A stretch of DNA of 64,000 nucleotides from an uncultured Agrobacterium sp. GTDB lineage: Bacteria > Pseudomonadota > Alphaproteobacteria > Rhizobiales > Rhizobiaceae. Both the position numbers and the translations under genes were made by a program. Numbering within the stretch: the stretch's first letter is position 1; every line of letters starts with the position of its first letter. Below are positions 1 to 64,000 of this stretch, one piece after another. The stretch covers positions 1 to 64,000 of the forward strand of contig CAJYTK010000011.1 in NCBI GenBank assembly GCA_913777615.1, in the 5' to 3' direction. The notes beneath the pieces were generated by a model, which did no database searches, was not told where the DNA came from, and saw only the letters and a list, made by a program, of their open reading frames with translations.

Positions 1-422
1 GCAAGACCGCAGAACTGGTCTCGGAAATCTCTGCTGCCTGCCGTGAGCAGGACATCGGTGCAAGTCAGATCAACGAAGCGATCCAGCAGCTCGACAAGGT
101 AACGCAGCAGAACTCCGGCGCGTCCGAAGAGGTATCTGCCACCTCTGAGGAACTGGCTGCGCAGGCTGAAGAGCTTCAGGCGAGCATCGCCTTCTTCAAG
201 GTCGAGCGCTCAAATGCCGCAGCTCCGACGCATTCCGCCCAGATTCGACACGCAGCGCCGGTATCGTCTTCGCGCAGTGCTGCGAAGCCCGCCGCTCTAG
301 GTCGTCGCCCTGCCCCGTCGAGCCCTGTCCACGCCCAGCAGGCACGAGCAAAGGGATTTGCCTTGGACATGTCCATGGGTGGCCCGGACGAGAATGACGA
401 TGACTTCCGACACGCTGGCTGA
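1..422 (+). CDS. methyl-accepting chemotaxis protein, C-terminal fragment
   Basis: The window opens inside this gene; the reading frame begins at base 3 and gives about 139 residues before TGA at 420-422. The first 65 or so residues are the tail of a receptor signalling coiled coil, with repeating heptads and motifs such as [16 protein letters not shown] and the [20 protein letters not shown] methylation-helix region. The remainder is a low-complexity Ala/Pro/Ser-rich linker ending in an acidic DENDDDF stretch, with no CheR-tethering pentapeptide. It is followed 96 bp later by cheW, cheR and cheB on the same strand, so it is probably the receptor of that operon. The sensory part and any membrane segments lie outside the window. 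Confidence 0.9.
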
Positions 423-518
423 TGAACAAATGGACGTGGGCGACAAGCCCGCTTCCCTGACCTGACGAAACAATCTCTCAATCGGCAATGGCGACCAAGA
501 CTTCTGGAGAACACGCAA

Positions 519-1013
519 ATGGCGAGCCCAACATCTATCATGCAATACGTGACTTTCAGCCTTGGCGAGGAAGTCTTCGCGGTCCCAGTGGACGTCGTTC
601 GTGAAATCCTCGACCACGAAGAGGCGTTCAAGATCCCTCATGGTCCCGATTATCTTCTCGGCCTGAGAGATGTCCGCGGCCAAGGCGTTCCGGTCATCGA
701 CCTGCGTCTGCGCCTTGGCATGACCAAGACGGTGAAGACATCGCATACGCGCATTCTGGTGCTCGACATTCCCTTCGTCGAAAAGGTATTGGCGCTTGGT
801 CTCGTTGCCGACAAGGTCTTCGAGGTAACCCCTTTCAGGCAGGACCAGATTGAGACCGCGCCTGACATCGGCATTCGCTGGAACTCCAGCTATATCGCTG
901 GAGTGGTTCGGCGCGAAAGCGATTTCGTCGTCATCATCGACCTCGCAAAGCTGTTCACCGGCGACGCCGGGGAGCTTGCGAAGGTCGACAACGGCCCGAT
1001 GCGCGCAGCCTGA
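519..1013 (+). CDS. cheW: chemotaxis coupling protein CheW
   Basis: This 164-residue protein is a single CheW domain, which couples chemoreceptors to the kinase CheA in the cytoplasmic signalling array. The typical start YVTFSLGEEVFAVPVDVVRE and the later GLRDVRGQGVPVIDLRLRLG segment are diagnostic, and the C-terminus keeps the SYIAGVVRRESDFVVIIDL strand. The ATG is preceded by a GGAGA ribosome-binding site at about 505-509. The gene lies between the receptor fragment and cheR, with 12 bp to cheR, so co-transcription is likely. The length is ordinary for a one-domain CheW. No cheA is visible; it would be upstream, off the left edge. Confidence 0.95.
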   Translation: MASPTSIMQYVTFSLGEEVFAVPVDVVREILDHEEAFKIPHGPDYLLGLRDVRGQGVPVIDLRLRLGMTKTVKTSHTRILVLDIPFVEKVLALGLVADKVFEVTPFRQDQIETAPDIGIRWNSSYIAGVVRRESDFVVIIDLAKLFTGDAGELAKVDNGPMRAA

Positions 1014-1025
1014 AAGGACGAGTAA

Positions 1026-1874
1026 TTGAGTACCGCTGTCAGCGTTAATTTCGACGATAGTATAAGCACACGTGATTTCCGCCAGCTGTCCAGCTTCATT
1101 TATGATTATTGCGGAATCAAAATGACGGACGCCAAGCGTTCGATGCTGGAAGGACGGCTTCGCAAGCGCTTGCGCGCCACAGGCTTTACAACCTTTGCGG
1201 ATTATTGCGAGTACCTGTTTCGCCAGGACGGCCTCAAAGATGAGGTTATCTATCTTATCGACGTCGTAACGACGAACAAAACGGACTTCTTTCGCGAACC
1301 GAACCATTTCGACTTTCTCGAAAAGACCGCTCTTCCTACGCTTGCCAAAAAGGGGATCAGACAACCTCGCATGTGGAGCGCCGCTTGCTCGACAGGCGCC
1401 GAACCCTACACCATGGCGATGATCATGGCGGAAGCCGTCGAGAAGGGTGTTATCTCGGATTTCAACATTCTCGCAACGGATCTATCAACCGACGTTTTAA
1501 AGAAGGCACATTCCGGCATCTACAATCGTGACCTTCTGGAGCCGGTTCCAAACGCGATGCACCGCAAATACGTCATGCAGGCGCGAGACAAATATCGCAA
1601 CGATGTCAGGATTTCGCCGAAGCTCCGCTCGAAAGTGGGATTTGCGCGTATGAACTTGATGAACCCTTCCTATGATATCGGCGAGCCAGTTCACACCATC
1701 TTTTGCCGCAACGTGCTGATCTACTTCGACAAGAAGACACAGACGCACGTCCTGACAGAGCTGTGCAAATGCCTGGCGCCCGGCGGGTATCTCATGATCG
1801 GACATTCGGAATCTGTGACGGGCATCAGTCTGCCGGTCAAACAGGTCGCAAACACCGTTTTTGTCAAAGAGTAA
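1026..1874 (+). CDS. cheR: chemotaxis protein methyltransferase CheR
   Basis: This 282-residue enzyme transfers methyl groups from S-adenosylmethionine to glutamates on chemoreceptors, setting adaptation. Residues about 10-85 form the helical CheR N-domain, with the VVTTNKTDFFREPNHF segment at its end; WSAACSTGAEPYT near residues 117-129 is the SAM-binding loop, and FCRNVLIYFD is the usual downstream motif. The start is TTG at 1026, supported by AAAGGACG at about 1013-1020 and the absence of a better in-frame start. It lies 12 bp after cheW and 6 bp before cheB. There are no TPR repeats, so it is the plain CheR type. Confidence 0.96.
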   Translation: MSTAVSVNFDDSISTRDFRQLSSFIYDYCGIKMTDAKRSMLEGRLRKRLRATGFTTFADYCEYLFRQDGLKDEVIYLIDVVTTNKTDFFREPNHFDFLEKTALPTLAKKGIRQPRMWSAACSTGAEPYTMAMIMAEAVEKGVISDFNILATDLSTDVLKKAHSGIYNRDLLEPVPNAMHRKYVMQARDKYRNDVRISPKLRSKVGFARMNLMNPSYDIGEPVHTIFCRNVLIYFDKKTQTHVLTELCKCLAPGGYLMIGHSESVTGISLPVKQVANTVFVKE

Positions 1875-1880
1875 GTCACC

Positions 1881-2969
1881 ATGGTCAAAAAAGTCCGCGT
1901 CCTCATCGTTGATGATTCTGCTAGCGTTCGGCAGACGCTGACTGCCGTGCTGGAAGCTGATCCTGCAATCGAGGTCATTGGTGCGGCGTCCGACCCCTTC
2001 ATGGCCGCCAAAAGGATCCAGGAGGACCTACCCGACGTTATTACGCTTGACGTCGAGATGCCGCGAATGGACGGCATCACTTTCCTGCGCAAGATCATGT
2101 CGCAGCATCCCATACCCGTCGTGATGTGCTCCTCGCTCACCGAAGCCGGTTCCGAAACACTGGTTCAGGCGCTGGAGGCCGGAGCGGTCGACATTATCCT
2201 GAAACCGCGCATCGGTGCCGCCGATCATCTGGCCGAATCCGCGTTTCGCATCTGCGAGGTGGTCAAAAGTGCCGCCCATGCCCGCGTAAAGAACATACGC
2301 ATGCAGCCGCGTGGGGCAGGCACACTCGGCGTTCAGGCCAAGCTCACCGCAGATGCTGTGCTGCCGCCACCTTCCGGCAAGGCCATGGCACGCACCACAG
2401 AAATGGTAATCTGCGTCGGTGCGTCGACGGGCGGCACCGAGGCCCTGCGAGAAATGCTGGAGAGACTACCCGCAAACGCGCCCGGCATGGTCATCGTCCA
2501 GCATATGCCGGAAAAGTTCACCGCAGCCTTTGCCAAGCGTCTCAACGGCCTGTGCGAAGTCGAGATAAAGGAAGCCGAAGACGGAGATCCCGTGCTGCGC
2601 GGTCATGTGCTGATCGCTCCCGGCGACAAGCACATGCTGCTCGAGCGTCAAGGCGCACGCTACTACGTTTCGGTTAGGAACGGACCGCTCGTGTCACGCC
2701 ACAGGCCATCGGTCGATGTACTGTTCCGGTCCGCCGCCCGCTCTGCAGGATCGAATGCCATGGGCGTAATCATGACAGGCATGGGTGACGACGGCGCGCG
2801 CGGCATGCTCGAAATGCACCAATCGGGCGCGTATACGATTGCCCAGGACGAAGCCTCTTGCGTGGTCTTCGGCATGCCGAAGGAAGCGATTGCCCATGGC
2901 GGCGTCGATAAGATCGTACCGCTGGATCAGATTGCTCGCGAAATCATGGCAGAAGATTACAAACGCTAG
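1881..2969 (+). CDS. cheB: chemotaxis response regulator protein-glutamate methylesterase CheB
   Basis: This 362-residue protein removes methyl groups from chemoreceptors (and can deamidate glutamines) after phosphorylation by CheA. The N-terminal receiver domain has the acidic pair in VLIVDDSAS and the phospho-acceptor Asp57 in [11 protein letters not shown]. The C-terminal esterase domain carries the catalytic triad: Ser182 in VGASTGG, His208 in VQHMPEKF, and Asp303/304 in [11 protein letters not shown] linker of about 50 residues joins the two. It starts 6 bp after cheR, so cheW-cheR-cheB form one transcription unit, perhaps extending to the ParA-like gene 115 bp downstream. Confidence 0.96.
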
Positions 2970-3084
2970 TTTGTGATCCTCCATCTTCAGACGCTGTTAA
3001 CCATATTGTTGAATGATTGAACGGCACTATGAAGCGGTGCGTTCAACGCGCGATGATCGCCTCCCTCTTTTACTTGGGTCCATT

Positions 3085-3777
3085 ATGGCAGTCATCACAT
3101 TCGCAAACACCAAAGGTGGTGCAGGCAAGACAACGGCGGTTCTTCTACTCGCCTCGGAGCTTGCACGGCGAGGACTGCGTATCTGCGTTATCGATACCGA
3201 CCCCCAGCGATGGCTTTCCAGATGGCGGGAGAATGCCGATTACCGCGTCGATCTTTCCGTCATTACCTATGTTTCGGCGACCAGTCTGCAACAGCATGTG
3301 CTCGACAATCGCAAAGCATTCGACCACGTGATCATCGATCTTCCCGGAGCGCAATCACCACTGCTTGCGACAGCCGTTGGTCTTTCCAATCATGTCGTCA
3401 TCCCGGTACAAGGCAGCACGATGGACGCCCAGGGCGGCGCGCAGGTGTTGGAGCTACTGCGCTACCTCGATGATCGCGCAGGCATCAAGATCCCGCATTC
3501 GGTCCTGCTGTCACGCGTCAATTCGATGGTTACCACACGCGCCTTGCTTGCAGCCAAGGCGCTACTGGCAAAACGCAACGTCAACGTTCTCAATACACCG
3601 ATCGTCGAACGCGCAGCCTTCCGCGATATGTTCGAGTTCAGCGGCTATCTCCACATGATGAACCCGTCCCAGGTCAGCAACCTGGACAAGGCTCTTCAAA
3701 ACAGCGCCGCGCTTGCCGACGAAGTGCTGAGACTTCTTCCCGCCCAGTCCACGGCGCGATTGTCTTCAGCGGCGTGA
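3085..3777 (+). CDS. ParA/MinD-family ATPase, VirC1-like
   Basis: This 230-residue P-loop ATPase has the deviant Walker A motif KGGAGKTT near residues 10-17, the Walker A-prime VIDTDPQRWLSRW with a Trp-containing extension, and the Walker B-like HVIIDLPG. The layout (single domain, RWREN after the A-prime motif, LLSRV strand near residue 145) recalls VirC1 and small orphan ParA proteins of rhizobia more than plasmid RepA. ParA ATPases position cargo using the nucleoid or the pole. No parB-like partner follows. The start at 3085 places the first strand (AVITFANTKGG) at the N-terminus; an in-frame ATG at 3013 would add 24 unstructured-looking residues. Its position after cheB suggests, by inference only, a role in placing chemosensory clusters, as for PpfA in Rhodobacter or ParC in Vibrio. 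Confidence 0.85.
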   Translation: MAVITFANTKGGAGKTTAVLLLASELARRGLRICVIDTDPQRWLSRWRENADYRVDLSVITYVSATSLQQHVLDNRKAFDHVIIDLPGAQSPLLATAVGLSNHVVIPVQGSTMDAQGGAQVLELLRYLDDRAGIKIPHSVLLSRVNSMVTTRALLAAKALLAKRNVNVLNTPIVERAAFRDMFEFSGYLHMMNPSQVSNLDKALQNSAALADEVLRLLPAQSTARLSSAA

Positions 3778-3804
3778 TAGCGCTCAGTTGAAGCAAACGT
3801 CGCG

Positions 3805-5235
3805 CTATTCGCGCTTGTAATCGTCGTGCAACCGGATGATGTCGTCCTCTCCGAAGTAGGAACCGGTCTGGATCTCGATAAGCTCCAGTGGAATTTGGCC
3901 ATCGTTGGCGAGCCGATGGGACTTTCCGATCGGAATATAGATGGACTCGTTTTCGGTTAGAAGCCGGGTCTCATCCTCAATCGTCACGGTTGCCGTACCG
4001 CGCACGATGATCCAATGTTCCGACCGGTGATAATGCTGTTGAAGCGAAATGCGATGGCCAGGCTCCACCTTCAAGTGGCTGACGCGGTAGCGCGGACCGG
4101 AATCCGTCTGCTCGATATGTCCCCACGGACGATAGGCGCGCTTGTGTCGCTCGGTCTTGAGCGAGTGATCGCCATCCTTCAAGCTTTCGACGAGACCTTT
4201 AACTTCCTGCACGCGATCCTTCGGCGTGACAAGGACTGCGTCCTTGGTCGCAACGACCACCAGGTCTTTTGCTCCGACGACAGTCGTCAAAATTCCGTTA
4301 GAGTGGACAAGGCAACCTTCTGAATCCAGCAGAACACCCTGCCCTTCGATTGCGTTTCGATCATTATGCTTGTCGGCGATTTCCCAGATGGCATCCCAGC
4401 TTCCGATATCGGACCACCGGAAATGACCCCGAACAACAGCCATGCGCTTGGTGTTCTCGATCACGGCATAGTCGATAGAATTCTTTGGCGACGCTTCGAA
4501 GCTCTCCTTATGCAGGCGAAGGAAACCCAGATCGCTCTCGTGGTTTTCAACTGCCGCCTCGACCGCCTTCAAAATGTCCGGTGCGTAATTTTGCAATTCC
4601 TCGATCATGATATCGGAGCGGAACAGAAAGTTGCCCGAGTTCCAGAGATAGCCTTTTTCTACGTAGCTGACCGCGCGCTCTTCATCAGGCTTTTCAACGA
4701 AAGCCTCCACGCTGCACAAATCGGGGTTCCCATTCAGGCTTTCACCGGCATTGATATAGCCGTAGGAGGTTCGCGGCTCTGTCGGCGTCAAGCCGAAGAC
4801 CACGATGTTACCCTGCTCTGCGGCTTCAGCGCCCAGACGCACAGCGTCCGCGAAAAGGTCTTCGTCCATCACCACATGGTCGGCAGCAAGCGCCAGCACG
4901 AGCGAACCCTTCTCGTGACGGTCGGCCAACACAGCAGCCGCAGCCATCGCCGCGGCGCTGTCGCGTCTTGCAGGTTCCAGGACGACCGTTACAGGAAGGT
5001 CGACCTCCTCTGCCTGTCGCCGCGCAAAAAAACGGAAGTCCTCATTGGTGATGACCAGCGGCTCGTCGTAGAGGCTCTTATCACCGACACGCTTCAATGT
5101 CTGCTGATAGGTAGACAGTTCACCCACCAGCGGCTGGAACTGCTTGGGCAGCTGATCGCGTGACACCGGCCAAAGTCTTGACCCCGCGCCGCCTGCCAGA
5201 AGTACGGGAGTAATCTTTCGAACCTGTTCATTCAC
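3805..5235 (-). CDS. manC: mannose-1-phosphate guanylyltransferase / mannose-6-phosphate isomerase
   Basis: This 476-residue type II enzyme makes GDP-mannose from mannose-1-phosphate and GTP, and its C-terminal cupin can convert fructose-6-phosphate to mannose-6-phosphate. The nucleotidyltransferase signature LLAGGAGSRLWPVSRDQLPK lies near residue 12, EAFVEKPDEERA is the metal and sugar-binding strand, and the cupin has QQHYHRSEHWIIVRGTA. GTG at 5235 is chosen because AAAGG (within GGAAAGG) precedes it by 8 bases; an upstream TTG at 5277 would add 14 residues without a clear binding site. The gene is convergent with the ParA-like gene. GDP-mannose could serve LPS or another polysaccharide; succinoglycan has no mannose, so this gene is not part of the exo pathway. 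Confidence 0.93.
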   Translation of the reverse strand: MNEQVRKITPVLLAGGAGSRLWPVSRDQLPKQFQPLVGELSTYQQTLKRVGDKSLYDEPLVITNEDFRFFARRQAEEVDLPVTVVLEPARRDSAAAMAAAAVLADRHEKGSLVLALAADHVVMDEDLFADAVRLGAEAAEQGNIVVFGLTPTEPRTSYGYINAGESLNGNPDLCSVEAFVEKPDEERAVSYVEKGYLWNSGNFLFRSDIMIEELQNYAPDILKAVEAAVENHESDLGFLRLHKESFEASPKNSIDYAVIENTKRMAVVRGHFRWSDIGSWDAIWEIADKHNDRNAIEGQGVLLDSEGCLVHSNGILTTVVGAKDLVVVATKDAVLVTPKDRVQEVKGLVESLKDGDHSLKTERHKRAYRPWGHIEQTDSGPRYRVSHLKVEPGHRISLQQHYHRSEHWIIVRGTATVTIEDETRLLTENESIYIPIGKSHRLANDGQIPLELIEIQTGSYFGEDDIIRLHDDYKRE

Positions 5236-5619
5236 GTTATAGACCTTTCCAACGCATAAAATTCCTGCGCCGGACAATATAGAAATTTCCCGATACCGCC
5301 ATCTTCGGTTTGGGAAAGCTTAAGGCGAAAGCTCAGCGGTACACGGTACGCCCCCCTCTGCCCGGCACATTCCTAACGTCACGGGGGAGTTCGAGTTCCC
5401 TAATCTGAAAGCCGTAGCGCTTATCGACATCACGCTTGACGGTGTTCCACAAAGTCTCGACCGTAATTTCAGCAATCAATCGATTGAATCGAAGCGTTGG
5501 ATCTACTCGTTCATTTTTGCTGCACCGAACAACATTCAGAACTTGGCAGCTGCGCAAAAAATACAATAACAACGATGGAATTTTATGCCGTTTGTTATGA
5601 AGGAAGGTTCCTCAAGCTC
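5236..5619. other. 384-bp divergent intergenic region between manC and maeB
   Basis: This stretch must hold the divergent promoters of the GDP-mannose enzyme and the malic enzyme. The only sharp feature is a perfect 12-bp palindrome, TCAATCGATTGA, at 5476-5487, a possible operator. A minus-strand open frame (5333-5572) crosses it and is listed separately with low confidence. I see no clear sigma70-type promoter and no stable hairpin. Confidence 0.5.
5333..5572 (-). CDS. possible small hypothetical protein (up to 79 aa)
   Basis: A minus-strand frame of at most 79 codons occupies the manC-maeB gap and ends at TGA (5333-5335). Its C-terminal half, with YGFQIRELELPRDVRNV and GRGGRTVYR, has a protein-like mix of charged and hydrophobic residues. 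However, the only upstream starts are TTG and GTG codons without a convincing ribosome-binding site, and the frame crosses a 12-bp palindrome that looks regulatory. I do not recognise a family. It could equally be chance open frame in a promoter region. Confidence 0.25.
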   Translation of the reverse strand: MLLYFLRSCQVLNVVRCSKNERVDPTLRFNRLIAEITVETLWNTVKRDVDKRYGFQIRELELPRDVRNVPGRGGRTVYR

Positions 5620-7908
5620 ATGTCAGATACGACCAAACCTGCCAGCACGAGAACGTCGGTGACGGATCAGGAGGCCCTCGATTTCCATTCGCAGGGCCGC
5701 CCCGGGAAGCTTGAGATCACTCCAACGAAGCCGATGGCGACGCAGCGAGATTTGTCTCTCGCCTACTCCCCGGGCGTTGCCGTTCCGGTCAAGGCGATCG
5801 CCGAAGACCCGGCTACCGCTTATGATTACACCACGCGTGGCAACATGGTCGCGGTGATTTCCAACGGAACCGCGATCCTCGGCCTGGGGAACCTTGGCGC
5901 CCTGGCGTCGAAGCCGGTGATGGAAGGCAAATCCGTTCTCTTCAAGCGCTTTGCTGACGTCGATTCCATAGATCTGGAAGTCGATACCGAAGATGCGGAT
6001 GCCTTTATCAATTGCGTTCGCTATCTTGGCCCGTCTTTCGGCGGTATCAACCTCGAAGACATCAAGGCCCCGGAATGTTTCATCATCGAAAGTCGCCTGC
6101 GCGAGCTGATGGACATTCCGGTGTTCCATGACGATCAGCACGGTACGGCCATCATTGCCGCCGCCGGCCTCATCAATGCCATTGCCCTCACAGGGCGCGA
6201 CTTCAACACCACGAAACTCGTCTGCAATGGCGCGGGTGCAGCGGCGATTGCCTGCATGGACCTCATCAAGGCCATGGGCTTCAACCCTGCCAACATCATC
6301 ATGTGCGATACCAAGGGCGTGATCTATCAGGGCCGCACCGAAGGCATGAACCAGTGGAAATCGGCACATGCGGTAAAGACGGACGACCGCACGCTTGCCG
6401 AAGCTATGAAGGATGCGGATGTCGTCTTCGGCCTGTCGCAGAAGGGCGCCTTCACTGAAGAGATGATCGCCTCCATGGCACCGAAGCCGATCATCTTCGC
6501 CATGGCCAACCCAGATCCGGAAATAACGCCGGAAGAAGTTTCGCGCATTCGCGACGACGCGATCATGGCGACAGGGCGTTCGGACTATCCGAACCAGGTC
6601 AATAACGTTCTTGGCTTTCCCTATATTTTCCGCGGAGCGCTGGACGTTCGCGCCAGCCAGATCAATGACGCGATGAAGATCGCAGCCGCGCAGGCGTTGG
6701 CGGACCTTGCCCGTGAAGACGTGCCGGATGATGTCGCTGCCGCTTATCAGGGCAATCGTCCTCGCTTCGGGGCCCAATACATCATTCCGGTTCCTTTCGA
6801 TCCGCGTCTGATCTCCGCTATCCCTGTTGCTGTGGCCAAGGCCGCGATCGAGACCGGTGTCGCGCGCCGTGTCCTGCCGGATCTCGACGCCTACGCACGT
6901 GAGCTTTCCGCCCGTCGCGATCCGATGGCATCCACAACGCAGCGCCTCTACGAACGCATTCGCCGGTCACCGAAGCGCGTCGTCTTCGCCGAGGCGGAGG
7001 AAGAGCAGGTCATGCGTGCGGCAATCTCCTTCACCGCGCAAGGCCTTGGCACGGCGATCCTGCTTGGTCGTGACGACATCATCAAGGCGAATGCCGAGCG
7101 GGCCGGCATCGATCTCGACCGCCCGAATATCCAGATCACCAACGCACGCCTCTCCGCGCGGGTGGATTCCTATATCGATTATCTCTATGCGAGATTGCAG
7201 CGAAAAGGCTTCCTGCTGCGCGACGCCCAGCGCTTGATCCATAATGATAGAAACCATTTTGCGGCCTGCATGGTAGCGATGGGCGATGCCGACGCCATGG
7301 TCACTGGCACGACGCGCAATTACTCGACAGCGCTCGAGGATGTGCGCCGCTGCATCGACGTCAAGCCGGGTCACCGCGTCATCGGCGTATCGCTGGTCGT
7401 ATCGCGCAATCGCACCGTCTTCGTTGCCGACACAGCCGTTCATGACATGCCGTCGGCGGAAGATCTGGCGGATATCGCGGAGGAAGCGGCGGGGCTTGCA
7501 CGTCGCTTTGGTTACGAACCGCGAGTGGCCATGCTCGCTTATTCGACCTTCGGCCATCCGACGGGTGAACGCTCCGACAAGGTACGCGAGGCCGTTCGTA
7601 TCCTCGACAAGCGCAATGTGAATTTCGAGGTTGATGGTGAGATGTCTGCTGACATCGCACTCAATCATCAGAAGATGCAGAGCCAGTATCCGTTTGCCCG
7701 CCTCTCGGGACCGGCCAACGTCCTCGTTATGCCCGCCATCCATTCCGCGTCGATCTCGACCAAGATGTTGCAGGAACTGGGCGGCGCCACGGTCATCGGC
7801 CCACTGCTGGTGGGCCTCGACAAATCGGTACAGATCACCGCCATGGGAGCTAAGGACAGCGATATCGTCAACATGGCGGCCATTGCCGCTTATAACGCAG
7901 GACGATGA
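5620..7908 (+). CDS. maeB: NAD(P)-dependent malic enzyme with phosphotransacetylase-like domain
   Basis: This 762-residue modular malic enzyme oxidatively decarboxylates malate to pyruvate and CO2, feeding acetyl-CoA synthesis during growth on dicarboxylates. Residues 1 to about 430 are the malic domain ([32 protein letters not shown]-type metal and substrate segment, and [16 protein letters not shown] for the dinucleotide). Residues about 430-760 form the phosphotransacetylase-like domain, which is regulatory in this family. ATG 5620 is chosen because AAGGAAGG lies just upstream and family members start near the [15 protein letters not shown] motif; an in-frame ATG at 5575 would add 15 residues. 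S. meliloti has both an NAD (Dme) and an NADP (Tme) form of this architecture; the sequence alone does not let me choose. Confidence 0.95.
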
Positions 7909-7915
7909 TGCGAAA

Positions 7916-7939
7916 GGATGCCCGGTCCGCCGGGCATCC
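7916..7939 (+). terminator. stem-loop after maeB
   Basis: A perfect 10-bp stem (GGATGCCCGG / CCGGGCATCC) with a TCCG tetraloop begins 7 bases after the maeB stop. It is very stable, but the following bases (TCGTCTCG) are not a T-tract, so termination may be weak or partly factor-dependent. Confidence 0.65.
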
Positions 7940-8077
7940 TCGTCTCGCGCGCCACGCGTGAGAATTTCCTGTTTCAAACGCGACATTCTTCATCAACAAA
8001 TACATCAGCTCGTGCTAAGTGGCCTCGGAAACATTCGCCGCTCCGGCGGGTGCGCGTTACAAATAGCTGGATAGCCC

Positions 8078-9655
8078 ATGAAAACCTGCACATGCCCGGC
8101 GGAAGACATGCCCGGCAGAGACAGTCTTTACCACCGGTTGTCAGGATGCTTGCTTGAAAAGCCGAATGCAGTCATTGCTCTTTTCGGCGTCTATTATCTT
8201 GTTCAGATCGTTGTCAGGCTTTTGCTTCCTCCGGCCTTGCGTATCGATGAGGCGCAACAGGTGTTGTTCGCGCAATGGCTGGCACTCGGCTATGATGCCC
8301 AGCCGCCGCTCTACAACTGGTATCAGCAAGTCTTCTTCGAAATTTTTGGAACGTCGTTGCTCGGCCTCGCCGTCGCCAAGAACCTGATGCTCTTTCTGAT
8401 ATTCGCCATCTACGTCAAGCTGGCGGATACTGTGCTGAAAGAGAAGCGTCTGGTCATTGTTGCCGCGCTGGCATTTTTCCTCAGCCCGCAACTCTTCTGG
8501 CAGGCGCAGCGCGATCTCACGCATACTACGATGTTGATGCTGACCGGCCTCTGGGCGATCTACACGAGCGTTCGCCTTCTTCAAAAGCCAACTACCCTCG
8601 GCTACGTCCTCACCGGGCTCGCGGTCGGCCTGGGTATGTTGTCCAAATATAATTTTATCCTCATTCTGCTAGCCACCTTGCTCGCCGTTTGGTTTCATCC
8701 AAAGGGCCGGGAACGCATTTTTGACCGTCGCTTTCTTCTGACGATCGGTATCAGTTTTCTGGTGTTTCTGCCCCACTCCATATGGCTCTTCGACAATCTG
8801 CAATTCGCATCCGACGTGACCTTGCGGCGTATGGCGGAAGAGGCGCCGGAAAGCCGGTGGCTGCAGATCCTCACGGGCATTGCGCGGGTTTTGTTGGGGT
8901 CAGCGATCGTCATCATCCTGCCAGCGCTGATGCTATTCGCATGCCGCGGGACCAGACGGGAACTGGAAAGGCAAGAGCCAGAAGGTTCGTCTTGGCTACG
9001 TTTCTTCCTTCATTATTTTCTTGCCCTCGGGGCCGTACTCCTCGTTGTCATCATCTCCACCACGATGACTGAAGTCCGTGACAGATGGCTGCTCCCGCTG
9101 GTCATGCCGTTTCCCATTCTCGGCGTATTGTGGCTTGAACGGAAAGCCTTCGATGTCGCGTCTTTCGTCAAGAAGGTGCTTCCTGTTTGCCTTGCCGTCA
9201 TGGCGCTTATTCCTATTGCCTTGATCGTTTCCGTGCCGGTCCAGGCGATGTTCGGCAATACATCCAGATCAAACAATGACTGGCAGGTATTCCGCCATCA
9301 CCTTCAAGACAAAGGCATCACACCCTCGCTCATTGTGACTTCAGATTGGTTCACGGGTGGAAACATGCGTTTCCTCTTCCCCGAAATCACCGTCGCAACC
9401 ACGACCTATGACGATTTCGATCCTGCCTTCCGGCTTACTGCCGATCGTCCCGTTCTGATGGTCTGGACGACAGCAAGGGATCAATCCGCGGGCATGGCGC
9501 AATGGCTGGAAGCGCAGATGGGCGCAACCTTGAAAGACCTCAGCATTCAAACCTTCGAGGCGCCGATGTATTTCAAAGTGGAAGGCAAGATGCAAAGGTT
9601 CAGCTACATCCTGATCAAGCCCGAGAACGTGATAAAAACGGCAGGGCAGCCATAG
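8078..9655 (+). CDS. GT39-family membrane glycosyltransferase (ArnT/PMT-like)
   Basis: This 525-residue polytopic protein has the N-terminal signature of GT39/PMT-2 enzymes: after the first membrane segment (about residues 30-48) comes a loop with RIDEAQQVLFAQW and QPPLYNWYQ, the acidic residues being catalytic in ArnT-type transferases. About ten further hydrophobic segments follow to residue 400, then a soluble C-terminal domain of about 130 residues. Such enzymes move a sugar from a polyprenyl-phosphate donor to lipid A, protein or another envelope acceptor on the periplasmic face. No polyprenyl-phosphate sugar synthase (GT2, DPM-like) is adjacent, so donor and acceptor are unknown. The start at 8078 has only a weak GGAT upstream; an internal ATG at 8108 is possible. 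Confidence 0.85.
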   Translation: MKTCTCPAEDMPGRDSLYHRLSGCLLEKPNAVIALFGVYYLVQIVVRLLLPPALRIDEAQQVLFAQWLALGYDAQPPLYNWYQQVFFEIFGTSLLGLAVAKNLMLFLIFAIYVKLADTVLKEKRLVIVAALAFFLSPQLFWQAQRDLTHTTMLMLTGLWAIYTSVRLLQKPTTLGYVLTGLAVGLGMLSKYNFILILLATLLAVWFHPKGRERIFDRRFLLTIGISFLVFLPHSIWLFDNLQFASDVTLRRMAEEAPESRWLQILTGIARVLLGSAIVIILPALMLFACRGTRRELERQEPEGSSWLRFFLHYFLALGAVLLVVIISTTMTEVRDRWLLPLVMPFPILGVLWLERKAFDVASFVKKVLPVCLAVMALIPIALIVSVPVQAMFGNTSRSNNDWQVFRHHLQDKGITPSLIVTSDWFTGGNMRFLFPEITVATTTYDDFDPAFRLTADRPVLMVWTTARDQSAGMAQWLEAQMGATLKDLSIQTFEAPMYFKVEGKMQRFSYILIKPENVIKTAGQP

Positions 9656-9780
9656 AACCAATGTAAGGGGAAACAACCCTTCAAGAGGTCGGCGCCCTTA
9701 GTCGACAAACAGTATTTAAAGGTGCTAATCAGGTCGACAGATCAGCGGTCGGCGCTTGGCTCGTTCCGGATGGATGCGAC

Positions 9781-11043
9781 ATGGAAAGAAACGGCTCTCA
9801 GGGGAAATGCGAAGTGCTGGTCATCGGCACCGGGATCATCGGCGTCATGTCGGCGCTCTATTTGCAAAATGCGGGCAAGTCCGTGACACTCTTGGAACGG
9901 GGCGAGATCGCACGTGGAGCAAGTGCGGGCAACGCGGGTATTCTCGCCTTTCCAGAGATCATTCCGATACCCGCCCCTGGGATCATGAAGAAAGCACCGA
10001 AGTGGCTGATCGACCCACTCGGACCATTGAGCGTTCCTCCAGCCTATGCTCACAGGATCGCACCCTGGTTATGGCGCTTCTGGAAAGCCAGCTCTCCACG
10101 CATGTTCGAACATGGCATGCGGGTCCAAACAAGGATGATGGCGCTTGCCGCAAAAGAAATGCAGCATGTCGCCGCGATGCCGGAGCTGTCGTCTTTCATC
10201 TCCAACACCGGAACGCTCGATCTTTACGACAGCGTAACGAGCTTCGACGCGTCGAGCCACCACTGGGAAGAGAAGGCAAAAGCGGGCTTCGTCTTTTCCA
10301 GAATTCAGCGTAACGAGATCGACGAGTTGCAGCCAGGCCTTGCCCCGCAATTCAAACACGCGATCTACACACCCTCCGGTTCGCAGGTCGGCGACCCGCA
10401 CGAATTTACCAAAGCCATTGCCGAACTGGTTATTGCACGTGGTGCGAGCTTCAGAAAGGGTGAAACAGTCCGGATTCAAACCGTCGGTGAAAGCACCATC
10501 GTTACACTCGCCAATGGCGATAAGATCGATGCCGACAAGGTCATCCTCGCCGCCGGTGCATGGTCGAAGCCACTCGCGGCTTCTCTTGGCAATACGGTTC
10601 CTCTGGAAACCGAGCGTGGCTACAACACGACCCTGCCTGCCGGTAGCTTTGATCTGAAACGCCAGATCTACTTCAACGACCACGCCTTCGTCGTCACCCC
10701 GCTGTCGAGTGGGGTACGCGTCGGAGGTGCCGTCGAACTCGGCGGTCTCGACCTGCCGCCAAACTTCCGTCGCTCCGAAGCGATGTTGAAAAAAGCAAGC
10801 AGCTTCCTGCCGGGCTTAAAAACCGAAGGCGGTCAGCAATGGATGGGGTTCCGCCCCTCGCTACCCGATACTCTGCCAATTATCGGACCATCGCGTGCGA
10901 CGCGTTCGGTCATCTACGCTTTCGGCCACGGCCATCTTGGTCTGACGCAATCGGCAGCAACGGCCCGCCTTGTCACCGAACTGGTTTGCGAGCGCGATAC
11001 GTCGGTCCCTGTCGATCCCTTCCGCGCCAACCGCTTCTCTTGA
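9781..11043 (+). CDS. FAD-dependent D-amino-acid dehydrogenase family oxidoreductase (DadA-like)
   Basis: This 420-residue flavoprotein belongs to the DAO/DadA group, which oxidises D-amino acids or related secondary amines to imino acids and passes electrons to the respiratory chain. The Rossmann FAD motif is VLVIGTGIIGVMSALYLQ at residues about 12-30, followed by LLERGEIARGASAGNAG; the C-terminus has GFRPSLPDTLPIIGPS and FGHGHLGLTQSAATA, both typical of DadA. The DAO family includes D-hydroxyproline dehydrogenases, and no racemase or epimerase is next door, so the substrate is unknown. The ATG at 9781 has only a weak ribosome-binding site; a GTG at 9814 would cut into the start of the FAD fold and is less likely. 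Confidence 0.88.
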   Translation: MERNGSQGKCEVLVIGTGIIGVMSALYLQNAGKSVTLLERGEIARGASAGNAGILAFPEIIPIPAPGIMKKAPKWLIDPLGPLSVPPAYAHRIAPWLWRFWKASSPRMFEHGMRVQTRMMALAAKEMQHVAAMPELSSFISNTGTLDLYDSVTSFDASSHHWEEKAKAGFVFSRIQRNEIDELQPGLAPQFKHAIYTPSGSQVGDPHEFTKAIAELVIARGASFRKGETVRIQTVGESTIVTLANGDKIDADKVILAAGAWSKPLAASLGNTVPLETERGYNTTLPAGSFDLKRQIYFNDHAFVVTPLSSGVRVGGAVELGGLDLPPNFRRSEAMLKKASSFLPGLKTEGGQQWMGFRPSLPDTLPIIGPSRATRSVIYAFGHGHLGLTQSAATARLVTELVCERDTSVPVDPFRANRFS

Positions 11044-11052
11044 CCTCGACGC

Positions 11053-11084
11053 AAAAAGGCCCGCTTCGACAGCGGGCCTCTCAT
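11053..11084. terminator. bidirectional terminator between the DadA-like gene and the ABC operon
   Basis: A perfect 9-bp stem (AGGCCCGCT at 11057-11065, AGCGGGCCT at 11071-11079) encloses a 5-base loop. The minus strand continues into five T residues, a good intrinsic terminator for the ABC operon; the plus strand continues into TCTCATCATT, weaker but serviceable for the flavoenzyme gene. Confidence 0.9.
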
Positions 11085-11101
11085 CATTCCCTTCGATAAA
11101 A

Positions 11102-12049
11102 TCAGAACGGCGAATCGGGGAAGTAGAAGTCCTTCGCGTTGTCCTTCGTCACCAGCGTGGCATCCAGGATATAGGTGCCGCGGACTGGAACCTGATCGTA
11201 GAAATTGGCAGCGGTCAGTTCCATGGCGGTTGCCACCATCGACGGCGGATAGAGAACGTCGACCGGGATCATCTTGTCGCCGTCCATGACCTTCTTGATC
11301 ATGTCCTTGGAGCCTGCGCCGGCAACGACGTATTTGATGTCGGTGCGCTTGGCCTGCTCGATGGCCTGAAGAACGCCGACTGCCATGTCGTCATCCTGAC
11401 ACCATACAACGTCGATCTTCGGATATTTGGTCAGATAGTCCTGCATGACCTTGAAAGCGTCGTCGCGGTTCCAGTTGCCGAACTGGCGGTCCAGAACCTT
11501 CACTTTCGAGCCGGCAATACCCTTGTCGAAGCCGTCCTGCCGCTGCTGATCGATCGGAATCGGCAGACCGCGAATGATCACGACCTCTGCATCGGGCGTC
11601 TTTTCGGCGATGTACTTGCCGGCAACTTCACCAAGCGCCGGATTATTACCAGCGACATAGAGGTCGCGCACGGTGTCGTCGTTCACGCTCGGTGCGCGGT
11701 CGACAAGCGCCACGAACTTGCCGTTGCCTTTGACTTCCTTGATGGCGTTGACCAGCGGATCCGGGTCGGACGGCAGGATGACCAGCGCATCGATGCCCTG
11801 GGTCTCGAGATCCTGCACCGCATTCGCCTGGGTTGCGGCATCCGGCGATGTCTTGACGATTACGTTCAGGCCCGGATGCTCCTGCATCAGAAGCTTTGCA
11901 ACGCGCTCAGCGTGAAACACGACGCCCGATGTCCAGCCATGGTCGGCGGCCGGGATCGAGACGCCGATCGTTACCTTCTTGTCTTCGGCATGTGCTGCCC
12001 CTGCCAACGCCACCATGGCGACAGCCATTCCCAACAGTCTTTTACGCAT
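11102..12049 (-). CDS. sugar ABC transporter periplasmic substrate-binding protein (ribose/RbsB class)
   Basis: This 315-residue protein starts with a signal peptide (MRKRLLGMAVAMVALAGAAHA) and continues as a type I periplasmic binding fold (VTIGVSIPAADHGWTSGVVF, DALVILPSDPDPLV, VWCQDDDMAVGVLQAI). It captures a sugar in the periplasm for the permease and ATPase encoded just upstream. The ATG at 12049 is preceded by GGGAGGAAG; an upstream in-frame start would put residues before the signal peptide. Gene order on the minus strand is ATPase, permease, binding protein. The Asp-Trp-Arg pattern of the ligand pocket fits a pentose, hexose or polyol, but I cannot name the ligand. Confidence 0.93.
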   Translation of the reverse strand: MRKRLLGMAVAMVALAGAAHAEDKKVTIGVSIPAADHGWTSGVVFHAERVAKLLMQEHPGLNVIVKTSPDAATQANAVQDLETQGIDALVILPSDPDPLVNAIKEVKGNGKFVALVDRAPSVNDDTVRDLYVAGNNPALGEVAGKYIAEKTPDAEVVIIRGLPIPIDQQRQDGFDKGIAGSKVKVLDRQFGNWNRDDAFKVMQDYLTKYPKIDVVWCQDDDMAVGVLQAIEQAKRTDIKYVVAGAGSKDMIKKVMDGDKMIPVDVLYPPSMVATAMELTAANFYDQVPVRGTYILDATLVTKDNAKDFYFPDSPF

Positions 12050-12174
12050 GTGTCTTCCTCCCACAAGATAAGGTCTCATTCCTGAAGCCGGGCGACCTCA
12101 AAGCCCGGTATTTCTTGAGCACCGCCAGTCCGACCGGACACATTCGGCGGCGCTCCAAGATTCTGTGATCCGCA

Positions 12175-13194
12175 TTAGCGCTGACGCATCAGCGAACGCT
12201 GTACCAACATGGCGATGATGATGATCGCACCCTGAATGGCGCCAATCAGATACTCACTGATGAAGTTTGAGAGCAGCATGATATTGCCGACGAGTTCGAG
12301 AATGAACGCTCCGCAGATCGTTCCCCAAACGCGACCTGCTCCGCCCTTCAGCGCTGTGCCGCCGACAACGACCGCAGTGATCGCCTGCAACTCCCACATC
12401 ATTCCGGTCGTGGCAGATGTCGATCCTAGGCGTGGCACGTAGAGAAGAACGGCAATGGCAACACAAAGCCCCTGGATGACGAAGGCAATGGTGCGAACCC
12501 GGTTGACGGCGACGCCGGAATACTTGGCAACGTCGCGGTTCGATCCCACCGCCGTTACATGCCGCCCGTAGCGTGTCCGGTAAAGAATGAAGGCAGCGAT
12601 CGCCGTCACCGCGAGGATGACGATGATCGGAACAGGCACTCCGAAAATCGTGCCGAAATAGGCCGGGCGATACATGCTCTGTAATTGCGGTTCGCGCAAG
12701 GTAATGGCTCCGCCTTGCGATAGCCATGTGGTCAAACCACGATAGACGCCCATCGTCCCGAGTGTGGCGATGAAAGGCTCGATCTTGCCGACCGTGGTGA
12801 TCAGGCCGTTTGCCAATCCGCAAAGCGAACCGGCAATGACAGCGAACACGATTGCCGCTGCCAGCATCAGGGCAGGATCGGCAATCGCACCTGAATTCAT
12901 CAGCAGGATCATGAGGCTTGCAACAAAGGCGACCATGGAGCCGACCGACAGGTCGAGATCACCGGCCGAAATGACGAAAGTCGCACCAACGGCAATGATG
13001 GCGATGAAAGCACTTCGGGTCGCGACGTTGGCCAGATTGGTGATGCTGATGAAGTTTGGATTGACCAACGCCCCAACGATCAACAGCAACAGGAGGGCCA
13101 CAAAGGGCGCCACTGCGCGCAAGTCGACATCGCGAAAGGATCGCGAACGGCGGGCACTCTTTTCCTTGCCATCTTCACTTATGCTCATACCCAC
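12175..13194 (-). CDS. sugar ABC transporter permease (ribose/RbsC class)
   Basis: This 339-residue inner-membrane protein has about eight to ten hydrophobic segments and the family marks ISAGDLDLSVGSMVAF (residues about 88-103) and GGTALKGGAGRVWGTICGA near the C-terminus, both diagnostic of the RbsC/BPD-transp-2 family. It forms the translocation pore with the two-domain ATPase encoded 58 bp upstream. GTG at 13194 is preferred because GGAGG sits six bases before it; an ATG two codons later has a longer, poorer spacing. Downstream comes the binding-protein gene after a 125-bp gap, usual in such operons where the binding protein is made in excess. Confidence 0.93.
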   Translation of the reverse strand: MGMSISEDGKEKSARRSRSFRDVDLRAVAPFVALLLLLIVGALVNPNFISITNLANVATRSAFIAIIAVGATFVISAGDLDLSVGSMVAFVASLMILLMNSGAIADPALMLAAAIVFAVIAGSLCGLANGLITTVGKIEPFIATLGTMGVYRGLTTWLSQGGAITLREPQLQSMYRPAYFGTIFGVPVPIIVILAVTAIAAFILYRTRYGRHVTAVGSNRDVAKYSGVAVNRVRTIAFVIQGLCVAIAVLLYVPRLGSTSATTGMMWELQAITAVVVGGTALKGGAGRVWGTICGAFILELVGNIMLLSNFISEYLIGAIQGAIIIIAMLVQRSLMRQR

Positions 13195-13252
13195 AAAGGA
13201 CCTCCCGTCCTGCGATTGTTGCCCGTGCGATCTCGCTTGATCGAGTTCTGCA

Positions 13253-14773
13253 TCAGGCTGCTGCCTTTGTTTTCAATCCGGCGGCATAGCGCATGATTTC
13301 ATGCTCGTTGATCTCGTCACCCTCAAGCATGCCGACAATCCGACCTTCGCGCATCACCGCAACGCGAGTGCAAAGTCCGATGACTTCCTGCATTTCAGAG
13401 GAGACGACGATGACGGAATGACCATCGCGCGCAAGTGCCGAAATGAAGTGATATATTTGCTGCTTGGTGCCGACATCGATACCGCGTGTAGGCTCATCAA
13501 TGATGATGATTTTCGGCTCGGTCTCCATGACCTTCGCCAAAAGAAGCTTCTGCTGGTTGCCACCCGACATCCGACCGACCATCACATTGCCATCGCGCAC
13601 GCGAATATCGAAGCGCCGACGCGCCTTCTCGAGAGCTTTCGCCTCGCTGCCCGAACTGAGATAACCAAAGCGCCCATGACGATCGAGCGATTGCAGGGTG
13701 AGATTGAGGCCCATGCCGGCACCCAGCAGAAGCCCCTTGGATTTGCGGTCCTTCGTCATATAGGCAAGTCCGGCATCGATAGAGGCATGCAGATCATGCG
13801 AGGGAAGTGTAACGCCATTGGCGTCTACATCGCCCGTCTGCCTGCCCTTCAGGCCGACAATCGCCTCCATCAGTTCCGTTCGTCCAGAGCCGATCAGACC
13901 GGAGAAGCCCAGGATTTCCCCCCTGCGCAGATCGAAACTCGCGTCCTTGACGTAGCCGGTAGAGACGCCTTTCACATTAAGAACGATCTCTTCATCCACA
14001 TCCGGCTCGCGTTTTGCCGGGTAGAGGCTAGAAAGTTCGCGCCCTACCATCAATTGCGCGATCGCCTCTCCATCCAACATCGAGGTCGGGGCGGTCTTGA
14101 CCCAATGACCGTCTCGAAGCACGGTGACCCGGTCGGTCAACTCCATCACTTCGTCGAGCTTATGTGATACGAAGACGAAGCTCGTTCCCTGATCGCGCAG
14201 CTTGCGCACCTGCTTGAACAGATAGCTGGTTTCTTCCCGTGACAGAACGGCGGTCGGCTCATCCATAAAAACGATGCGCGCTTCACGGCTGATAGCCTTG
14301 GCGATTTCCACCATCTGCTTTTCTGCAATGGAAAGGCTGGAAATCAGCGCATTCTCATCAACATGACAATTGAGAAGGTCGAGGATGCGGCGTGTTTCGG
14401 CACGCATGAATTTGCGATCGAGGACCCCGAAGCGAGTTACCTCACGACCGAGAAAAATGCTTTCGGCAACGGTGAGGTGTTCTGCGAGATTGAACTCTTG
14501 ATGGATAATGACAATGCCAAGAGCTTCGGCTGCGCCGTTCGGCGGCAGCCTCACAGGCTGCCCGTCCAGAAGAATATCACCGGAGCTGGGCTGCTCGAAC
14601 CCAGACAAAACTTTGACGAGCGTGGACTTGCCTGCACCGTTTTCGCCCATCAGAGCATGGATTTCGCCCGCCCTCAGCTCAAAATTGACGCTGAACAGGA
14701 CCTGCACACCATTGAACGATTTTGAAACCCGGCGTGCGCACAGCACCGCATTGCCGTTCTCGACGGTTTCCAT
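13253..14773 (-). CDS. sugar ABC transporter ATP-binding protein (two ABC domains, RbsA class)
   Basis: This 506-residue ATPase is a fused pair of ABC domains, as usual for ribose-class importers. The first domain has Walker A GENGAGKST (about residues 45-53), signature SIAEKQMVEIAKA and Walker B IVFMDEPTA. The second has the degenerate Walker A GLIGSGRTE typical of the class, signature MSGGNQQKLLLAK and Walker B IIIIDEPTRGID. ATG 14773 follows GGAGGAG by four bases. It is the first gene of the operon, 38 bp downstream of a pair of LacI-type operators, so repression by the divergent LacI protein is very likely. Confidence 0.94.
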   Translation of the reverse strand: METVENGNAVLCARRVSKSFNGVQVLFSVNFELRAGEIHALMGENGAGKSTLVKVLSGFEQPSSGDILLDGQPVRLPPNGAAEALGIVIIHQEFNLAEHLTVAESIFLGREVTRFGVLDRKFMRAETRRILDLLNCHVDENALISSLSIAEKQMVEIAKAISREARIVFMDEPTAVLSREETSYLFKQVRKLRDQGTSFVFVSHKLDEVMELTDRVTVLRDGHWVKTAPTSMLDGEAIAQLMVGRELSSLYPAKREPDVDEEIVLNVKGVSTGYVKDASFDLRRGEILGFSGLIGSGRTELMEAIVGLKGRQTGDVDANGVTLPSHDLHASIDAGLAYMTKDRKSKGLLLGAGMGLNLTLQSLDRHGRFGYLSSGSEAKALEKARRRFDIRVRDGNVMVGRMSGGNQQKLLLAKVMETEPKIIIIDEPTRGIDVGTKQQIYHFISALARDGHSVIVVSSEMQEVIGLCTRVAVMREGRIVGMLEGDEINEHEIMRYAAGLKTKAAA

Positions 14774-14810
14774 CCCACTCCTCCATGCGGCTCCCATTCC
14801 GCTGGGTCGG

Positions 14811-14845
14811 TGTAAACCTTTACATGGACAATGTAAAGGTTTACA
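14811..14845. promoter_or_regulatory. tandem pair of LacI-type operators (15-bp perfect inverted repeat)
   Basis: Two 14-bp sites, TGTAAACCTTTACA (14811-14824) and TGTAAAGGTTTACA (14832-14845), are each near-palindromic in the LacI/GalR style and are exact reverse complements of each other, so together they make a 15-bp perfect inverted repeat with a 5-bp spacer. Their centres are 21 bp apart, two helical turns, which would put two repressor dimers on the same face. The pair lies between the ABC operon (start 14773, minus) and the divergent lacI gene (start about 14936, plus). Confidence 0.88.
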
Positions 14846-14935
14846 TTGCTTCTCGTTACACAGATGTGATCAATCCATTTGACGCAAAGCGCGGCGTGTG
14901 TAGTGTCCGGTCGCAGGCAGACCCGAGGCTTTTCT

Positions 14936-15979
14936 TTGTCCAATTCGCCACCAGCCACGATTGAAGACGTAGCCCGTATTGCGGAGGTTTCGATTGCCAC
15001 CGTGTCTCGCGCCATCCACAACCCTGAAAAGGTTGCAAACTCGACCCGGCTAAAGGTCAATCAAGCCATTGCAGTGACAGGCTACACCACCAATGCAGTG
15101 GCAAGGAGCTTGAGACTGGGGCGCTCCAATATGATCCTAGTGGTGGCGCCAGATATCGGCGATCCCAATTTCTCCAATATTCTGATTGGGTTGGAGAACG
15201 AGGCTCGCGCCCATGGATACGGTATCCTGATCGGACATACGCAGAACGATGCCCAGCGCGGTCTTGAGTATCTGAAGTTTCTCAATGCCAATCAGACCGC
15301 CGGTCTCATCCTGTTCACCGGTATTCTCCCGTTTGGACATCAGGCGATGACGGCGCGTCTTCCGCCGAGCGTTGGCGTCTTCGAGCCCATCTTCAACGGC
15401 GGCATTCCTTATGTCGGCGTGGACGATACCGCAGGCGCTCGAAAGGTGGTGGACATGCTGATTGCCGAGGGACATGAGCACATCGCCTTCATCGGCGATT
15501 CGCGCGTTCGCCTCGCCTATATGCGCAGGCGCGCAGGCTTCGACGAGGGCATGGACGCCGCGGGCTTGGCGAAGAGCAACCGCATGATATTGGAAGGCGA
15601 CGGCACGCTGGAAAGCGGGCGGCTTGCCGTGGAACAGCTTTTCATGCGCGACAAGTTGCCGACAGCCTTCATGTGTGTCAACGATCAGACGGCTATCGGG
15701 GTCATGATCGGCCTGTCTGCACGTGGCTATGATGTGCCTGCGGATTTTTCGGTGACGGGCTTTGACGACATTCCGCAAGCCGTCTTCATGTCGCCGCCGC
15801 TCACCACCATTCGCCAGCCCCGCAGCGCGATCGGTAAGCATGCTATGGCGCTTCTCTTGCAACTCCTCAACAATGAGGAGCCGGCGCAGTCGGACATCCT
15901 GCTGACGCCTGATCTTGTCGTCAGAAATTCTGTGGCGGCGCCATCAAGGCGCGGCCAGAGGCCGCGCGACAGAAGCTGA
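14936..15979 (+). CDS. LacI-family transcriptional regulator of the adjacent ABC sugar operon
   Basis: This protein of about 347 residues begins with a LacI helix-turn-helix (TIEDVARIAEVSIATVSRAI, residues about 8-27) and continues as a periplasmic-binding-like ligand domain (ILVVAPDIGDPNFSNILIG, HEHIAFIGDSRVRLAYMRRR, FMCVNDQTAIGVMIGL, SVTGFDDIP). It is divergent from the ribose-class ABC operon and faces the tandem operators, so it very probably represses that operon until a sugar binds. The start is uncertain: there is no suitable ATG. TTG 14936 with CGAGG upstream gives a normal N-terminus; a GTG at 14903 or TTG at 14879 would extend it. Confidence 0.9.
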   Translation: MSNSPPATIEDVARIAEVSIATVSRAIHNPEKVANSTRLKVNQAIAVTGYTTNAVARSLRLGRSNMILVVAPDIGDPNFSNILIGLENEARAHGYGILIGHTQNDAQRGLEYLKFLNANQTAGLILFTGILPFGHQAMTARLPPSVGVFEPIFNGGIPYVGVDDTAGARKVVDMLIAEGHEHIAFIGDSRVRLAYMRRRAGFDEGMDAAGLAKSNRMILEGDGTLESGRLAVEQLFMRDKLPTAFMCVNDQTAIGVMIGLSARGYDVPADFSVTGFDDIPQAVFMSPPLTTIRQPRSAIGKHAMALLLQLLNNEEPAQSDILLTPDLVVRNSVAAPSRRGQRPRDRS

Positions 15980-15998
15980 TCAAAAAGGCCGCTGATAT

Positions 15999-16268
15999 TT
16001 AGTAAGTATCCCGGCGCGCAGCTTCTTCGGTTTGGGATTGCGCCCAAAGCGTTGTCTGGACAGCGTTCTGAAACTCCATCACCTCTTCACGCATGGCTGT
16101 CTCGTCGTAGCCCAACTCCGTCAAATGCGCGGCGAGCGCACGGCATTCATCCCGCCAGAACCGGTTCGCCTGATCCCCATGAAGGGTCTCCAGCATATCA
16201 GCGCAACGCTGAATATCGCGCAGACGGTTTTTGACGGGAAACGCAATTACTTCTGAACGCTTGGTCAC
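15999..16268 (-). CDS. small conserved rhizobial protein, possibly DUF6074-like
   Basis: This 89-residue, mostly helical, charged protein starts with the pattern SEVIAFPVKNRLRDIQRCADML and ends with a segment rich in Glu, Gln and Ala. The VIAFP opening followed by a basic helix recalls the small DUF6074-type proteins common in Rhizobiaceae; I make that match from memory and hold it loosely. GTG at 16268 is preceded by AGGTG. It is convergent with the lacI gene (19 bp apart) and its 5' end faces the exoX promoter region. No function can be proposed. Confidence 0.6.
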   Translation of the reverse strand: MTKRSEVIAFPVKNRLRDIQRCADMLETLHGDQANRFWRDECRALAAHLTELGYDETAMREEVMEFQNAVQTTLWAQSQTEEAARRDTY

Positions 16269-16610
16269 ACATACACCTGACAGCTTGAGAATCGGTTCCC
16301 AAGTTTTACGGTCTACATAGTTAACGAAGTCTGGAGAGGTCGAGCGGAACGGGTTATCGGCAACTCGACGTCACGTTTTGCTCAGGATTCCCGTCAAGGG
16401 CGATTGCCTGAGGTCGCATCCTCCGATGTGAAAATATCCTTGTTGAGCATATTTTTACCCTGAAACCTTACCTGAATTTCATGTTCGGCGGGGTATTTGA
16501 GCCTATTACTTGGTTGAAACGATGCCAATTTGCCCATATATTTTATGGAAAAAGAACAGATGAAAAATTGTAGCCCGCAAAGCGGGGTGACATCAGGCGA
16601 GGAGAGAGAC
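16269..16610. other. 342-bp upstream region of exoX
   Basis: This AT-rich stretch separates the small minus-strand gene from exoX. It contains TGAATTTCAT at 16473-16482, close to the palindrome upstream of exoH (ATGAAATTTCAT), and a short imperfect hairpin at about 16572-16586 just before the exoX ribosome-binding site. In S. meliloti exoY lies next to exoX; here no exoY reading frame is present on either strand. Confidence 0.5.
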
Positions 16611-16901
16611 ATGTACGCGCCCCGCGTTTTCGTCAGCATGATCTGCGCCTTGCTGGTGTTCGCGGTGGCGACATATTGGATCCATGGCTCCTTCTACACG
16701 ACGTTGATCCAGACGGCCATCTCGCTTGTCATCATTCAGATATTCTACTTCATCGGTGTCGTGTTTATGGTATCGCGCGAGAAGAAGCGCATGCGCAAGA
16801 CACTCGAATTTCAGAAAGATCGGCCTGCTTCAGCCGACCAGGCAGGCCCGGAAGCCATACCGGCCGTCAGTCGTCATCGCCCGACGCTAAAAGACATCTG
16901 A
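16611..16901 (+). CDS. exoX: exopolysaccharide production repressor ExoX
   Basis: This 96-residue membrane protein has two hydrophobic segments (about residues 6-25 and 30-53) followed by a basic stretch (REKKRMRKT) and a polar tail. Size, MYAPR-type start, topology and genomic position next to exoU match ExoX, the small inhibitor that lowers succinoglycan synthesis when in excess over the priming transferase ExoY. The ATG at 16611 follows GGAGAG; an in-frame ATG further upstream (16530) is rejected because it gives a charged leader not seen in the family. ExoX acts at the inner membrane, probably by protein contact. Its usual partner gene exoY is not adjacent. Confidence 0.85.
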   Translation: MYAPRVFVSMICALLVFAVATYWIHGSFYTTLIQTAISLVIIQIFYFIGVVFMVSREKKRMRKTLEFQKDRPASADQAGPEAIPAVSRHRPTLKDI

Positions 16902-17027
16902 CTGCGCTCACCTCCTGAAGCGTTTTGAATATATTTCGCAGGTGCGAAATAGCACTTCCCTCTCCTCATCCCTGCCATGTTTTCTCTCCAGTAATCATGT
17001 CGAATGCTGAAGAACGGGAGCGAAGTC

Positions 17028-18017
17028 GTGGGCTCACAATCCATCTGCGTCATCATTGCAGCTAAAAATGCGTCATCGACGATCGCAGAGGCGATCCGAT
17101 CAGCGCTGGTGGAGCCGGAAGTCTCGGAGGTCGTCGTCATCGATGATGCATCCACGGACGACACGTTTCAGGTTGCCAAGCAATGCGATGACGCAACGGG
17201 GCGACTAGTCGTTGAGCGCTTCGATATCAATCGTGGCCCTTCCGCCGCACGCAATCATGCGATCGGAATTTCCTCGGCGCCGCTGATCAGCATTCTCGAC
17301 GCGGACGATTTTTTCTTCAAGGGGCGCTTTGCCGCAATGGTGGAGAAGGACGACTGGGATCTGGTGGCAGACAATATAGCCTTCATTCAGCAAGGGTCAC
17401 CTTCGGCAACCGGTATCACTCCCCGTCGCTTTGCCCCCCAGCATCACTTCCTGACGCTCACCGAATTTGTAAAGGGAAATATTTCCACAAGAGGAATTGA
17501 GCGCGGTGAAACCGGCTTTCTGAAACCCGTCATCCGCCGATCGTTTCTCGACCAGCACCAGCTTCGCTATGACGACGCCCTGCGTCTTGGTGAGGATTAC
17601 GAACTCTACGTTCGGGCACTTGCCTCAGGTGCGCGATACAAAGTTATCCACAATTGCGGTTACGGTGCCATCGTGCGCGGCAATTCCTTGAGCGGACGAC
17701 ACAGCACACAGGATCTCAGGCGTCTCTATGAGGCCGATCGCAAGATTCTCGCCGACTACGCTCTGTCGGAAGAGGAACAATCGGCGCTGAGGGAGCATGA
17801 GCGGCACATTCGGGAGAAGTTCGAATTGCGGGATTTCCTCGACGCCAAATCACAGCGTGGCTTGGGCGGCGCCATGGTTCATGCATTGTGGCGCCTTCCC
17901 GCCGTTCCTGCCATCACCAACGGGATTTGGCACGACAAGACAGCACGCTTGCGCAAGAAGCCCGCTCAGCCCGCCGATATTCGTTATCTTCTGAAAGGAA
18001 CGCCGCTGTCTTCCTGA
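17028..18017 (+). CDS. exoU: succinoglycan glucosyltransferase ExoU
   Basis: This GT2 glycosyltransferase (about 329 residues) has the usual nucleotide-sugar fold: CVIIAAKNASSTIAEAIRSA at the N-terminus, VVVIDDASTDDT, and the metal-binding SILDADDFF. In succinoglycan assembly ExoU adds the fifth glucose, a side-chain beta-1,6 residue, on the cytoplasmic face of the membrane. Identity rests on family plus position between exoX and exoV. GTG 17028 is chosen because GGGAG lies seven bases upstream; ATG 17004 is possible but lacks a binding site. A terminator overlaps the last codons. Confidence 0.85.
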   Translation: MGSQSICVIIAAKNASSTIAEAIRSALVEPEVSEVVVIDDASTDDTFQVAKQCDDATGRLVVERFDINRGPSAARNHAIGISSAPLISILDADDFFFKGRFAAMVEKDDWDLVADNIAFIQQGSPSATGITPRRFAPQHHFLTLTEFVKGNISTRGIERGETGFLKPVIRRSFLDQHQLRYDDALRLGEDYELYVRALASGARYKVIHNCGYGAIVRGNSLSGRHSTQDLRRLYEADRKILADYALSEEEQSALREHERHIREKFELRDFLDAKSQRGLGGAMVHALWRLPAVPAITNGIWHDKTARLRKKPAQPADIRYLLKGTPLSS

Positions 18018-18037
18018 TGGAAAAAGCGGCGTTTTTT
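17999..18037 (+). terminator. intrinsic terminator overlapping the exoU 3' end
   Basis: AACGCCGCT (17999-18007, inside the last exoU codons) pairs perfectly with AGCGGCGTT (18025-18033) across a 17-base loop that contains the exoU stop codon; six T residues run through 18032-18037. It separates exoU from the convergent exoVW unit. Confidence 0.8.
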
Positions 18038-18041
18038 CGTC

Positions 18042-18995
18042 TCAGAAATAGTCCCGCTTGACGGTTTCCAGAACCGCCTGAAAACGCTCCTTACGCTCTT
18101 CCAGCCGTCCGTCGGGGCTCAGTCTTGGTTCCGCACGGCTTGCCTGCCATAGCGCCAGAATCGACGGAGCGGCGAGAACCTGCTTTGCCAGTTTGCGCAG
18201 CGGGCGTTGGGTATCGGCACGGACGAGCACGTCGCCATCGTCATGTGGCGCGGCAGAGGTACGTTCGACGATGACGGGCGGTGGCGGTGGCGGAAAGCTC
18301 ATGCCCCAGAACTTCGAACCTTTCTTTGCAGCTTCTGCGCGTGTGGACACGGGAATGTAACGAGGCTCGTAGGCGACGCCGACGCTTCCTGCCCAGTCAC
18401 TCCACTTGAAGCTGTTGATCGATTGCGAGGTGCTGACCGCTACCCAGGGAACGCGAAACGCATCGGCGAGGATCGCGCCATGCATGGATTCGGCCACGAT
18501 CATTTCCGACTGGGCAATCTGCTTGATCACGGACTTCGCCTCTCCTCTCGGATCGAGATAGGTGAGACCAGCCGGTTCGCACACAGTGTCCCACATGCCG
18601 AACTCCGCCGATTCCCAATGGGGAACGAAGGTCTTCTTGTAGATCTTCTGCAGGTTCTGAAACTCCGGCATCTCCGTCACCATCACGGCAGGATCGACGA
18701 TGCCCTTTTCGGGCGGCAATCCAAGCTTGGCGGCGGTCATTTCACCGCGCACGCAACGAATATCCCAGAGATCGGGGTTCGATGTATCGGGCACGGCACC
18801 ATATCCATATCCGCTGCCGATCACCAGCTTGCGCTGACCGGGGGGGAAGAGCACATCGTTGAGAACGGTGCCGACTCCGACAAGCAGAACATCCGGATGA
18901 ACATCGCGAAGCCCCGGCAGCAGGAAATCCCAGAGCCAGAGATTGAGGTCGTCGCCGAAATTCCCGTGATGGGATTCCCAATGGTAAGGTTTCAT
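18042..18995 (-). CDS. exoV: succinoglycan pyruvyltransferase ExoV
   Basis: This 317-residue polysaccharide pyruvyl transferase puts a pyruvate ketal on the terminal glucose of the succinoglycan side chain, using phosphoenolpyruvate. Typical features are the N-terminal HGNFGDDLNLWLWD, the LVIGSGYGYG loop, RCVRGEMTAAKLGLP, and the SEMIVAESMHGAILADAFRVP segment, the best-conserved signature of the family. A run of six prolines (FPPPPPPVI) near residue 235 separates the core from a basic helical tail. It is transcribed with exoW, whose stop is 34 bp upstream of the exoV start, and is convergent with exoU. Confidence 0.92.
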   Translation of the reverse strand: MKPYHWESHHGNFGDDLNLWLWDFLLPGLRDVHPDVLLVGVGTVLNDVLFPPGQRKLVIGSGYGYGAVPDTSNPDLWDIRCVRGEMTAAKLGLPPEKGIVDPAVMVTEMPEFQNLQKIYKKTFVPHWESAEFGMWDTVCEPAGLTYLDPRGEAKSVIKQIAQSEMIVAESMHGAILADAFRVPWVAVSTSQSINSFKWSDWAGSVGVAYEPRYIPVSTRAEAAKKGSKFWGMSFPPPPPPVIVERTSAAPHDDGDVLVRADTQRPLRKLAKQVLAAPSILALWQASRAEPRLSPDGRLEERKERFQAVLETVKRDYF

Positions 18996-19029
18996 GGATC
19001 ACTCCTGAAAGAAAAACGGAATGCAGGGA

Positions 19030-19998
19030 TCATGACTTCGAGCGGGCAAATTTGCCCGCACCAAGTTCGAAAGCTGCACGCAAAATTGCTGGATCACGCA
19101 TCATCCATTTGAACAGAAGGCCAAGCTCCGGCGCCTTGCGGCGTTTCAGATTACCTGCCTGGCTCCAAAGCGCCTGTCTGCGCGCCGTATTTTTGTAAGA
19201 TGCGATAGACGCAACATCGGCGGGCCGTGCCGAAAACCTGCTCTGCAAGGTGTCGAGCGCGACCCAGGTATTGAACTGCTGGCGCAGAAACTCCGGCGAG
19301 GTGTTGTCGATGCTGTGAAAGATATTGACGCCCATGCCGCGTGCGGCACCGGCATCGTCACACAGAAGGGTGCGCTTTGACGCCAGAATGCAGTCGCAGA
19401 AAAACAGGACATCTTCTGCCGCCAGCCGAAGTGCTGGATCAAAACGGATTTTTTCAAACAGCGGCCTGCCGATGACCATGCAGGAGAGATGAAGAAAGCT
19501 CCAATTTCGCAGCATGACGCTGGCGAGATCCGGCAGTTCGATGACTCGCGGTGATTCGCTTAAGCGCTCGGCACCCTCGTTCTTCTCAAGCTCCGACATA
19601 GCGAAGTGATAGTAAAACTCATCGCTTGCCTGCATCGACGCCCAATAGCATTCGCCTTCGAAGCGGTCGAGGCTCAGTTCAGCGTTCGTCAGATGCTCCG
19701 GCGTCCAGATATCGTCCGAATCAAGAAACGCGACGTAGCGCGTCTCAGTTGGCACGTGATCGAGCCCGGTATTGCGCGCTCCGCCTGGACCACCATTCGG
19801 CTGCTTGACGACTTTGATACGATTCGTCTGCTCTTCGCTGAGCTCAGCCAGTTCATTTTCAATAGGATACGGCGATTCATCGTCGACGATCACAAGATCG
19901 AAATCCTGGCATTCTTGCGAGAAGACCGATGCCAATGCACGACCGAGTATGCCATGTTTCTTCTGGTAGTATGGGATAACGACTGTAAATTTCGCCAT
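19030..19998 (-). CDS. exoW: succinoglycan glucosyltransferase ExoW
   Basis: This 322-residue GT2 enzyme begins FTVVIPYYQKKHGILGRALA, with LVIVDDESPYP and the DxD-type FLDSDDIWTPEHL. In S. meliloti ExoW adds the sixth (and probably seventh) glucose in beta-1,3 linkage to the side chain. It is the first gene of the exoW-exoV unit, with AAGGGGCGAAACA before the ATG, and is divergent from exoT across a 120-bp gap that should hold both promoters. Assignment as ExoW rather than another GT2 depends on the conserved gene order. Confidence 0.88.
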   Translation of the reverse strand: MAKFTVVIPYYQKKHGILGRALASVFSQECQDFDLVIVDDESPYPIENELAELSEEQTNRIKVVKQPNGGPGGARNTGLDHVPTETRYVAFLDSDDIWTPEHLTNAELSLDRFEGECYWASMQASDEFYYHFAMSELEKNEGAERLSESPRVIELPDLASVMLRNWSFLHLSCMVIGRPLFEKIRFDPALRLAAEDVLFFCDCILASKRTLLCDDAGAARGMGVNIFHSIDNTSPEFLRQQFNTWVALDTLQSRFSARPADVASIASYKNTARRQALWSQAGNLKRRKAPELGLLFKWMMRDPAILRAAFELGAGKFARSKS

Positions 19999-20118
19999 TG
20001 TTTCGCCCCTTGTTTCATCAAGAAGTGTCGGGCCCGCCGTAGGACTACGGCCCCGATGAGTGGCAAACCTCCCGCCGGCATACCTTATTTCGCCGGCCTC
20101 CAGACACAGGATGGACCC

Positions 20119-21603
20119 ATGCCTCCAGCCCCAAGCGTCAAAACCATCACGGCCAATGTCGGCTGGAGCGTGCTATCAAAGACAGGCACATTCGGGCTTA
20201 AATTTGTCACAGTCCCGATTCTCGCACGTTTGTTGACACCGGAAGAATTCGGTGTGGTAGCGGTCGGGCTGACCGTCGTGCAATTCCTGACGATGATTGC
20301 GGGCGCTGGCCTGACCTCCGCACTGATTGTAGAGAAGGAAGAGGATATGGATACGATCCATACCGTATTCTGGGCCAATCTCGCCATCTCCTGCACCATG
20401 GCGGCGATCCTTTATTTCGGTGCCGAGTTTTTCGGTGGGCTGCTGGGCGCTGTTGAAAGCGCCTATCTCCTTCGCATCATGGCCTTTCTTATTCCGCTGC
20501 AATTGGCAGGCGATGTCGCTTATTCGCTGCTGGCGAGACGAATGAATTTCAGCAAGGACGCCATCTGGAGCATGACGTCCGAAAGCGCTGCGGCCGTTCT
20601 TGCCGTCGTCCTGGCCTTTGTTGGCTTCGGGGTCTGGGCTCTGATCATCCAGCTTTTTGCCGCAGCACTCATCCGCCTCGTAGGGCTATACGTCGTATCG
20701 CGCTACAGACCGCGTTTCGTTATGAGGCCGAGGCGGCTCGTCCCATTGCTTGGCTTCAGTTCCGGTCTGATGGGATCGGAACTCGCCAATTTCGTCACGT
20801 TTCAATCGCCAATGGTCGTCATTGCCCGGCATCTAGGACTTGCCGACGCCGGCGCCTACTCCGCAGCCAACCGCTTCGCCAGTATACCCAACCAAGTGGT
20901 GCTCTCTGCCGTTATGGGCGTTCTTTTCCCGGCCTTTAGTCGGATGATGGACGATCGGCAGCGGCGGCGCGAAGCGCTGATGTTCAGCACGCAGGTGCTG
21001 ACCGTCATCCTTGCTCCCATGATGTTCGGCCTTTGGGCGGTAGCAGAGCCGGCAATGCTCGTCATATTCGGGCAAAATTGGGCCTATGCCTGGCCGGTTC
21101 TCGGTCTGCTTGCGCTTTCCAAGGCCATTCTGACGCCATGCAGCACCTTCATCCCCTATCTCAAAGGGGCAGGCTATGGTCGCGTGCTGTTCTGGTCGGC
21201 AACGATCCGCGCGGTCGTCACTACTGGCGCCGTCTGGCTTGCGGCAATCTATGGGTCGCTGATCGATGCGATGGTCTGGCTTTGCATTGTCAATGCGGCA
21301 ACACTCGTTGCCTATTCCTGGGCAGTATTCAAGGCAAGTGAGACACCCTTCTTCTCCGGTCTCTACATCAGCAACAGACCGATGATCTCCGCTTTCATCA
21401 TGGCGCTCGGTGTCCGCTACATTCTGCAATGGACGGGCCCTGCGCTTCCTCATGCTTACATGCAGGTTCTGGTGGGAGCTCTTGCAGGCGGCGTCATCTA
21501 CGGCGCACTGATCCTGCTGACCGAAAGAGCGCTTCTGCTCAAAATCATCGGGCTCGTGCGGGCGCGCAAAGGCGCAGGCGCACCAACGCCGATCGCCACA
21601 TAA
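20119..21603 (+). CDS. exoT: succinoglycan flippase/transport protein ExoT
   Basis: This 494-residue membrane protein has 12 or more hydrophobic segments and the Wzx/MATE-like N-terminus ANVGWSVLSKTGTFGLKFVT followed by VPILARLLTPEEFGVVAVG, diagnostic of polysaccharide translocases. ExoT, with ExoP and ExoQ, moves the lipid-linked octasaccharide or its oligomers across the inner membrane; in S. meliloti it is linked to low-molecular-weight succinoglycan. The open frame extends to 19606, but that extension runs antisense through exoW and is not coding. ATG 20119 (ACAGGA upstream) gives the normal family N-terminus; ATG 20056 is an alternative. Confidence 0.9.
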   Translation: MPPAPSVKTITANVGWSVLSKTGTFGLKFVTVPILARLLTPEEFGVVAVGLTVVQFLTMIAGAGLTSALIVEKEEDMDTIHTVFWANLAISCTMAAILYFGAEFFGGLLGAVESAYLLRIMAFLIPLQLAGDVAYSLLARRMNFSKDAIWSMTSESAAAVLAVVLAFVGFGVWALIIQLFAAALIRLVGLYVVSRYRPRFVMRPRRLVPLLGFSSGLMGSELANFVTFQSPMVVIARHLGLADAGAYSAANRFASIPNQVVLSAVMGVLFPAFSRMMDDRQRRREALMFSTQVLTVILAPMMFGLWAVAEPAMLVIFGQNWAYAWPVLGLLALSKAILTPCSTFIPYLKGAGYGRVLFWSATIRAVVTTGAVWLAAIYGSLIDAMVWLCIVNAATLVAYSWAVFKASETPFFSGLYISNRPMISAFIMALGVRYILQWTGPALPHAYMQVLVGALAGGVIYGALILLTERALLLKIIGLVRARKGAGAPTPIAT

Positions 21604-21958
21604 CGGAACACAGTTCCCCTTGCCACAATGGCGATTTCGTTTTCAATGTGGCGTAACAAGACAGCGCATCGCGATCTTTTTTGCGATGCAGCATAAATCC
21701 CAAGCGCTATCCACAGTTGAAAGCCTGCTTGCCCCAACGCGGGATCCTGTTTTTAATCAATAAATTTCAATAGCTTGATATGAAATTTCATTTTTGAGTA
21801 TTCGCACCCAGACATTTACCCCTCATATCTTGCGGCGCGTTTTTCCCGCGCCGCCACATTTTATCCTCAAGTCAAAACCAGACTCTGTGTCACGGGCTTC
21901 AAGTTCGCTTTGTTTGAATCGCGGTGAGGGGAGACACCGCCCAACAAGGGTAACTGAT
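21604..21958. other. 355-bp gap between exoT and exoH
   Basis: In S. meliloti the nuclease-like gene exoI occupies the corresponding place; here I find no nuclease-like frame. The gap holds a stem-loop at 21666-21689 (GCATCGC / GCGATGC, loop GATCTTTTTT), an AT-rich tract around 21740-21800 and a perfect 12-bp palindrome at 21780-21791. It probably contains the promoter and control sites of the exoHKLAMOP operon. Confidence 0.6.
21780..21791. promoter_or_regulatory. 12-bp palindrome, candidate operator upstream of exoH
   Basis: ATGAAATTTCAT is a perfect palindrome in AT-rich DNA about 170 bp before the exoH start. A one-base-shorter relative, TGAATTTCAT, lies upstream of exoX. Whether this is bound by a rhizobial exo regulator such as MucR/Ros is unknown. 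Confidence 0.4.
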
Positions 21959-23107
21959 GTGACTGTTGATCAGAACCTATCTTCCCGTATCAATCTGATG
22001 CGTATAATTTTGATATCCGGCATCGTACTTGTTCACGTGCCACACGACCCTGAAACGAGCCCGTTTCTGGGTCTCTATGGCGTGTTCGACTGGTTGCGGG
22101 TGTTTTTTGGCGATGCGCTTTTCCGCATCGGCGTGCCATGCCTGAGCGCCATCTCCGGATATCTCTTGTTTCGTCGCGGCTGGAATGCCTTCAATTATCC
22201 GGCAACGATCAAATCCAAGACCAAGACCGTGCTTTTACCGTTTATCCTGTGGAATGGCGGGTTATTGATCGCGGTCATGCTTCTCCAGCGCGCAGGTGTC
22301 GGCGTTGGTTATTTTCCGGACCTGTGGAACGCCAGCCCGCGCGAAATGCTAAGCCATGGGGTGGCGGTGGAAGAACTGCCCGTCAACGTTCCGCTCTACT
22401 TCCTGCGCGATCTCTTTGTCTGCATCCTGCTATCCCCTCTGCTTGCGCTATCGGTTCGGCGCTTCGCAGTGCCGACGCTTGCCGTCCTGTTGCTATTGAC
22501 GGCCATACCCGATCTCAGCCTGGTGATCGTGCAGAAGAAATCCATCCTGTTCAGTTTCACGCTCGGCATTGCGCTTGCTCTTCACAAAATCGATCTGAAG
22601 ATGCTCGATCCCTATGCCAAACTCTTGACGGTCACTACGCTGATCCTGTCTGCCGGGCTTGCCACCGGGCTCTATTTGACCGGGCCGGAATTCACCTTTG
22701 GCCTAAACCTTCTGCGAAATCTGCTGGCAGTTTTCGGCGCTCTGGGCTTCTGGGTCGCCTCGTCCCTGCTGGTGGAGAACCGTCTCGGGCGGCGCCTGTC
22801 TGAGACGGGGAGCCTGAGCTTCTGGATTTTCTGCGCTCACTACCCGCTGCTGGTCATTCTTTGGATGGTTTGGAACAAGGGAGGGGCGGACTTCTACCCC
22901 GCTTTTTATATCGGCGCGGTAGCCGTGACCTTCTTGCTTCTCATCGTCACCAATCAACAGATGCGCGCTAGGCTTCCCGCACTTTATGCGATCCTGACAG
23001 GCAGCCGTAGCGGGAAACCGAAACCTCTCGCTCATAACAGCGCGGCAGAGCCGGCTTCGTCTCAACGCATTTCCGCAACAACCGCTTACACGCCACGACG
23101 GAGGTAA
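21959..23107 (+). CDS. exoH: succinoglycan succinyltransferase ExoH
   Basis: This membrane acyltransferase-3 family protein (382 residues) succinylates the octasaccharide; in S. meliloti the group is needed for trimming to low-molecular-weight polymer and for nodule invasion. The N-terminus SSRINLMRIILISGIVLVHV contains the conserved His of the family, and about ten hydrophobic segments follow, ending near residue 345 before a polar tail. GTG 21959 is chosen because it places the first residues as VTVDQNLSSR with AAGGG nine bases upstream; a longer frame from 21794 adds 55 residues that do not look like a family member. exoK follows after 3 bp. Confidence 0.9.
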   Translation: MTVDQNLSSRINLMRIILISGIVLVHVPHDPETSPFLGLYGVFDWLRVFFGDALFRIGVPCLSAISGYLLFRRGWNAFNYPATIKSKTKTVLLPFILWNGGLLIAVMLLQRAGVGVGYFPDLWNASPREMLSHGVAVEELPVNVPLYFLRDLFVCILLSPLLALSVRRFAVPTLAVLLLLTAIPDLSLVIVQKKSILFSFTLGIALALHKIDLKMLDPYAKLLTVTTLILSAGLATGLYLTGPEFTFGLNLLRNLLAVFGALGFWVASSLLVENRLGRRLSETGSLSFWIFCAHYPLLVILWMVWNKGGADFYPAFYIGAVAVTFLLLIVTNQQMRARLPALYAILTGSRSGKPKPLAHNSAAEPASSQRISATTAYTPRRR

Positions 23108-23110
23108 CAC

Positions 23111-23902
23111 ATGGCCTACCCCGCCCAACGCCAGTCGCAAATTCTGGCGACCGCTTTGATCGCGCTTACCAGCATTTCTCCTGCCTTCGCCCAGGAAGAC
23201 AACGGAAAGTCCTTCGTCGAGAACTTCGATAGCATGGACCGCTCCTTCTGGTACGTATCCGATGGATGGAACAATGGTCCGCACCAGAATTGCACCTGGT
23301 CAAAGAAGCTGGTGCAGTTCGAAGGCGGCCATCTGCAACTGGGATTCTCCGATGAAAAGCTTGGAGATCGCAACTATTCGTGTGGCGAAATCCAGACGAA
23401 AGGCCGCTACCGGTATGGCACCTACGAGGCCCGGATCAAGACCGCGTCCGGACCCGGCCTCAACTCGGCCTTCTTCACCTATATCGGACCAACCGACAAA
23501 AAACCGCATGACGAAATCGACATGGAGATATTGGGAAAGAACAGCAACCAAGTTCAGCTGAACCAATATATCTCAGCCAAGGGCGGCAATGAAAAGCTGG
23601 TGGATGTGCCAGGCGGCGCCGACAATGGCTTCAATGATTACGCATTTGTTTGGGAACCGCAGCGGCTGCGTTACTATGTGAATGGCAAGATGGTTCACGA
23701 CGTCACCGACCCGTCGAAAATACCGCAAAATGCTCAGAAGATCTTCTTCAGCCTTTGGGGCACCGACACGCTGAAAAGCTGGATGGGCAAATTCGACTAT
23801 TCCGGCCCAGTGGACATGCAGGTGGATCGCTTCGCTTTCACCGCGCTCGGCGACAAGTGCCAATTTCCTGAGTCGGTAGCCTGCAACGCCGATAACAACT
23901 GA
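23111..23902 (+). CDS. exoK: secreted endo-1,3-1,4-beta-glycanase ExoK
   Basis: This 263-residue glycoside hydrolase family 16 enzyme has a Sec signal peptide (hydrophobic residues about 12-24, likely cleavage after SPAFA) and the catalytic EIDMEILG motif near residue 136, whose two glutamates act as nucleophile and acid/base. Nearby WYVSDGWNNG and the GRYRYGTYEARIK strand are typical of bacterial lichenases and ExoK. It cleaves nascent succinoglycan to shorter chains outside the cell. It starts 3 bp after exoH and precedes exoL by 39 bp, in the exoHKLAMOP transcription unit. Confidence 0.93.
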   Translation: MAYPAQRQSQILATALIALTSISPAFAQEDNGKSFVENFDSMDRSFWYVSDGWNNGPHQNCTWSKKLVQFEGGHLQLGFSDEKLGDRNYSCGEIQTKGRYRYGTYEARIKTASGPGLNSAFFTYIGPTDKKPHDEIDMEILGKNSNQVQLNQYISAKGGNEKLVDVPGGADNGFNDYAFVWEPQRLRYYVNGKMVHDVTDPSKIPQNAQKIFFSLWGTDTLKSWMGKFDYSGPVDMQVDRFAFTALGDKCQFPESVACNADNN

Positions 23903-23941
23903 CGCAAGCCAACTCGAACGGATTGGATGACTGGATCGACC

Positions 23942-25141
23942 ATGACCCATATTCTCTATCTCGCGCATGATTTGGGCGACCCCGCCATCCGCCGCCGCGT
24001 CATGACGTTGCAAGCTGGCGGGGCGACCGTCATCCTCGCGGGTTTCAAGCGCGGCGACAATACGCTGGCCAGCGTGGATGGCCTGATGCCTATTGTGCTC
24101 GGGGAGACTGCGGATGGCCGTTTTGCCCAGCGTATCGCATCGGTCGCAAAGGCAAGCTTCAATCTTGGTGTAAGACTGAAGGGGAACGCAAAGCCAGACA
24201 TCATCCTTGCCCGCAATTTGGAGATGCTCGCACTCGCCCGTCGGGCGAACGCTTTTTATGGAGCCGACATTCCGGTGGTCTATGAGTGCCTGGATATCCA
24301 TCGCTTGCTGTTGAATAATGGATTGCCTGGCAAATTGCTGAACGCGGTTCAGCGTGCTCTTGGCCGAAACGTCAAATTGCTTGTCACAAGCTCGCCGGCA
24401 TTCGTCGAGAATTATTTCAAGCCACGCTCCGGCCTCAACCTTCCGGTGCTGTTGCAGGAAAACAAGGTGCTGGCACTGGACGGCGCCACCATGCTGGCGC
24501 CCTCCCCTCGAGTGCCCGTATCCGGACAACCCTGGAAAATCGGATGGTTCGGCGCATTGCGCTGCCGCAAGTCTCTCCAAGTTCTGGCCGACTTTGCAGC
24601 GCGCATGGATGGCAAGGTCGAGGTGATCCTGCGCGGTCGTCCGGCCTATTCCGAGTTCGACGATTTTGATGGCTTCGTCGAAAGATCGCCGCATCTCACT
24701 TTTCTTGGGCCGTATCGAAACCCGGAGGATTTGGCGTCGATCTATCGTGAGGTACAGTTTACATGGGCGATCGACTTTTTCGAAGAAGGTCTGAACTCAA
24801 GCTGGCTGTTACCCAACCGGCTCTATGAAGGCTGTTTGCATGGTGCCTTGCCGATTGCGGTTGCAGGAACTGAGACAGCCCGTTTTCTTGAGGAGCGTCA
24901 TATCGGCCATGTTCTGGAGAAAGCGGACCCTGCCTCTTTAGAGGGGCTGTTTGCCGATCTTGACGATGCAGCTTATCTGAACGGGGTGCGAAAGCTTGCG
25001 GCGATCGGGCGCCAGCAATGGGTGACGGACACAAACGCTTGCCGCGAATTCGTCCGCGTTTTTCACTCTCTGACGTCACAGACGTCGGGGACTGCTGCCG
25101 ATCCGGTTGCCCCACTTGCTCTGTGCGGGAGAACATCATGA
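23942..25141 (+). CDS. exoL: succinoglycan glucosyltransferase ExoL
   Basis: This 399-residue GT-B type glycosyltransferase starts THILYLAHDLGDPAIRRRV and ends in a GT4-like C-domain with FLGPYRNPEDLASIYREVQ and NSSWLLPNRLYEGCLHGALP, the donor-binding region. ExoL adds the second glucose (beta-1,4) to the growing lipid-linked chain in the cytoplasm. ATG 23942 is preferred because family members start at the THILYL strand; ATG 23927 would add five residues. The stop overlaps the exoA start in ATGA, indicating translational coupling. Confidence 0.88.
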   Translation: MTHILYLAHDLGDPAIRRRVMTLQAGGATVILAGFKRGDNTLASVDGLMPIVLGETADGRFAQRIASVAKASFNLGVRLKGNAKPDIILARNLEMLALARRANAFYGADIPVVYECLDIHRLLLNNGLPGKLLNAVQRALGRNVKLLVTSSPAFVENYFKPRSGLNLPVLLQENKVLALDGATMLAPSPRVPVSGQPWKIGWFGALRCRKSLQVLADFAARMDGKVEVILRGRPAYSEFDDFDGFVERSPHLTFLGPYRNPEDLASIYREVQFTWAIDFFEEGLNSSWLLPNRLYEGCLHGALPIAVAGTETARFLEERHIGHVLEKADPASLEGLFADLDDAAYLNGVRKLAAIGRQQWVTDTNACREFVRVFHSLTSQTSGTAADPVAPLALCGRTS

Positions 25142-26154
25142 AGTCAGGATTAATCCCTCACGTGAAGACGTTGATTGTCATTCCCTGCCTCAATGAAGCA
25201 CGAACCATTGACGATTTGCTGTTGAAGTTCTCCAGCACACTGAACAATCGCGATGATCGTATCATCGTCGCAGACGGCGGCAGCACGGATGGAACACGCG
25301 AAATCGTCGCCGATTTTTCGCGCCAGGATCAGCGTGTCATTCTACTGGCCAACCCCAAACGCATACAGAGCGCGGGGATCAATCTGGCTGTGGACGTTTT
25401 CGGCGTAGGCTACGACTATATGATCCGCATCGATGCGCATGGTGACTATCCCGATGACTATTGCCACCGGCTGCTGGAAGACGCGGTCGCAACGGGCGCG
25501 GATTCAGTGGTGGTCGCAATGGAGACCGTTGGGCACGGCGTCTTCCAGAAGGCAACGGCCGTGGCGCAGAACTCCAAGCTTGGCAATGGCGGATCGAAGC
25601 ATCGCGAGGGCGCTAAAGGCCGTTGGATCGATCACGGCCATCATGCGTTGATGCGGATTGAAGCCTTTAAAGTCGTCGGCGGCTATGACGAGAGCTTCAG
25701 CCACAACGAGGATGCCGAACTTGACCATCGCCTGCGCAAAGCAGGCTTTCGTATCTGGATGACTGACAAGACCCGCATGACCTACTATCCACGCGCCAGT
25801 ATCGGGCCGCTTTTCCGCCAGTACATGGGCTACGGGCGCGGCAGAGCGAAAAATGTGCTCAAGCACCGGTCCATACCCAAAATTCGTCAGATGATCCCGC
25901 TTGCCGTGCTGCCCTGTGCCGCCCTTTCTGTGTTCGGCTTTGTGCATTGGCTTGCCGTTCTGCCGCTTTGCCTCTGGATTGCCGCATGCCTGGCATATGG
26001 CGTCTGGATGGCGATTGCAGAAAAGAATCCTTACGGGCCGCTCGCGGCGATCTCGGCTATGACCATGCACCTCGCGTGGTCGACAGGTTTCTGGCGCGAG
26101 CTCATAGGCTCCATCACAGCAACCCAGCCGCTTGCAGGAAAGGCTGTCTCGTGA
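25138..26154 (+). CDS. exoA: succinoglycan glucosyltransferase ExoA
   Basis: This 338-residue GT2 enzyme has an N-terminal catalytic domain (TLIVIPCLNEARTIDDLLLK, RIIVADGGSTDGTREI, YMIRIDAHGDYP) and two or three C-terminal membrane segments (about residues 255-325). ExoA adds the first glucose, beta-1,3, to the lipid-linked galactose. The start overlaps the exoL stop by four bases and the exoM start overlaps its own stop, so the three are tightly coupled. The membrane tail and N-terminal sequence distinguish it from the soluble GT2 enzymes around it. Confidence 0.9.
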   Translation: MKSGLIPHVKTLIVIPCLNEARTIDDLLLKFSSTLNNRDDRIIVADGGSTDGTREIVADFSRQDQRVILLANPKRIQSAGINLAVDVFGVGYDYMIRIDAHGDYPDDYCHRLLEDAVATGADSVVVAMETVGHGVFQKATAVAQNSKLGNGGSKHREGAKGRWIDHGHHALMRIEAFKVVGGYDESFSHNEDAELDHRLRKAGFRIWMTDKTRMTYYPRASIGPLFRQYMGYGRGRAKNVLKHRSIPKIRQMIPLAVLPCAALSVFGFVHWLAVLPLCLWIAACLAYGVWMAIAEKNPYGPLAAISAMTMHLAWSTGFWRELIGSITATQPLAGKAVS

Positions 26155-27098
26155 CGATCAACTCCGCCTTGCCAATCCCGCCTGCTTTGCTGAAGGTCGA
26201 TATCGCGATCTGCACCTATCGCCGTCCCATGGTGGCGGATACGTTGCTGTCGCTCTTCCGACTGGAGGTTCCGGCCGATCTTTCCGTTCGCCTGATCGTT
26301 GCGGACAATGACGCCGAGCCGTCAGCGCGCGGTATTATCGATGCATTGCGGGAGCGCTCGCCCTTCCCGATCCATTATGTCCACTGCCCGAAGTCAAACA
26401 TCTCTATTGCGCGAAATGCCTGCCTTTCTCACAGTGAAGCGGACTATCTGGCCTTTATCGACGATGATGAAACGGCACCATCCAACTGGTTGGCTGAACT
26501 CCTGAAAACGGCACAGGAAACGGAGGCAGACGCGGTACTTGGCCCGGTAACCGCGCTTTACGATAATGACACCCCTCTCTGGATGCGAAAGGGCGATTTC
26601 CACTCCACACGGCCCGTCTGGGTCAATGGCGAAATCGTCACTGGCTATACGTGCAACACGCTTTTGCGGATGGCGTCCCATGCAGTGAAAGGCAGACGCT
26701 TTGCGCTGTCTCTTGGACAAAGCGGAGGCGAAGACACGCATTTCTTCACTCATATGCATCAGGCAGGAGGCCGCATCGCTTACGCTGAAAAGGCTCTTCT
26801 GACAGAGCCCGTACCGGGCAACCGAGCAAGCTTCACATGGCTTGCCAAGCGGCGCTTCCGCTCCGGTCAGACCCATGGTCGATTGCAAGCGGAGCATAAA
26901 ACGGGTCTACGTCGACTGCCGCTCGTTGGAGTGACAGCGGCGAAGATTGCCTACAGCGCTGCGTTCACGCTTCTGACTGCATTCGATCCCGTGCGCCGCA
27001 CGCGCTCTGCCTTACGCACCGCGCTTCATGCCGGCGCACTGAGCGGCATTTTTGGTGTTCGCGAAATCCGTCAATATGGCACGGTGGAGACTGTATGA
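26151..27098 (+). CDS. exoM: succinoglycan glucosyltransferase ExoM
   Basis: This 315-residue GT2 enzyme starts with GTG at 26151, overlapping the exoA stop, after AGGAAAGG. Core motifs are KVDIAICTYRRPMVADTLLS, RLIVADNDAEPSARG and LAFIDDDETAPSNW; GQSGGEDTHFFTHM is the acceptor-side ED motif. ExoM adds the third glucose (beta-1,4). The C-terminal 80 residues contain two hydrophobic stretches that may attach it to the membrane. The stop overlaps the exoO start in ATGA. Confidence 0.9.
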   Translation: MTINSALPIPPALLKVDIAICTYRRPMVADTLLSLFRLEVPADLSVRLIVADNDAEPSARGIIDALRERSPFPIHYVHCPKSNISIARNACLSHSEADYLAFIDDDETAPSNWLAELLKTAQETEADAVLGPVTALYDNDTPLWMRKGDFHSTRPVWVNGEIVTGYTCNTLLRMASHAVKGRRFALSLGQSGGEDTHFFTHMHQAGGRIAYAEKALLTEPVPGNRASFTWLAKRRFRSGQTHGRLQAEHKTGLRRLPLVGVTAAKIAYSAAFTLLTAFDPVRRTRSALRTALHAGALSGIFGVREIRQYGTVETV

Positions 27099-28087
27099 GC
27101 GCGCTGCAAACGCAACCGGACGTCAGCTTTATCATCGCCGCCTATAAGGCCAGCGATACCATTGTCGCGGCCATCGATAGCGCTTTGTCGCAAGACAATG
27201 TCTCGCTTGAGGTCATCGTCGTGGATGACTGCTCCCCCGACGACATGCGAGCCGTGGTTCACGCCGTCGCTCAGCGAGATCCCCGCGTCAAGCTCATTGC
27301 CCTTGACGACAATCGCGGTCCGGGTGGTGCACGAAATGCAGGTATCGATGCTGCTCAGGGACGTTGGATTGCGGTGCTCGATTCCGACGACGTCATCTAT
27401 CCGGATCGCACCGTGCAGATGATTGGGCGCGCGGAGAAGGCCAATGCGGACATCGCCGTCGACAATCTGGACGTCGTATATAGCGACGGACGTGCGCGGG
27501 AGACCATGTTCGAGCCAGCTTTTCTGGAAGCCAAAGCATATCTGACTTTGGAAGACTTCATTCGTTCCAACATCGTTTTCAAGTCGACGTTCAATTTCGG
27601 CTACATGAAGCCTATGTTCCGCCGCAGTTTTCTCAACGACAATGGTCTGCGTTTTCGGCCGGAATTGCGCATCGGCGAGGACTACCTTCTGCTCGCATCG
27701 GCGCTTGCCTCTGGCGGTTCCTGCGTTATCGAGCCAATGCCGGGCTATGTCTATCATGTGCGGCAAGGATCGATCTCCCGTGTGCTCGAAATCCACCACG
27801 TAGACGCGATGATCGAGGCGGATCAAAACTTTCTTCGGGAATTTACGCTTCTGCCCGCCGCAACGGATGCACAAGCCGAACGAACGAGGAGCCTCATCGA
27901 GGCGAGGCATTTCCTCATGCTGGTCGACAGCATCAAACGGCGTTCGGTGGGCGAAACGGTCAAGATCGCGCTTCGTGACCCTATCGCTTTGAAACATCTC
28001 CGCATGCCGATCTCTATTAGACTCCAGAAGCTCCGAAATACTTTACTTCCTTCATCCTTATCTCCGGCGACGCCGTCCAGAAACTGA
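27095..28087 (+). CDS. exoO: succinoglycan glucosyltransferase ExoO
   Basis: This 330-residue GT2 protein has VSFIIAAYKASDTIVAAIDS, VIVVDDCSPDDMRAV and AVLDSDDVIYPDR in the first 95 residues and RIGEDYLLLASALASGG as the ED motif. ExoO adds the fourth glucose (beta-1,6), the first of the side chain. It closely resembles ExoU in layout (same EDYxL motif and basic C-terminus), consistent with both making beta-1,6 bonds. In S. meliloti exoN lies between exoO and exoP; here only 70 bp separate the two. Confidence 0.88.
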   Translation: MSALQTQPDVSFIIAAYKASDTIVAAIDSALSQDNVSLEVIVVDDCSPDDMRAVVHAVAQRDPRVKLIALDDNRGPGGARNAGIDAAQGRWIAVLDSDDVIYPDRTVQMIGRAEKANADIAVDNLDVVYSDGRARETMFEPAFLEAKAYLTLEDFIRSNIVFKSTFNFGYMKPMFRRSFLNDNGLRFRPELRIGEDYLLLASALASGGSCVIEPMPGYVYHVRQGSISRVLEIHHVDAMIEADQNFLREFTLLPAATDAQAERTRSLIEARHFLMLVDSIKRRSVGETVKIALRDPIALKHLRMPISIRLQKLRNTLLPSSLSPATPSRN

Positions 28088-28157
28088 ACGCTGCGGGTCA
28101 GGCGAGGCAATGACTGCCGCGCGTCCCGCGCCCTTTTAAAAGTTACAAGGTAGGTCC

Positions 28158-30506
28158 ATGAACCAGAAAACCTTTAGATCAAACGGCCATTTCCACGACC
28201 CCGAGAAGGATTCCGACACCTTCATCGACCTTGACCGCCTTTGGGCCGCGATTGTCCGCCGCGCCAATGTGATCGGTGCCTGCGTCGTTGCGTGCATGGT
28301 TCTGGCCGGCCTTTATCTTGTGGTCGCGACACCGGTCTATACCGCAATGACGCAAGTACTGCTGGATGAAAGCCTCTCTCGCTACGCCGAGGAAGAAGCG
28401 CCTGTCCCGGCAGCACAGGTCATCGACAACCGCATTGCCAGCGCGGTGGAAGTTCTTAAGTCGAAGGAAATGGCCCTGACCGTTGTCGACAAGGCGAAGC
28501 TTGACGAGAACGACACGATCGTCAACCCGTCCATGTCGCCCGTGGATATTGTCAAATCATCCGTCAAGACGATCGTCGATCTGGTGACACCGAGCGATCC
28601 TGCCGCCTCCGAAGATGCCATCCGCAATGGCAAGCGAGAAAAGGCAGCCGCTGTCATCCAGCAGGCGCTGACCGTGGAGCGCGTCGGACGAAGCTCGGTG
28701 ATCGCCATTTCTATCCGGTCCACCGACCGCCAGTTGGCGGCAACCATCGCCAAGACCTACGCCAATGCCTATCTGACGGAACAGTTGAACGCCAATTTCG
28801 ATGCGTCCGAGCGTGCTTCCGTCTGGCTACAGGAACGTCTGACGGATCTGAACCAGCGTGCTCAGGCCGCTTCGCTTGCTGTCGAAAAATACAAGTCCGA
28901 CAACAATATCGTCTCCTCTCGCGGGGAGTTGATCTCAGAGGGCCAGCTTGCCGATCTGAACGGTCAGTTGATCGCAGCGCAGGCCGATGCCGCGACCGCG
29001 CAGGCGCGCTACACGCAGTATAAGACAATTATCGATCAGGGACCGGAAAACGCTGTCAACAATGCGGTCGTTTCGGCGCGGGACACGGACAACACCGTCA
29101 TTCAGGACTTGCGCAAGCGCTACATTACGATCTCCGACCGCGAGCGCGGCGTGGTGCAGCAGTTCGGCAAGGATCACCCACAGGCCGTCGCACTCGAGTC
29201 CGAGAAAAAGGATGTGGCAGGCCAGATCTACCAGGAGCTTCAGCAACTGACCGGTAGCTTCAAGAATGAATACGACGTGACGCAATCGCGCGTGAAATCG
29301 CTACGCGAGAACATCGACAGAGTTGCTGGCCGTAATTCGCAGACCAACATAACGATGGTCAAGCTGCGGGAACTGGAACAGCAGGCCGCAGCATTGAAGA
29401 CCCTCTACGAGTCCTATCTCGGCCGCTTCGAGGAGGCATCGCAGAAACAGTCGTTCCCGATTGCAAAAGCACGCATCATCTCTGAGGCAGGACTTCCGAC
29501 ATCGCCTTCCAGCCCCAAGAAGACCATGACGATGGCGCTGTCGATCGTACTCGGGCTGATGCTCGGTGGAGGCCTGGCAGCGGTCCTGGAATTCCGCGAC
29601 CGGTATTTCCATACGGGCAACGACGTTCGTGACAATCTGCGTATGCGCTTCCTCGGCTACCTGCCCTTCATTGGCGAAAAGGGCGTCGAGAGTGGTAAAT
29701 CGGAAACGGGCGCCGCCACCCCGGACGTGCCGGATGCCAATATCGAGGACAATGGGCAAGTCTCGTTCCAGAAGATGCTGCGACTTGCCGTCGACAGTCC
29801 GCGCTCCAGCTTCACCGAAACGCTGCGCAACGTGAAACTGACGGCAGATGTCGTGATCCAGGAACGTCAGTGCCGCGTCATCGGCGTCATTTCTTGCCTG
29901 CCGAATGAAGGCAAATCCGTCGTGGCGCTCAATCTCGCAGGCCTGATCGCCACCACCGGAAAGCGGACCCTTGTTGTGGACGCCGATATCCGCAACCCCG
30001 GCCTCAGCCGCATGCTGACGACGCGTCAGTCCGCCGGGCTAGTCGAAGTCGTTCTCGACGACGTTCCATGGACGAAAGCGGTCAAGGTCGACAGCCGCAC
30101 CAAGATGGGCATCCTGCCGGTTTCCGTCAGCAATCAGTTCGCCCATTCGAGCGAGCTTCTGGCATCAGCCGGCATGCGTCGGTTCATGGAATCTGCCCGC
30201 GAAGCCTGCGATTACATCATCGTAGACCTTGCGCCGGTCGTACCCGTTATCGACGCGAAGGCGTTCGCCTCACAGGTGGATGGTTTCGTTTTCGTCACCG
30301 AATGGGGCAAGACGCCGATCCAGATGGTTCAGAACCTGATGAACCACGAACCGGAGATCGCCAGCAAGACTCTCGGTATCGTCCTGAACAAGACGGACAT
30401 GACAGAGCTTCAGCGCTACGCCGACCCCGGTGGCTCGGAGCACTATCACGAGCAGTTCGACGCCTATTACGGTGACGCCAAGAAGCCTACGCCCGAAACG
30501 GTGTGA
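28158..30506 (+). CDS. exoP: succinoglycan chain-length determinant and BY-kinase ExoP
   Basis: This 782-residue inner-membrane protein combines a Wzz co-polymerase with a tyrosine autokinase. Membrane segments lie at about residues 38-56 and 455-475, flanking a long periplasmic coiled-coil domain; the Wzz proline motif GLPTSPSSPKK precedes the second segment. The cytoplasmic kinase has Walker A CLPNEGKS (about residue 580), Walker A-prime LVVDADIRNPG (about 605) and a short C-terminal tyrosine cluster (EHYHEQFDAYYGD). With ExoQ and ExoT it sets polymer length. It is the last exo gene; a hairpin about 100 bp downstream is the likely terminator. Confidence 0.95.
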   Translation: MNQKTFRSNGHFHDPEKDSDTFIDLDRLWAAIVRRANVIGACVVACMVLAGLYLVVATPVYTAMTQVLLDESLSRYAEEEAPVPAAQVIDNRIASAVEVLKSKEMALTVVDKAKLDENDTIVNPSMSPVDIVKSSVKTIVDLVTPSDPAASEDAIRNGKREKAAAVIQQALTVERVGRSSVIAISIRSTDRQLAATIAKTYANAYLTEQLNANFDASERASVWLQERLTDLNQRAQAASLAVEKYKSDNNIVSSRGELISEGQLADLNGQLIAAQADAATAQARYTQYKTIIDQGPENAVNNAVVSARDTDNTVIQDLRKRYITISDRERGVVQQFGKDHPQAVALESEKKDVAGQIYQELQQLTGSFKNEYDVTQSRVKSLRENIDRVAGRNSQTNITMVKLRELEQQAAALKTLYESYLGRFEEASQKQSFPIAKARIISEAGLPTSPSSPKKTMTMALSIVLGLMLGGGLAAVLEFRDRYFHTGNDVRDNLRMRFLGYLPFIGEKGVESGKSETGAATPDVPDANIEDNGQVSFQKMLRLAVDSPRSSFTETLRNVKLTADVVIQERQCRVIGVISCLPNEGKSVVALNLAGLIATTGKRTLVVDADIRNPGLSRMLTTRQSAGLVEVVLDDVPWTKAVKVDSRTKMGILPVSVSNQFAHSSELLASAGMRRFMESAREACDYIIVDLAPVVPVIDAKAFASQVDGFVFVTEWGKTPIQMVQNLMNHEPEIASKTLGIVLNKTDMTELQRYADPGGSEHYHEQFDAYYGDAKKPTPETV

Positions 30507-30602
30507 CCAGGCAGACTATAGGCACGGATATTGGAAAGCGTGGGCGTTGATTGAGGCAGTGATAGCCTCATTCACGCGTCCAGGCCGTGGTAAAGCTCTG
30601 TA

Positions 30603-30632
30603 GAAATGCCCGCCCATGAGCGGGCAATTTCT
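30603..30632 (+). terminator. likely terminator of the exoHKLAMOP operon
   Basis: TGCCCGC (30607-30613) pairs with GCGGGCA (30620-30626) around a 6-base loop, extended by AAA/TTT with one bulged A, and followed by ATTTCTT. It lies about 100 bp beyond exoP and before the next gene. Confidence 0.7.
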
Positions 30633-30706
30633 TAGCGTGCCCTTGCGAGCCGACAGATTATTCGCCTTTATGTCGGCACGATCGATGCCACGCAGGATAA
30701 TGCTAC

Positions 30707-31651
30707 ATGACCTCCCCTATCGCTTATGTCTCTCGCGCAACCGATGAGGAGGAGGCAAAGTGGATCGCGATGCTGTCTCAGGCGATGCCGGAAGAGACGA
30801 TCGTTTCCGTGCGTCAGATGACGGACGACCAGCACAAAGCTGCGGAAATCGCCGTCGTTGCCAATCCCGATCCCGACGATATCGGCAAACTTTCTGGTCT
30901 GAAGTGGATTCACAGCCTGTGGGCAGGGGTCGAGCGGCTGGTCGCCGAACTTGGGCCCTCAACGCCGCCCATTGTGAGGCTGACGGACCCGGAATTATCG
31001 CGTGTAATGGCGGAGGCCGTTCTTGCCTGGACCTATTATCTGCATCGCGACATGCCGGCCTATCGTCAGCAGCAGGAAAGGCGGATCTGGAAAGACCTCG
31101 ACTACCGGCATCCACGGGAGGTGACCGTTGGTCTCATCGGTTTGGGTCTGCTTGGCACGGCATCCGCAAGGCGTTTGCAGGATGCCGGCTTCAATGTCAT
31201 GGGCTGGAGCCGTTCGCTCAAGGTCCAAGAGGGCGTGGAAACCCTGTCCGGCGAAGCCGGTCTTGATCGACTTCTGGCAAAAAGCGATATCGCCGTGTGC
31301 CTCGTTCCCCTGACCGCGCAAACCCGCGGGCTGATCAACGCTCGCCGCTTGCAGCGTATGAAAAAGGGCGCTTCCATCATCAATTTCGCAAGAGGCGCGG
31401 TCATTGTTGGCGACGATCTTCTGGAATCGCTCGACAGTGGCCATATCGCCCACGCCGTTCTCGATGTCTTCGAGAAAGAGCCACTGGATGCGAACTCTGC
31501 CTTTTGGACGCATCCCAAAATCACGGTTCTCCCGCACATCTCGGCCCCGACCGATCCTCGCTCATCTGCGGCGATCGTCGCACAAAATATCCGCAACTGG
31601 CGGCTTAGCGGAAACCTGCCGGCAACGATCGACGTGCAGCGAGGCTACTAA
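30707..31651 (+). CDS. ghrA: glyoxylate/hydroxypyruvate reductase A-type D-2-hydroxyacid dehydrogenase
   Basis: This 314-residue NAD(P)-dependent reductase belongs to the GhrA branch of D-2-hydroxyacid dehydrogenases, which reduce glyoxylate and hydroxypyruvate. The cofactor fold has VGLIGLGLLGTASARRL (about residues 141-157) followed by WSRS, whose Arg favours NADPH. The catalytic Arg is in INFARGAVI, Glu in FEKEPLDA and His in VLPHISAPTDP. It stands alone downstream of exoP and is convergent with the hybrid kinase gene; their two stop codons share one hairpin. The gene symbol is by family, not proven function. Confidence 0.85.
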   Translation: MTSPIAYVSRATDEEEAKWIAMLSQAMPEETIVSVRQMTDDQHKAAEIAVVANPDPDDIGKLSGLKWIHSLWAGVERLVAELGPSTPPIVRLTDPELSRVMAEAVLAWTYYLHRDMPAYRQQQERRIWKDLDYRHPREVTVGLIGLGLLGTASARRLQDAGFNVMGWSRSLKVQEGVETLSGEAGLDRLLAKSDIAVCLVPLTAQTRGLINARRLQRMKKGASIINFARGAVIVGDDLLESLDSGHIAHAVLDVFEKEPLDANSAFWTHPKITVLPHISAPTDPRSSAAIVAQNIRNWRLSGNLPATIDVQRGY

Positions 31652-31670
31652 GCCTTGAGCGTCAAGGCTT
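31650..31670. terminator. convergent stem-loop containing both stop codons
   Basis: AAGCCTTGA (31650-31658) and TCAAGGCTT (31662-31670) form a perfect 9-bp stem with a 3-base GCG loop. The stop of the reductase gene (TAA, 31649-31651) overlaps the left arm and the stop of the kinase gene (31662-31664, minus) is in the right arm. There is no T-tract on either strand. Confidence 0.55.
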
Positions 31671-34613
31671 GCCCATTGCCTGCTCGATTGCAAAACGGAC
31701 GTCGGTTTCAGTATAGGGCTTGCATAGCAGCACGGCACCAGCAGGAGCGTTCTTCGGCAACAGATTGTCGCCGGTGGCGAAGACCACGGCAACGTCGGGC
31801 TTGCGCTGTTTGACCAGCACGGCAAGTTCCGCGCCTCCCATATCCGGCAGGCCGAGATCGGTCACCAGAACGTCCACCTCTTCGCGGTCGAGAAGGTCCA
31901 GCGCCTGAGATGCGTAAGCGGCTTCGACCACTGCGTGACCGCTTTCCATCAGAATATCGGTCGTGTTCATGCGGATCAGATCGTCATCTTCGACAAGCAG
32001 AATACGCAAGGCGTCTGTACTGGCAACCTTCGCCGATATCTCGGGCGCGGCGGCGCTGTCGGGCGTGCGGTCGCGTCCCGCCTCTGCCCTCTGCTTCTGG
32101 TTGGCGATGACATGGCGCAAACGTCTGGCAAGCGCTTCACGGGTGTAAGGTTTCGACAGAAGCTCGACGCCCGGATCCAGCTTGCCACCGTGAACAATGG
32201 AGTTTTCCGTGTAACCGGACGTAAACAGGATCGCCAGATGAGGCATGCGCTCCTTCACGCGCCGTGCCATCTCGCTGCTTTTGAGCGGCCCGGGCATGAC
32301 CACATCGGTGAAGATGACATCGATCGGCACGCCGCTTTCGGCCACCGTCAATCCAGCCTGAGCATCCCGTGCGGTGAGCACGCGATAGCCGAGATCAGAC
32401 AGCATTTCTACCACGGTGCCACGCACCTCATCGTCGTCCTCGACAACGAGAACGGTTTCAGATCCACCGACGACGGGACCGTTGTGAACGACGATCTCGC
32501 GATCCTCATCGGCAATGGAGCGCGGCAGATAGATGCGAACCGTCGTTCCCTGCCCGATCTCCGAATAGATCTTCACATGGCCGCCGGACTGCTTGACGAA
32601 ACCATAGACCATCGACAAGCCAAGACCCGTCCCCTTGCCTTCCGGCTTGGTGGAAAAGAATGGTTCGAAGACGCGGTCGAGGATTTCCGGTCGCATGCCG
32701 CTCCCGGTGTCGGTCACCGCAAGCATGACATATTGTCCAGGTTCGACCTCCGCATGACTGCGGGCATAGTCCATGTCCAACGAGGCATTGCCCACTTCGA
32801 TCGTCAGCTTGCCAGCGCCTTCCATTGCATCGCGCGCGTTGATCGCAAGGTTCAGAAGGGCGTTCTCAACCTGAGTCGGGTCGGCAAACGTATTCCACAG
32901 GCCACCCGCCGTGATGACCTCGACTTCGACCGCTTCGCCGAGCGAGCGTCTGAGAAGATCGTCCATGCCGGCGACGAAACGGCCGACATTGATCACCCTC
33001 GGTTCCAGCGCCTGACGACGTCCGAAAGCCAGGAGTTGGCTTGCCAGTTTCGCGCCACGGCTGACCCCGGCCAGCGCATTGCCGACCCGGCGCTCCGCCC
33101 GTTCGTTACCCGCGACATCCTTGGAGAGGAGCTGAAGATTTCCGGCAATGACCTGGAGCAGGTTGTTGAAGTCATGCGCAACGCCGCCGGTCAACTGGCC
33201 GATGGCCTCCATTTTCTGCGCTTGCTGAAGCGCAAGCTCCGTCTGGCGGCGCTCGGCTATTTCCTTTTCGACGCGCGTCTCGAGGCCTTCGTTCAACTGA
33301 CGAAGCTGCTCTTCGGCCCTGATCCTGTGACGGATTTCACGCTCGAGATTAGCGGCATGTTCCTTTAGAGCCATCTCCGCGCTGCGCTGTTCGGTGATGT
33401 CGGTATGGACGCCGACCCACTCAATGATATCGCCTGTTTCTCCGATGATCGGCACGCCACGAATGGCGAACGTGCGATACATGCCGTCACACCTACGGAC
33501 ACGATGTTCCCATACATAGGTGGCCTTGGCTGCAACCGCGCGATTCCAGCTGTTTATGGAACCTTCGCGATCAGCCGGGTGCACCGCCTCGGCCCAACCG
33601 AAACCCTGATATTCCTCGAAAGACTGGCCGGTCAGTTGCGACCATGCTGGCTGTTCACCCTTCATCCGTCCTTCGGGACTGTTGGTCCACAATACGCCAT
33701 GAACTGCATTAACCGCGGCCTTGAAACGGCTGTTGCTGACGATAATTTCGCGCTCTGCCTGCTTGCGGTTTTCGATATCTATGATGAGGATGTAGCAGCC
33801 GTCGACTTCACCTCTGTGATCGCGTCTTGGAACATAACGAATTTCAGCCGCATGCCGTACTCCATCAGCACGTTTGATGGTGGTATCGGACACAACCTCC
33901 TCACCAGCCATCGCCTTTTCTATGAAGGGCTTGCGCTCGCGAAAGAATTCCTCGCCGACGACATCGATAACTTGCTTGCCAAGAACATCTTCAGGCTTGC
34001 GCCCGAACCACTCGAAATAGCCCTGATTGGCAAAGCGATAGGTGTAGTTGAGGTCGATGAAGCCGACGAGAATGGGCAAAGCGGCGGTTAAACGGCTGAG
34101 TTCCTCGCGGCTTGCCGCCAGCGCCTGAACTGTCTTAACCTTTTCGGTGTTCTCAAGAACCGTACATAACAGACCTTCGACAACACCCGCATCATTATAG
34201 ATCGGCGTGTAGAAGAGATCGAATACCACTTCTTCCGCAGCGCCGTTTCGGTGAAGCACCATTCTCTGATCGCGGAAGGACTGGATTTCTCCACGAAAAC
34301 CCGCTTCCAGAACTTTCCGATTCCAGTCCCAGATTTCCGGCCACACCTGTGCAGCGGTACCACCAAGCGCTTGCGGATGTTTGTTTCCGGCAATTTCGAA
34401 GTAGCCGTCATTGTAGATCATCACATGATCGGGCCCCCACATCAAAACCTGCGGGATGGGGGAGTTAACGACTGAATTCACCTTCAACCGCAATATGGAC
34501 GACCAGTTGGAAATCGGCCCCAACGAGGTTCTGGACCAGTCGAACGCCCGTACCAGCGCACCGGCTTCTCCACCGCCAACGGGCCAATTGGCCGAAGCGT
34601 CCATATCACTCAT
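31662..34613 (-). CDS. soluble multi-PAS hybrid sensor histidine kinase with two receiver domains
   Basis: This 983-residue protein has no membrane segment, so it should sense in the cytoplasm. In order: three PAS domains (about residues 50-160, 175-285 and 295-410), a coiled coil (410-470), a HisKA dimerisation helix with His480 in [12 protein letters not shown], an HATPase domain (NAINARDAM-type N box near 590, GTGLGLSMV near 660), then two receiver domains with acceptors Asp770 (IFTDVVMPG) and Asp919 (LVTDLGLPD). The HDFNNLL H-box places it with the HWE-unrelated, NtrB-like hybrid group frequent in rhizobia. No partner regulator is adjacent. Output could be a phosphorelay to a separate protein. 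Confidence 0.9.
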
Positions 34614-34750
34614 GCAAATTCACCAACAAGAACGTAGGCTTGCAACAGCCAAGCCTTGAACACAGGAAGTGGAAAGCGCTTTCGCTCGCCCTTTCGAATG
34701 CACTTATGAAGCTTTTTTTTCAACACTATGCAAGAGGCATGGAAGCGCTA

Positions 34751-35965
34751 TTAGGTACAGCCATGTGCCAACCACTTCGAAAGAGCGTTTGAGGCCGCTT
34801 TTCCAGTTGCAAAACAAGCCGTTAGAAGGTATCCGCCCGTCGGCGCCTCCCAGTCGAGCATCTCCCCCGCGACGAAGACGCCCGGGCGTGCTCTGAGCAT
34901 GTAATCGTCATCAATGCCCTCCCAGCGAATCCCTCCCGCGCTGGAGATTGCTTCTGCGATCGGACGAGGCGCATCTAGACTGAGTGGAAGCGCCTTGATC
35001 AGCCGTGCGATCTGACTGGCAGACATGCCCGCGAGGGATCCGCATTCGCGCAAAAGCGCCACCTTTACCGGCGGAAGACCAACACTCTTGCGCAATCTGT
35101 TCGAGAGACTGTCCTTGCTGGAGCCGCGCGCCAGATCCCGCTCGATGCGCTCCTCGGAACGACCCGGCGCCAGATCAATTGTCAAGACGGCTTGGCCTGT
35201 CGCCGAGAGGCTATCCCTTAGCGCGGCGGAATGGGCGTAGATCAGACTACCCTCCACGCCATGCCGGGTGACGACAAACTCGCCTTCGAACCGCCCGGCA
35301 GACGAGGTCGTGGTCACGGATTTTACCGGCTCGCCAGCGAAACGATCGCGAAAATGGTCGCTCCAGGCAACGTCGAAGCCGCAATTGGCCGGCTGGAAAT
35401 CCGCGACATCGACTCCGGCATTTCGGAGTTCTTCCACCCACTCCCCGGTTGAGCCAAGCCGCGGCCAGCTCGCTCCACCAAGCGCAAGCAAGACAGCATC
35501 CGGTCTGATCTCAAGCGGCCCAGTCGGGGTCTCGAAGAGAAAGGTGCCATCACCCAGTCCAATCCACCGATGTCTGGTCCTGATTTCGACACCGTCACTA
35601 GCGAGACGGCCAAGCCATGCGCGTAGCAAGGGTGACGCTTTCATTGCCCGCGGAAAGACCCGGCCGGATGTGCCGACGAAGGTTTCTTGTCCCAATGCAT
35701 GCGCCCAGTCGCGCAGCATAGACGGGGTAAAGCGATCGAGAGCTTGTTTCAGCCGAGGCTGCGAAGCACCGTAGCGCGTGGTGAAGAGTGCGTAGTCCTC
35801 GCCATGGGTGATATTGAGCCCGGACTTCCCGGCCATTAAAAACTTTCGCGCAACGGTCGGCATAGCTTCATAAACAGTTACGTCTACACCCGACGAGGAC
35901 AGCTCTTCGGCAGCCATGAGGCCCGCCGGGCCTGCGCCAATGATAGCAACCTGTTTTCTGCGCAT
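34751..35965 (-). CDS. HI0933/YhiN-like flavoprotein (TIGR03862 type)
   Basis: This 404-residue protein has an N-terminal FAD fold (VAIIGAGPAGLMAAEELSSS) followed by KFLMAGKSGLNITHG, the hallmark of the HI0933/YhiN family, and a C-terminal GVFVAGEMLDWEAPTGGYLL that closes the FAD site. The family is widespread and its reaction is not established. ATG 35965 is preferred to a TTG two codons upstream because it has GACGG upstream. The gene is divergent from the YigZ-family gene with a 76-bp shared promoter region. Confidence 0.87.
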   Translation of the reverse strand: MRRKQVAIIGAGPAGLMAAEELSSSGVDVTVYEAMPTVARKFLMAGKSGLNITHGEDYALFTTRYGASQPRLKQALDRFTPSMLRDWAHALGQETFVGTSGRVFPRAMKASPLLRAWLGRLASDGVEIRTRHRWIGLGDGTFLFETPTGPLEIRPDAVLLALGGASWPRLGSTGEWVEELRNAGVDVADFQPANCGFDVAWSDHFRDRFAGEPVKSVTTTSSAGRFEGEFVVTRHGVEGSLIYAHSAALRDSLSATGQAVLTIDLAPGRSEERIERDLARGSSKDSLSNRLRKSVGLPPVKVALLRECGSLAGMSASQIARLIKALPLSLDAPRPIAEAISSAGGIRWEGIDDDYMLRARPGVFVAGEMLDWEAPTGGYLLTACFATGKAASNALSKWLAHGCT

Positions 35966-36041
35966 CGCCAACCGTCATCCTTCGTGTGTTTGCTCTTATT
36001 AATCCGTTTGCCACCGTGCGTATATCCGCTATTGAGACGGC

Positions 36042-36629
36042 ATGTTCACACTGACCCGAACGGAAAACTTCGAGCAGGACATCAGGAAAAGCCGGTTCCT
36101 CGCGATAGCTGGTCCGGTGGCCGATGAGGACGCGGCTAAACGCTTCATCGCTCAGCACTCTAACCCCGCAGCCAATCATAACTGCTGGGCCTGGAAGATC
36201 GGACAAAACTACCGCTTCAACGATGACGGCGAACCTTCCGGCACAGCGGGCAAACCCATTCTTCAGGCCATTGATGGACATGCCCTCGATCATGTCGCGG
36301 TGGTCGTGACGCGCTGGTTCGGGGGCATTCTCCTTGGCAGCGGTGGTCTCATGCGCGCCTATGGCGGAACGGCGGCATCCTGCCTCAAAAGCGCGGAAAA
36401 GACTGCCATCATTCCAGCCTATCAGGCGCGAATGAGCTGCGTTTTTTCCGATCTCGCACTGGTCAAGGCACGCCTTCTTTCCATCGATCACCTTGTGATC
36501 GAGAGTGAAACATTCACCGACTCGGGCGCGGATCTGAAGTTGTCCGTGCCGGTCAGCGAGGCGGAGCGCATTGCGCAAACGATCCAGGACGTGACCAGCG
36601 GACGTGCCAATCTTCCCCTGCCGGAGTAG
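36042..36629 (+). CDS. YigZ/IMPACT-family protein
   Basis: This 195-residue protein has the UPF0029 N-terminal domain with the signature FNDDGEPSGTAGKPIL near residues 65-80 and TRWFGGILLGSGGL near 90-105, then a smaller alpha-beta C-terminal domain. Eukaryotic IMPACT regulates translation through GCN1; the bacterial members' role is unclear, with nucleic-acid binding suggested by structure. The gene opens a plus-strand run with the pseudouridine synthase and the RsmJ-like methyltransferase, a grouping consistent with a translation-related job. Confidence 0.9.
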   Translation: MFTLTRTENFEQDIRKSRFLAIAGPVADEDAAKRFIAQHSNPAANHNCWAWKIGQNYRFNDDGEPSGTAGKPILQAIDGHALDHVAVVVTRWFGGILLGSGGLMRAYGGTAASCLKSAEKTAIIPAYQARMSCVFSDLALVKARLLSIDHLVIESETFTDSGADLKLSVPVSEAERIAQTIQDVTSGRANLPLPE

Positions 36630-36679
36630 CAGGTCTGTGCTGCGCTGGCATGCTCCCCAAAACATGCTATGAGGCGTGC

Positions 36680-37348
36680 ATGTCCGTCGATTTGCACAAC
36701 CCGATCTATAATCCGCCGCGCGTGCCCTTCATCTCGATTGTCCATCAGGATGAAGGCTTTCTCGTGCTGGACAAGCCAAGCGGCCTCCTGTCGGTACCGG
36801 GACGTGACCCGGCTCTTGCAGACAGTCTCGCCACCCGGGTGCAAAAACAGTTTCCATCAGCGCAGATGATCAACCGCCTGGATAAGGACACTTCAGGTAT
36901 CGTCTTGGTGTCTCTCAATAAAAAGGTGCATGCGGCGATTGCCAGCCAGTTCGAAAGCCGCACGACACGAAAGATCTACAAGGCTATCGTCTGGGGAGAC
37001 GTTAAGGGCGAGGATGGTGAGATCGATCTCCCGCTTGCCTTGGACCAGGACAACAAGCCACGCCATCGGGTGGATTACGCGGACGGTCGCCCGGCGCAAA
37101 CGCAATGGCATGTTTTGGAGCGTCTTCCTCTGCCTTCAACGCGGCTCGAGCTGCGGCCTCTGACGGGAAGAACTCACCAGTTGCGCGTCCACATGAAAGC
37201 AATCGGTCATCCAATTCTCGGAGATGAATTCTACGCGGAAAGTGAGGCACTTGCGGCATCGGGCCGTCTTCTGTTGCATGCGGAAGAGCTCGGCTTCACC
37301 CATCCCGATGGGGGCGATGTCACCTTTCGTGTTCTAGCCCCCTTTTGA
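36680..37348 (+). CDS. RluA-family pseudouridine synthase
   Basis: This 222-residue enzyme isomerises uridine to pseudouridine in RNA. It has the family start FLVLDKPSGLLSVPGRD, the catalytic segment INRLDKDTSGIVL with the essential Asp, and GRTHQLRVHMKAIGHPILGD. It lacks an S4 domain and is short, like RluA (23S rRNA U746 and tRNA U32) rather than RluC or RluD, but the exact target cannot be read from sequence. ATG 36680 has GAGG just upstream; an earlier in-frame start at 36650 is less likely. It ends 5 bp before the next gene. Confidence 0.9.
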   Translation: MSVDLHNPIYNPPRVPFISIVHQDEGFLVLDKPSGLLSVPGRDPALADSLATRVQKQFPSAQMINRLDKDTSGIVLVSLNKKVHAAIASQFESRTTRKIYKAIVWGDVKGEDGEIDLPLALDQDNKPRHRVDYADGRPAQTQWHVLERLPLPSTRLELRPLTGRTHQLRVHMKAIGHPILGDEFYAESEALAASGRLLLHAEELGFTHPDGGDVTFRVLAPF

Positions 37349-37353
37349 GATGC

Positions 37354-37986
37354 ATGATGGCACCGAAACAAACCAAAGAAGAATTTGTCGTTGATTTTGT
37401 CGGTGGAGCAGTCGGTCATCGGCTGCGCTCCGGTGAAGGACGCGGGCAGGCCTTGCCGAAGGCAGCTGGCTTCACCAAAGGCCGTACACCGCGTGTCGTG
37501 GACGCGACGGCGGGACTGGGCCGGGATGCGTTTCTGCTCGCCTCACTCGGTGCTGACGTAACGTTGATTGAAAGATCGCCGGAGATGCATGCGCATCTGG
37601 CAGACGGGATTGCTAGGGCGAAGGCGGAAGGCGGAATCTACGAAGAGATCGCATCTCGCATGACCCTTCTTCTTGGCGATTCCAGAGACTTGATAAAGGT
37701 TCTATCCCCCGAGGTGGTTGTCGTCGATCCGATGCATCCACCGCGCCATAACAGTGCGCTGGTAAAGAAGGAGATGAGGGTATTACGCGCTGTGGTGGGT
37801 GCAGACCCGGACCAGTTTGAGCTGATGATGACAGCCCTGGAATGCGCATCGAAAAGGGTTGTACTTAAGTGGCCGCTGAGGGCGGCGCCGATGGAGGGAC
37901 TGCCAAAGCCCTCTCACCAGATTTGCGGAAAAAACACCCGCTACGACGTCTTCATGATGTTCCGAAATTTGCCTGCAGAAGACTAG
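37354..37986 (+). CDS. rsmJ: RsmJ-like 16S rRNA (guanine-N2)-methyltransferase
   Basis: This 210-residue SAM-dependent methyltransferase has VVDATAGLGRDAFLLASLGA as its SAM loop and VVVDPMHPPR, the DPMxP motif of RsmJ (YhiQ), which methylates G1516 of 16S rRNA. The N-terminal region DFVGGAVGHRLRSGEGRGQ also matches that family. It follows the pseudouridine synthase with almost no gap, so the two are probably co-transcribed. Two successive ATG codons at 37354 and 37357 are both usable. Its stop overlaps that of the convergent small gene by four bases. Confidence 0.87.
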   Translation: MMAPKQTKEEFVVDFVGGAVGHRLRSGEGRGQALPKAAGFTKGRTPRVVDATAGLGRDAFLLASLGADVTLIERSPEMHAHLADGIARAKAEGGIYEEIASRMTLLLGDSRDLIKVLSPEVVVVDPMHPPRHNSALVKKEMRVLRAVVGADPDQFELMMTALECASKRVVLKWPLRAAPMEGLPKPSHQICGKNTRYDVFMMFRNLPAED

Positions 37987-38168
37987 CGAAAAACCGGTTT
38001 GCGATGGGCGTTCATCAATAGCTCATGACGCGAAGCAAAATCCCCGAAAAGCTTGCGAAGACGTTTCTCCTCAGCTTCGTCAAGCCTGTAGCGCCGGCAA
38101 AATTCCATGACGCTCAAAATCGGCTTGACCTCTGTAGTGTCAAGCGTGTCCTTATCCAATATTTGCAT
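37983..38168 (-). CDS. small conserved-looking hypothetical protein (61 aa)
   Basis: An ATG at 38168 preceded by AGGAGGG at good spacing opens a 61-codon frame. The product is soluble, highly charged and probably helical, with EFCRRYRLDEAEEKRLRKLF in the middle and a basic end (HRKPVF). The strong ribosome-binding site and protein-like composition support a real gene; I do not recognise the family. It is convergent with the rsmJ-like gene and divergent from the sugar dehydrogenase gene. Confidence 0.65.
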   Translation of the reverse strand: MQILDKDTLDTTEVKPILSVMEFCRRYRLDEAEEKRLRKLFGDFASRHELLMNAHRKPVFR

Positions 38169-38349
38169 GATGCCCTCCTGACTGACGTGGATAAACGCCG
38201 CGCCAGAGGAAATGTTCCTCATTAAAATGCGTGGAGGATATTTTGCATGCGCGAACACGCGTCGATCAAGTTTTCTTGACGCTGACTGGTGCAACTAAAA
38301 AACGCTCGAATTGTTCCCGGTCCGCTCGATAAAACTGGAAGGGAGTGCC

Positions 38350-39573
38350 ATGTTGCGCCTACGAAAGATGCTGTCCACCACGATTCTATCCGCCATGCTA
38401 ACTGTGCCGGGCTACGCCATCGCACAATCATCCGGCCCGGCTGAAACCAACCCGCCGCACGGCAAAGATCAGCGTCCTGCTTTCGAAGGGCAGACCCGGG
38501 CGCCACAGCCGGAGAAAATGCCGTCTCTGCAAAAGACCGTCATAGCCGACGACCTGCCGCATCTGTGGTCGATGGCCCTACTTCCCGACGGGCGTATCCT
38601 TGTAGCGGCCAAGGAAGGCGCCATGCACATCCTTGCCGGGGGCAAAGTCGGTCCTGCTATCGAAGGCGTGCCGGAAGTCGCTTCGTCTGGCCAGGGCGGT
38701 CTTCTTGACATTGCACTCGCACCTGACTTCGCTACATCGGGAATGATCTATTTTTCGTTCTCCGAGCCGCGCGATGGCGGGAACGGCACCTCGGTAGCCT
38801 CTGCAAAGCTCGTTGAGAAAGACGGCTCGACAACATTGGAGAACACCACCGTCATCTTTCGTCAAATGCCGACCTATGACGGAGACAAGCATTTCGGCTC
38901 GCGGCTGGTCTTTGGCAAGAATGGGGAACTCTATGTGACGGTGGGCGAACGCTCCGACAAGGAACCACGTGTGCAGGCGCAGGATCTGTCCAGCGGCTTG
39001 GGAAAAGTTTTCCGGATCGACACCAGCGGCAAGGCGCTCAAGGACAACCCTTTTGCCGGACGTGAAAACGCGTTGCCTGAAATCTGGAGTTATGGTCACC
39101 GCAACATCCAGTCTGCCGCCCTCGACGGTGAGGGACGCCTCTGGACAGTAGAACACGGGCCGAAGGGCGGCGATGAGCTCAACCGTCCCCAAGCGGGTCT
39201 GAATTACGGCTGGCCGGTCATAACTTACGGCATCGAATATAGCGGCGACAGGGTTGGTGAAGGCTCGACCGCCAAAGAGGGCATGGAGCAGCCAGTCTAT
39301 TATTGGGATCCCGTCGTCGGTCCTTCGGGCATGGTTTACTATGATGGCGATGCAATTGCGGAGTGGAAGGGCTCCTTCCTCATCGGCGGCTTGGTTACCA
39401 AGGGTCTGGTGGTGCTGAAAATGGACGGCGACAAGGTTGTGTCGGAAGGGCGTTTGCCGCTGGACGCACGCATCCGTGACGTGGAGCTTGGAAAAGATGG
39501 CTCTGTCTACGCCGTGACCGAAGAGCGGGGCGGCGGAAAATCGCAGATCATTCGCCTGGCTCCGGAAGCCTGA
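38350..39573 (+). CDS. PQQ-dependent soluble sugar dehydrogenase (YliI/Asd type)
   Basis: This 407-residue protein begins with a signal peptide (hydrophobic residues about 9-26, cleavage near GYAIA) and continues as a six-bladed beta-propeller. LPHLWSMALLPDGRILVA, GGLLDIALAPDF, HFGSRLVFGKNGELYVTVG, and WSYGHRNIQSAA with WTVEHGPKGGDELN are the signatures of aldose sugar dehydrogenases; the HFGSR and GHRN residues line the PQQ and substrate site. It would oxidise aldoses in the periplasm. ATG 38350 follows GAAGGGAGTG. A strong terminator follows at 39584. Confidence 0.9.
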   Translation: MLRLRKMLSTTILSAMLTVPGYAIAQSSGPAETNPPHGKDQRPAFEGQTRAPQPEKMPSLQKTVIADDLPHLWSMALLPDGRILVAAKEGAMHILAGGKVGPAIEGVPEVASSGQGGLLDIALAPDFATSGMIYFSFSEPRDGGNGTSVASAKLVEKDGSTTLENTTVIFRQMPTYDGDKHFGSRLVFGKNGELYVTVGERSDKEPRVQAQDLSSGLGKVFRIDTSGKALKDNPFAGRENALPEIWSYGHRNIQSAALDGEGRLWTVEHGPKGGDELNRPQAGLNYGWPVITYGIEYSGDRVGEGSTAKEGMEQPVYYWDPVVGPSGMVYYDGDAIAEWKGSFLIGGLVTKGLVVLKMDGDKVVSEGRLPLDARIRDVELGKDGSVYAVTEERGGGKSQIIRLAPEA

Positions 39574-39583
39574 TCAAATTCGC

Positions 39584-39611
39584 AGGAGCGGGCGCGTCCC
39601 GCTCCTTTTTT
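39584..39611 (+). terminator. intrinsic terminator after the PQQ sugar dehydrogenase
   Basis: AGGAGCGGG (39584-39592) and CCCGCTCCT (39598-39606) form a perfect 9-bp stem with a CGCGT loop, followed by an uninterrupted T run to 39611. Confidence 0.92.
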
Positions 39612-39671
39612 GCGGGAACGGACGCTGTTCACGACAGTTATTTGAGGAAACTCGAAGGCAGCGTGAGCATC

Positions 39672-40688
39672 ATGAACCAACATCCCGTCCGACTCCTGAA
39701 GAAAATCGGCCTCACCTATGTCAGCGATCAGGAACCGGGCATTACCCGGGAGCGGCGCGGCAAGGGCTTTTCCTACCGGCTTCCGGATGGCACGCTGCTC
39801 TCTGACAAGATCGAAATTACCCGGATCCGGTCACTGGCTATCCCGCCGGCCTATCAGCGCGTCTGGATTTGCATGGAGCCCTCCGGGCATCTTCAGGCAA
39901 CCGGCTTTGATGCGAGAGCGCGTAAGCAGTATCGCTATCATGCCGACTGGCATGCGTTCCGCGGTGAAACGAAATTTTTCCAGCTGAAAGCGTTTGGTGA
40001 AGCCCTCCCGGCGCTACGCCGCAAGGCGATTTCCGACATAGAAAAGGACGTGAACGGCCAGAGCCGGACACTTGCCGCATTGGTGCTCCTTCTGGATGCA
40101 GCCTATCTTCGCGTGGGCAACAAGACCTATCTGGAGAGCAACGGAACCTACGGGGCGACCACTCTTCTGAAGCGCCACGTATCACTCGGAGAAACCATCG
40201 AATTGCGGTTCGTTGCAAAGGGTGGCCAGAAGGTCCGCCGAAGCCTCCGGCATCCCCGCCTGCAGAAAATCCTTGAAGAAATCGCCGACTTGCCCGGCAA
40301 GCAGCTCTTCGTCTGGCAGGATGAAAACCACGTCGTCCATCCAATCGATTCCAGCGCGTTGAACGCTTACCTTTCGGAAACATCAGGCGAAGGCATATCG
40401 GCCAAGACCTTTCGCACATGGGGCGGTACGCTGGCAGGGTTTTGCCATGCCGCCGAGCGGCTGGCGAGCGGAAGTACACCGACGATCAAAAGCATCTGCG
40501 AGGCAGCCGCTGAAGAACTGTCCAACACGCCGACCATCTGCCGCAAAAGTTATGTGCATCCCTCCGTCCTCTCCCTGGCAACGGAGCCCAAAGCCATCAA
40601 GCGGCTGGAGACCGTTCTCGAAGCCCCTGCGAAAGCGATATCCGGGCTGAGGGCCGACGAAAGGCGCCTCATTGCTTATCTCCCCTGA
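39672..40688 (+). CDS. DNA topoisomerase IB (bacterial, poxvirus-like)
   Basis: This 338-residue enzyme relaxes supercoiled DNA through a 3'-phosphotyrosine. The N-terminal domain has GKGFSYRLPDG and the DNA-contact segment IRSLAIPPAYQRVWIC; the catalytic domain has RKQYRYHADW, LRVGNKTYLESNGTYGATTL, FRTWGGTLAGF, and the active-site tyrosine in RKSYVHPSVL near residue 290. Bacterial type IB enzymes of this size are common in alphaproteobacteria, with a non-essential role. The start is uncertain: ATG 39672, GTG 39663 and TTG 39642 are all in frame; the ATG gives the normal family length. Confidence 0.92.
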   Translation: MNQHPVRLLKKIGLTYVSDQEPGITRERRGKGFSYRLPDGTLLSDKIEITRIRSLAIPPAYQRVWICMEPSGHLQATGFDARARKQYRYHADWHAFRGETKFFQLKAFGEALPALRRKAISDIEKDVNGQSRTLAALVLLLDAAYLRVGNKTYLESNGTYGATTLLKRHVSLGETIELRFVAKGGQKVRRSLRHPRLQKILEEIADLPGKQLFVWQDENHVVHPIDSSALNAYLSETSGEGISAKTFRTWGGTLAGFCHAAERLASGSTPTIKSICEAAAEELSNTPTICRKSYVHPSVLSLATEPKAIKRLETVLEAPAKAISGLRADERRLIAYLP

Positions 40689-40822
40689 TAACGGGGGGCG
40701 CTAACCGATCTGTCCCGTTCAGCTTGGTGTCAGCAACGCCCTCCAGAAGGCGCTGATGAGCCGGCAAAGCAAAACAACTGTGCGCCTCCGGCTACACCCA
40801 TTGCCACTGGAGAGCATACGTT

Positions 40823-42478
40823 TTGGCACCTTTGACAGATGACCTTCATCGCAGCACTATCCGGCGTCCCGAGATCGGCAGCATCACGCTCAGTGTTATC
40901 ACTGCGCTCTATCTGCTTTTCTTCATGAACCAGACCTTCTGGTCGAAGGTGAACACGCATCTGTCGGCCTATCCAGTTGCCATATACGCGCTCTACATTG
41001 CGATGACGGCGTTTTTCATCGCAATTCTGGTCACATTCTCGGCGAAGTACATCATGAAGCCGATCTTCATGGTGTTGATCGTCATTTCGGCATTGTGCTC
41101 CTGGTTCATGGATCGCTTCGGAGCGGTTATCGACCGCGACATGGTGCGTAATGCATTCGAAACGACCACCGGCGAAGCGAACAATCTGATCACATCTGCT
41201 TTCGTCGTGCATATGATCATTTATGCGCTCGTTCCAATCGTGCTTCTCGCGTTCGTCCGCATCCGCCATCGCCCAATTCTCGGGAAGCTTTTCTGGAATA
41301 CGGTCAGCGTGATCGCTTGCCTGGTCATCATCGCCGGGATGGGTGCGTTAAACTCCAAAACCTTCACCACTGCCATTCGTCAGCACCGGGACATCGTCAA
41401 GAGCCTGAACCCAATCACGCCGATCTTCTCGACCGCGCATTATCTCCAGGCCGCGAATAAGGAAGCGCAACTGACGGTCACGCAGACTGGTCTGGATGCG
41501 AAAGTGAAGGCCCCGGTCGTGGCTATCAACAAGCCGCGCATCACGGTGGTCGTTGCGGGCGAGACCGCTCGCGCTGCAAATTTTTCCCTGAACGGCTACG
41601 GACGGGAAACCAATCCGGAACTGAAGAAAAGAAATATCATCTATTTCCCGAGCACGGTCAGCTGCGGAACCTCCACTGCAATCTCCATTCCCTGCATGTT
41701 CTCGAAGTTCACCCGTTCGGAGTACACACATAGCAAGGCGCTTTCGAACGAGAATGTCATGGACGTTCTGGTCCATGCCGGCATCGACGCGCAGTGGCTC
41801 GACAATGACACCGGAAGCAAGGGCGTTGCCGACAGAATTCCCTATTTCGACCTGAGCGCGACGCGCGATCCCACCTTCTGCAAGACAGGTGAATGCAGCG
41901 ACGACATCTTTCTCGACAGGCTGGACAGTTGGCTCGACCGCGTTACGAAAGACAGCGTCATCGTCATTCATCAACTCGGCAGCCACGGTCCGTCCTACTA
42001 TCTTCGCTATGGCGACAATTTTAGGACATTCACGCCGGATTGCCGCACCTCAGAACTCGGCAATTGCAAGGACGAAGAGATCGTCAACTCATATGACAAC
42101 ACGATCCTTTACACGGACCATTTCCTCTCGGCCATCATTGACAAGCTGAAGGCACGCTCCGACAAGCTGGCGACGGGTATGCTCTACGCTTCCGACCATG
42201 GTGAGTCTCTTGGTGAAAACGGCCTCTATCTCCACGGCGCGCCTTACATGCTTGCACCGGCAGAACAGACGCACGTGCCCTTCCTTGTCTGGATGGATGA
42301 TGATTTTGCACGCTCCATGGGTGTCGACCGCGCCTGCCTTGCCGACGAGGCGAAGGCTGGTGGCAAGTCCCACGACAATTTCTTCCATAGTATCCTCGGC
42401 ATGATGAACGTATCGACTTCAGTCTATGACTCATCGCTCGATGTGTTCCGCCCATGTCAGTCGAAGCCCTCGACCTGA
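40823..42478 (+). CDS. eptA: phosphoethanolamine transferase (EptA family)
   Basis: This 551-residue inner-membrane enzyme has five hydrophobic N-terminal segments (about residues 20-185) and a periplasmic sulfatase-like domain. The metal-binding nucleophile threonine is in VVAGETARAANFSLNGYG, further ligands are in HQLGSHGPSYY and SDHGESLGENGLYLHG, and several cysteines (CGTSTAISIPC, FCKTGEC, PDCRTSELGNC) fit the family disulfides. It transfers phosphoethanolamine to lipid A or core sugar, lowering negative charge and sensitivity to cationic peptides. TTG 40823 has GGAGAG eight bases upstream. The next two genes encode a two-component system on the same strand, a PmrAB-like arrangement. Confidence 0.92.
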   Translation: MAPLTDDLHRSTIRRPEIGSITLSVITALYLLFFMNQTFWSKVNTHLSAYPVAIYALYIAMTAFFIAILVTFSAKYIMKPIFMVLIVISALCSWFMDRFGAVIDRDMVRNAFETTTGEANNLITSAFVVHMIIYALVPIVLLAFVRIRHRPILGKLFWNTVSVIACLVIIAGMGALNSKTFTTAIRQHRDIVKSLNPITPIFSTAHYLQAANKEAQLTVTQTGLDAKVKAPVVAINKPRITVVVAGETARAANFSLNGYGRETNPELKKRNIIYFPSTVSCGTSTAISIPCMFSKFTRSEYTHSKALSNENVMDVLVHAGIDAQWLDNDTGSKGVADRIPYFDLSATRDPTFCKTGECSDDIFLDRLDSWLDRVTKDSVIVIHQLGSHGPSYYLRYGDNFRTFTPDCRTSELGNCKDEEIVNSYDNTILYTDHFLSAIIDKLKARSDKLATGMLYASDHGESLGENGLYLHGAPYMLAPAEQTHVPFLVWMDDDFARSMGVDRACLADEAKAGGKSHDNFFHSILGMMNVSTSVYDSSLDVFRPCQSKPST

Positions 42479-42519
42479 CCGACAATCGCCTTGACGACGA
42501 ACTGCCCGGAGCGATACGC

Positions 42520-43200
42520 ATGGGCAGTTCAGGAGTGAGGGTCGAGTTGCGGGTTCTATTGGTTGAAGACGATCACGTTTTGGGAGAGGCGCTGAGGGAC
42601 CATGTTGCCGCGGCAAATCACGCGGTGGATTGGTTTCAGACATTGAGCGAAGCGACAGCCGCAACTCAGACTGTGAGCTACGGCTTGATACTGCTCGATC
42701 TGCGTCTACCCGACGGAGAAGGACTGACACTGCTTCGAACGCTTCGCAAAGCAAACAACCCTGTTCCCGTTATCATCCTGACTGCCCATGATCAGGTCTC
42801 GGATCGGATCGAAGGCCTGAACGCAGGTGCCGACGATTATCTCGTCAAGCCCTTCAATCTGGGCGAGTTGACAGCACGGATGCTCGCCGTGTCGCGACGT
42901 TATGAAGGCCGTTCGACGCCGATCGTCAGGCTACCGGGAATTGAGATCGATCAGGCAGCGAAGAGTATCACGGTCAATGACCGGTTGCTGTCGCTGAGTG
43001 CGCGCGAGTGGGCGGTGCTTGAGAAACTTGTCGAAAGGCCAGGCGCACTGGTCTCGAAAGCGCAATTACAGGAAACGCTCTACGAATTCGGCGCCGAGAT
43101 AGAGAGCAATACCGTCGAGGTCTATGTCAGCCGCCTGCGCAAGAAAATCGGCTCTGACCGCGTCGAAACCGTAAGAGGGCTTGGTTATACGATACGCTGA
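42520..43200 (+). CDS. OmpR/PhoB-family response regulator
   Basis: This regulator of about 226 residues has a receiver domain (LRVLLVEDDHVLGEALRD, phospho-acceptor Asp in ILLDLRLPDGEG, conserved Lys in DDYLVKPFNLGEL) and a winged-helix DNA-binding domain (LSAREWAVLEKLVERPG, VEVYVSRLRKKIG, VRGLGYTIR). ATG 42520 is chosen from GGAG eight bases upstream; an in-frame ATG at 42454 would overlap the eptA end by 25 bp and add an acidic leader. The cognate kinase starts 22 bp downstream. The pairing with eptA suggests control of lipid A modification. Confidence 0.9.
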   Translation: MGSSGVRVELRVLLVEDDHVLGEALRDHVAAANHAVDWFQTLSEATAATQTVSYGLILLDLRLPDGEGLTLLRTLRKANNPVPVIILTAHDQVSDRIEGLNAGADDYLVKPFNLGELTARMLAVSRRYEGRSTPIVRLPGIEIDQAAKSITVNDRLLSLSAREWAVLEKLVERPGALVSKAQLQETLYEFGAEIESNTVEVYVSRLRKKIGSDRVETVRGLGYTIR

Positions 43201-43222
43201 TCTCATCCCCCCGAAGAACAGC

Positions 43223-44533
43223 ATGACGCGTCGGATGGTTCTTGCTCTCGTGAGCGTGCTGGCGCTTTCCTGGATGGTCGCTTGCGCCATGGGCGTGATG
43301 GTGATGCAGGACGAATTTGCAGAGATATTCGACAGCGGCGTCCAGGAAACAGCCGACAGGCTGCTGCCGCTTGTCGCTGAGGATCTTCGCGAGCGCAGTC
43401 CGGAGGCGCAGCGCCGCCTAGGCCAACCCAGCACCGGCACGGAATATCTGACTTATCAGGTACGCGACCGCGACGGCGCGGTCCTGCTGCACTCTCATGA
43501 CAGTGCCAGAGAGGGATTCGACGTGCCGCTCACACCGGGTTTCGCTGACACCGATACCCAGCGGATCTACACTGTCGTCACACCGGAAGGCGATCTTTAC
43601 CTTCAAGTGGCAGATGCCTTCGCCAATCGGCGTGAAGCCATAGAGGAGGCTTCAACGGCACTTATACTGCCTGTTCTGGTCCTCATCCCTGCAAGCATCA
43701 TCGCGGTTATCCTGGTCATTCGCCGTACCCTTGCGCCAATCCAGATATTGAGGGACGATATTGGCCGTAAGGATGGCGGCAACCTCGCGCCCGTCGATTC
43801 AGGCACACTTCCCGCCGAACTGGATCCAATAGCGCGCTCTGTCAATCTGCTTCTGGAAAGATTGCGCTCCGCATTGGAGGCGGAGCGCTCTTTCGCCTCC
43901 AACAGCGCGCATGAATTGCGTACACCGATCGCAGGCGCATTGGCACAGGCACAGCGCCTCAAAGCCGATATTCCGGCCAACCTGGCAGGCCGCGTCGACC
44001 AAATTGAATTGTCGCTCTCGAATCTGGCGCAACTCTCCGAGAAACTGCTGCAAATGTCTCGCGCCGAAGCAGGTATCGGCATTTCGGATACGCTTGTCGA
44101 TCTTCTGCCAGTCGTTGGACTGATGGTGACGGACATGGATCGTTCTGAACTTGGTAACGGCCGCATCCGCCTTCACCATGCGGCGGATGCGACGCTGAAA
44201 GCCAAAGTCGATCCCGACGCCTTTGGCATCGCTATCCGAAACCTCCTGGAAAATGCGCTGACACATGGCGCGGAGGATTCCAAGGTGGAGGTGTTTGTGG
44301 AGGATAGCACCGTACGGGTGGTCAATGATGGTCCGACCGTTGATCCTGCGTTGCTGCCACGCCTGACGACGCGTTTCATGCGGGGCCAGACCCAGGCTGC
44401 CGGCTCAGGGCTTGGCCTTGCCATCGTAAGCAATCTGGCAGAGCGGATGAACGCGACCCTGACGCTTGCCTCTCCCGCAACCGGCCGTGAAGAAGGCTTC
44501 GAGGCGCGGATCGATCTGCCAAAGCAAGATTGA
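43223..44533 (+). CDS. sensor histidine kinase of the EptA-linked two-component system
   Basis: This 436-residue kinase has membrane segments at about residues 5-28 and 150-172 enclosing a small periplasmic domain (about 120 residues), a HAMP-like linker, and a DHp helix with the phospho-acceptor His in FASNSAHELRTPIAGAL. The ATPase domain keeps N (AIRNLLENALTHG), G1 (RVVNDGPTV) and G2 (GSGLGLAIV) boxes. The layout is that of QseC/PmrB-type kinases. ATG 43223 is the first start consistent with the first membrane segment; the ribosome-binding site is weak, so coupling to the upstream regulator gene is possible. A hairpin follows the stop. Confidence 0.9.
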   Translation: MTRRMVLALVSVLALSWMVACAMGVMVMQDEFAEIFDSGVQETADRLLPLVAEDLRERSPEAQRRLGQPSTGTEYLTYQVRDRDGAVLLHSHDSAREGFDVPLTPGFADTDTQRIYTVVTPEGDLYLQVADAFANRREAIEEASTALILPVLVLIPASIIAVILVIRRTLAPIQILRDDIGRKDGGNLAPVDSGTLPAELDPIARSVNLLLERLRSALEAERSFASNSAHELRTPIAGALAQAQRLKADIPANLAGRVDQIELSLSNLAQLSEKLLQMSRAEAGIGISDTLVDLLPVVGLMVTDMDRSELGNGRIRLHHAADATLKAKVDPDAFGIAIRNLLENALTHGAEDSKVEVFVEDSTVRVVNDGPTVDPALLPRLTTRFMRGQTQAAGSGLGLAIVSNLAERMNATLTLASPATGREEGFEARIDLPKQD

Positions 44534-44560
44534 GGCCTTCGGAAACAATATCCGAAGGCC
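44534..44560. terminator. convergent stem-loop between the kinase and MHS transporter genes
   Basis: GGCCTTCGG (44534-44542) pairs perfectly with CCGAAGGCC (44552-44560) across a 9-base AT-rich loop, directly after the kinase stop. No T-tract follows on either strand. Confidence 0.6.
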
Positions 44561-44568
44561 GGGTTCGC

Positions 44569-45888
44569 TCAATCCTCGTGGATGTGGCTGTGGTCGCGGG
44601 TATCGCGCATCTTTACATACACGATCAATGATAGCGCGATCATCAGCGTAACATACCAGAAGAACCAGCTTTCATGCCCAATCTGCTTGAATTTCAAGGC
44701 TACGAATTCCGCGGTGCCGCCAAAGATGGTGTTGGCCAGCGCATAGGGGAGCGCCACACCGAGCGCGCGAATATGGGCGGGAAACAGCTCTGCTTTAACC
44801 ACCGCGTTGATCGACGTGTAGCCCGTCACGATCAATAGGCCGCCAAGCACCAGGGCAAACGCGATATAAGGGTCTGTGGTCGTCGAAAGAACGCTGAAGA
44901 TGACATAGGTGAACAGCGTGCCAAGAATACCGAAACCGACCATCAGCGGCTTACGGCCGATTTTATCCGACAGGGCGCCTGCCAGCGGCTGGCAAAGCAT
45001 GAAAACAAAAAGCGCGACCGTGGTGATCTCGGTCGCGGATTCCTTGCTGAAACCGGACGTATTGACGAGGAATTTCTGCAGATAGGTGGTGTAGGCATAG
45101 AAAGCGAGCGTGCCGCCAGATGTCAACGCCATCACCATCAGCGCCTCTTTTGGATAGTGCTTGAAGAGCGCCCATCCGCTGGATTTTGGTGTCTGAGCGG
45201 TGGCTGCCTTAGCGTTCTGGAAAGAGTGGGTTTCGACAAGCCCGCGCCGGATGTAGAACACCGCGATGGCAAGAATACCACCGATGAAAAAGGGAATGCG
45301 CCAGCCCCATTGGCTGAGTTGCTCTGGCGTCAAAAGGCGCTGTAACACCAGAAGCACGGCAAGCGCGACAAGCTGACCGGAAATAAGCGTTACATACTGA
45401 AAACTGGAAAAGAAGCCACGGCGGTTCTTTCCCGCCATTTCGCTGAGATAGGTTGCGCTTGCGCCATATTCGCCACCAACGCTGATCCCTTGGATCAGGC
45501 GCGCGAGAACGAGAATGGCGGGCGCTGCAATGCCGATCGTCTCGTGCCCGGGCGTCACGGCAATCATTAGAGATCCCAGACACATGAGCGTTACAGACAG
45601 CGTCAGCCCCGCCTTGCGGCCCTTGCGGTCTGCGTAGGTTCCCATCAGCCATGCACCGATCGGACGCATCAGAAAGCCCACGGCAAATACCGCGGCTGCA
45701 CTCAACAGCTCTGCTGTCTGGTTGCCAGATGGAAAGAAGATCGGCGCGAAATAAAGGGTAAATGCGGAATAGACATACCAATCATACCATTCGACGAGGT
45801 TGCCCGCCGATCCGCCGATGATCGACTTCAATCTCGTTTTTTGATCAGGAGGAGTTCCAGCGGTTGTTTGATCTGGAAGGTTGCTCAT
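44569..45888 (-). CDS. MHS-family (MFS) dicarboxylate/alpha-ketoglutarate permease, KgtP-like
   Basis: This 439-residue transporter has twelve hydrophobic segments. The metabolite:H+ symporter marks are GNLVEWYDWYVYSAF near residue 28, GAWLMGTYADRKGRKAGL (loop 2-3 motif) and ARLIQGISVGGEYGASATYL. It closely follows the pattern of KgtP, which imports alpha-ketoglutarate; related members carry proline, betaine, shikimate or citrate, so the substrate is provisional. It is a single-gene unit on the minus strand with its 5' end facing the DUF1612 gene across about 296 bp. Confidence 0.88.
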   Translation of the reverse strand: MSNLPDQTTAGTPPDQKTRLKSIIGGSAGNLVEWYDWYVYSAFTLYFAPIFFPSGNQTAELLSAAAVFAVGFLMRPIGAWLMGTYADRKGRKAGLTLSVTLMCLGSLMIAVTPGHETIGIAAPAILVLARLIQGISVGGEYGASATYLSEMAGKNRRGFFSSFQYVTLISGQLVALAVLLVLQRLLTPEQLSQWGWRIPFFIGGILAIAVFYIRRGLVETHSFQNAKAATAQTPKSSGWALFKHYPKEALMVMALTSGGTLAFYAYTTYLQKFLVNTSGFSKESATEITTVALFVFMLCQPLAGALSDKIGRKPLMVGFGILGTLFTYVIFSVLSTTTDPYIAFALVLGGLLIVTGYTSINAVVKAELFPAHIRALGVALPYALANTIFGGTAEFVALKFKQIGHESWFFWYVTLMIALSLIVYVKMRDTRDHSHIHED

Positions 45889-46184
45889 GGTGGTCTCCGT
45901 TTATTTCAAGCCGGAAAAACAATATTTGGGCCGTGGGGTGCTGGTGTCAGCAACTGGCGTCTGAGGGCTATACACCCCCGCAACAAGAGCGGACAAGATA
46001 ATTCGGACTACTTATTGTTTGCACGTATAGGTGCTTTGTGGCGTCTCGCCGTGAGACTTTCATCCGACCGGTATGACCTCGACGCAGGTGCCAAGCTAGG
46101 CAGTTCGATCCATACTTGTGAACATCGTTTGAAACATAACCTGCAGGATTGCTTTCACTGCGGCGTCTGCCCTATTAAATCCCA
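45889..46184. other. 296-bp divergent intergenic region
   Basis: This gap separates the KgtP-like gene (minus) and the DUF1612 gene (plus) and should contain both promoters. I see no palindrome, no stable hairpin and no credible small coding frame. Confidence 0.5.
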
Positions 46185-47294
46185 ATGACCTATGCGTTTT
46201 CGCTTCTCAAGCCATCCAAGCTTCTGTTGCCGCTCACGCGGGCAGCCGAAGCGCTGGCGCGCTTCGATGAACGGGTGAGCCGTTCGCCAATCCGCGACGG
46301 GTTCCTGCAGCGGCAGAATTTTCAGGACGCGGTCTCTTCCCTCTGGATCGATGGCGAATTGGTGCATGTCGAGGATCTTGTCCTTCACGATGCGCGGATG
46401 GATATCCGCGCTCCTACAAACGAAATCGTCAACGCACACCGTATCCTTCGCGCAAGACGATTGATGGAAAGCCATGCGCCGCAGTGGCCGTTCGGCGACG
46501 AGGGCATCAATCTATTGCGTGGCAAAAGTTCACAACCGCAGCCGCTATCGCCAAATGTCGATACTGATAACGACGAGACTGAACAGCCCGACCGCGAAGA
46601 CAAGAACAATACGGATGACGCTCTTGCCGAGGAGCTCGCCGAAATGGATGCCCTGCTTTTACGCAGCAGCGCTATGGTCAGCGATGCCCTCAGCTACCGT
46701 TCACCCGCGTTGCGATCCTCAGAAATACCCGAGGACAGGGGGGCCGTAGAGGAAAGCGAAGACGACCGGCTTCAGCAATGGCGAAAGCTTGTGGATCAAT
46801 GCGTTGATTATCCCGGACCGCTCCGTGCGGCGATCCTGCTTGATGCCTGGCGCAGCCTTGAGGTTCTGGATCGCAGCCCCTGGCTTGGCCGTCAGTTGGC
46901 AGCGGCCTCCCTTCGCGCGGGGGGATTGGCAACGCTTCCGGCGCTTAACACCGGACTCCGCACCATTCAACGAGAGCGACGCCATTCACCGCATCAGGAG
47001 GAGCGTCTGATCGCAATCCTCGACGGGATGCATGAGGCTTCGCAACTGGGAATGAGGGAACATGACCGCCTGCTAAACGGCAAGAGCCGCATGGAGAGGC
47101 GACTTGCGGGAAGGCGTTCGAATTCGAGGCTTCCCGACCTGATCGAACTCGTTCTCGCAAATCCTGTCGTGTCCACCGCGATGATCGTCAAGGCGCTCGG
47201 TACCACGCCGCAGGGTGCAGTCGTTCTTGCCAATCAACTGGAATTGCGAGAGATGACGGGGCGCGGACGGTTCAGGGCGTGGGGGATTTTGTAG
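46185..47294 (+). CDS. RHE_PE00001/DUF1612-family protein with C-terminal helix-turn-helix
   Basis: This 369-residue soluble protein matches a Rhizobiales-restricted family named after a Rhizobium etli plasmid gene. The N-terminal half has DERVSRSPIRDGFLQRQNF and DAVSSLWIDGELVHVEDLVL, then an acidic, low-complexity linker (about residues 120-165). The C-terminal half is helical (DYPGPLRAAILLDAWRSLEV) and ends with a winged helix-turn-helix (AMIVKALGTTPQGAVVLANQ) followed by a short wing. It may bind DNA. Members are numerous on rhizobial plasmids and chromids and their function is unknown. A hairpin overlaps the stop codon. Confidence 0.8.
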   Translation: MTYAFSLLKPSKLLLPLTRAAEALARFDERVSRSPIRDGFLQRQNFQDAVSSLWIDGELVHVEDLVLHDARMDIRAPTNEIVNAHRILRARRLMESHAPQWPFGDEGINLLRGKSSQPQPLSPNVDTDNDETEQPDREDKNNTDDALAEELAEMDALLLRSSAMVSDALSYRSPALRSSEIPEDRGAVEESEDDRLQQWRKLVDQCVDYPGPLRAAILLDAWRSLEVLDRSPWLGRQLAAASLRAGGLATLPALNTGLRTIQRERRHSPHQEERLIAILDGMHEASQLGMREHDRLLNGKSRMERRLAGRRSNSRLPDLIELVLANPVVSTAMIVKALGTTPQGAVVLANQLELREMTGRGRFRAWGIL

Positions 47295-47304
47295 CCCCAC
47301 GCCC
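47275..47304. terminator. stem-loop at the end of the DUF1612 gene
   Basis: GGGCGTGGGG (47275-47284) and CCCCACGCCC (47295-47304) form a perfect 10-bp stem; the stop codon of the plus-strand gene is in the loop. It lies between this gene and the convergent chemoreceptor gene and could end both transcripts, although no good T-tract follows. Confidence 0.65.
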
Positions 47305-47323
47305 CTCCTTTAGGCAGGTTTGA

Positions 47324-49522
47324 TCAGCTTGCCATCGCGTAGCGTGGGTGCGAATGCGCCGCGCCGATCCTGCTTTCACCACCGACACGGAAGCGTCCAA
47401 CCATGCTGGCCAGGTTTTCTGTTTCCTGCGACAAGCTCTGAGCCGCCGCTGTGGTTTCTTCAACCATCGCCGCGTTTTGCTGTGTCACCTTGTCCATCTG
47501 ATCGGCCGCAGACGAAACCTCGCGAAGGCTGACAGCCTGTTCGCGAGCGCCGGAGGCGATCTGGTTGACGGTCTGGCTCATGCCGACAACCTGCTCGACG
47601 ATCTTGCCGAGGGACGCACCGGTTTCCTCAACCAGTTGAACCCCGACCTCTACCTGGCTGGACGACATGGAGATCAAACTCTTGATCTCCTTTGCGGCCT
47701 GCGCAGAACGCTGAGCCAGTTCCCGCACTTCCTGGGCAACGACAGCAAAGCCCTTACCTGCCTCGCCAGCGCGGGCAGCTTCCACACCGGCATTCAATGC
47801 CAAGAGGTTCGTCTGGAAGGCGATTTCATCGATCACACTGATGATATTGCCAATCTTGCTGGACGATCCTTGAATTTCAGTCATTGCGGCGACGGCACGG
47901 GCAACGACATCACCACCCTTTTCAGCATCGCCCCTGGCGCTTGCGACCTTTCTTTGCGCATCGGATGCACCTTCAGCTGTGTCGTTGACGCCGCGGGTGA
48001 CTTCGCTCAGAGCTGCAACGGTTTCTTCCAGAGACGCAGCCTGCTGCTCGGTGCGGCGCGCAAGATCGTTCGAGGCCGTGGAAATTTCGGTAAGGCCGGA
48101 GCGGATGGTATAAACCGCCTGCACGACATTGCTGATAGTTTCTTCCAGTGCGGTAACGGACACATTGAAGTTCTGCCGGATAGACTCGAATTCCGGCGCG
48201 ACTTTTTCGTTCATCCGCACGGTCAGATCGCCAGCCGCCAGAGCGTTGAAGCGGCTCTGAACAACTTCCACGAAGTGACGGAGGTCTTCTGCTTTGGCGT
48301 TGTCCACGTCACTCTGACGCTTGCGGTCCGATTCGACTTGACGTTGCAGCTGCTCCTGCTCGGCCTGGACGTCCTCGCCGCGAGCCAGCGCGAAGCGGAA
48401 TTTCTCAAGAGCGGCTGCCAGATTGCCGAGTTCATCCTTCTTTCCGGTCTGGGCTACCTGGTCCTTGTAGTTGCCATTCGCCATCTTGCCGACCGACCCC
48501 AAAACGGAGGTCAGAGGCTTCTTGATCAGGATCTGGGTCGCGACGAGAATAACGCCGAGCGTCACTACGAGAATGATCAGGCTACCGATCAGCATGTTGT
48601 AGATCTGCTGCCAGACAGGCGCGGAGAAAACCGCTGGCGGCACGTCCAGTACCGTCGCCCAGGTGGTGTTCATGCCAGGCGCAGTGAACGGATAGATCAG
48701 GCGGACAGAACCATCGGGAAGGCCGTGGATCACACGTACCTTTCCGTCTCCCAAGGCCTGCTTGACCTGATCGGCGCCGACATCGGCGTAGTCCTTCATC
48801 AGATTGTCGGCGTTGGTGTGCGACAGCCACTTGCCGTTGCTCGCCAGCAACATGACGCTGCCACCCTCGAAAGGCTTGATCTGCGACAGGCTGGCGGTCA
48901 GATCGTCGAGCTTTATATCGACACCCGCCATACCCACGAGCGTGCCACCCACCTTCACCGGCACCGAGACCGATGTGACGAGCTTCTGCATGTTGGTGAG
49001 ATAGGGAGAGGTGATGAGTGGCTTGCCGGTCTTCAGCACGCCGCCATAATACTCATCCTCCGGCTTGATCGACCATGTCGAGAACTCAACCTTGCCGCTA
49101 TCACTCTTGGTCCAGTAGGGCGTGAAGATGCCCTCCTTGTTCAGCCCCTCGGTGCCCACGGTCGGCTTCGGGCTTTTGCCATCAACCAGTTCACACATCC
49201 ATGCGCCAAAAACGTTTGGATATTGCGGCGCTACGGTCTCGATCATCGAAACGATGTCGGCGCGGCTGCGCGAACCTTTCTCAATGAAGCCACCGATGGT
49301 GGCAGCAAGCGTTGCGCCTGCCGATGTTGCGACGGATACATCTGCAGCGATACGCTGGCTGACCGCACCTGCCTTCTCCGTTGCAAGTGCCATGACGTCA
49401 CGCTCTGTCGCTGACTTCACGTTCAGAACATTGACGGCGGTGTAAGCAATCATGATGCCGGCGATAGCTGTTCCGGTGGCTAGGATAAGCTTTCCGGAAA
49501 CCGAATTGAGAATCTTCTTCAT
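47324..49522 (-). CDS. methyl-accepting chemotaxis protein with periplasmic dCache-type sensor
   Basis: This 732-residue transmembrane receptor has membrane segments at about residues 11-32 and 307-328, enclosing a periplasmic double-Cache domain of about 270 residues with the motif YFxxxY-type strands ([39 protein letters not shown]). After a HAMP domain there is a long linker with a second HAMP-like unit ([20 protein letters not shown]), then the signalling coiled coil with the invariant tip [21 protein letters not shown]. dCache receptors usually bind amino acids, organic acids or similar. There is no C-terminal pentapeptide. It stands alone, away from the che genes at the left end. Confidence 0.94.
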
Positions 49523-49857
49523 GCGACGAGCCCTCTAACTTCAGGGCGACGTTAGTGTAAACTTTTAAACAATCTGCAAACAAATCGCTGAAAGAAGAGC
49601 ATTGTCTAATTGATAGTCCTTGAAATGGATTGATTGCTTTATCTGTCAGAAAAACCCACGGCTCTGCTTGATCGACAGATCACGAGAGCTGGCAGATCAG
49701 TCTTCCCTCACGGCCCGGAAATAAAAAGAGGTGACTGACGTCCAGCCACCTCTTCCTTGCTTGTTCTAATCCTACCTCTCAGAAACGAGTGACTGATGCA
49801 CGCGCGTCGTTCTTGACGCTACACCATCGGCTTTCCCGCACGGAGGTCACAGACCAT
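49523..49857. other. 335-bp intergenic region between chemoreceptor and dapA-like gene
   Basis: Both neighbours are on the minus strand, so this stretch holds the terminator of the dapA-like gene (listed separately) and the promoter of the chemoreceptor gene. It also contains ATCTGTC / GACAGAT arms at 49641-49647 and 49674-49680 and TGTCTAATTGATAG at 49603-49616, close to the sequence upstream of the gntR gene. No coding frame is credible. Confidence 0.5.
49720..49757 (-). terminator. intrinsic terminator of the gntR-dapA-like unit
   Basis: AAGAGGTG (49727-49734) pairs with CACCTCTT (49747-49754), extended by CTG/CAG inside with one mismatch. Read on the minus strand the stem is followed by TTTTTATTT, a good intrinsic terminator about 100 bp beyond the dapA-like stop. 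Confidence 0.88.
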
Positions 49858-50793
49858 TCAAGCTGGGTAGCGCGATGCGTACCATTTCTGGAACAGAGCA
49901 TATTGGCTTTCCAGATGACGGCGCTGAGACGCGCTGAGTTCGTCCGTTTCGTTGAAGTGCAGCGTGTATTCGGTATCGCCGTTCAGGACCATCAGATACT
50001 TGTAGTGCAGAACGAGATCCGGACCCTCATCATAGGTCGACAGCACAGTCAGTGCCTCTTCCAACTCGCGGGCCTCAGCGCGTGCGGTCGCATCGCCCTT
50101 GGCTGCCTTTTCGCACAATGCGACCAGATGCAGCACTTCCTTCGGCAGGGCATTACCGATACCGGTGATGGCGCCGCCGGCACCACAGTTGACGAAGCCA
50201 TGATAGACGCCCGTATCTACGCCGACCATGAGAGTCAGGTCGTCGTCACCGGCGGTGATGTTTTCAGCAGCGTAAGTCATATCCTGCTTGCCGCCGAACT
50301 CCTTGAAGCCGATGAGGTTCGAATAGCGCGAGCGCAGATCGAAGAAGAGATCGGCGCGGGTGGCGAAACCGTAATAAGGGCTGTTGTAGATGACCGCCGG
50401 CAGACCATTTGCTGCTTCCAGAATGGCGGAGAAATGTGCCTTCTGCGCGGAAACCGACGACCCGCGAGACAGAACACGCGGAATGACCATGAGGCCCTTG
50501 GCCCCGACCTTTGCAGCGTGCGCAGCATGGCTGACGGCGGACTTGGTGTTGATTGCGCCGGTTCCGACGATGACTGGAACACCCGCTTCGGCAAGACGCT
50601 TAACGCCTTCCTGGCGCTGCTCGTCTGTCAGCAACGGCCAATCGCCCATGGAACCGCAATAGACGACTGCCGACATACCGGCGGCGATCAGTTCCTTGCC
50701 CTTCTTCACGAGGAGATCGAAGTCAGGGGTTCTGTCCGCCTTGCAAGGCGTCATGAGGGCGGGAATGCATCCGGTAAAGATCGTGCTGGCCAT
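49858..50793 (-). CDS. DapA/NAL-family lyase or deaminase
   Basis: This 311-residue protein is a class I aldolase-like TIM barrel of the dihydrodipicolinate synthase/N-acetylneuraminate lyase family. The Schiff-base lysine is in NLIGFKEFGG, the conserved tyrosine in VIYNSPYYGF, and the substrate-binding loop in YCGSMGDWPLLTDEQR. GDWPLL replaces the usual GTTGE of true DapA, so lysine biosynthesis is unlikely; a catabolic role such as the hydroxyproline-pathway deaminase is possible. ATG 50793 follows AAAGGA. It lies 135 bp downstream of the GntR/FCD regulator gene, which probably controls it. Confidence 0.87.
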   Translation of the reverse strand: MASTIFTGCIPALMTPCKADRTPDFDLLVKKGKELIAAGMSAVVYCGSMGDWPLLTDEQRQEGVKRLAEAGVPVIVGTGAINTKSAVSHAAHAAKVGAKGLMVIPRVLSRGSSVSAQKAHFSAILEAANGLPAVIYNSPYYGFATRADLFFDLRSRYSNLIGFKEFGGKQDMTYAAENITAGDDDLTLMVGVDTGVYHGFVNCGAGGAITGIGNALPKEVLHLVALCEKAAKGDATARAEARELEEALTVLSTYDEGPDLVLHYKYLMVLNGDTEYTLHFNETDELSASQRRHLESQYALFQKWYASRYPA

Positions 50794-50859
50794 CGTTCCA
50801 ATCCTTTCGCGGCACCACAGCCGCCTGATATGCACCCTTTTAGCATCAAAGCTCGTCTC

Positions 50860-50867
50860 TGTCGACA
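50860..50867. promoter_or_regulatory. candidate GntR/FCD operator upstream of the dapA-like gene
   Basis: TGTCGACA, a perfect 8-bp palindrome in the context TTTGTCGACAGAG (minus strand), lies about 70 bp upstream of the dapA-like start, between it and gntR. FCD-type GntR proteins often bind short palindromes of the TTGTCNACAA type. Confidence 0.45.
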
Positions 50868-50928
50868 AATAAAATACAAGAAATTTGGCGGCGAAACTGT
50901 ATTGACCCGTGAGTATCCTCTGGCGGAC

Positions 50929-51648
50929 TCACAGGCTGAGATTGGCGCTCTGGCGGGTATCGGCGGTAATGTAGGAGCGGATCTGGGTGACGATCTGATC
51001 GGCATGTGCCCTTGCAAGCGCATCGGCCTTTTCGACATTGCGGTCGATGATTGCCTGGATCATGTCCTCGTGTTCGCTGACATATTGGTTGGGAAGCACA
51101 TCGTTGAAGGACGAGTAATAGAGACGAAGAATACGCCTGCCTTCGTCCAGAAGCCGCGTGAAGAGTTCGACATAGTGGCGGTTGCCGCCGGCTTGCGCGA
51201 TCGCGACATGAAAATCGCGGTTGGTGGAAATCATCGCCAGCGCGTCACGTTGCTCGACAGCAAGCGCGAATGCGCTCTGCAGGGCACGAATCTGCGTGAT
51301 ATCCGCTTCTGTATGATTGGCGGCTGCAAGCCGGGTGGTCACACGATACATCAACGTCAATGCATCGAAGAACTCCGGCAATCCTAGAAAGTCGATCTGC
51401 GACACGATGGTGGCGCGGTTGGTCAGCGTCGTGATCAACCCCTCGGCGGAAAGACGAACCAGCGCCTCGCGAATGGGTGTGCGCGATAGCGAGAAGCGTT
51501 CGGACAGCTGCAGTTCGTCGATCGGACTGCCGGGCGCAAGCCGCAATTCGATGATTTCGTTGCGCAGCGTCTCATAGACGGTGGAGACGCCAAAGCCTCT
51601 TCGGTGTGTCTGTTTTTCCCGCTCGTCGGCTTTGTCCAGCTCTGCCAT
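50929..51648 (-). CDS. GntR-family transcriptional regulator (FadR/FCD subfamily)
   Basis: This 239-residue protein has an N-terminal winged helix (STVYETLRNEIIELRLAPGS, SERFSLSRTPIREALVRLSA) and an all-helical FCD ligand domain; the metal-binding residues are in NRDFHVAIAQAGGN and in the HEDMIQAIIDRN helix. ATG 51648 has AAGGA seven bases upstream; a TTG at 51669 would add seven residues. Its start faces the minCDE terminator and a 15-bp inverted repeat. It probably responds to a metabolite of the dapA-like enzyme's pathway. Confidence 0.9.
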   Translation of the reverse strand: MAELDKADEREKQTHRRGFGVSTVYETLRNEIIELRLAPGSPIDELQLSERFSLSRTPIREALVRLSAEGLITTLTNRATIVSQIDFLGLPEFFDALTLMYRVTTRLAAANHTEADITQIRALQSAFALAVEQRDALAMISTNRDFHVAIAQAGGNRHYVELFTRLLDEGRRILRLYYSSFNDVLPNQYVSEHEDMIQAIIDRNVEKADALARAHADQIVTQIRSYITADTRQSANLSL

Positions 51649-51662
51649 CAGTTCATCCTTCG

Positions 51663-51677
51663 CTGTCAATTAGACAG
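51663..51677. promoter_or_regulatory. 15-bp inverted repeat at the gntR start region
   Basis: CTGTC (51663-51667) and GACAG (51673-51677) flank an AATTA core, making an inverted repeat centred 22 bp before the gntR ATG. It could be an autoregulatory operator; a related sequence lies upstream of the chemoreceptor gene at 49603-49616. Confidence 0.4.
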
Positions 51678-51723
51678 GCTTAGTCCAGAATCGCCGCAGA
51701 TGGGAAGGTCAAACCGTCCAATG

Positions 51724-51748
51724 AAAACGCCGGGACAATGCCCGGCGT
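51724..51748 (-). terminator. terminator of the minCDE operon
   Basis: ACGCCGGG (51727-51734) and CCCGGCGT (51741-51748) make a perfect 8-bp stem with a 6-base loop. On the minus strand it is followed by TTTCATT. It lies 14 bp beyond the minE stop. Confidence 0.82.
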
Positions 51749-51761
51749 CATCTCGATCTTC

Positions 51762-52022
51762 TCAGGCTGCGCGAAGCGCCGCGCTCAAGGGGATCTCTAC
51801 ATCGATTTCAAGAAGCGACATATGTTCGTCGCTGTCCATCTTCACATGGACCTTGTCGCTATCGATCTGCACATGCTTGGCGATTGCGGCGAGAATTTCC
51901 TCACGCAGTATAGCCACCAGATCCGAACCTTGATTGGTGCGCTCATGCGCCAGAAGCACCTGCAATCGTTCGCGTGCGACGGGTGCGGACTTCTCTTTGC
52001 GAAAAAGGCTGAAGATGCTCAT
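51762..52022 (-). CDS. minE: cell division topological specificity factor MinE
   Basis: This 86-residue protein starts [19 protein letters not shown], an amphipathic membrane-targeting helix and the MinD-contact helix ([13 protein letters not shown]), followed by the dimerisation domain ([18 protein letters not shown]). MinE stimulates MinD ATPase and drives Min oscillation, keeping the division septum at mid-cell. Its start overlaps the minD stop by four bases (ATGA), so the two are translationally coupled. Length and order minC-minD-minE are standard. Confidence 0.96.
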
Positions 52023-52831
52023 GCAGCCCTCCCGAAAATCTTGGCGAAGATGCCGCGCTTTTCGCCGGGAACCGACAGGGGAATGTCTTCACCCGACAAA
52101 CGTCGTGCCGCATCGAAATACGCCATGGCCGGTGCCGACTTGGCGTCTGCGAGCGTAACAGGGGCACCAACGTTTGAGGCGCGTAGCACGTCCATGCTCT
52201 CAGGAATAATGCCAATCAGCGGAATAGACAGAATTTCCAGAACGTCATCGACCTTGAGCATATCGCCACGCTCTGCGCGGGCGGCATCGTAACGGGTCAG
52301 AAGAAGGTGTTTCTCCATCCGCTCGCCGCGCTCAGCCTTGATCGTCTTGGAATCGAGAAGGCCGATGATGCGGTCGGAATCGCGGACGGAAGATACTTCC
52401 GGATTGGTGACGACAACGGCAACATCCGCATGGCGCATGGCAAGCGTTGCGCCGCGCTCGATACCGGCCGGGCTGTCGCAGATAACCCAATCGAAATGCT
52501 TCTTCAGTTCGTTGATGACCCATTCGACACCTTCCGGCGTCAGATTGTCCTTGTCGCGCGTCTGGGAGGCCGGCAGCAGAAACAGCGTCTCAAGACGCTT
52601 GTCACGAATGAGGGCCTGCGTCAGCTTGGCATCGCCCTGAATGACATTGACCAGATCGTAGACCACGCGACGTTCCGCACCCATGACCAGATCGAGGTTG
52701 CGGAGACCGACGTCGAAATCCACGACGACAACCTTTTCCTTGTTCTGCGCCAGCGCTGCGCCAAGTGCTGCGGTGGACGTCGTCTTTCCGACGCCTCCCT
52801 TGCCGGAGGTAACGACAACTACCTTCCCCAT
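52019..52831 (-). CDS. minD: septum site-determining protein MinD
   Basis: This 270-residue ParA-type ATPase has the deviant Walker [10 protein letters not shown] (residues about 10-18), Walker A-prime [17 protein letters not shown], and switch [14 protein letters not shown]. It ends with the amphipathic membrane-targeting helix region ([15 protein letters not shown]), as in other MinD proteins. MinD recruits MinC to the membrane at the poles and is displaced by MinE. It starts 31 bp downstream of the minC stop and overlaps minE. Confidence 0.97.
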
Positions 52832-52862
52832 CCTGATCTCCTGTTTCCTTGCCGCTTACGGC

Positions 52863-53597
52863 TTAATTGAGTTTGTCCGCCTTGATCGTATCGTTTTCCA
52901 GCCAGAGCTGGACGGCCTGCCCCCGAAGCTTCGGGTCGATATCCTCCGCGACCTTGTAAACACCGTCGATGGCGAGAAGCTCGGCTTCAAGCTTCTTGCA
53001 GAAGATGCGCGCTGTGGCGTTCCCCAGCGAACCGGCCATGGCGCGTCCGCGAAGCGCACCGTAGATATGGATCGAACCGCCTGCGATCACCTCTGCGCCG
53101 GAAGCAACAGAGCCTACGATCGTCACGTCGCCTTCCGGAAAGATAATCGACTGGCCGGACCGTACAGGCTCGCTGATCATGAGCGACTGAACGACGCTGC
53201 GGATTTCCGTCACCGGTGCCTTCTGCGACTGAGCCGGGGTTTCCACCTCGGCAAGCGCCACTGGCTCCACGTCAACATCGGAGGCCGGCTTTCCGCCCTT
53301 GAGCGCGGGCGGCATGCCAGTTTCAATCATTGAAGGGCGCGCGCCCTCGATGCCCATGATGGCAACGTTGCGATTGTAAAGCTCTGCCAACAGGGACTTG
53401 AGGCCTGCCTTGTCGAGCTTCAGCTCGGCCACATCCAGCACCACCGGACGTGACAGAAAGAACCCGGCAGAGCGTGCTGCCAGATCGTCAAGTCGCTCCA
53501 GCCAGACATCCAGCGGCGACTCGGGAGAAAGAACAACCGCCAGAAATGAGCGGCCCTTGATACGGATCGAACGCGAGTCTGTTAGCACTTTGGTCAT
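52863..53597 (-). CDS. minC: septum site-determining protein MinC
   Basis: This 244-residue division inhibitor has an N-terminal FtsZ-inhibiting domain (RIKGRSFLAVVLSPE, FLSRPVVLDVAELKLDKAGL), a variable linker, and a C-terminal beta-helix (VRSGQSIIFPEGDVTIVGSV, IAGGSIHIYGALRGRAMAG) that binds MinD. MinC-MinD complexes block FtsZ assembly away from mid-cell. It is the first gene of the min operon; its start faces the divergent membrane-protein pair across about 209 bp. Confidence 0.95.
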   Translation of the reverse strand: MTKVLTDSRSIRIKGRSFLAVVLSPESPLDVWLERLDDLAARSAGFFLSRPVVLDVAELKLDKAGLKSLLAELYNRNVAIMGIEGARPSMIETGMPPALKGGKPASDVDVEPVALAEVETPAQSQKAPVTEIRSVVQSLMISEPVRSGQSIIFPEGDVTIVGSVASGAEVIAGGSIHIYGALRGRAMAGSLGNATARIFCKKLEAELLAIDGVYKVAEDIDPKLRGQAVQLWLENDTIKADKLN

Positions 53598-53806
53598 CTT
53601 GGTAAAGAATTCGTTGATAGAGAGGTAGCGGTGATTTGGTTAACAAATGGTTAACGCGGCCCATCCGCACCTGCGAAAATTAACTTCGATACCCCCTTGA
53701 CCGTCTGACGGACTGAGTCGCTCGATCCCTGCCAAACTGGCCGCTTCACGACCTGCGGGAACCGGCCATAATCCAGAAGGTTATAAGCTCATCCGGGGGG
53801 AACACG

Positions 53807-54655
53807 ATGACTGAGAACGCAACCAAACACTCATCTAGGGAAAGGGAGTTTCTGATCGGACTTGCGCGCGGCGTCGGTGGTGCGCTTCTCTTTGCACTTC
53901 CCATGTTCATGACGATGGAGATGTGGTTTCTCGGCTTCTACATGCCGCGGGAAAAGCTGCTGCTCCTATGCCTCCTGAACATCCCGCTTCTCGTGGTATT
54001 GGCAAAGCGTGTCGGCTTTGAGAAAACCTCTTCCTGGTTTGAGGCAATCCGCGATGCTGTCACAGCCTACGGGCTTGCGATCATCGTCAGCGCTGCCATT
54101 CTGGCGCTTTTCGGGATCATCAACGACCAGGTGACGACCAGCACGACGGTCGCAAAGATCGGACTCCAAGCCGTGCCTGCCAGCATCGGTGCGCTTCTCG
54201 GCCGCAGCCAACTCGGCATGCATTCCGAAGACGATGATGAGAGCGACGACGCAGAAACAGAGACGAGCTATTTTGTCGAGCTTTTCATGATGCTGGTAGG
54301 CGCTCTTTTCCTTGCGCTGAATGTCGCCCCGACTGAGGAAATGATCCTGATCGCCTACAAGATCACACCCTATCAGACGCTGATCACCGTTCTGCTGTCC
54401 CTCGTATTGATGCATGGTTTTGTCTACGCCCTGCATTTCAAGGGCGGACACGGCCAGCCGGAAGACAGCGCCTGGTGGAACACCTTCATCCGCTTTACGA
54501 TGCCAGGCTATGTTATAGCCCTTGGCATCAGCCTCTTTTGTCTGTGGAGCTTTGAACGGCTTTCGGGAACATCCTTGTCGCAGATCGTTGCAGCCGTCGT
54601 GATTTTAAGTTTCCCGGCTGCAATCGGCGCGGCTTCCGCCCGCCTCGTGCTATGA
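53807..54655 (+). CDS. TIGR02587-type (DUF2391) integral membrane protein
   Basis: This 282-residue protein has about seven hydrophobic segments, beginning REFLIGLARGVGGALLFALP and including an internal acidic loop (EDDDESDDAETE, about residues 140-152) between segments. The second half begins YFVELFMMLVGALFLALNVA followed by PTEEMILIAYK, which I recognise as the TIGR02587 family signature. The function is unknown. An intergenic GGGGGG run precedes the ATG by about ten bases and may act as the ribosome-binding site. The next gene, 7 bp away, encodes its usual partner family. Confidence 0.8.
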   Translation: MTENATKHSSREREFLIGLARGVGGALLFALPMFMTMEMWFLGFYMPREKLLLLCLLNIPLLVVLAKRVGFEKTSSWFEAIRDAVTAYGLAIIVSAAILALFGIINDQVTTSTTVAKIGLQAVPASIGALLGRSQLGMHSEDDDESDDAETETSYFVELFMMLVGALFLALNVAPTEEMILIAYKITPYQTLITVLLSLVLMHGFVYALHFKGGHGQPEDSAWWNTFIRFTMPGYVIALGISLFCLWSFERLSGTSLSQIVAAVVILSFPAAIGAASARLVL

Positions 54656-54662
54656 GAACGCC

Positions 54663-55073
54663 ATGACCAAATCCTCCGCAGACGGCCATATCGAAACGTC
54701 TTCACCTCACTGGATCGAGTGGGTAACCGGCATCGTGTCGTCGTTGCTCGTGATAGCGATGCTGGGCTGGATTTCATGGGACATCTATCGCTATGACGAT
54801 TCTAAAGCGGATTTCGAACTTGCCGTCGTCTCGATAGAGCCTGTCAGCAGCGGCTTCAGGGTAAACTTCGACATCCACAATGTCAGCCAGTCCACGGCCG
54901 CCACAGTTCATGTGGTCGGTGCGCTGCGCAGCGCAGACGGAGCGACGGATACGGCGGATGTGACCTTCGACTATGTCGCTGCCGAATCCCATGATAACGG
55001 CACGCTGTTCCTCAAGAACGATCCGCGATCGGGCACGCTGGATTTGCGTGTTGCGGGCTTCACCGATCCTTGA
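54663..55073 (+). CDS. TIGR02588-type membrane-anchored protein
   Basis: This 136-residue protein has one N-terminal membrane segment (about residues 20-40, IEWVTGIVSSLLVIAMLGWI) followed by an outward-facing beta-rich domain (ADFELAVVSIEPVSSGFRV, FDIHNVSQSTAATVHVVGAL). The pairing with a TIGR02587 protein is a known conserved neighbourhood, which suggests a two-component membrane complex of unknown function. It ends 3 bp before the convergent ABC ATPase gene, without room for a terminator. Confidence 0.8.
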   Translation: MTKSSADGHIETSSPHWIEWVTGIVSSLLVIAMLGWISWDIYRYDDSKADFELAVVSIEPVSSGFRVNFDIHNVSQSTAATVHVVGALRSADGATDTADVTFDYVAAESHDNGTLFLKNDPRSGTLDLRVAGFTDP

Positions 55074-55076
55074 CGA

Positions 55077-56153
55077 TCAAAGGCGCTGTTCGGTCTCATG
55101 GTCGAAGAGATGCAGAGATGCCGGATCGATGTTGAAGCTCACTAGGTCGCCGGCTTTCACATTGCTCCTTCCCTGAAGCGCCACCGTCATTTCCGGCTGC
55201 GTCGCCGTGGTGACGGAGGTCGCTGACCCTGTTGTTTCCACGATCCCGACCGGCAGCGTGATCATCGAGGATCCGGGCGGTGCGAGCGTGATGTGCTCGG
55301 GCCGGACGCCGACCGTGACCCGCATACCCGGTACAATAGCTAAGGGCGACATGATCGTTTGAGACTTCGACTTTCCACCGAAATTCAAAACGAGCGTTCG
55401 TCCGTCTTCCGCCGCGACAGCCGACACGAAATTCATAGCGGGGGAGCCAATGAAGCCAGCGACAAAGCGGTTCACCGGCCGGTCATAGAGCTCAAGCGGC
55501 GCTCCCTGCTGTTCGATAGCGCCGGCTCGCATGACGACGACATGGTCGGCCATGGTCATGGCTTCAATCTGGTCATGCGTCACGTAAACGGACGTTGCAT
55601 CCAGACTGTTGTGCAGTTTGCGGATTTCAGCGCGCATGTGGACGCGGAGCGCTGCATCGAGGTTGGAAAGCGGCTCGTCGAAAAGAAAGGCCTTGGGATT
55701 GCGGATGATGGCGCGGCCCATTGCCACGCGCTGGCGCTGACCACCGGAAAGCTCGCGTGGATAACGTTGGAGGAGATTAGTCAGGCCGGTGATCTCGGCG
55801 ATCTCCTCCGCCTTGCGCCGCGCGTCGGCCTTGGCCACACCCTTGAGGCGAAGCGAATAGGTAAGGTTCTTCTCCACTGTCATATGGGGATAGAGCGCAT
55901 AGGACTGGAATACCATGGCGATATCGCGCATGCGTGGCGGCTGGCGGGTGATATCCTCGCCTTTGATCCGGATCGTGCCGCTTGAGATCGTTTCCAGACC
56001 AGCGAGTGTCCGTAGCAAGGTCGACTTGCCGCAGCCGGATGGCCCCACAAGCGCCACGAATTGACCCTTGGGGATGGCGATATCGATGCCACGCAGCGCG
56101 TGATAGGCGCCGTAGTGTTTCTGGATGCCGGACAGTTCGATCTGCAATGTCAT
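55077..56153 (-). CDS. sugar ABC transporter ATP-binding protein (UgpC/MalK class)
   Basis: This 358-residue ATPase has Walker A VGPSGCGKST (about residues 33-42), signature ELSGGQRQRVAMGRAI, Walker B AFLFDEPLSNLD, and a C-terminal OB-like regulatory domain (GMRVTVGVRPEHITLAPPG), the MalK/UgpC layout. It energises the two permeases encoded just upstream. Its start overlaps the second permease's stop by four bases. In many rhizobial systems one such ATPase serves several importers; here it belongs to the operon. Confidence 0.95.
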   Translation of the reverse strand: MTLQIELSGIQKHYGAYHALRGIDIAIPKGQFVALVGPSGCGKSTLLRTLAGLETISSGTIRIKGEDITRQPPRMRDIAMVFQSYALYPHMTVEKNLTYSLRLKGVAKADARRKAEEIAEITGLTNLLQRYPRELSGGQRQRVAMGRAIIRNPKAFLFDEPLSNLDAALRVHMRAEIRKLHNSLDATSVYVTHDQIEAMTMADHVVVMRAGAIEQQGAPLELYDRPVNRFVAGFIGSPAMNFVSAVAAEDGRTLVLNFGGKSKSQTIMSPLAIVPGMRVTVGVRPEHITLAPPGSSMITLPVGIVETTGSATSVTTATQPEMTVALQGRSNVKAGDLVSFNIDPASLHLFDHETEQRL

Positions 56154-56980
56154 TTGAGCGCTCCGGATGTCAGCCCGCTGACGATGCGGCGCTGAAGCAG
56201 GACGAAGATGATGAGAATGGGCGTTACATAGATCGCCGCGAAGGTCATGATGCCGGTCCAGTCGGAGGCGTTCGGCCCGACGAAGAACTGCAAGCCGACC
56301 GTCGCTGGCTGGAAGGCGCGATCGGTAATAAGCGAGCGCGAATAGACATATTCGCCGAGCGACTGAAGGAAGATAAGAATTGCGGAAACGAGAATGCCGT
56401 TTCGCGCAAGCGGCACCGAGATGCGCAAGAACGCGCCGATGCGACTGTTCCCATCCACCATGCCCGCCTCTTCGAGTTCACGCGGCACCTGGGTGAAGGC
56501 GGCACGCACCAGGACGATATAGAGCGGCAGCTTGTTGGCAGCGGTCGCCAGGATCACGCCCGTGCGCGGCCATGACAGCAGGCCAAGCTGGCTGAAGGCG
56601 ACGAAGATGGGCGTCACCATCAGGGACGGCGGCAGAACTTGCAGCATCAAAACAAGGAAGAGCGCCATATCCATCCAGATAGAGCGGACACGCGCAAGGG
56701 CATAGGCGCAACCCGTACCGAAGAGCACGACAAGCGACACCGTGCCAAAGGCGATGATCAGCGAGTTCTGGATGAAGGTATCCATGCCCATGTCGTTCCA
56801 GACACGGGTTATCTTCAACTCTGGATGATGCGGCCAGAGTGTCGGCGGATTGGCGAAGGTTTCGGTATTGGTCTTCAGCGCCGTCACATACATCCAGTAG
56901 AGCGGGAAGAGGTAGATAGCGACGACGACGAGGGCGATGGCCAGCAGAAGCCAGCGTTTCCAGAGGTTACTAGACAACAT
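56150..56980 (-). CDS. carbohydrate ABC transporter permease (MalG class)
   Basis: This 276-residue protein has six hydrophobic segments and the EAA loop EEAGMVDGNSRIGAFLRISV (residues about 184-203) that contacts the ATPase. The start ATG 56980 follows GAGGCACGAAC and overlaps the end of the first permease gene by 11 bp. It forms a heterodimeric pore with the MalF-like protein. The C-terminus is short and polar, as usual. Confidence 0.93.
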   Translation of the reverse strand: MLSSNLWKRWLLLAIALVVVAIYLFPLYWMYVTALKTNTETFANPPTLWPHHPELKITRVWNDMGMDTFIQNSLIIAFGTVSLVVLFGTGCAYALARVRSIWMDMALFLVLMLQVLPPSLMVTPIFVAFSQLGLLSWPRTGVILATAANKLPLYIVLVRAAFTQVPRELEEAGMVDGNSRIGAFLRISVPLARNGILVSAILIFLQSLGEYVYSRSLITDRAFQPATVGLQFFVGPNASDWTGIMTFAAIYVTPILIIFVLLQRRIVSGLTSGALK

Positions 56981-57872
56981 GTTCGTGCCTCGTCGAGCGG
57001 ACATAAGCGGTGGCAACGACGATGACCAGAAGGGTCATCACGACGGAAACGACCGACCCATGGCCAATGCGATACTCGCGGAAGGCAAGCTCCCACGACC
57101 AATATTGCAACACGTTGGAGGCATTGGATGGCCCGCCTTGGGTAAGCGCTGCGAAGAGGTCGAACTGCTGCAGGGTGAAGATGATACCGAGCGAAATGAC
57201 GGCACCAAGCTGCGCCCGCATCATCGGCAGCGTGATGGTGAAGAAGCGCTGCAGTCGCGTCGCGCCATCGAGTTCCGCCGCCTCGTAGACATCGTCGGGG
57301 ATCGAAGCGAGGCCGACCGACAGCAGGATCATGTTGAAGGGGACGCCGAGCCAGATATTGGCGATGATGACGGAATAGATCGAGATCGACGGATCAGAGA
57401 GCCAGAAGATCTTCTGCTGGGTGATACCGAGCGATTGCAAAAGCCAGTTCACCACGCCGAAGTCACCGGCCAGAATCCAGCCCCAGATCGCACCGACCAC
57501 CAGTCCCGGCATGATCCAGCCCGCGAGGAAAAGACCACGCAGCCACGAGGCACCGGGAAAATCAAGCCGGAAGAACAAGGCGAGCGCCAGCCCAATGCCC
57601 AGCTGGAAAATGACCGAAAGAAAGACGAACAGAAAGGTGTTTCGAACAATCGGCATGAATAGCGGATCGTCTATGATCTCGCGGTAATTATCGAGACCGA
57701 CAAACGGACGATCGAAGGTGGCGATGGTGAAGAGATCGACGCTCTGGAACGAGATGACAAAATTATAGATCAACGGAAAGGCTGAAAATGCGACAAGATA
57801 GGCGAGCGCGAACAGCACGAGCACACTGTCAAATCCGCCACCATCCCGAAAAACTCGATTGAAACGAAGCAT
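56970..57872 (-). CDS. carbohydrate ABC transporter permease (MalF class)
   Basis: This 300-residue protein has six hydrophobic segments and the EAA loop YEAAELDGATRLQRFFTITL (about residues 203-222). The N-terminus (LRFNRVFRDGGGFDSVLVLF) and FVGLDNYREII are typical of the CUT1 class. ATG 57872 follows GGGAGGTGAA; the longer open frame to 58061 runs into the binding-protein gene region and is not coding. A 139-bp gap with a weak stem-loop separates it from the binding-protein gene upstream. Confidence 0.92.
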   Translation of the reverse strand: MLRFNRVFRDGGGFDSVLVLFALAYLVAFSAFPLIYNFVISFQSVDLFTIATFDRPFVGLDNYREIIDDPLFMPIVRNTFLFVFLSVIFQLGIGLALALFFRLDFPGASWLRGLFLAGWIMPGLVVGAIWGWILAGDFGVVNWLLQSLGITQQKIFWLSDPSISIYSVIIANIWLGVPFNMILLSVGLASIPDDVYEAAELDGATRLQRFFTITLPMMRAQLGAVISLGIIFTLQQFDLFAALTQGGPSNASNVLQYWSWELAFREYRIGHGSVVSVVMTLLVIVVATAYVRSTRHEHVV

Positions 57873-57956
57873 TTCACCTCCCGATATCTCACATGAGCAT
57901 CCCCGGGTGCTATGACCTACCCTAGGGATTGAAGCGCTCAAGCAGTTTGCAAACCG

Positions 57957-57985
57957 GCTGCGGACGAGACTTCTTCGCCCGCAGC
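57957..57985 (-). repeat. stem-loop between binding-protein and permease genes
   Basis: GCTGCGG (57957-57963) pairs with CCGCAGC (57979-57985) across a 15-base loop. Such hairpins between a binding-protein gene and its permeases often lower downstream expression or protect upstream mRNA; that role here is inference. Confidence 0.45.
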
Positions 57986-58011
57986 ACTTTGAGACAGACA
58001 GATGCTGCGGA

Positions 58012-59220
58012 TTATTTGCCCAGGATCTTGTCGATCGATTTCTGTGCCGTCGCCAGGGCATCTTCCGCCTTGGCCTGACCAGTCAGCGTCGTCTGAATGG
58101 CAACCTGAATCGCCTTTGAAATCTTCGACCAGTCGGGGCTTGGCCCGCGGTTGCGCGCAAACTTCATCGACTCTTCGAACACCTTGTAGGCCTGCGGGTA
58201 TTTCGGGTCTTCGGTCTTGACCGGATAGGCCGGAACGTAACCGAACTCGTTCCAGACACGCGGCATCTGCTCATACATATATTCGATGAACTTGAAGGCT
58301 TCCTCCGGATGCTTGGAGTTGGCAACGATGACGTTGTCGCCCTCTCCAAGCGCGGAGGCATGCGGCGCGCCTTCCTTTGGAACAGGCAAGATCGCGACGC
58401 GATAGTCGAATTTCGCGTCCTGACTAATGCGCGGCAGCTCCCATGGGCCGGAAATGCTCATCGCAGCGTTGCCGGCATTGAAGGTGCCAGTGGAATCCCA
58501 TTGACCACGGATCAGCGTGTCCTTGGACGCGAGCCCCTCGTCGATGAACTTCTTCCACAGTGTCAGCGCTTCGACACCGCCCGGGACATTGACCTTGTTG
58601 TAATCACCGCCCGCCATCTGCAGCCATGGCAGGAACTGGAACGTGCCTTCTTCGGTCGCTGCGGCGGAGAAGGCCAGGCCATAAACGCCCTTATCCGGTT
58701 GCGTCAGCTTCTTGGCGGCATCGTAAAGCTCGTTCCATGTCTGCGGTGGTTTGTCCGGATCGAGGCCTGCGGCCTTGTACATGTCGGCATTATAGTAAAG
58801 CGCGATGGTGTTTGCGCCGCGTGGGATACCGTAGACGCCGTCCTTATAGGTAACGGAAGCGAGTGGGCCAGGCAGGATCTGGTCGAGCTTGATGACCGAG
58901 CTTTTTTCGATCATCGGCTTCATGTCGAGCAGCAGCTTGCGCGATGCAAAGAGCGCTACATCCGGATTGTCGATATAGGTAACGTCTGGCGCTTCACCCG
59001 TCGCCATGGCTTTCGCAAGTTCGTTGACCATATCCGGGAACTGAACCGAGCGGACGTTGACCTTGATGTCCGGGTTCTTGGCCGAGAATTCCTCCGCCAT
59101 CTTGTAGTGGTACTCTCCCGGCCGATCGACGGTCCAGAGATTGATCTGAACCGGCTCCGCCCATGCGGGCGTCGACAATGCGGCAAGTGCAACTGCACCC
59201 ATAAGCTTTGCAATAGTCAT
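58012..59220 (-). CDS. CUT1 sugar ABC transporter substrate-binding protein
   Basis: This 402-residue protein has a signal peptide (MTIAKLMGAVALAALSTPAWA) and the type II binding fold of extracellular solute-binding family 1: VQINLWTVDRPGEYHYKMAE, DVTYIDNPDVALFASRKLLL, YGIPRGANTIALYYNADMYK and AAMSISGPWELPRI. ATG 59220 follows AAAGGAGGAG. Upstream by 53 bp is the isomerase-like gene, downstream the two permeases. The ligand is probably a mono- or disaccharide or a sugar derivative but cannot be named. Confidence 0.93.
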   Translation of the reverse strand: MTIAKLMGAVALAALSTPAWAEPVQINLWTVDRPGEYHYKMAEEFSAKNPDIKVNVRSVQFPDMVNELAKAMATGEAPDVTYIDNPDVALFASRKLLLDMKPMIEKSSVIKLDQILPGPLASVTYKDGVYGIPRGANTIALYYNADMYKAAGLDPDKPPQTWNELYDAAKKLTQPDKGVYGLAFSAAATEEGTFQFLPWLQMAGGDYNKVNVPGGVEALTLWKKFIDEGLASKDTLIRGQWDSTGTFNAGNAAMSISGPWELPRISQDAKFDYRVAILPVPKEGAPHASALGEGDNVIVANSKHPEEAFKFIEYMYEQMPRVWNEFGYVPAYPVKTEDPKYPQAYKVFEESMKFARNRGPSPDWSKISKAIQVAIQTTLTGQAKAEDALATAQKSIDKILGK

Positions 59221-59272
59221 GATACTCCTCCTTTGATCATGATTGCGATGCCGGCCTCCACCGGCCTTATCC

Positions 59273-60205
59273 TTACAGAAGCGACGGGTCGCCGCCTCCA
59301 TATTCTGCGGCGAGATCGACGAAGGTCCCTCCCCGGCTATGCTTCAGATAGTTGAGCGCATGGACCTGACCGGTCATTTCCAACTGATCGCGATAGACTG
59401 GATCATGCCAGCCTTCGATGTCGATCGAGCCTGACCAGCCGGCCAGCCGAAGCTCGGAAATGATATTGGTCCAGTTGCTGTCGCCGAAGCCTGGCGTGCG
59501 CATGAAAACGAATGGGTGCTTGCCGAAGATGCCGTGTTCCTTGATCACATCCCAACGGATGGTCGCGTCCTTGCCATGGACGTGGAAAATCTTGTGCGCC
59601 CATTTGCGGATTTGCGGCAGCGGGTCGATCAGATAGACCATCTGGTGACAGGGCTCCCACTCAAGACCGATATTGTCGTCTGGCGTCTCGTTGAACATCA
59701 TCTCCCAGGCGTCCGGGTTGTGCGCTATGTTCCAGTCGCCCGTCTGCCAGTTGCCGTCCATGGCGCAGTTCTCAAACGCAATCTTCACACCCTTGTCGGC
59801 AGCGCGTTTCGCCAGCTCGCTCCAGATTTGCTTGTAGCGTGGCAAGCTCTCCGGCAAAGGCTTGCCCCGGACGCGGCCAGTAAAGCCTGCCACGCAGGTG
59901 GCGCCAAAATGATGGGCGTTGTCGATGCAGTCCTTCCAGCCTTGAAGGGTCTGGAGGTCCATCTCCGTCTCTTCCAGCGGATTGCCGAACATGCCGAGCG
60001 TCGAAATGGTGATATCGCGATCGCCGATGGCCTCGACGCAACGCTTGCCAAGCTCCGCAAGATCCTGGCCATTGGTCGTCTGCCAGAAGAACGGTTCGAA
60101 ACTCTCGAAACCAAGGTCGCCGATTTCAGAGATGCGCTCGGCGGCGTCTCCCTTTGTCGCACTGACCATGGTGCCGATACGGACGGATTTTGCTGGATCG
60201 CTCAT
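59273..60205 (-). CDS. sugar phosphate isomerase/epimerase-family TIM barrel (AP endonuclease 2-like)
   Basis: This 310-residue protein has the xylose isomerase-like TIM barrel: VRIGTMVSATKGDAAERISE at the start, a metal-ligand Glu in VKIAFENCAMDGN, IGLEWEPCHQMVYLIDP with Glu and His, FHVHGKDATIR with His and Asp, and GSIDIEGWHDPVYRDQL with Glu. Members isomerise or dehydrate sugars and inositol derivatives; the LEWEPCH motif is seen in sugar-catabolic clusters with Gfo/Idh/MocA partners. It lies 8 bp after the oxidoreductase gene and ahead of the ABC genes in the same operon. Confidence 0.88.
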   Translation of the reverse strand: MSDPAKSVRIGTMVSATKGDAAERISEIGDLGFESFEPFFWQTTNGQDLAELGKRCVEAIGDRDITISTLGMFGNPLEETEMDLQTLQGWKDCIDNAHHFGATCVAGFTGRVRGKPLPESLPRYKQIWSELAKRAADKGVKIAFENCAMDGNWQTGDWNIAHNPDAWEMMFNETPDDNIGLEWEPCHQMVYLIDPLPQIRKWAHKIFHVHGKDATIRWDVIKEHGIFGKHPFVFMRTPGFGDSNWTNIISELRLAGWSGSIDIEGWHDPVYRDQLEMTGQVHALNYLKHSRGGTFVDLAAEYGGGDPSLL

Positions 60206-60213
60206 ATTAGACC

Positions 60214-61248
60214 TCAGATTTCGATAGGAACACGCCGGCCAGTGCGGGCGCTTTCAATCGCGCCCATGACCATGGCCAAGCTTTTAATATTGTCGGACGA
60301 AACTGTTTCGGGAACTGTGCCGTTTTCGATCGCCCTAAGGAACGACAGGAGCACGCTAGCATGCCCTTGCGTCTGCTCCTCGTCCACAGTTTCAGAAACG
60401 TTTACGGAAGACGCTCCACGCAGAAGACCGTTGTCTGTCCCCGCCAAGGACGCGGAGAAATTGCCTTCCCCATCCCACAGGATCATACCCTCAGATCCGA
60501 CCAACCGCCATGTGCTTTCCCAACTCGTACGCTCGCCTTCGGCACACCAAGAGCCGCGATAGGTAAACACCACATCATTGGACAGTTCGAAGATCGCGTT
60601 GGCCGATGCGCCGTGGGCATACCAGGAGCCGGCAGGATTTTTCTCGACGCAGTAGACCGCAAGAGGATCCTGATCGACCACGAAACGCGCTGCATCGAAG
60701 GTGTGGATTGCCATGTCCAGCAACAGCACATTCTGCATGTCTTCGCGGAAGCCGCCGAAGTGCGGCGCAAGAAAGAAGTCGCAGTGAATGGCGGTCAGCG
60801 TGCCGATGACCCCATCCTGAACGGCGCGACGCAAGCGACGTATGCCTCTGATAAAGCGTCTGTTTTGAACGATCGCGTGGATTTTTCCGGCATGCGCTGC
60901 CAAGTCGATCAGCGTCTTCGCCTCTTTGAGAGAAGGCGCCATCGGCTTTTCGCTCAACACGTGGCACCCCGCCGCCAATGCGGTGGCGACCACGCTGAAA
61001 CGCGCATCAGGAATGACAACGTCGAAAACCACGTCTGCACTGGTTTTGGTAAGGACGTCCTCGAGGTCGTTGCCGATGACGACGTCGCGGAGCGAGAACT
61101 CGTCGGCTAGAGTTCGTGCCGCGGTTTCGTTCAAATCGACAAGACCGCATATGCGGATTGAGGCCTGCAAATCTGGATGTGATTCGATCGCGCGCAGCCA
61201 GCCTTTGGCCATAGCTCCGCACCCGCACAAAACGGCGTTCAATGTCAC
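60214..61248 (-). CDS. Gfo/Idh/MocA-family oxidoreductase
   Basis: This 344-residue enzyme has an N-terminal Rossmann fold (LNAVLCGCGAMAKGWLRAIE) and the family catalytic motif HVLSEKPMAPSLKEAKTLI, with EKP lysine at about residue 95, then the larger alpha-beta substrate domain. Substrates of the family are sugars, inositols or their derivatives, oxidised with NAD(P). GTG 61248 is chosen because GGGGAGGA sits four bases upstream; a TTG at 61287 would add 13 residues. It is the first gene of the minus-strand operon, 55 bp from a perfect LacI-type palindrome. Confidence 0.9.
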   Translation of the reverse strand: MTLNAVLCGCGAMAKGWLRAIESHPDLQASIRICGLVDLNETAARTLADEFSLRDVVIGNDLEDVLTKTSADVVFDVVIPDARFSVVATALAAGCHVLSEKPMAPSLKEAKTLIDLAAHAGKIHAIVQNRRFIRGIRRLRRAVQDGVIGTLTAIHCDFFLAPHFGGFREDMQNVLLLDMAIHTFDAARFVVDQDPLAVYCVEKNPAGSWYAHGASANAIFELSNDVVFTYRGSWCAEGERTSWESTWRLVGSEGMILWDGEGNFSASLAGTDNGLLRGASSVNVSETVDEEQTQGHASVLLSFLRAIENGTVPETVSSDNIKSLAMVMGAIESARTGRRVPIEI

Positions 61249-61294
61249 ATGATCCTCCCCGCTGCGCGCAAACTCCTCTTTGCGCAACCAGCTT

Positions 61295-61310
61295 TCGTAA
61301 ACGTTTACGA
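61295..61310. promoter_or_regulatory. perfect 16-bp LacI-type operator
   Basis: TCGTAAACGTTTACGA is a perfect palindrome with the central CG of classical LacI/GalR-family operators. It lies in the divergent gap, centred about 55 bp from the sugar operon start and 82 bp from the lacI ATG, so one site could control both. Confidence 0.92.
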
Positions 61311-61384
61311 GACTATGCTTAAGATGCTAGATGTGTCAAGACGATAGTGAAAGGCTTCTCAATTCCGGAGCCGGGAGGACATGC

Positions 61385-62425
61385 ATGAAGGGCATACGCC
61401 AGCTCGCAGACTATCTGGATATCTCCATCGGCACCGTATCCCGCGCCTTGAACGGCAAGCCGGACGTGAATGACGACACCCGCCGCAAGGTTCTGGAGGC
61501 AGCCGAAAAGCTCGGTTATGTCGCGAACCAGTCTGGACGGAGTCTGAGACAGGGAACGACCAACGTCATTGGCCTGATGACAGGCAGCGATGCGCAGACT
61601 GTCGAGAATGCAGACAACTTCTTCCTCGGCCTGACGGATGGGCTGCAAAGCGTGTTTTCCGCCCACAATCTCGATCTCATTGTGCTGCCTTGTCCGGCCG
61701 AAGAAGATCCGGATGAATATTTAAAGCGGATGGTAGCGCGGCGCATGGTCGATGCGATGGTCATCTCCTCCACCAGCAGGATCGACAAGCGTGTCGATTT
61801 CCTCAAGCAGACACGGCTTCCCTTTGTCACTCTTGGGCGAACGGGTTCCAGCACCGATCACGCCTGGATCGATCTCGATTTCGAAGGCGTGGCGAGAACC
61901 GCCGTGCTTCGTCTTGCCGCTGCAGGTCATCGTTCAATAGCCGTTGCTGCACCAGATACCGATATCAACCTCGGCTACGTTTTTCTGGAGGGGTATCGCA
62001 AGGGTCTGCAGGAAGCTTCGCTCCCCTATGACGACCAACTCATCATCCGCGCCAAGTCCAGCGAACAGGGTGGCTATCACGCGGCAAGCGAATGGCTGCA
62101 AATGCGCCCACGCCCAACGGCGCTTATTCTGATCTACGAATTGATGGCAATCGGTCTCTACCGGCGCTTGGCCGAGGTTAACCTGCGCGCCGGACAAGAT
62201 CTCGCTGTGATCGGGTTTCGCGAAGGACCGAGCGGCCAGTTTCTCGAGCCGAGGCTCACAAGTTTTCGCATGTCGCTGCGTGATCTCGGCGTCTCTGTCG
62301 GCAAGACCCTGCTGTCGACCATGCCGGCTTATAGCAGCTTTTACCCCGATCAGCCAAAAAACATCATCTGGCCGATGCAGCTCATTCCGGGCGATAGCGA
62401 TATCTCCGCCTCGCAATCCAAATGA
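61385..62425 (+). CDS. LacI-family regulator of the adjacent sugar operon
   Basis: This 346-residue regulator has its helix-turn-helix at the extreme N-terminus (KGIRQLADYLDISIGTVSRA) followed by hinge LNGKPDVNDDTRRKV, and a periplasmic-binding-like ligand domain (LVARRMVDAMVISSTSRI, FVTLGRTGSSTDHAWIDLDF, LAVIGFREGPSGQFLEP). ATG 61385 follows GGGAGGA. It is divergent from the sugar operon and convergent with the fusion oxidoreductase gene, and the single perfect palindrome between is its most likely binding site. Confidence 0.93.
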   Translation: MKGIRQLADYLDISIGTVSRALNGKPDVNDDTRRKVLEAAEKLGYVANQSGRSLRQGTTNVIGLMTGSDAQTVENADNFFLGLTDGLQSVFSAHNLDLIVLPCPAEEDPDEYLKRMVARRMVDAMVISSTSRIDKRVDFLKQTRLPFVTLGRTGSSTDHAWIDLDFEGVARTAVLRLAAAGHRSIAVAAPDTDINLGYVFLEGYRKGLQEASLPYDDQLIIRAKSSEQGGYHAASEWLQMRPRPTALILIYELMAIGLYRRLAEVNLRAGQDLAVIGFREGPSGQFLEPRLTSFRMSLRDLGVSVGKTLLSTMPAYSSFYPDQPKNIIWPMQLIPGDSDISASQSK

Positions 62426-62455
62426 TATCCGGCCACCATTAGGAGGCCGGATATC
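62424..62455. terminator. convergent terminator between lacI and the fusion gene
   Basis: GATATCCGGCC (62424-62434) and GGCCGGATATC (62445-62455) form a perfect 11-bp stem with a 10-base loop. The lacI stop codon overlaps the left arm. T-tracts are weak on both sides. Confidence 0.75.
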
Positions 62456-62464
62456 CTCATTCAC

Positions 62465-64000
62465 TCAAGCCTCAAGCCAACGGACCTGCTCAGGCGTCAG
62501 CTTGATGTCGAGCGCCGACAGGCTGTCTTCCAACTCGGCGATGGTCCGTGGACCGATCAGCGGGATGACCGGGAATGGCTGGGCGATCACATAGGCAAGT
62601 GCGATGTGGATCGGATGACGGCCAAGCTCCTTTGCGAGCTCGATGGCACGGTCACGGCGCTCGAAATTGCGCTCGGAGTACCAGACGCGCACGATCTCTT
62701 CGTCGTCGCGCTTGTCCCGGCCTGCTCTGTCCGTGAAGAAGCCTCGGCCTTGGCTTGACCAGGCAAAGTTCGGGATCTGGCGTTCTTTCGCCCACTCTTT
62801 CCAGGGCTCGTCAGACGCCGCCACGCATCCGGCCCAGATCGGGTCCAGCATCTCGGCCAGCGAGAAGTTGTTGGACAGCGCGCCGGGTGCTGTCTTGCCG
62901 GTCTTCTCAGCATAGGCAATCGCCTCATCCATGCGCTGGCGCGTCCAGTTCGAACCACCGAAAATGCCTCTGATGCGCCCGCGCTTCACCTCGGCATCCA
63001 TGGCATCGACGAATTCACCCACAGGGACATCGGTATTGTCGCGATGCATGAAATAGATGTCGACATAATCCGTCTTCAGCCGGTTCAACGATTGGTCGAG
63101 CTGCTTGGCGATAACGTCAGGATAGCAAAGCGGCGAATGCGCTCCCTTGCCGATCAGCACGATCTCTTCACGCGGAACGTTGCGGCTGGTGTGCCAGTCG
63201 CCGAAGATCGCTTCGGTCTTGCCGCCGCCATAGACGAAGGCTGTATCGAACAGATTGCCGCCTGCCTCGTAGAAGCTGTCGAGCGTCAGCGAGGCGGAGG
63301 CGAAGTTGGGAAAGAACTCGAAACCGAGCGCCACGACGGAGGCAGGCTTTGCAACGCCCGGAATCTGCCGCTTGGGCACGGAATTGCCGGGAGCGACCTT
63401 GCCGCCAGCGATGTTCAGAACTCGCTTGGCTGCGGTCTCCACACCATATTCCAGGCCGACCGATGCGCGCCACTGGTCCATGACCCTGAGGTTCCCGAGC
63501 GTATCGGCCCAGCTCATCCCAGGATAAGCAAATTCCGGTGATGTGTTGCGGATGGCCTCACCCGCCGCATCGACTTCGAACGAGTAAAGATAGCGATCTT
63601 CCGCCACATTGATGGTCTGGCGTTCCTTGCCCTTAATCACATCGATCTTGCCGACCCCGCCCTTATGGCCGGAGGCGAACCAGAAGTCTGGCACTTCGAT
63701 GCGCCCTTCAGAGCCGATGATGCGCAGCACGTTATCCTGGTTTGCCATGATCGAGCAGGAGACTTCGGCTATGATATCATTCGGAAATTTCAGGACGGCG
63801 GACGCCCATTCATCGACGCCCGACTGACCGAGATGGGCGACGCCGGACACCTTGGTAGGCTCGATAAAAGGCTGACCGGAAGCGGCACCGGCAATTAGCC
63901 GTGCCATGGAAACCGGATAGCCTCCGACATCGAGAATGCCGCCACCGGCACTCTCATTGGCAAAAAGCCGATGATCAGCGCGGAAGCTGCCCATGCTGAA
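62465..64000 (-). CDS. Gfo/Idh/MocA oxidoreductase - aldo/keto reductase fusion (5' end beyond the window)
   Basis: The frame enters from the right edge, so the N-terminal Rossmann domain is not visible. Counting from the first visible Met (63994), residues 1 to about 200 are the C-terminal domain of a Gfo/Idh/MocA oxidoreductase (GGGILDVGGYPVSMARLIAG, LRIIGSEGRIEVPDFWF). From about 215 an aldo/keto reductase barrel follows, with the complete catalytic tetrad: Asp250 and Tyr255 (LFDTAFVYGGG), Lys283 (VLIGKGAHS), His317 (YFMHRDN). The C-terminus has IPLIGPRTIAELEDSL, the NADP-binding end of AKR enzymes. There is no stop or start between the two parts. It ends 39 bp from the convergent lacI and could act on the same sugar as the operon. 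Confidence 0.9.
   Translation of the reverse strand, partial: FSMGSFRADHRLFANESAGGGILDVGGYPVSMARLIAGAASGQPFIEPTKVSGVAHLGQSGVDEWASAVLKFPNDIIAEVSCSIMANQDNVLRIIGSEGRIEVPDFWFASGHKGGVGKIDVIKGKERQTINVAEDRYLYSFEVDAAGEAIRNTSPEFAYPGMSWADTLGNLRVMDQWRASVGLEYGVETAAKRVLNIAGGKVAPGNSVPKRQIPGVAKPASVVALGFEFFPNFASASLTLDSFYEAGGNLFDTAFVYGGGKTEAIFGDWHTSRNVPREEIVLIGKGAHSPLCYPDVIAKQLDQSLNRLKTDYVDIYFMHRDNTDVPVGEFVDAMDAEVKRGRIRGIFGGSNWTRQRMDEAIAYAEKTGKTAPGALSNNFSLAEMLDPIWAGCVAASDEPWKEWAKERQIPNFAWSSQGRGFFTDRAGRDKRDDEEIVRVWYSERNFERRDRAIELAKELGRHPIHIALAYVIAQPFPVIPLIGPRTIAELEDSLSALDIKLTPEQVRWLEA

Follow-up and report, generated by a model that had tools for sequence, protein, structure and literature searches.

At one end of a 64,000-nucleotide stretch of an Agrobacterium contig (C11:1-64000, hereafter the window, from a genome of 4.55 Mb), a gene cut by the window's edge joins a Gfo/Idh/MocA dehydrogenase to an aldo/keto reductase (AKR). 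This raises the question of whether the two are truly one protein and, if so, what a pair of oxidoreductases would do in a single chain.

Architecture and relatives of the fused protein

The first-pass annotation had read the visible part as an in-frame fusion and had left the N-terminal Rossmann domain and the start to be sought past base 64000. Both are intact there: the whole gene occupies C11:62465-64480 on the minus strand and encodes 671 residues in a single open frame that runs from 64480 to 62465 across both domains (if translation began at the following ATG, the product would have 667). All three Pfam matches lie above their cut-offs, namely GFO_IDH_MocA at residues 11-127 (78.1 bits), GFO_IDH_MocA_C3 at residues 139-262 (69.5 bits) and Aldo_ket_red (PF00248) at residues 392-669 (162.6 bits against a cut-off of 24), and the Gfo/Idh/MocA half is complete, with both its Rossmann and its C-terminal domain. 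The parts of the gene are as follows.

62465..64000, minus strand: part of the fused gene inside the window, the rest of the 671-residue gene lying beyond base 64000
Beyond the window, minus strand: Rossmann domain, residues 1-160, with EKP at 101-103 (from Pfam and motif positions)
63446..64000, minus strand: Gfo/Idh/MocA half, residues 161-345, containing D184 and Y188 (from Pfam and motif positions)
63347..63445, minus strand: linker, about residues 346-378, with the lowest conservation of the protein
62474..63346, minus strand: aldo/keto reductase half, about residues 379-669 (Pfam match 392-669; boundary at 379 set by eye)

Mean column conservation in the linker is 0.475 among 51 representatives, against 0.69-0.74 in the other parts, and inspection by eye showed no clear ribosome site for the ATG or GTG codons at 334, 347, 368 and 383 as starts of a free AKR. 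In a structure model the AKR half, where the superfamily has an (alpha/beta)8 barrel, lies mostly below pLDDT 50, probably as a result of the shallow alignment, in which 48 of the 49 rows have 83-88% identity to the first.

Gfo/Idh/MocA enzymes are marked by the lysine of an EKP motif together with an Asp/His-or-Tyr pair, and the AKR superfamily by an Asp-Tyr-Lys-His tetrad. The fused protein carries EKP at 101-103 and GGGILDVGGYP at 179-189, and the AKR residues previously numbered Asp250, Tyr255, Lys283 and His317 from the first visible methionine correspond to D412, Y417, K445 and H479 in the numbering of the whole chain. K102, D184 and Y188 of the Gfo/Idh set and all four residues of the tetrad show no variation in any of the 158 distinct fused proteins, R43 being kept in 157 and R645 in 151, although these rows are not independent because about half of the fused loci are close relatives (L015-L094). 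The 158 proteins were drawn from 160 fused loci of at least 9 kb, with shorter loci and a duplicate locus dropped; among 51 fused representatives the lowest pairwise identity is 37%. Lone halves keep the catalytic residues too, while R645 is replaced by Q in the Paenibacillus AKR and by E in Enterococcus and Listeria AKRs, and two Gfo genes among the more distant ones differ at R43. Judged from sequence, both active sites are apparently working, and the earlier description of a single chain that unites a pair of sugar oxidoreductases, each with its site kept, is borne out by Pfam and by this invariance.

Taken singly, the halves are ordinary members of known superfamilies. The Gfo half is nearest in sequence and fold to sugar 3-ketoreductase, a fold similarity that C1 oxidoreductases share, and a Foldseek search places an unnamed oxidoreductase (3evn) first, followed by KijD10. 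In structural alignments, KijD10-type 3-ketoreductase, dihydrodiol dehydrogenase, aldose-aldose oxidoreductase and GFOR show 21-27% identity; KijD10-type and related Gfo/Idh chains are of single-enzyme length (310-390 residues), whereas the chain here has 671. Scores fall below the NCBIfam cut-offs for inositol 2-dehydrogenase IolG (TIGR04380; 86.7 bits against 355), D-xylose 1-dehydrogenase Gfo6 (NF041392; 85.4 against 350) and levoglucosan dehydrogenase (NF052479; 69.7 against 650). The nearest solved chains to the AKR half are DepB, 2,5-diketo-D-gluconate reductase, AKR6D1 and IolS; it has the Pfam domain and the tetrad in common with the superfamily, but the best solved chain reaches only 75.6 bits, and the half scores far below the cut-off of all six NCBIfam AKR models listed for it.

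Distribution of fused and unfused forms

Full length and free of internal stops, the fusion is present in 38 of the 39 same-genus genomes, the window's own included; G025 lacks it. Across the family, 38 of 297 evenly drawn genomes match at E 1e-100, 37 across both halves and one (G040) in the Gfo half only. The order gave 57 of 397 at E 1e-50, 54 across both halves (one match, in G522, begins at residue 69) and three in the AKR half only. Of 398 genomes from the phylum, 17 match at E 1e-45, 12 across both halves and five in the Gfo half only at 33-37% identity; the three draws overlap in genomes. Seven family codes within the order have the fusion, and so do two beyond it; genomes outside the order with both halves include G993 and G1020. 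Around G1020 it is sporadic, since only two of 60 relatives match at E 1e-45, G1020 itself and one Gfo-only match at 37%. The protein is covered to 80% or more by 196 of the 427 matching plasmid records, among which is one unfused pair, from Paenibacillus. The best 80 of 305 named loci belong to Rhizobium, Agrobacterium and other Rhizobiales, and 126 of the 203 plasmid records that match the protein's AKR stretch at E 1e-35 are from Rhizobium and 65 from Sinorhizobium. A sequencing or assembly artefact, for which no support was found, is virtually excluded by the recurrence of this architecture in the genus and in the plasmid records, and the frameshift or assembly join that the first-pass annotation had held open as a refutation left no sign and is rejected.

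Two genomes hold two fused copies each, G017 at C45:153007-155004 and C18:3430-5436, and G087 at C4:201731-203731 and C2:358661-360658; the second copies share only 61-62% identity with the window's fusion and adjoin a GH42 gene.

Nor are the homologues always encoded as two separate genes, the other outcome that had been envisaged: the unfused forms seen are one Paenibacillus pair and four lone halves. In Paenibacillus cellulosilyticus the halves are two adjacent genes (L142:9995-11951), the Gfo/Idh frame ending in a stop that is followed by AAGGAGG and then by the ATG of the AKR, which makes this a Rosetta-stone case for joint function. The lone halves are the AKRs of G553, G398 and G586 and the Gfo of G040. 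Quick trees, built for each half from 51 fused representatives with SH-aLRT support only and without one partial Gfo row, are broadly congruent; the three lone AKRs share a clade with six fused sequences, and the lone Gfo is placed among fused ones. These positions suggest later loss of one half, tentatively, as the trees contain several long branches. In the Enterococcus/Listeria set, the AKR homologue of L235 adjoins an annotated sugar isomerase-like gene, as by eye does that of L236, and no Gfo/Idh gene was noticed within the 13-15 kb examined at these two loci.

Importer, glycosidases and galactose catabolism

The conserved partner of the fusion lies outside the window, in an upstream set of binding protein, two permeases and ATPase. 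Neighbouring genes were predicted with a simple script based on codon usage and named by BLAST against the window's genes, so that names are approximate. Both permease genes are upstream on the same strand in 140 of 158 distinct fusions, an AraC-type regulator lies at most six genes away in 119 of 158, and the full order of divergent AraC, binding protein, permease, permease, ATPase and fusion recurs at 112 of 160 loci and in the annotation of R. johnstonii. The regulator resembles MelR (157 bits, below the cut-off of 253). In S. meliloti ml66, a ROK regulator adjoins the fusion, without importer genes.

The window itself contains a second importer operon at 55077-62425, with a binding protein, two permeases (by eye) and an ATPase, together with the following genes, a Gfo, TIM-barrel and importer set that resembles keto-glycoside pathways.

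59273-60205: xylose-isomerase-like TIM barrel
60214-61287: Gfo/Idh gene
61331-62425: divergent LacI regulator

The first-pass annotation had proposed that a sugar ABC operon, a TIM-barrel isomerase and a second Gfo/Idh enzyme may form one pathway with the fusion. This is half right: the importer that is conserved is the upstream set outside the window; the LacI/Gfo/TIM operon adjoins the fusion in only three of 158 cases (L002, L015 and L229, the window's genome and two near relatives), and a shared pathway is rejected as a general rule, although within these near relatives there may be one. In G1020 (L177), the fusion adjoins another Gfo/Idh gene, a TIM barrel and importer genes, that Gfo/Idh neighbour having only 27% identity to the window's.

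A galactosidase-type gene of family GH2, GH42 or GH4 lies at most five genes from the fusion at 16 of 160 loci. GH2 stands between permease and ATPase at six (L150, L173, L206, L208, L217, L223) and in a divergent importer operon at two (L165, L170), GH42 adjoins the fusion at L147, L148 and L151, and GH4 adjoins it at L162 and L176 and is two genes off at L211, L222 and L227. Pfam confirmed the glycosidases of L147, L148, L150, L162, L165 and L160. The GH2 of L150 scores 1009 bits to the beta-D-galactosidase 5ldr, and the GH4 proteins of L162 (631), L176 (680) and L211 (579) all score above the cut-off of an alpha-galactosidase model (486); no NCBIfam model matched the GH42 proteins of L147 and L148. 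The annotation of Rhizobium tumorigenes likewise gives importer, beta-galactosidase and 'aldo/keto reductase', the last being the fusion. In a comparison of 1577 near with 1041 far ORFs, GH2 and GH42 together gave 11 near and none far, and GH4 was no denser near the fusion (five near, six far); as five of the six query glycosidases came from near ORFs, only their places inside operons are informative. In the window's own genome, a cluster of GH4, binding protein, permeases, ATPase and GH4 (L246; G000:C11:338500-358000; GH4 by Pfam, other genes by eye) lies about 280 kb from the fusion on the same contig and resembles the one beside the fusion in L211, L222 and L227.

A survey of galactose routes took in 44 genomes chosen by hand, 31 with the fusion, 3 with a lone half and 10 without the fusion. 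Galactokinase scored over its cut-off in none of them and DgoK was found in 42, the exceptions (G528, G533) both having the fusion, so that neither gene separates fused from unfused genomes. In G476, DgoK, KDPGal aldolase (279 bits against a cut-off of 207) and a Gfo/Idh gene lie no more than about 12 kb from GH2, importer and fusion; this Gfo/Idh gene is close to D-galactose 1-dehydrogenase (4ew6, E 5e-110), followed by L-arabinose 1-dehydrogenase (about 2e-98). DgoK is also near the fusion in G448, where the remainder of a similar De Ley-Doudoroff cluster was recognized by eye. L238 and L239, from genomes that belong to the same taxonomic order and have a GC content near 44%, show a compact cluster with DgoK, KDPGal aldolase, a homologue of galactose 1-dehydrogenase, GH2, importer and fusion; profiles were applied to L238 only. 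Since G476 has such a homologue separately, the fusion is unlikely to be merely a galactose 1-dehydrogenase; with that oxidation step provided elsewhere, its action on the imported sugar is probably a different one.

Possible functions of the paired halves

We regard it as a fair possibility, short of probable, that the protein is a single-chain sugar oxidoreductase of galactoside catabolism with two active sites, each half probably dependent on NADP(H), and that it acts on an imported galactose-type sugar or keto-sugar. The importer encoded just upstream would bring in this substrate, the Gfo/Idh half would oxidize or reduce a ring hydroxyl or ketone, and the AKR half would carry out the opposite step on the same molecule, with NADP(H) recycled within the pair; the net product would be an epimerized sugar that could then enter galactose or glucose catabolism. 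A redox-neutral epimerization of this kind is one of the possibilities, along with channelling and internal cofactor recycling, that the first-pass annotation had suggested. The pairing of oxidation with reduction is the least certain step.

As an explanation of the fusion itself, we rank an epimerase slightly first, since two NADP-type enzymes with opposite tasks would best account for their joining and REPI/STORR offers a precedent. This reticuline epimerase of opium poppy is likewise a natural fusion of an oxidizing and a reducing module and, as a passage of PMC10813097 describes, epimerizes by oxidation and then reduction; unlike the protein here, its first module is a P450, an unrelated domain, and its substrate is a plant alkaloid. 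In its specific form, a self-contained enzyme that would epimerize free galactose or galactosides while recycling its NADP(H), one domain oxidizing a ring hydroxyl and the other re-reducing the ketone with opposite stereochemistry, the proposal is unlikely. Against the reading of a paired two-site enzyme as a whole stand the lone halves, the glycosidase-poor operons and the R645 changes in unfused AKRs, and the halves are not obligately coupled, as the AKR occurs alone after importer and GH4 genes in G553 and G398 and the Gfo alone in G040.

Somewhat unlikely is a role in keto-sugar salvage, in which both halves would be NADPH-dependent reductases returning 3-ketogalactose or 3-ketogalactosides, produced by glucoside 3-dehydrogenase chemistry, to ordinary sugars, the gene being a 3-keto-hexose reductase. 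The nearness of the Gfo half to sugar 3-ketoreductase points this way, even if C1 oxidoreductases show that fold similarity as well. In the levoglucosan pathway LgdA-LgdB1-LgdB2-LgdC, as outlined in a section of PMC7676230, C3 oxidation is followed by reduction of 3-keto-glucose by the Gfo/Idh enzyme LgdC with redox balance; that pathway differs in using four separate proteins, and the section's description contains no AKR. Furthermore, the relevant passage of PMC9007349 cites 3-ketoglucose reductase activity from A. tumefaciens as biochemical evidence, naming no gene there, and calls the fate of 3-ketogalactose unknown; the fusion is near universal in the genus, which includes A. cavarae. On the other side, the Caulobacter candidates for 3-ketogalactose use in that passage are other genes, and no keto-glycoside hydrolase or 3-dehydrogenase gene was identified in the operon, where no profile search was made for them.

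We consider it quite unlikely that one half oxidizes galactose or another aldose at C1 to the lactone while the NADPH formed reduces a second carbonyl in the other half, after the manner of a glucose-fructose oxidoreductase divided over two domains: a D-galactose-1-dehydrogenase homologue is already present in the G476 cluster and, by eye, in G448, and the ten unfused genomes of the survey have DgoK just as well. It is more doubtful still that the halves act separately, with the fusion only equalizing their amounts or one half being structural. The poorly conserved linker and the solitary occurrence of each half would fit such an arrangement, but both catalytic sets are invariant and the Paenibacillus halves are adjacent even when unfused.

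The listed named plasmid records call the protein 'aldo/keto reductase' or 'Gfo/Idh/MocA family oxidoreductase', and once 'oxidoreductase'; named after one half only, the pairing goes unseen. We found no description of the fusion in open-licence papers, in a search that probably missed the slashed family name in part. The fusion is a concrete candidate gene for a point left open in lactose catabolism by the cited passage of PMC9007349, the fate of 3-ketogalactose, and the keto-sugar salvage reading would bear on that gap. Should the protein prove to be a coupled epimerase, it would offer a ready-made biocatalyst in a single chain, and an NADP(H)-recycling epimerase would mean a sugar-nucleotide-free change of galactose-type sugars in bacteria in which no galactokinase was found.
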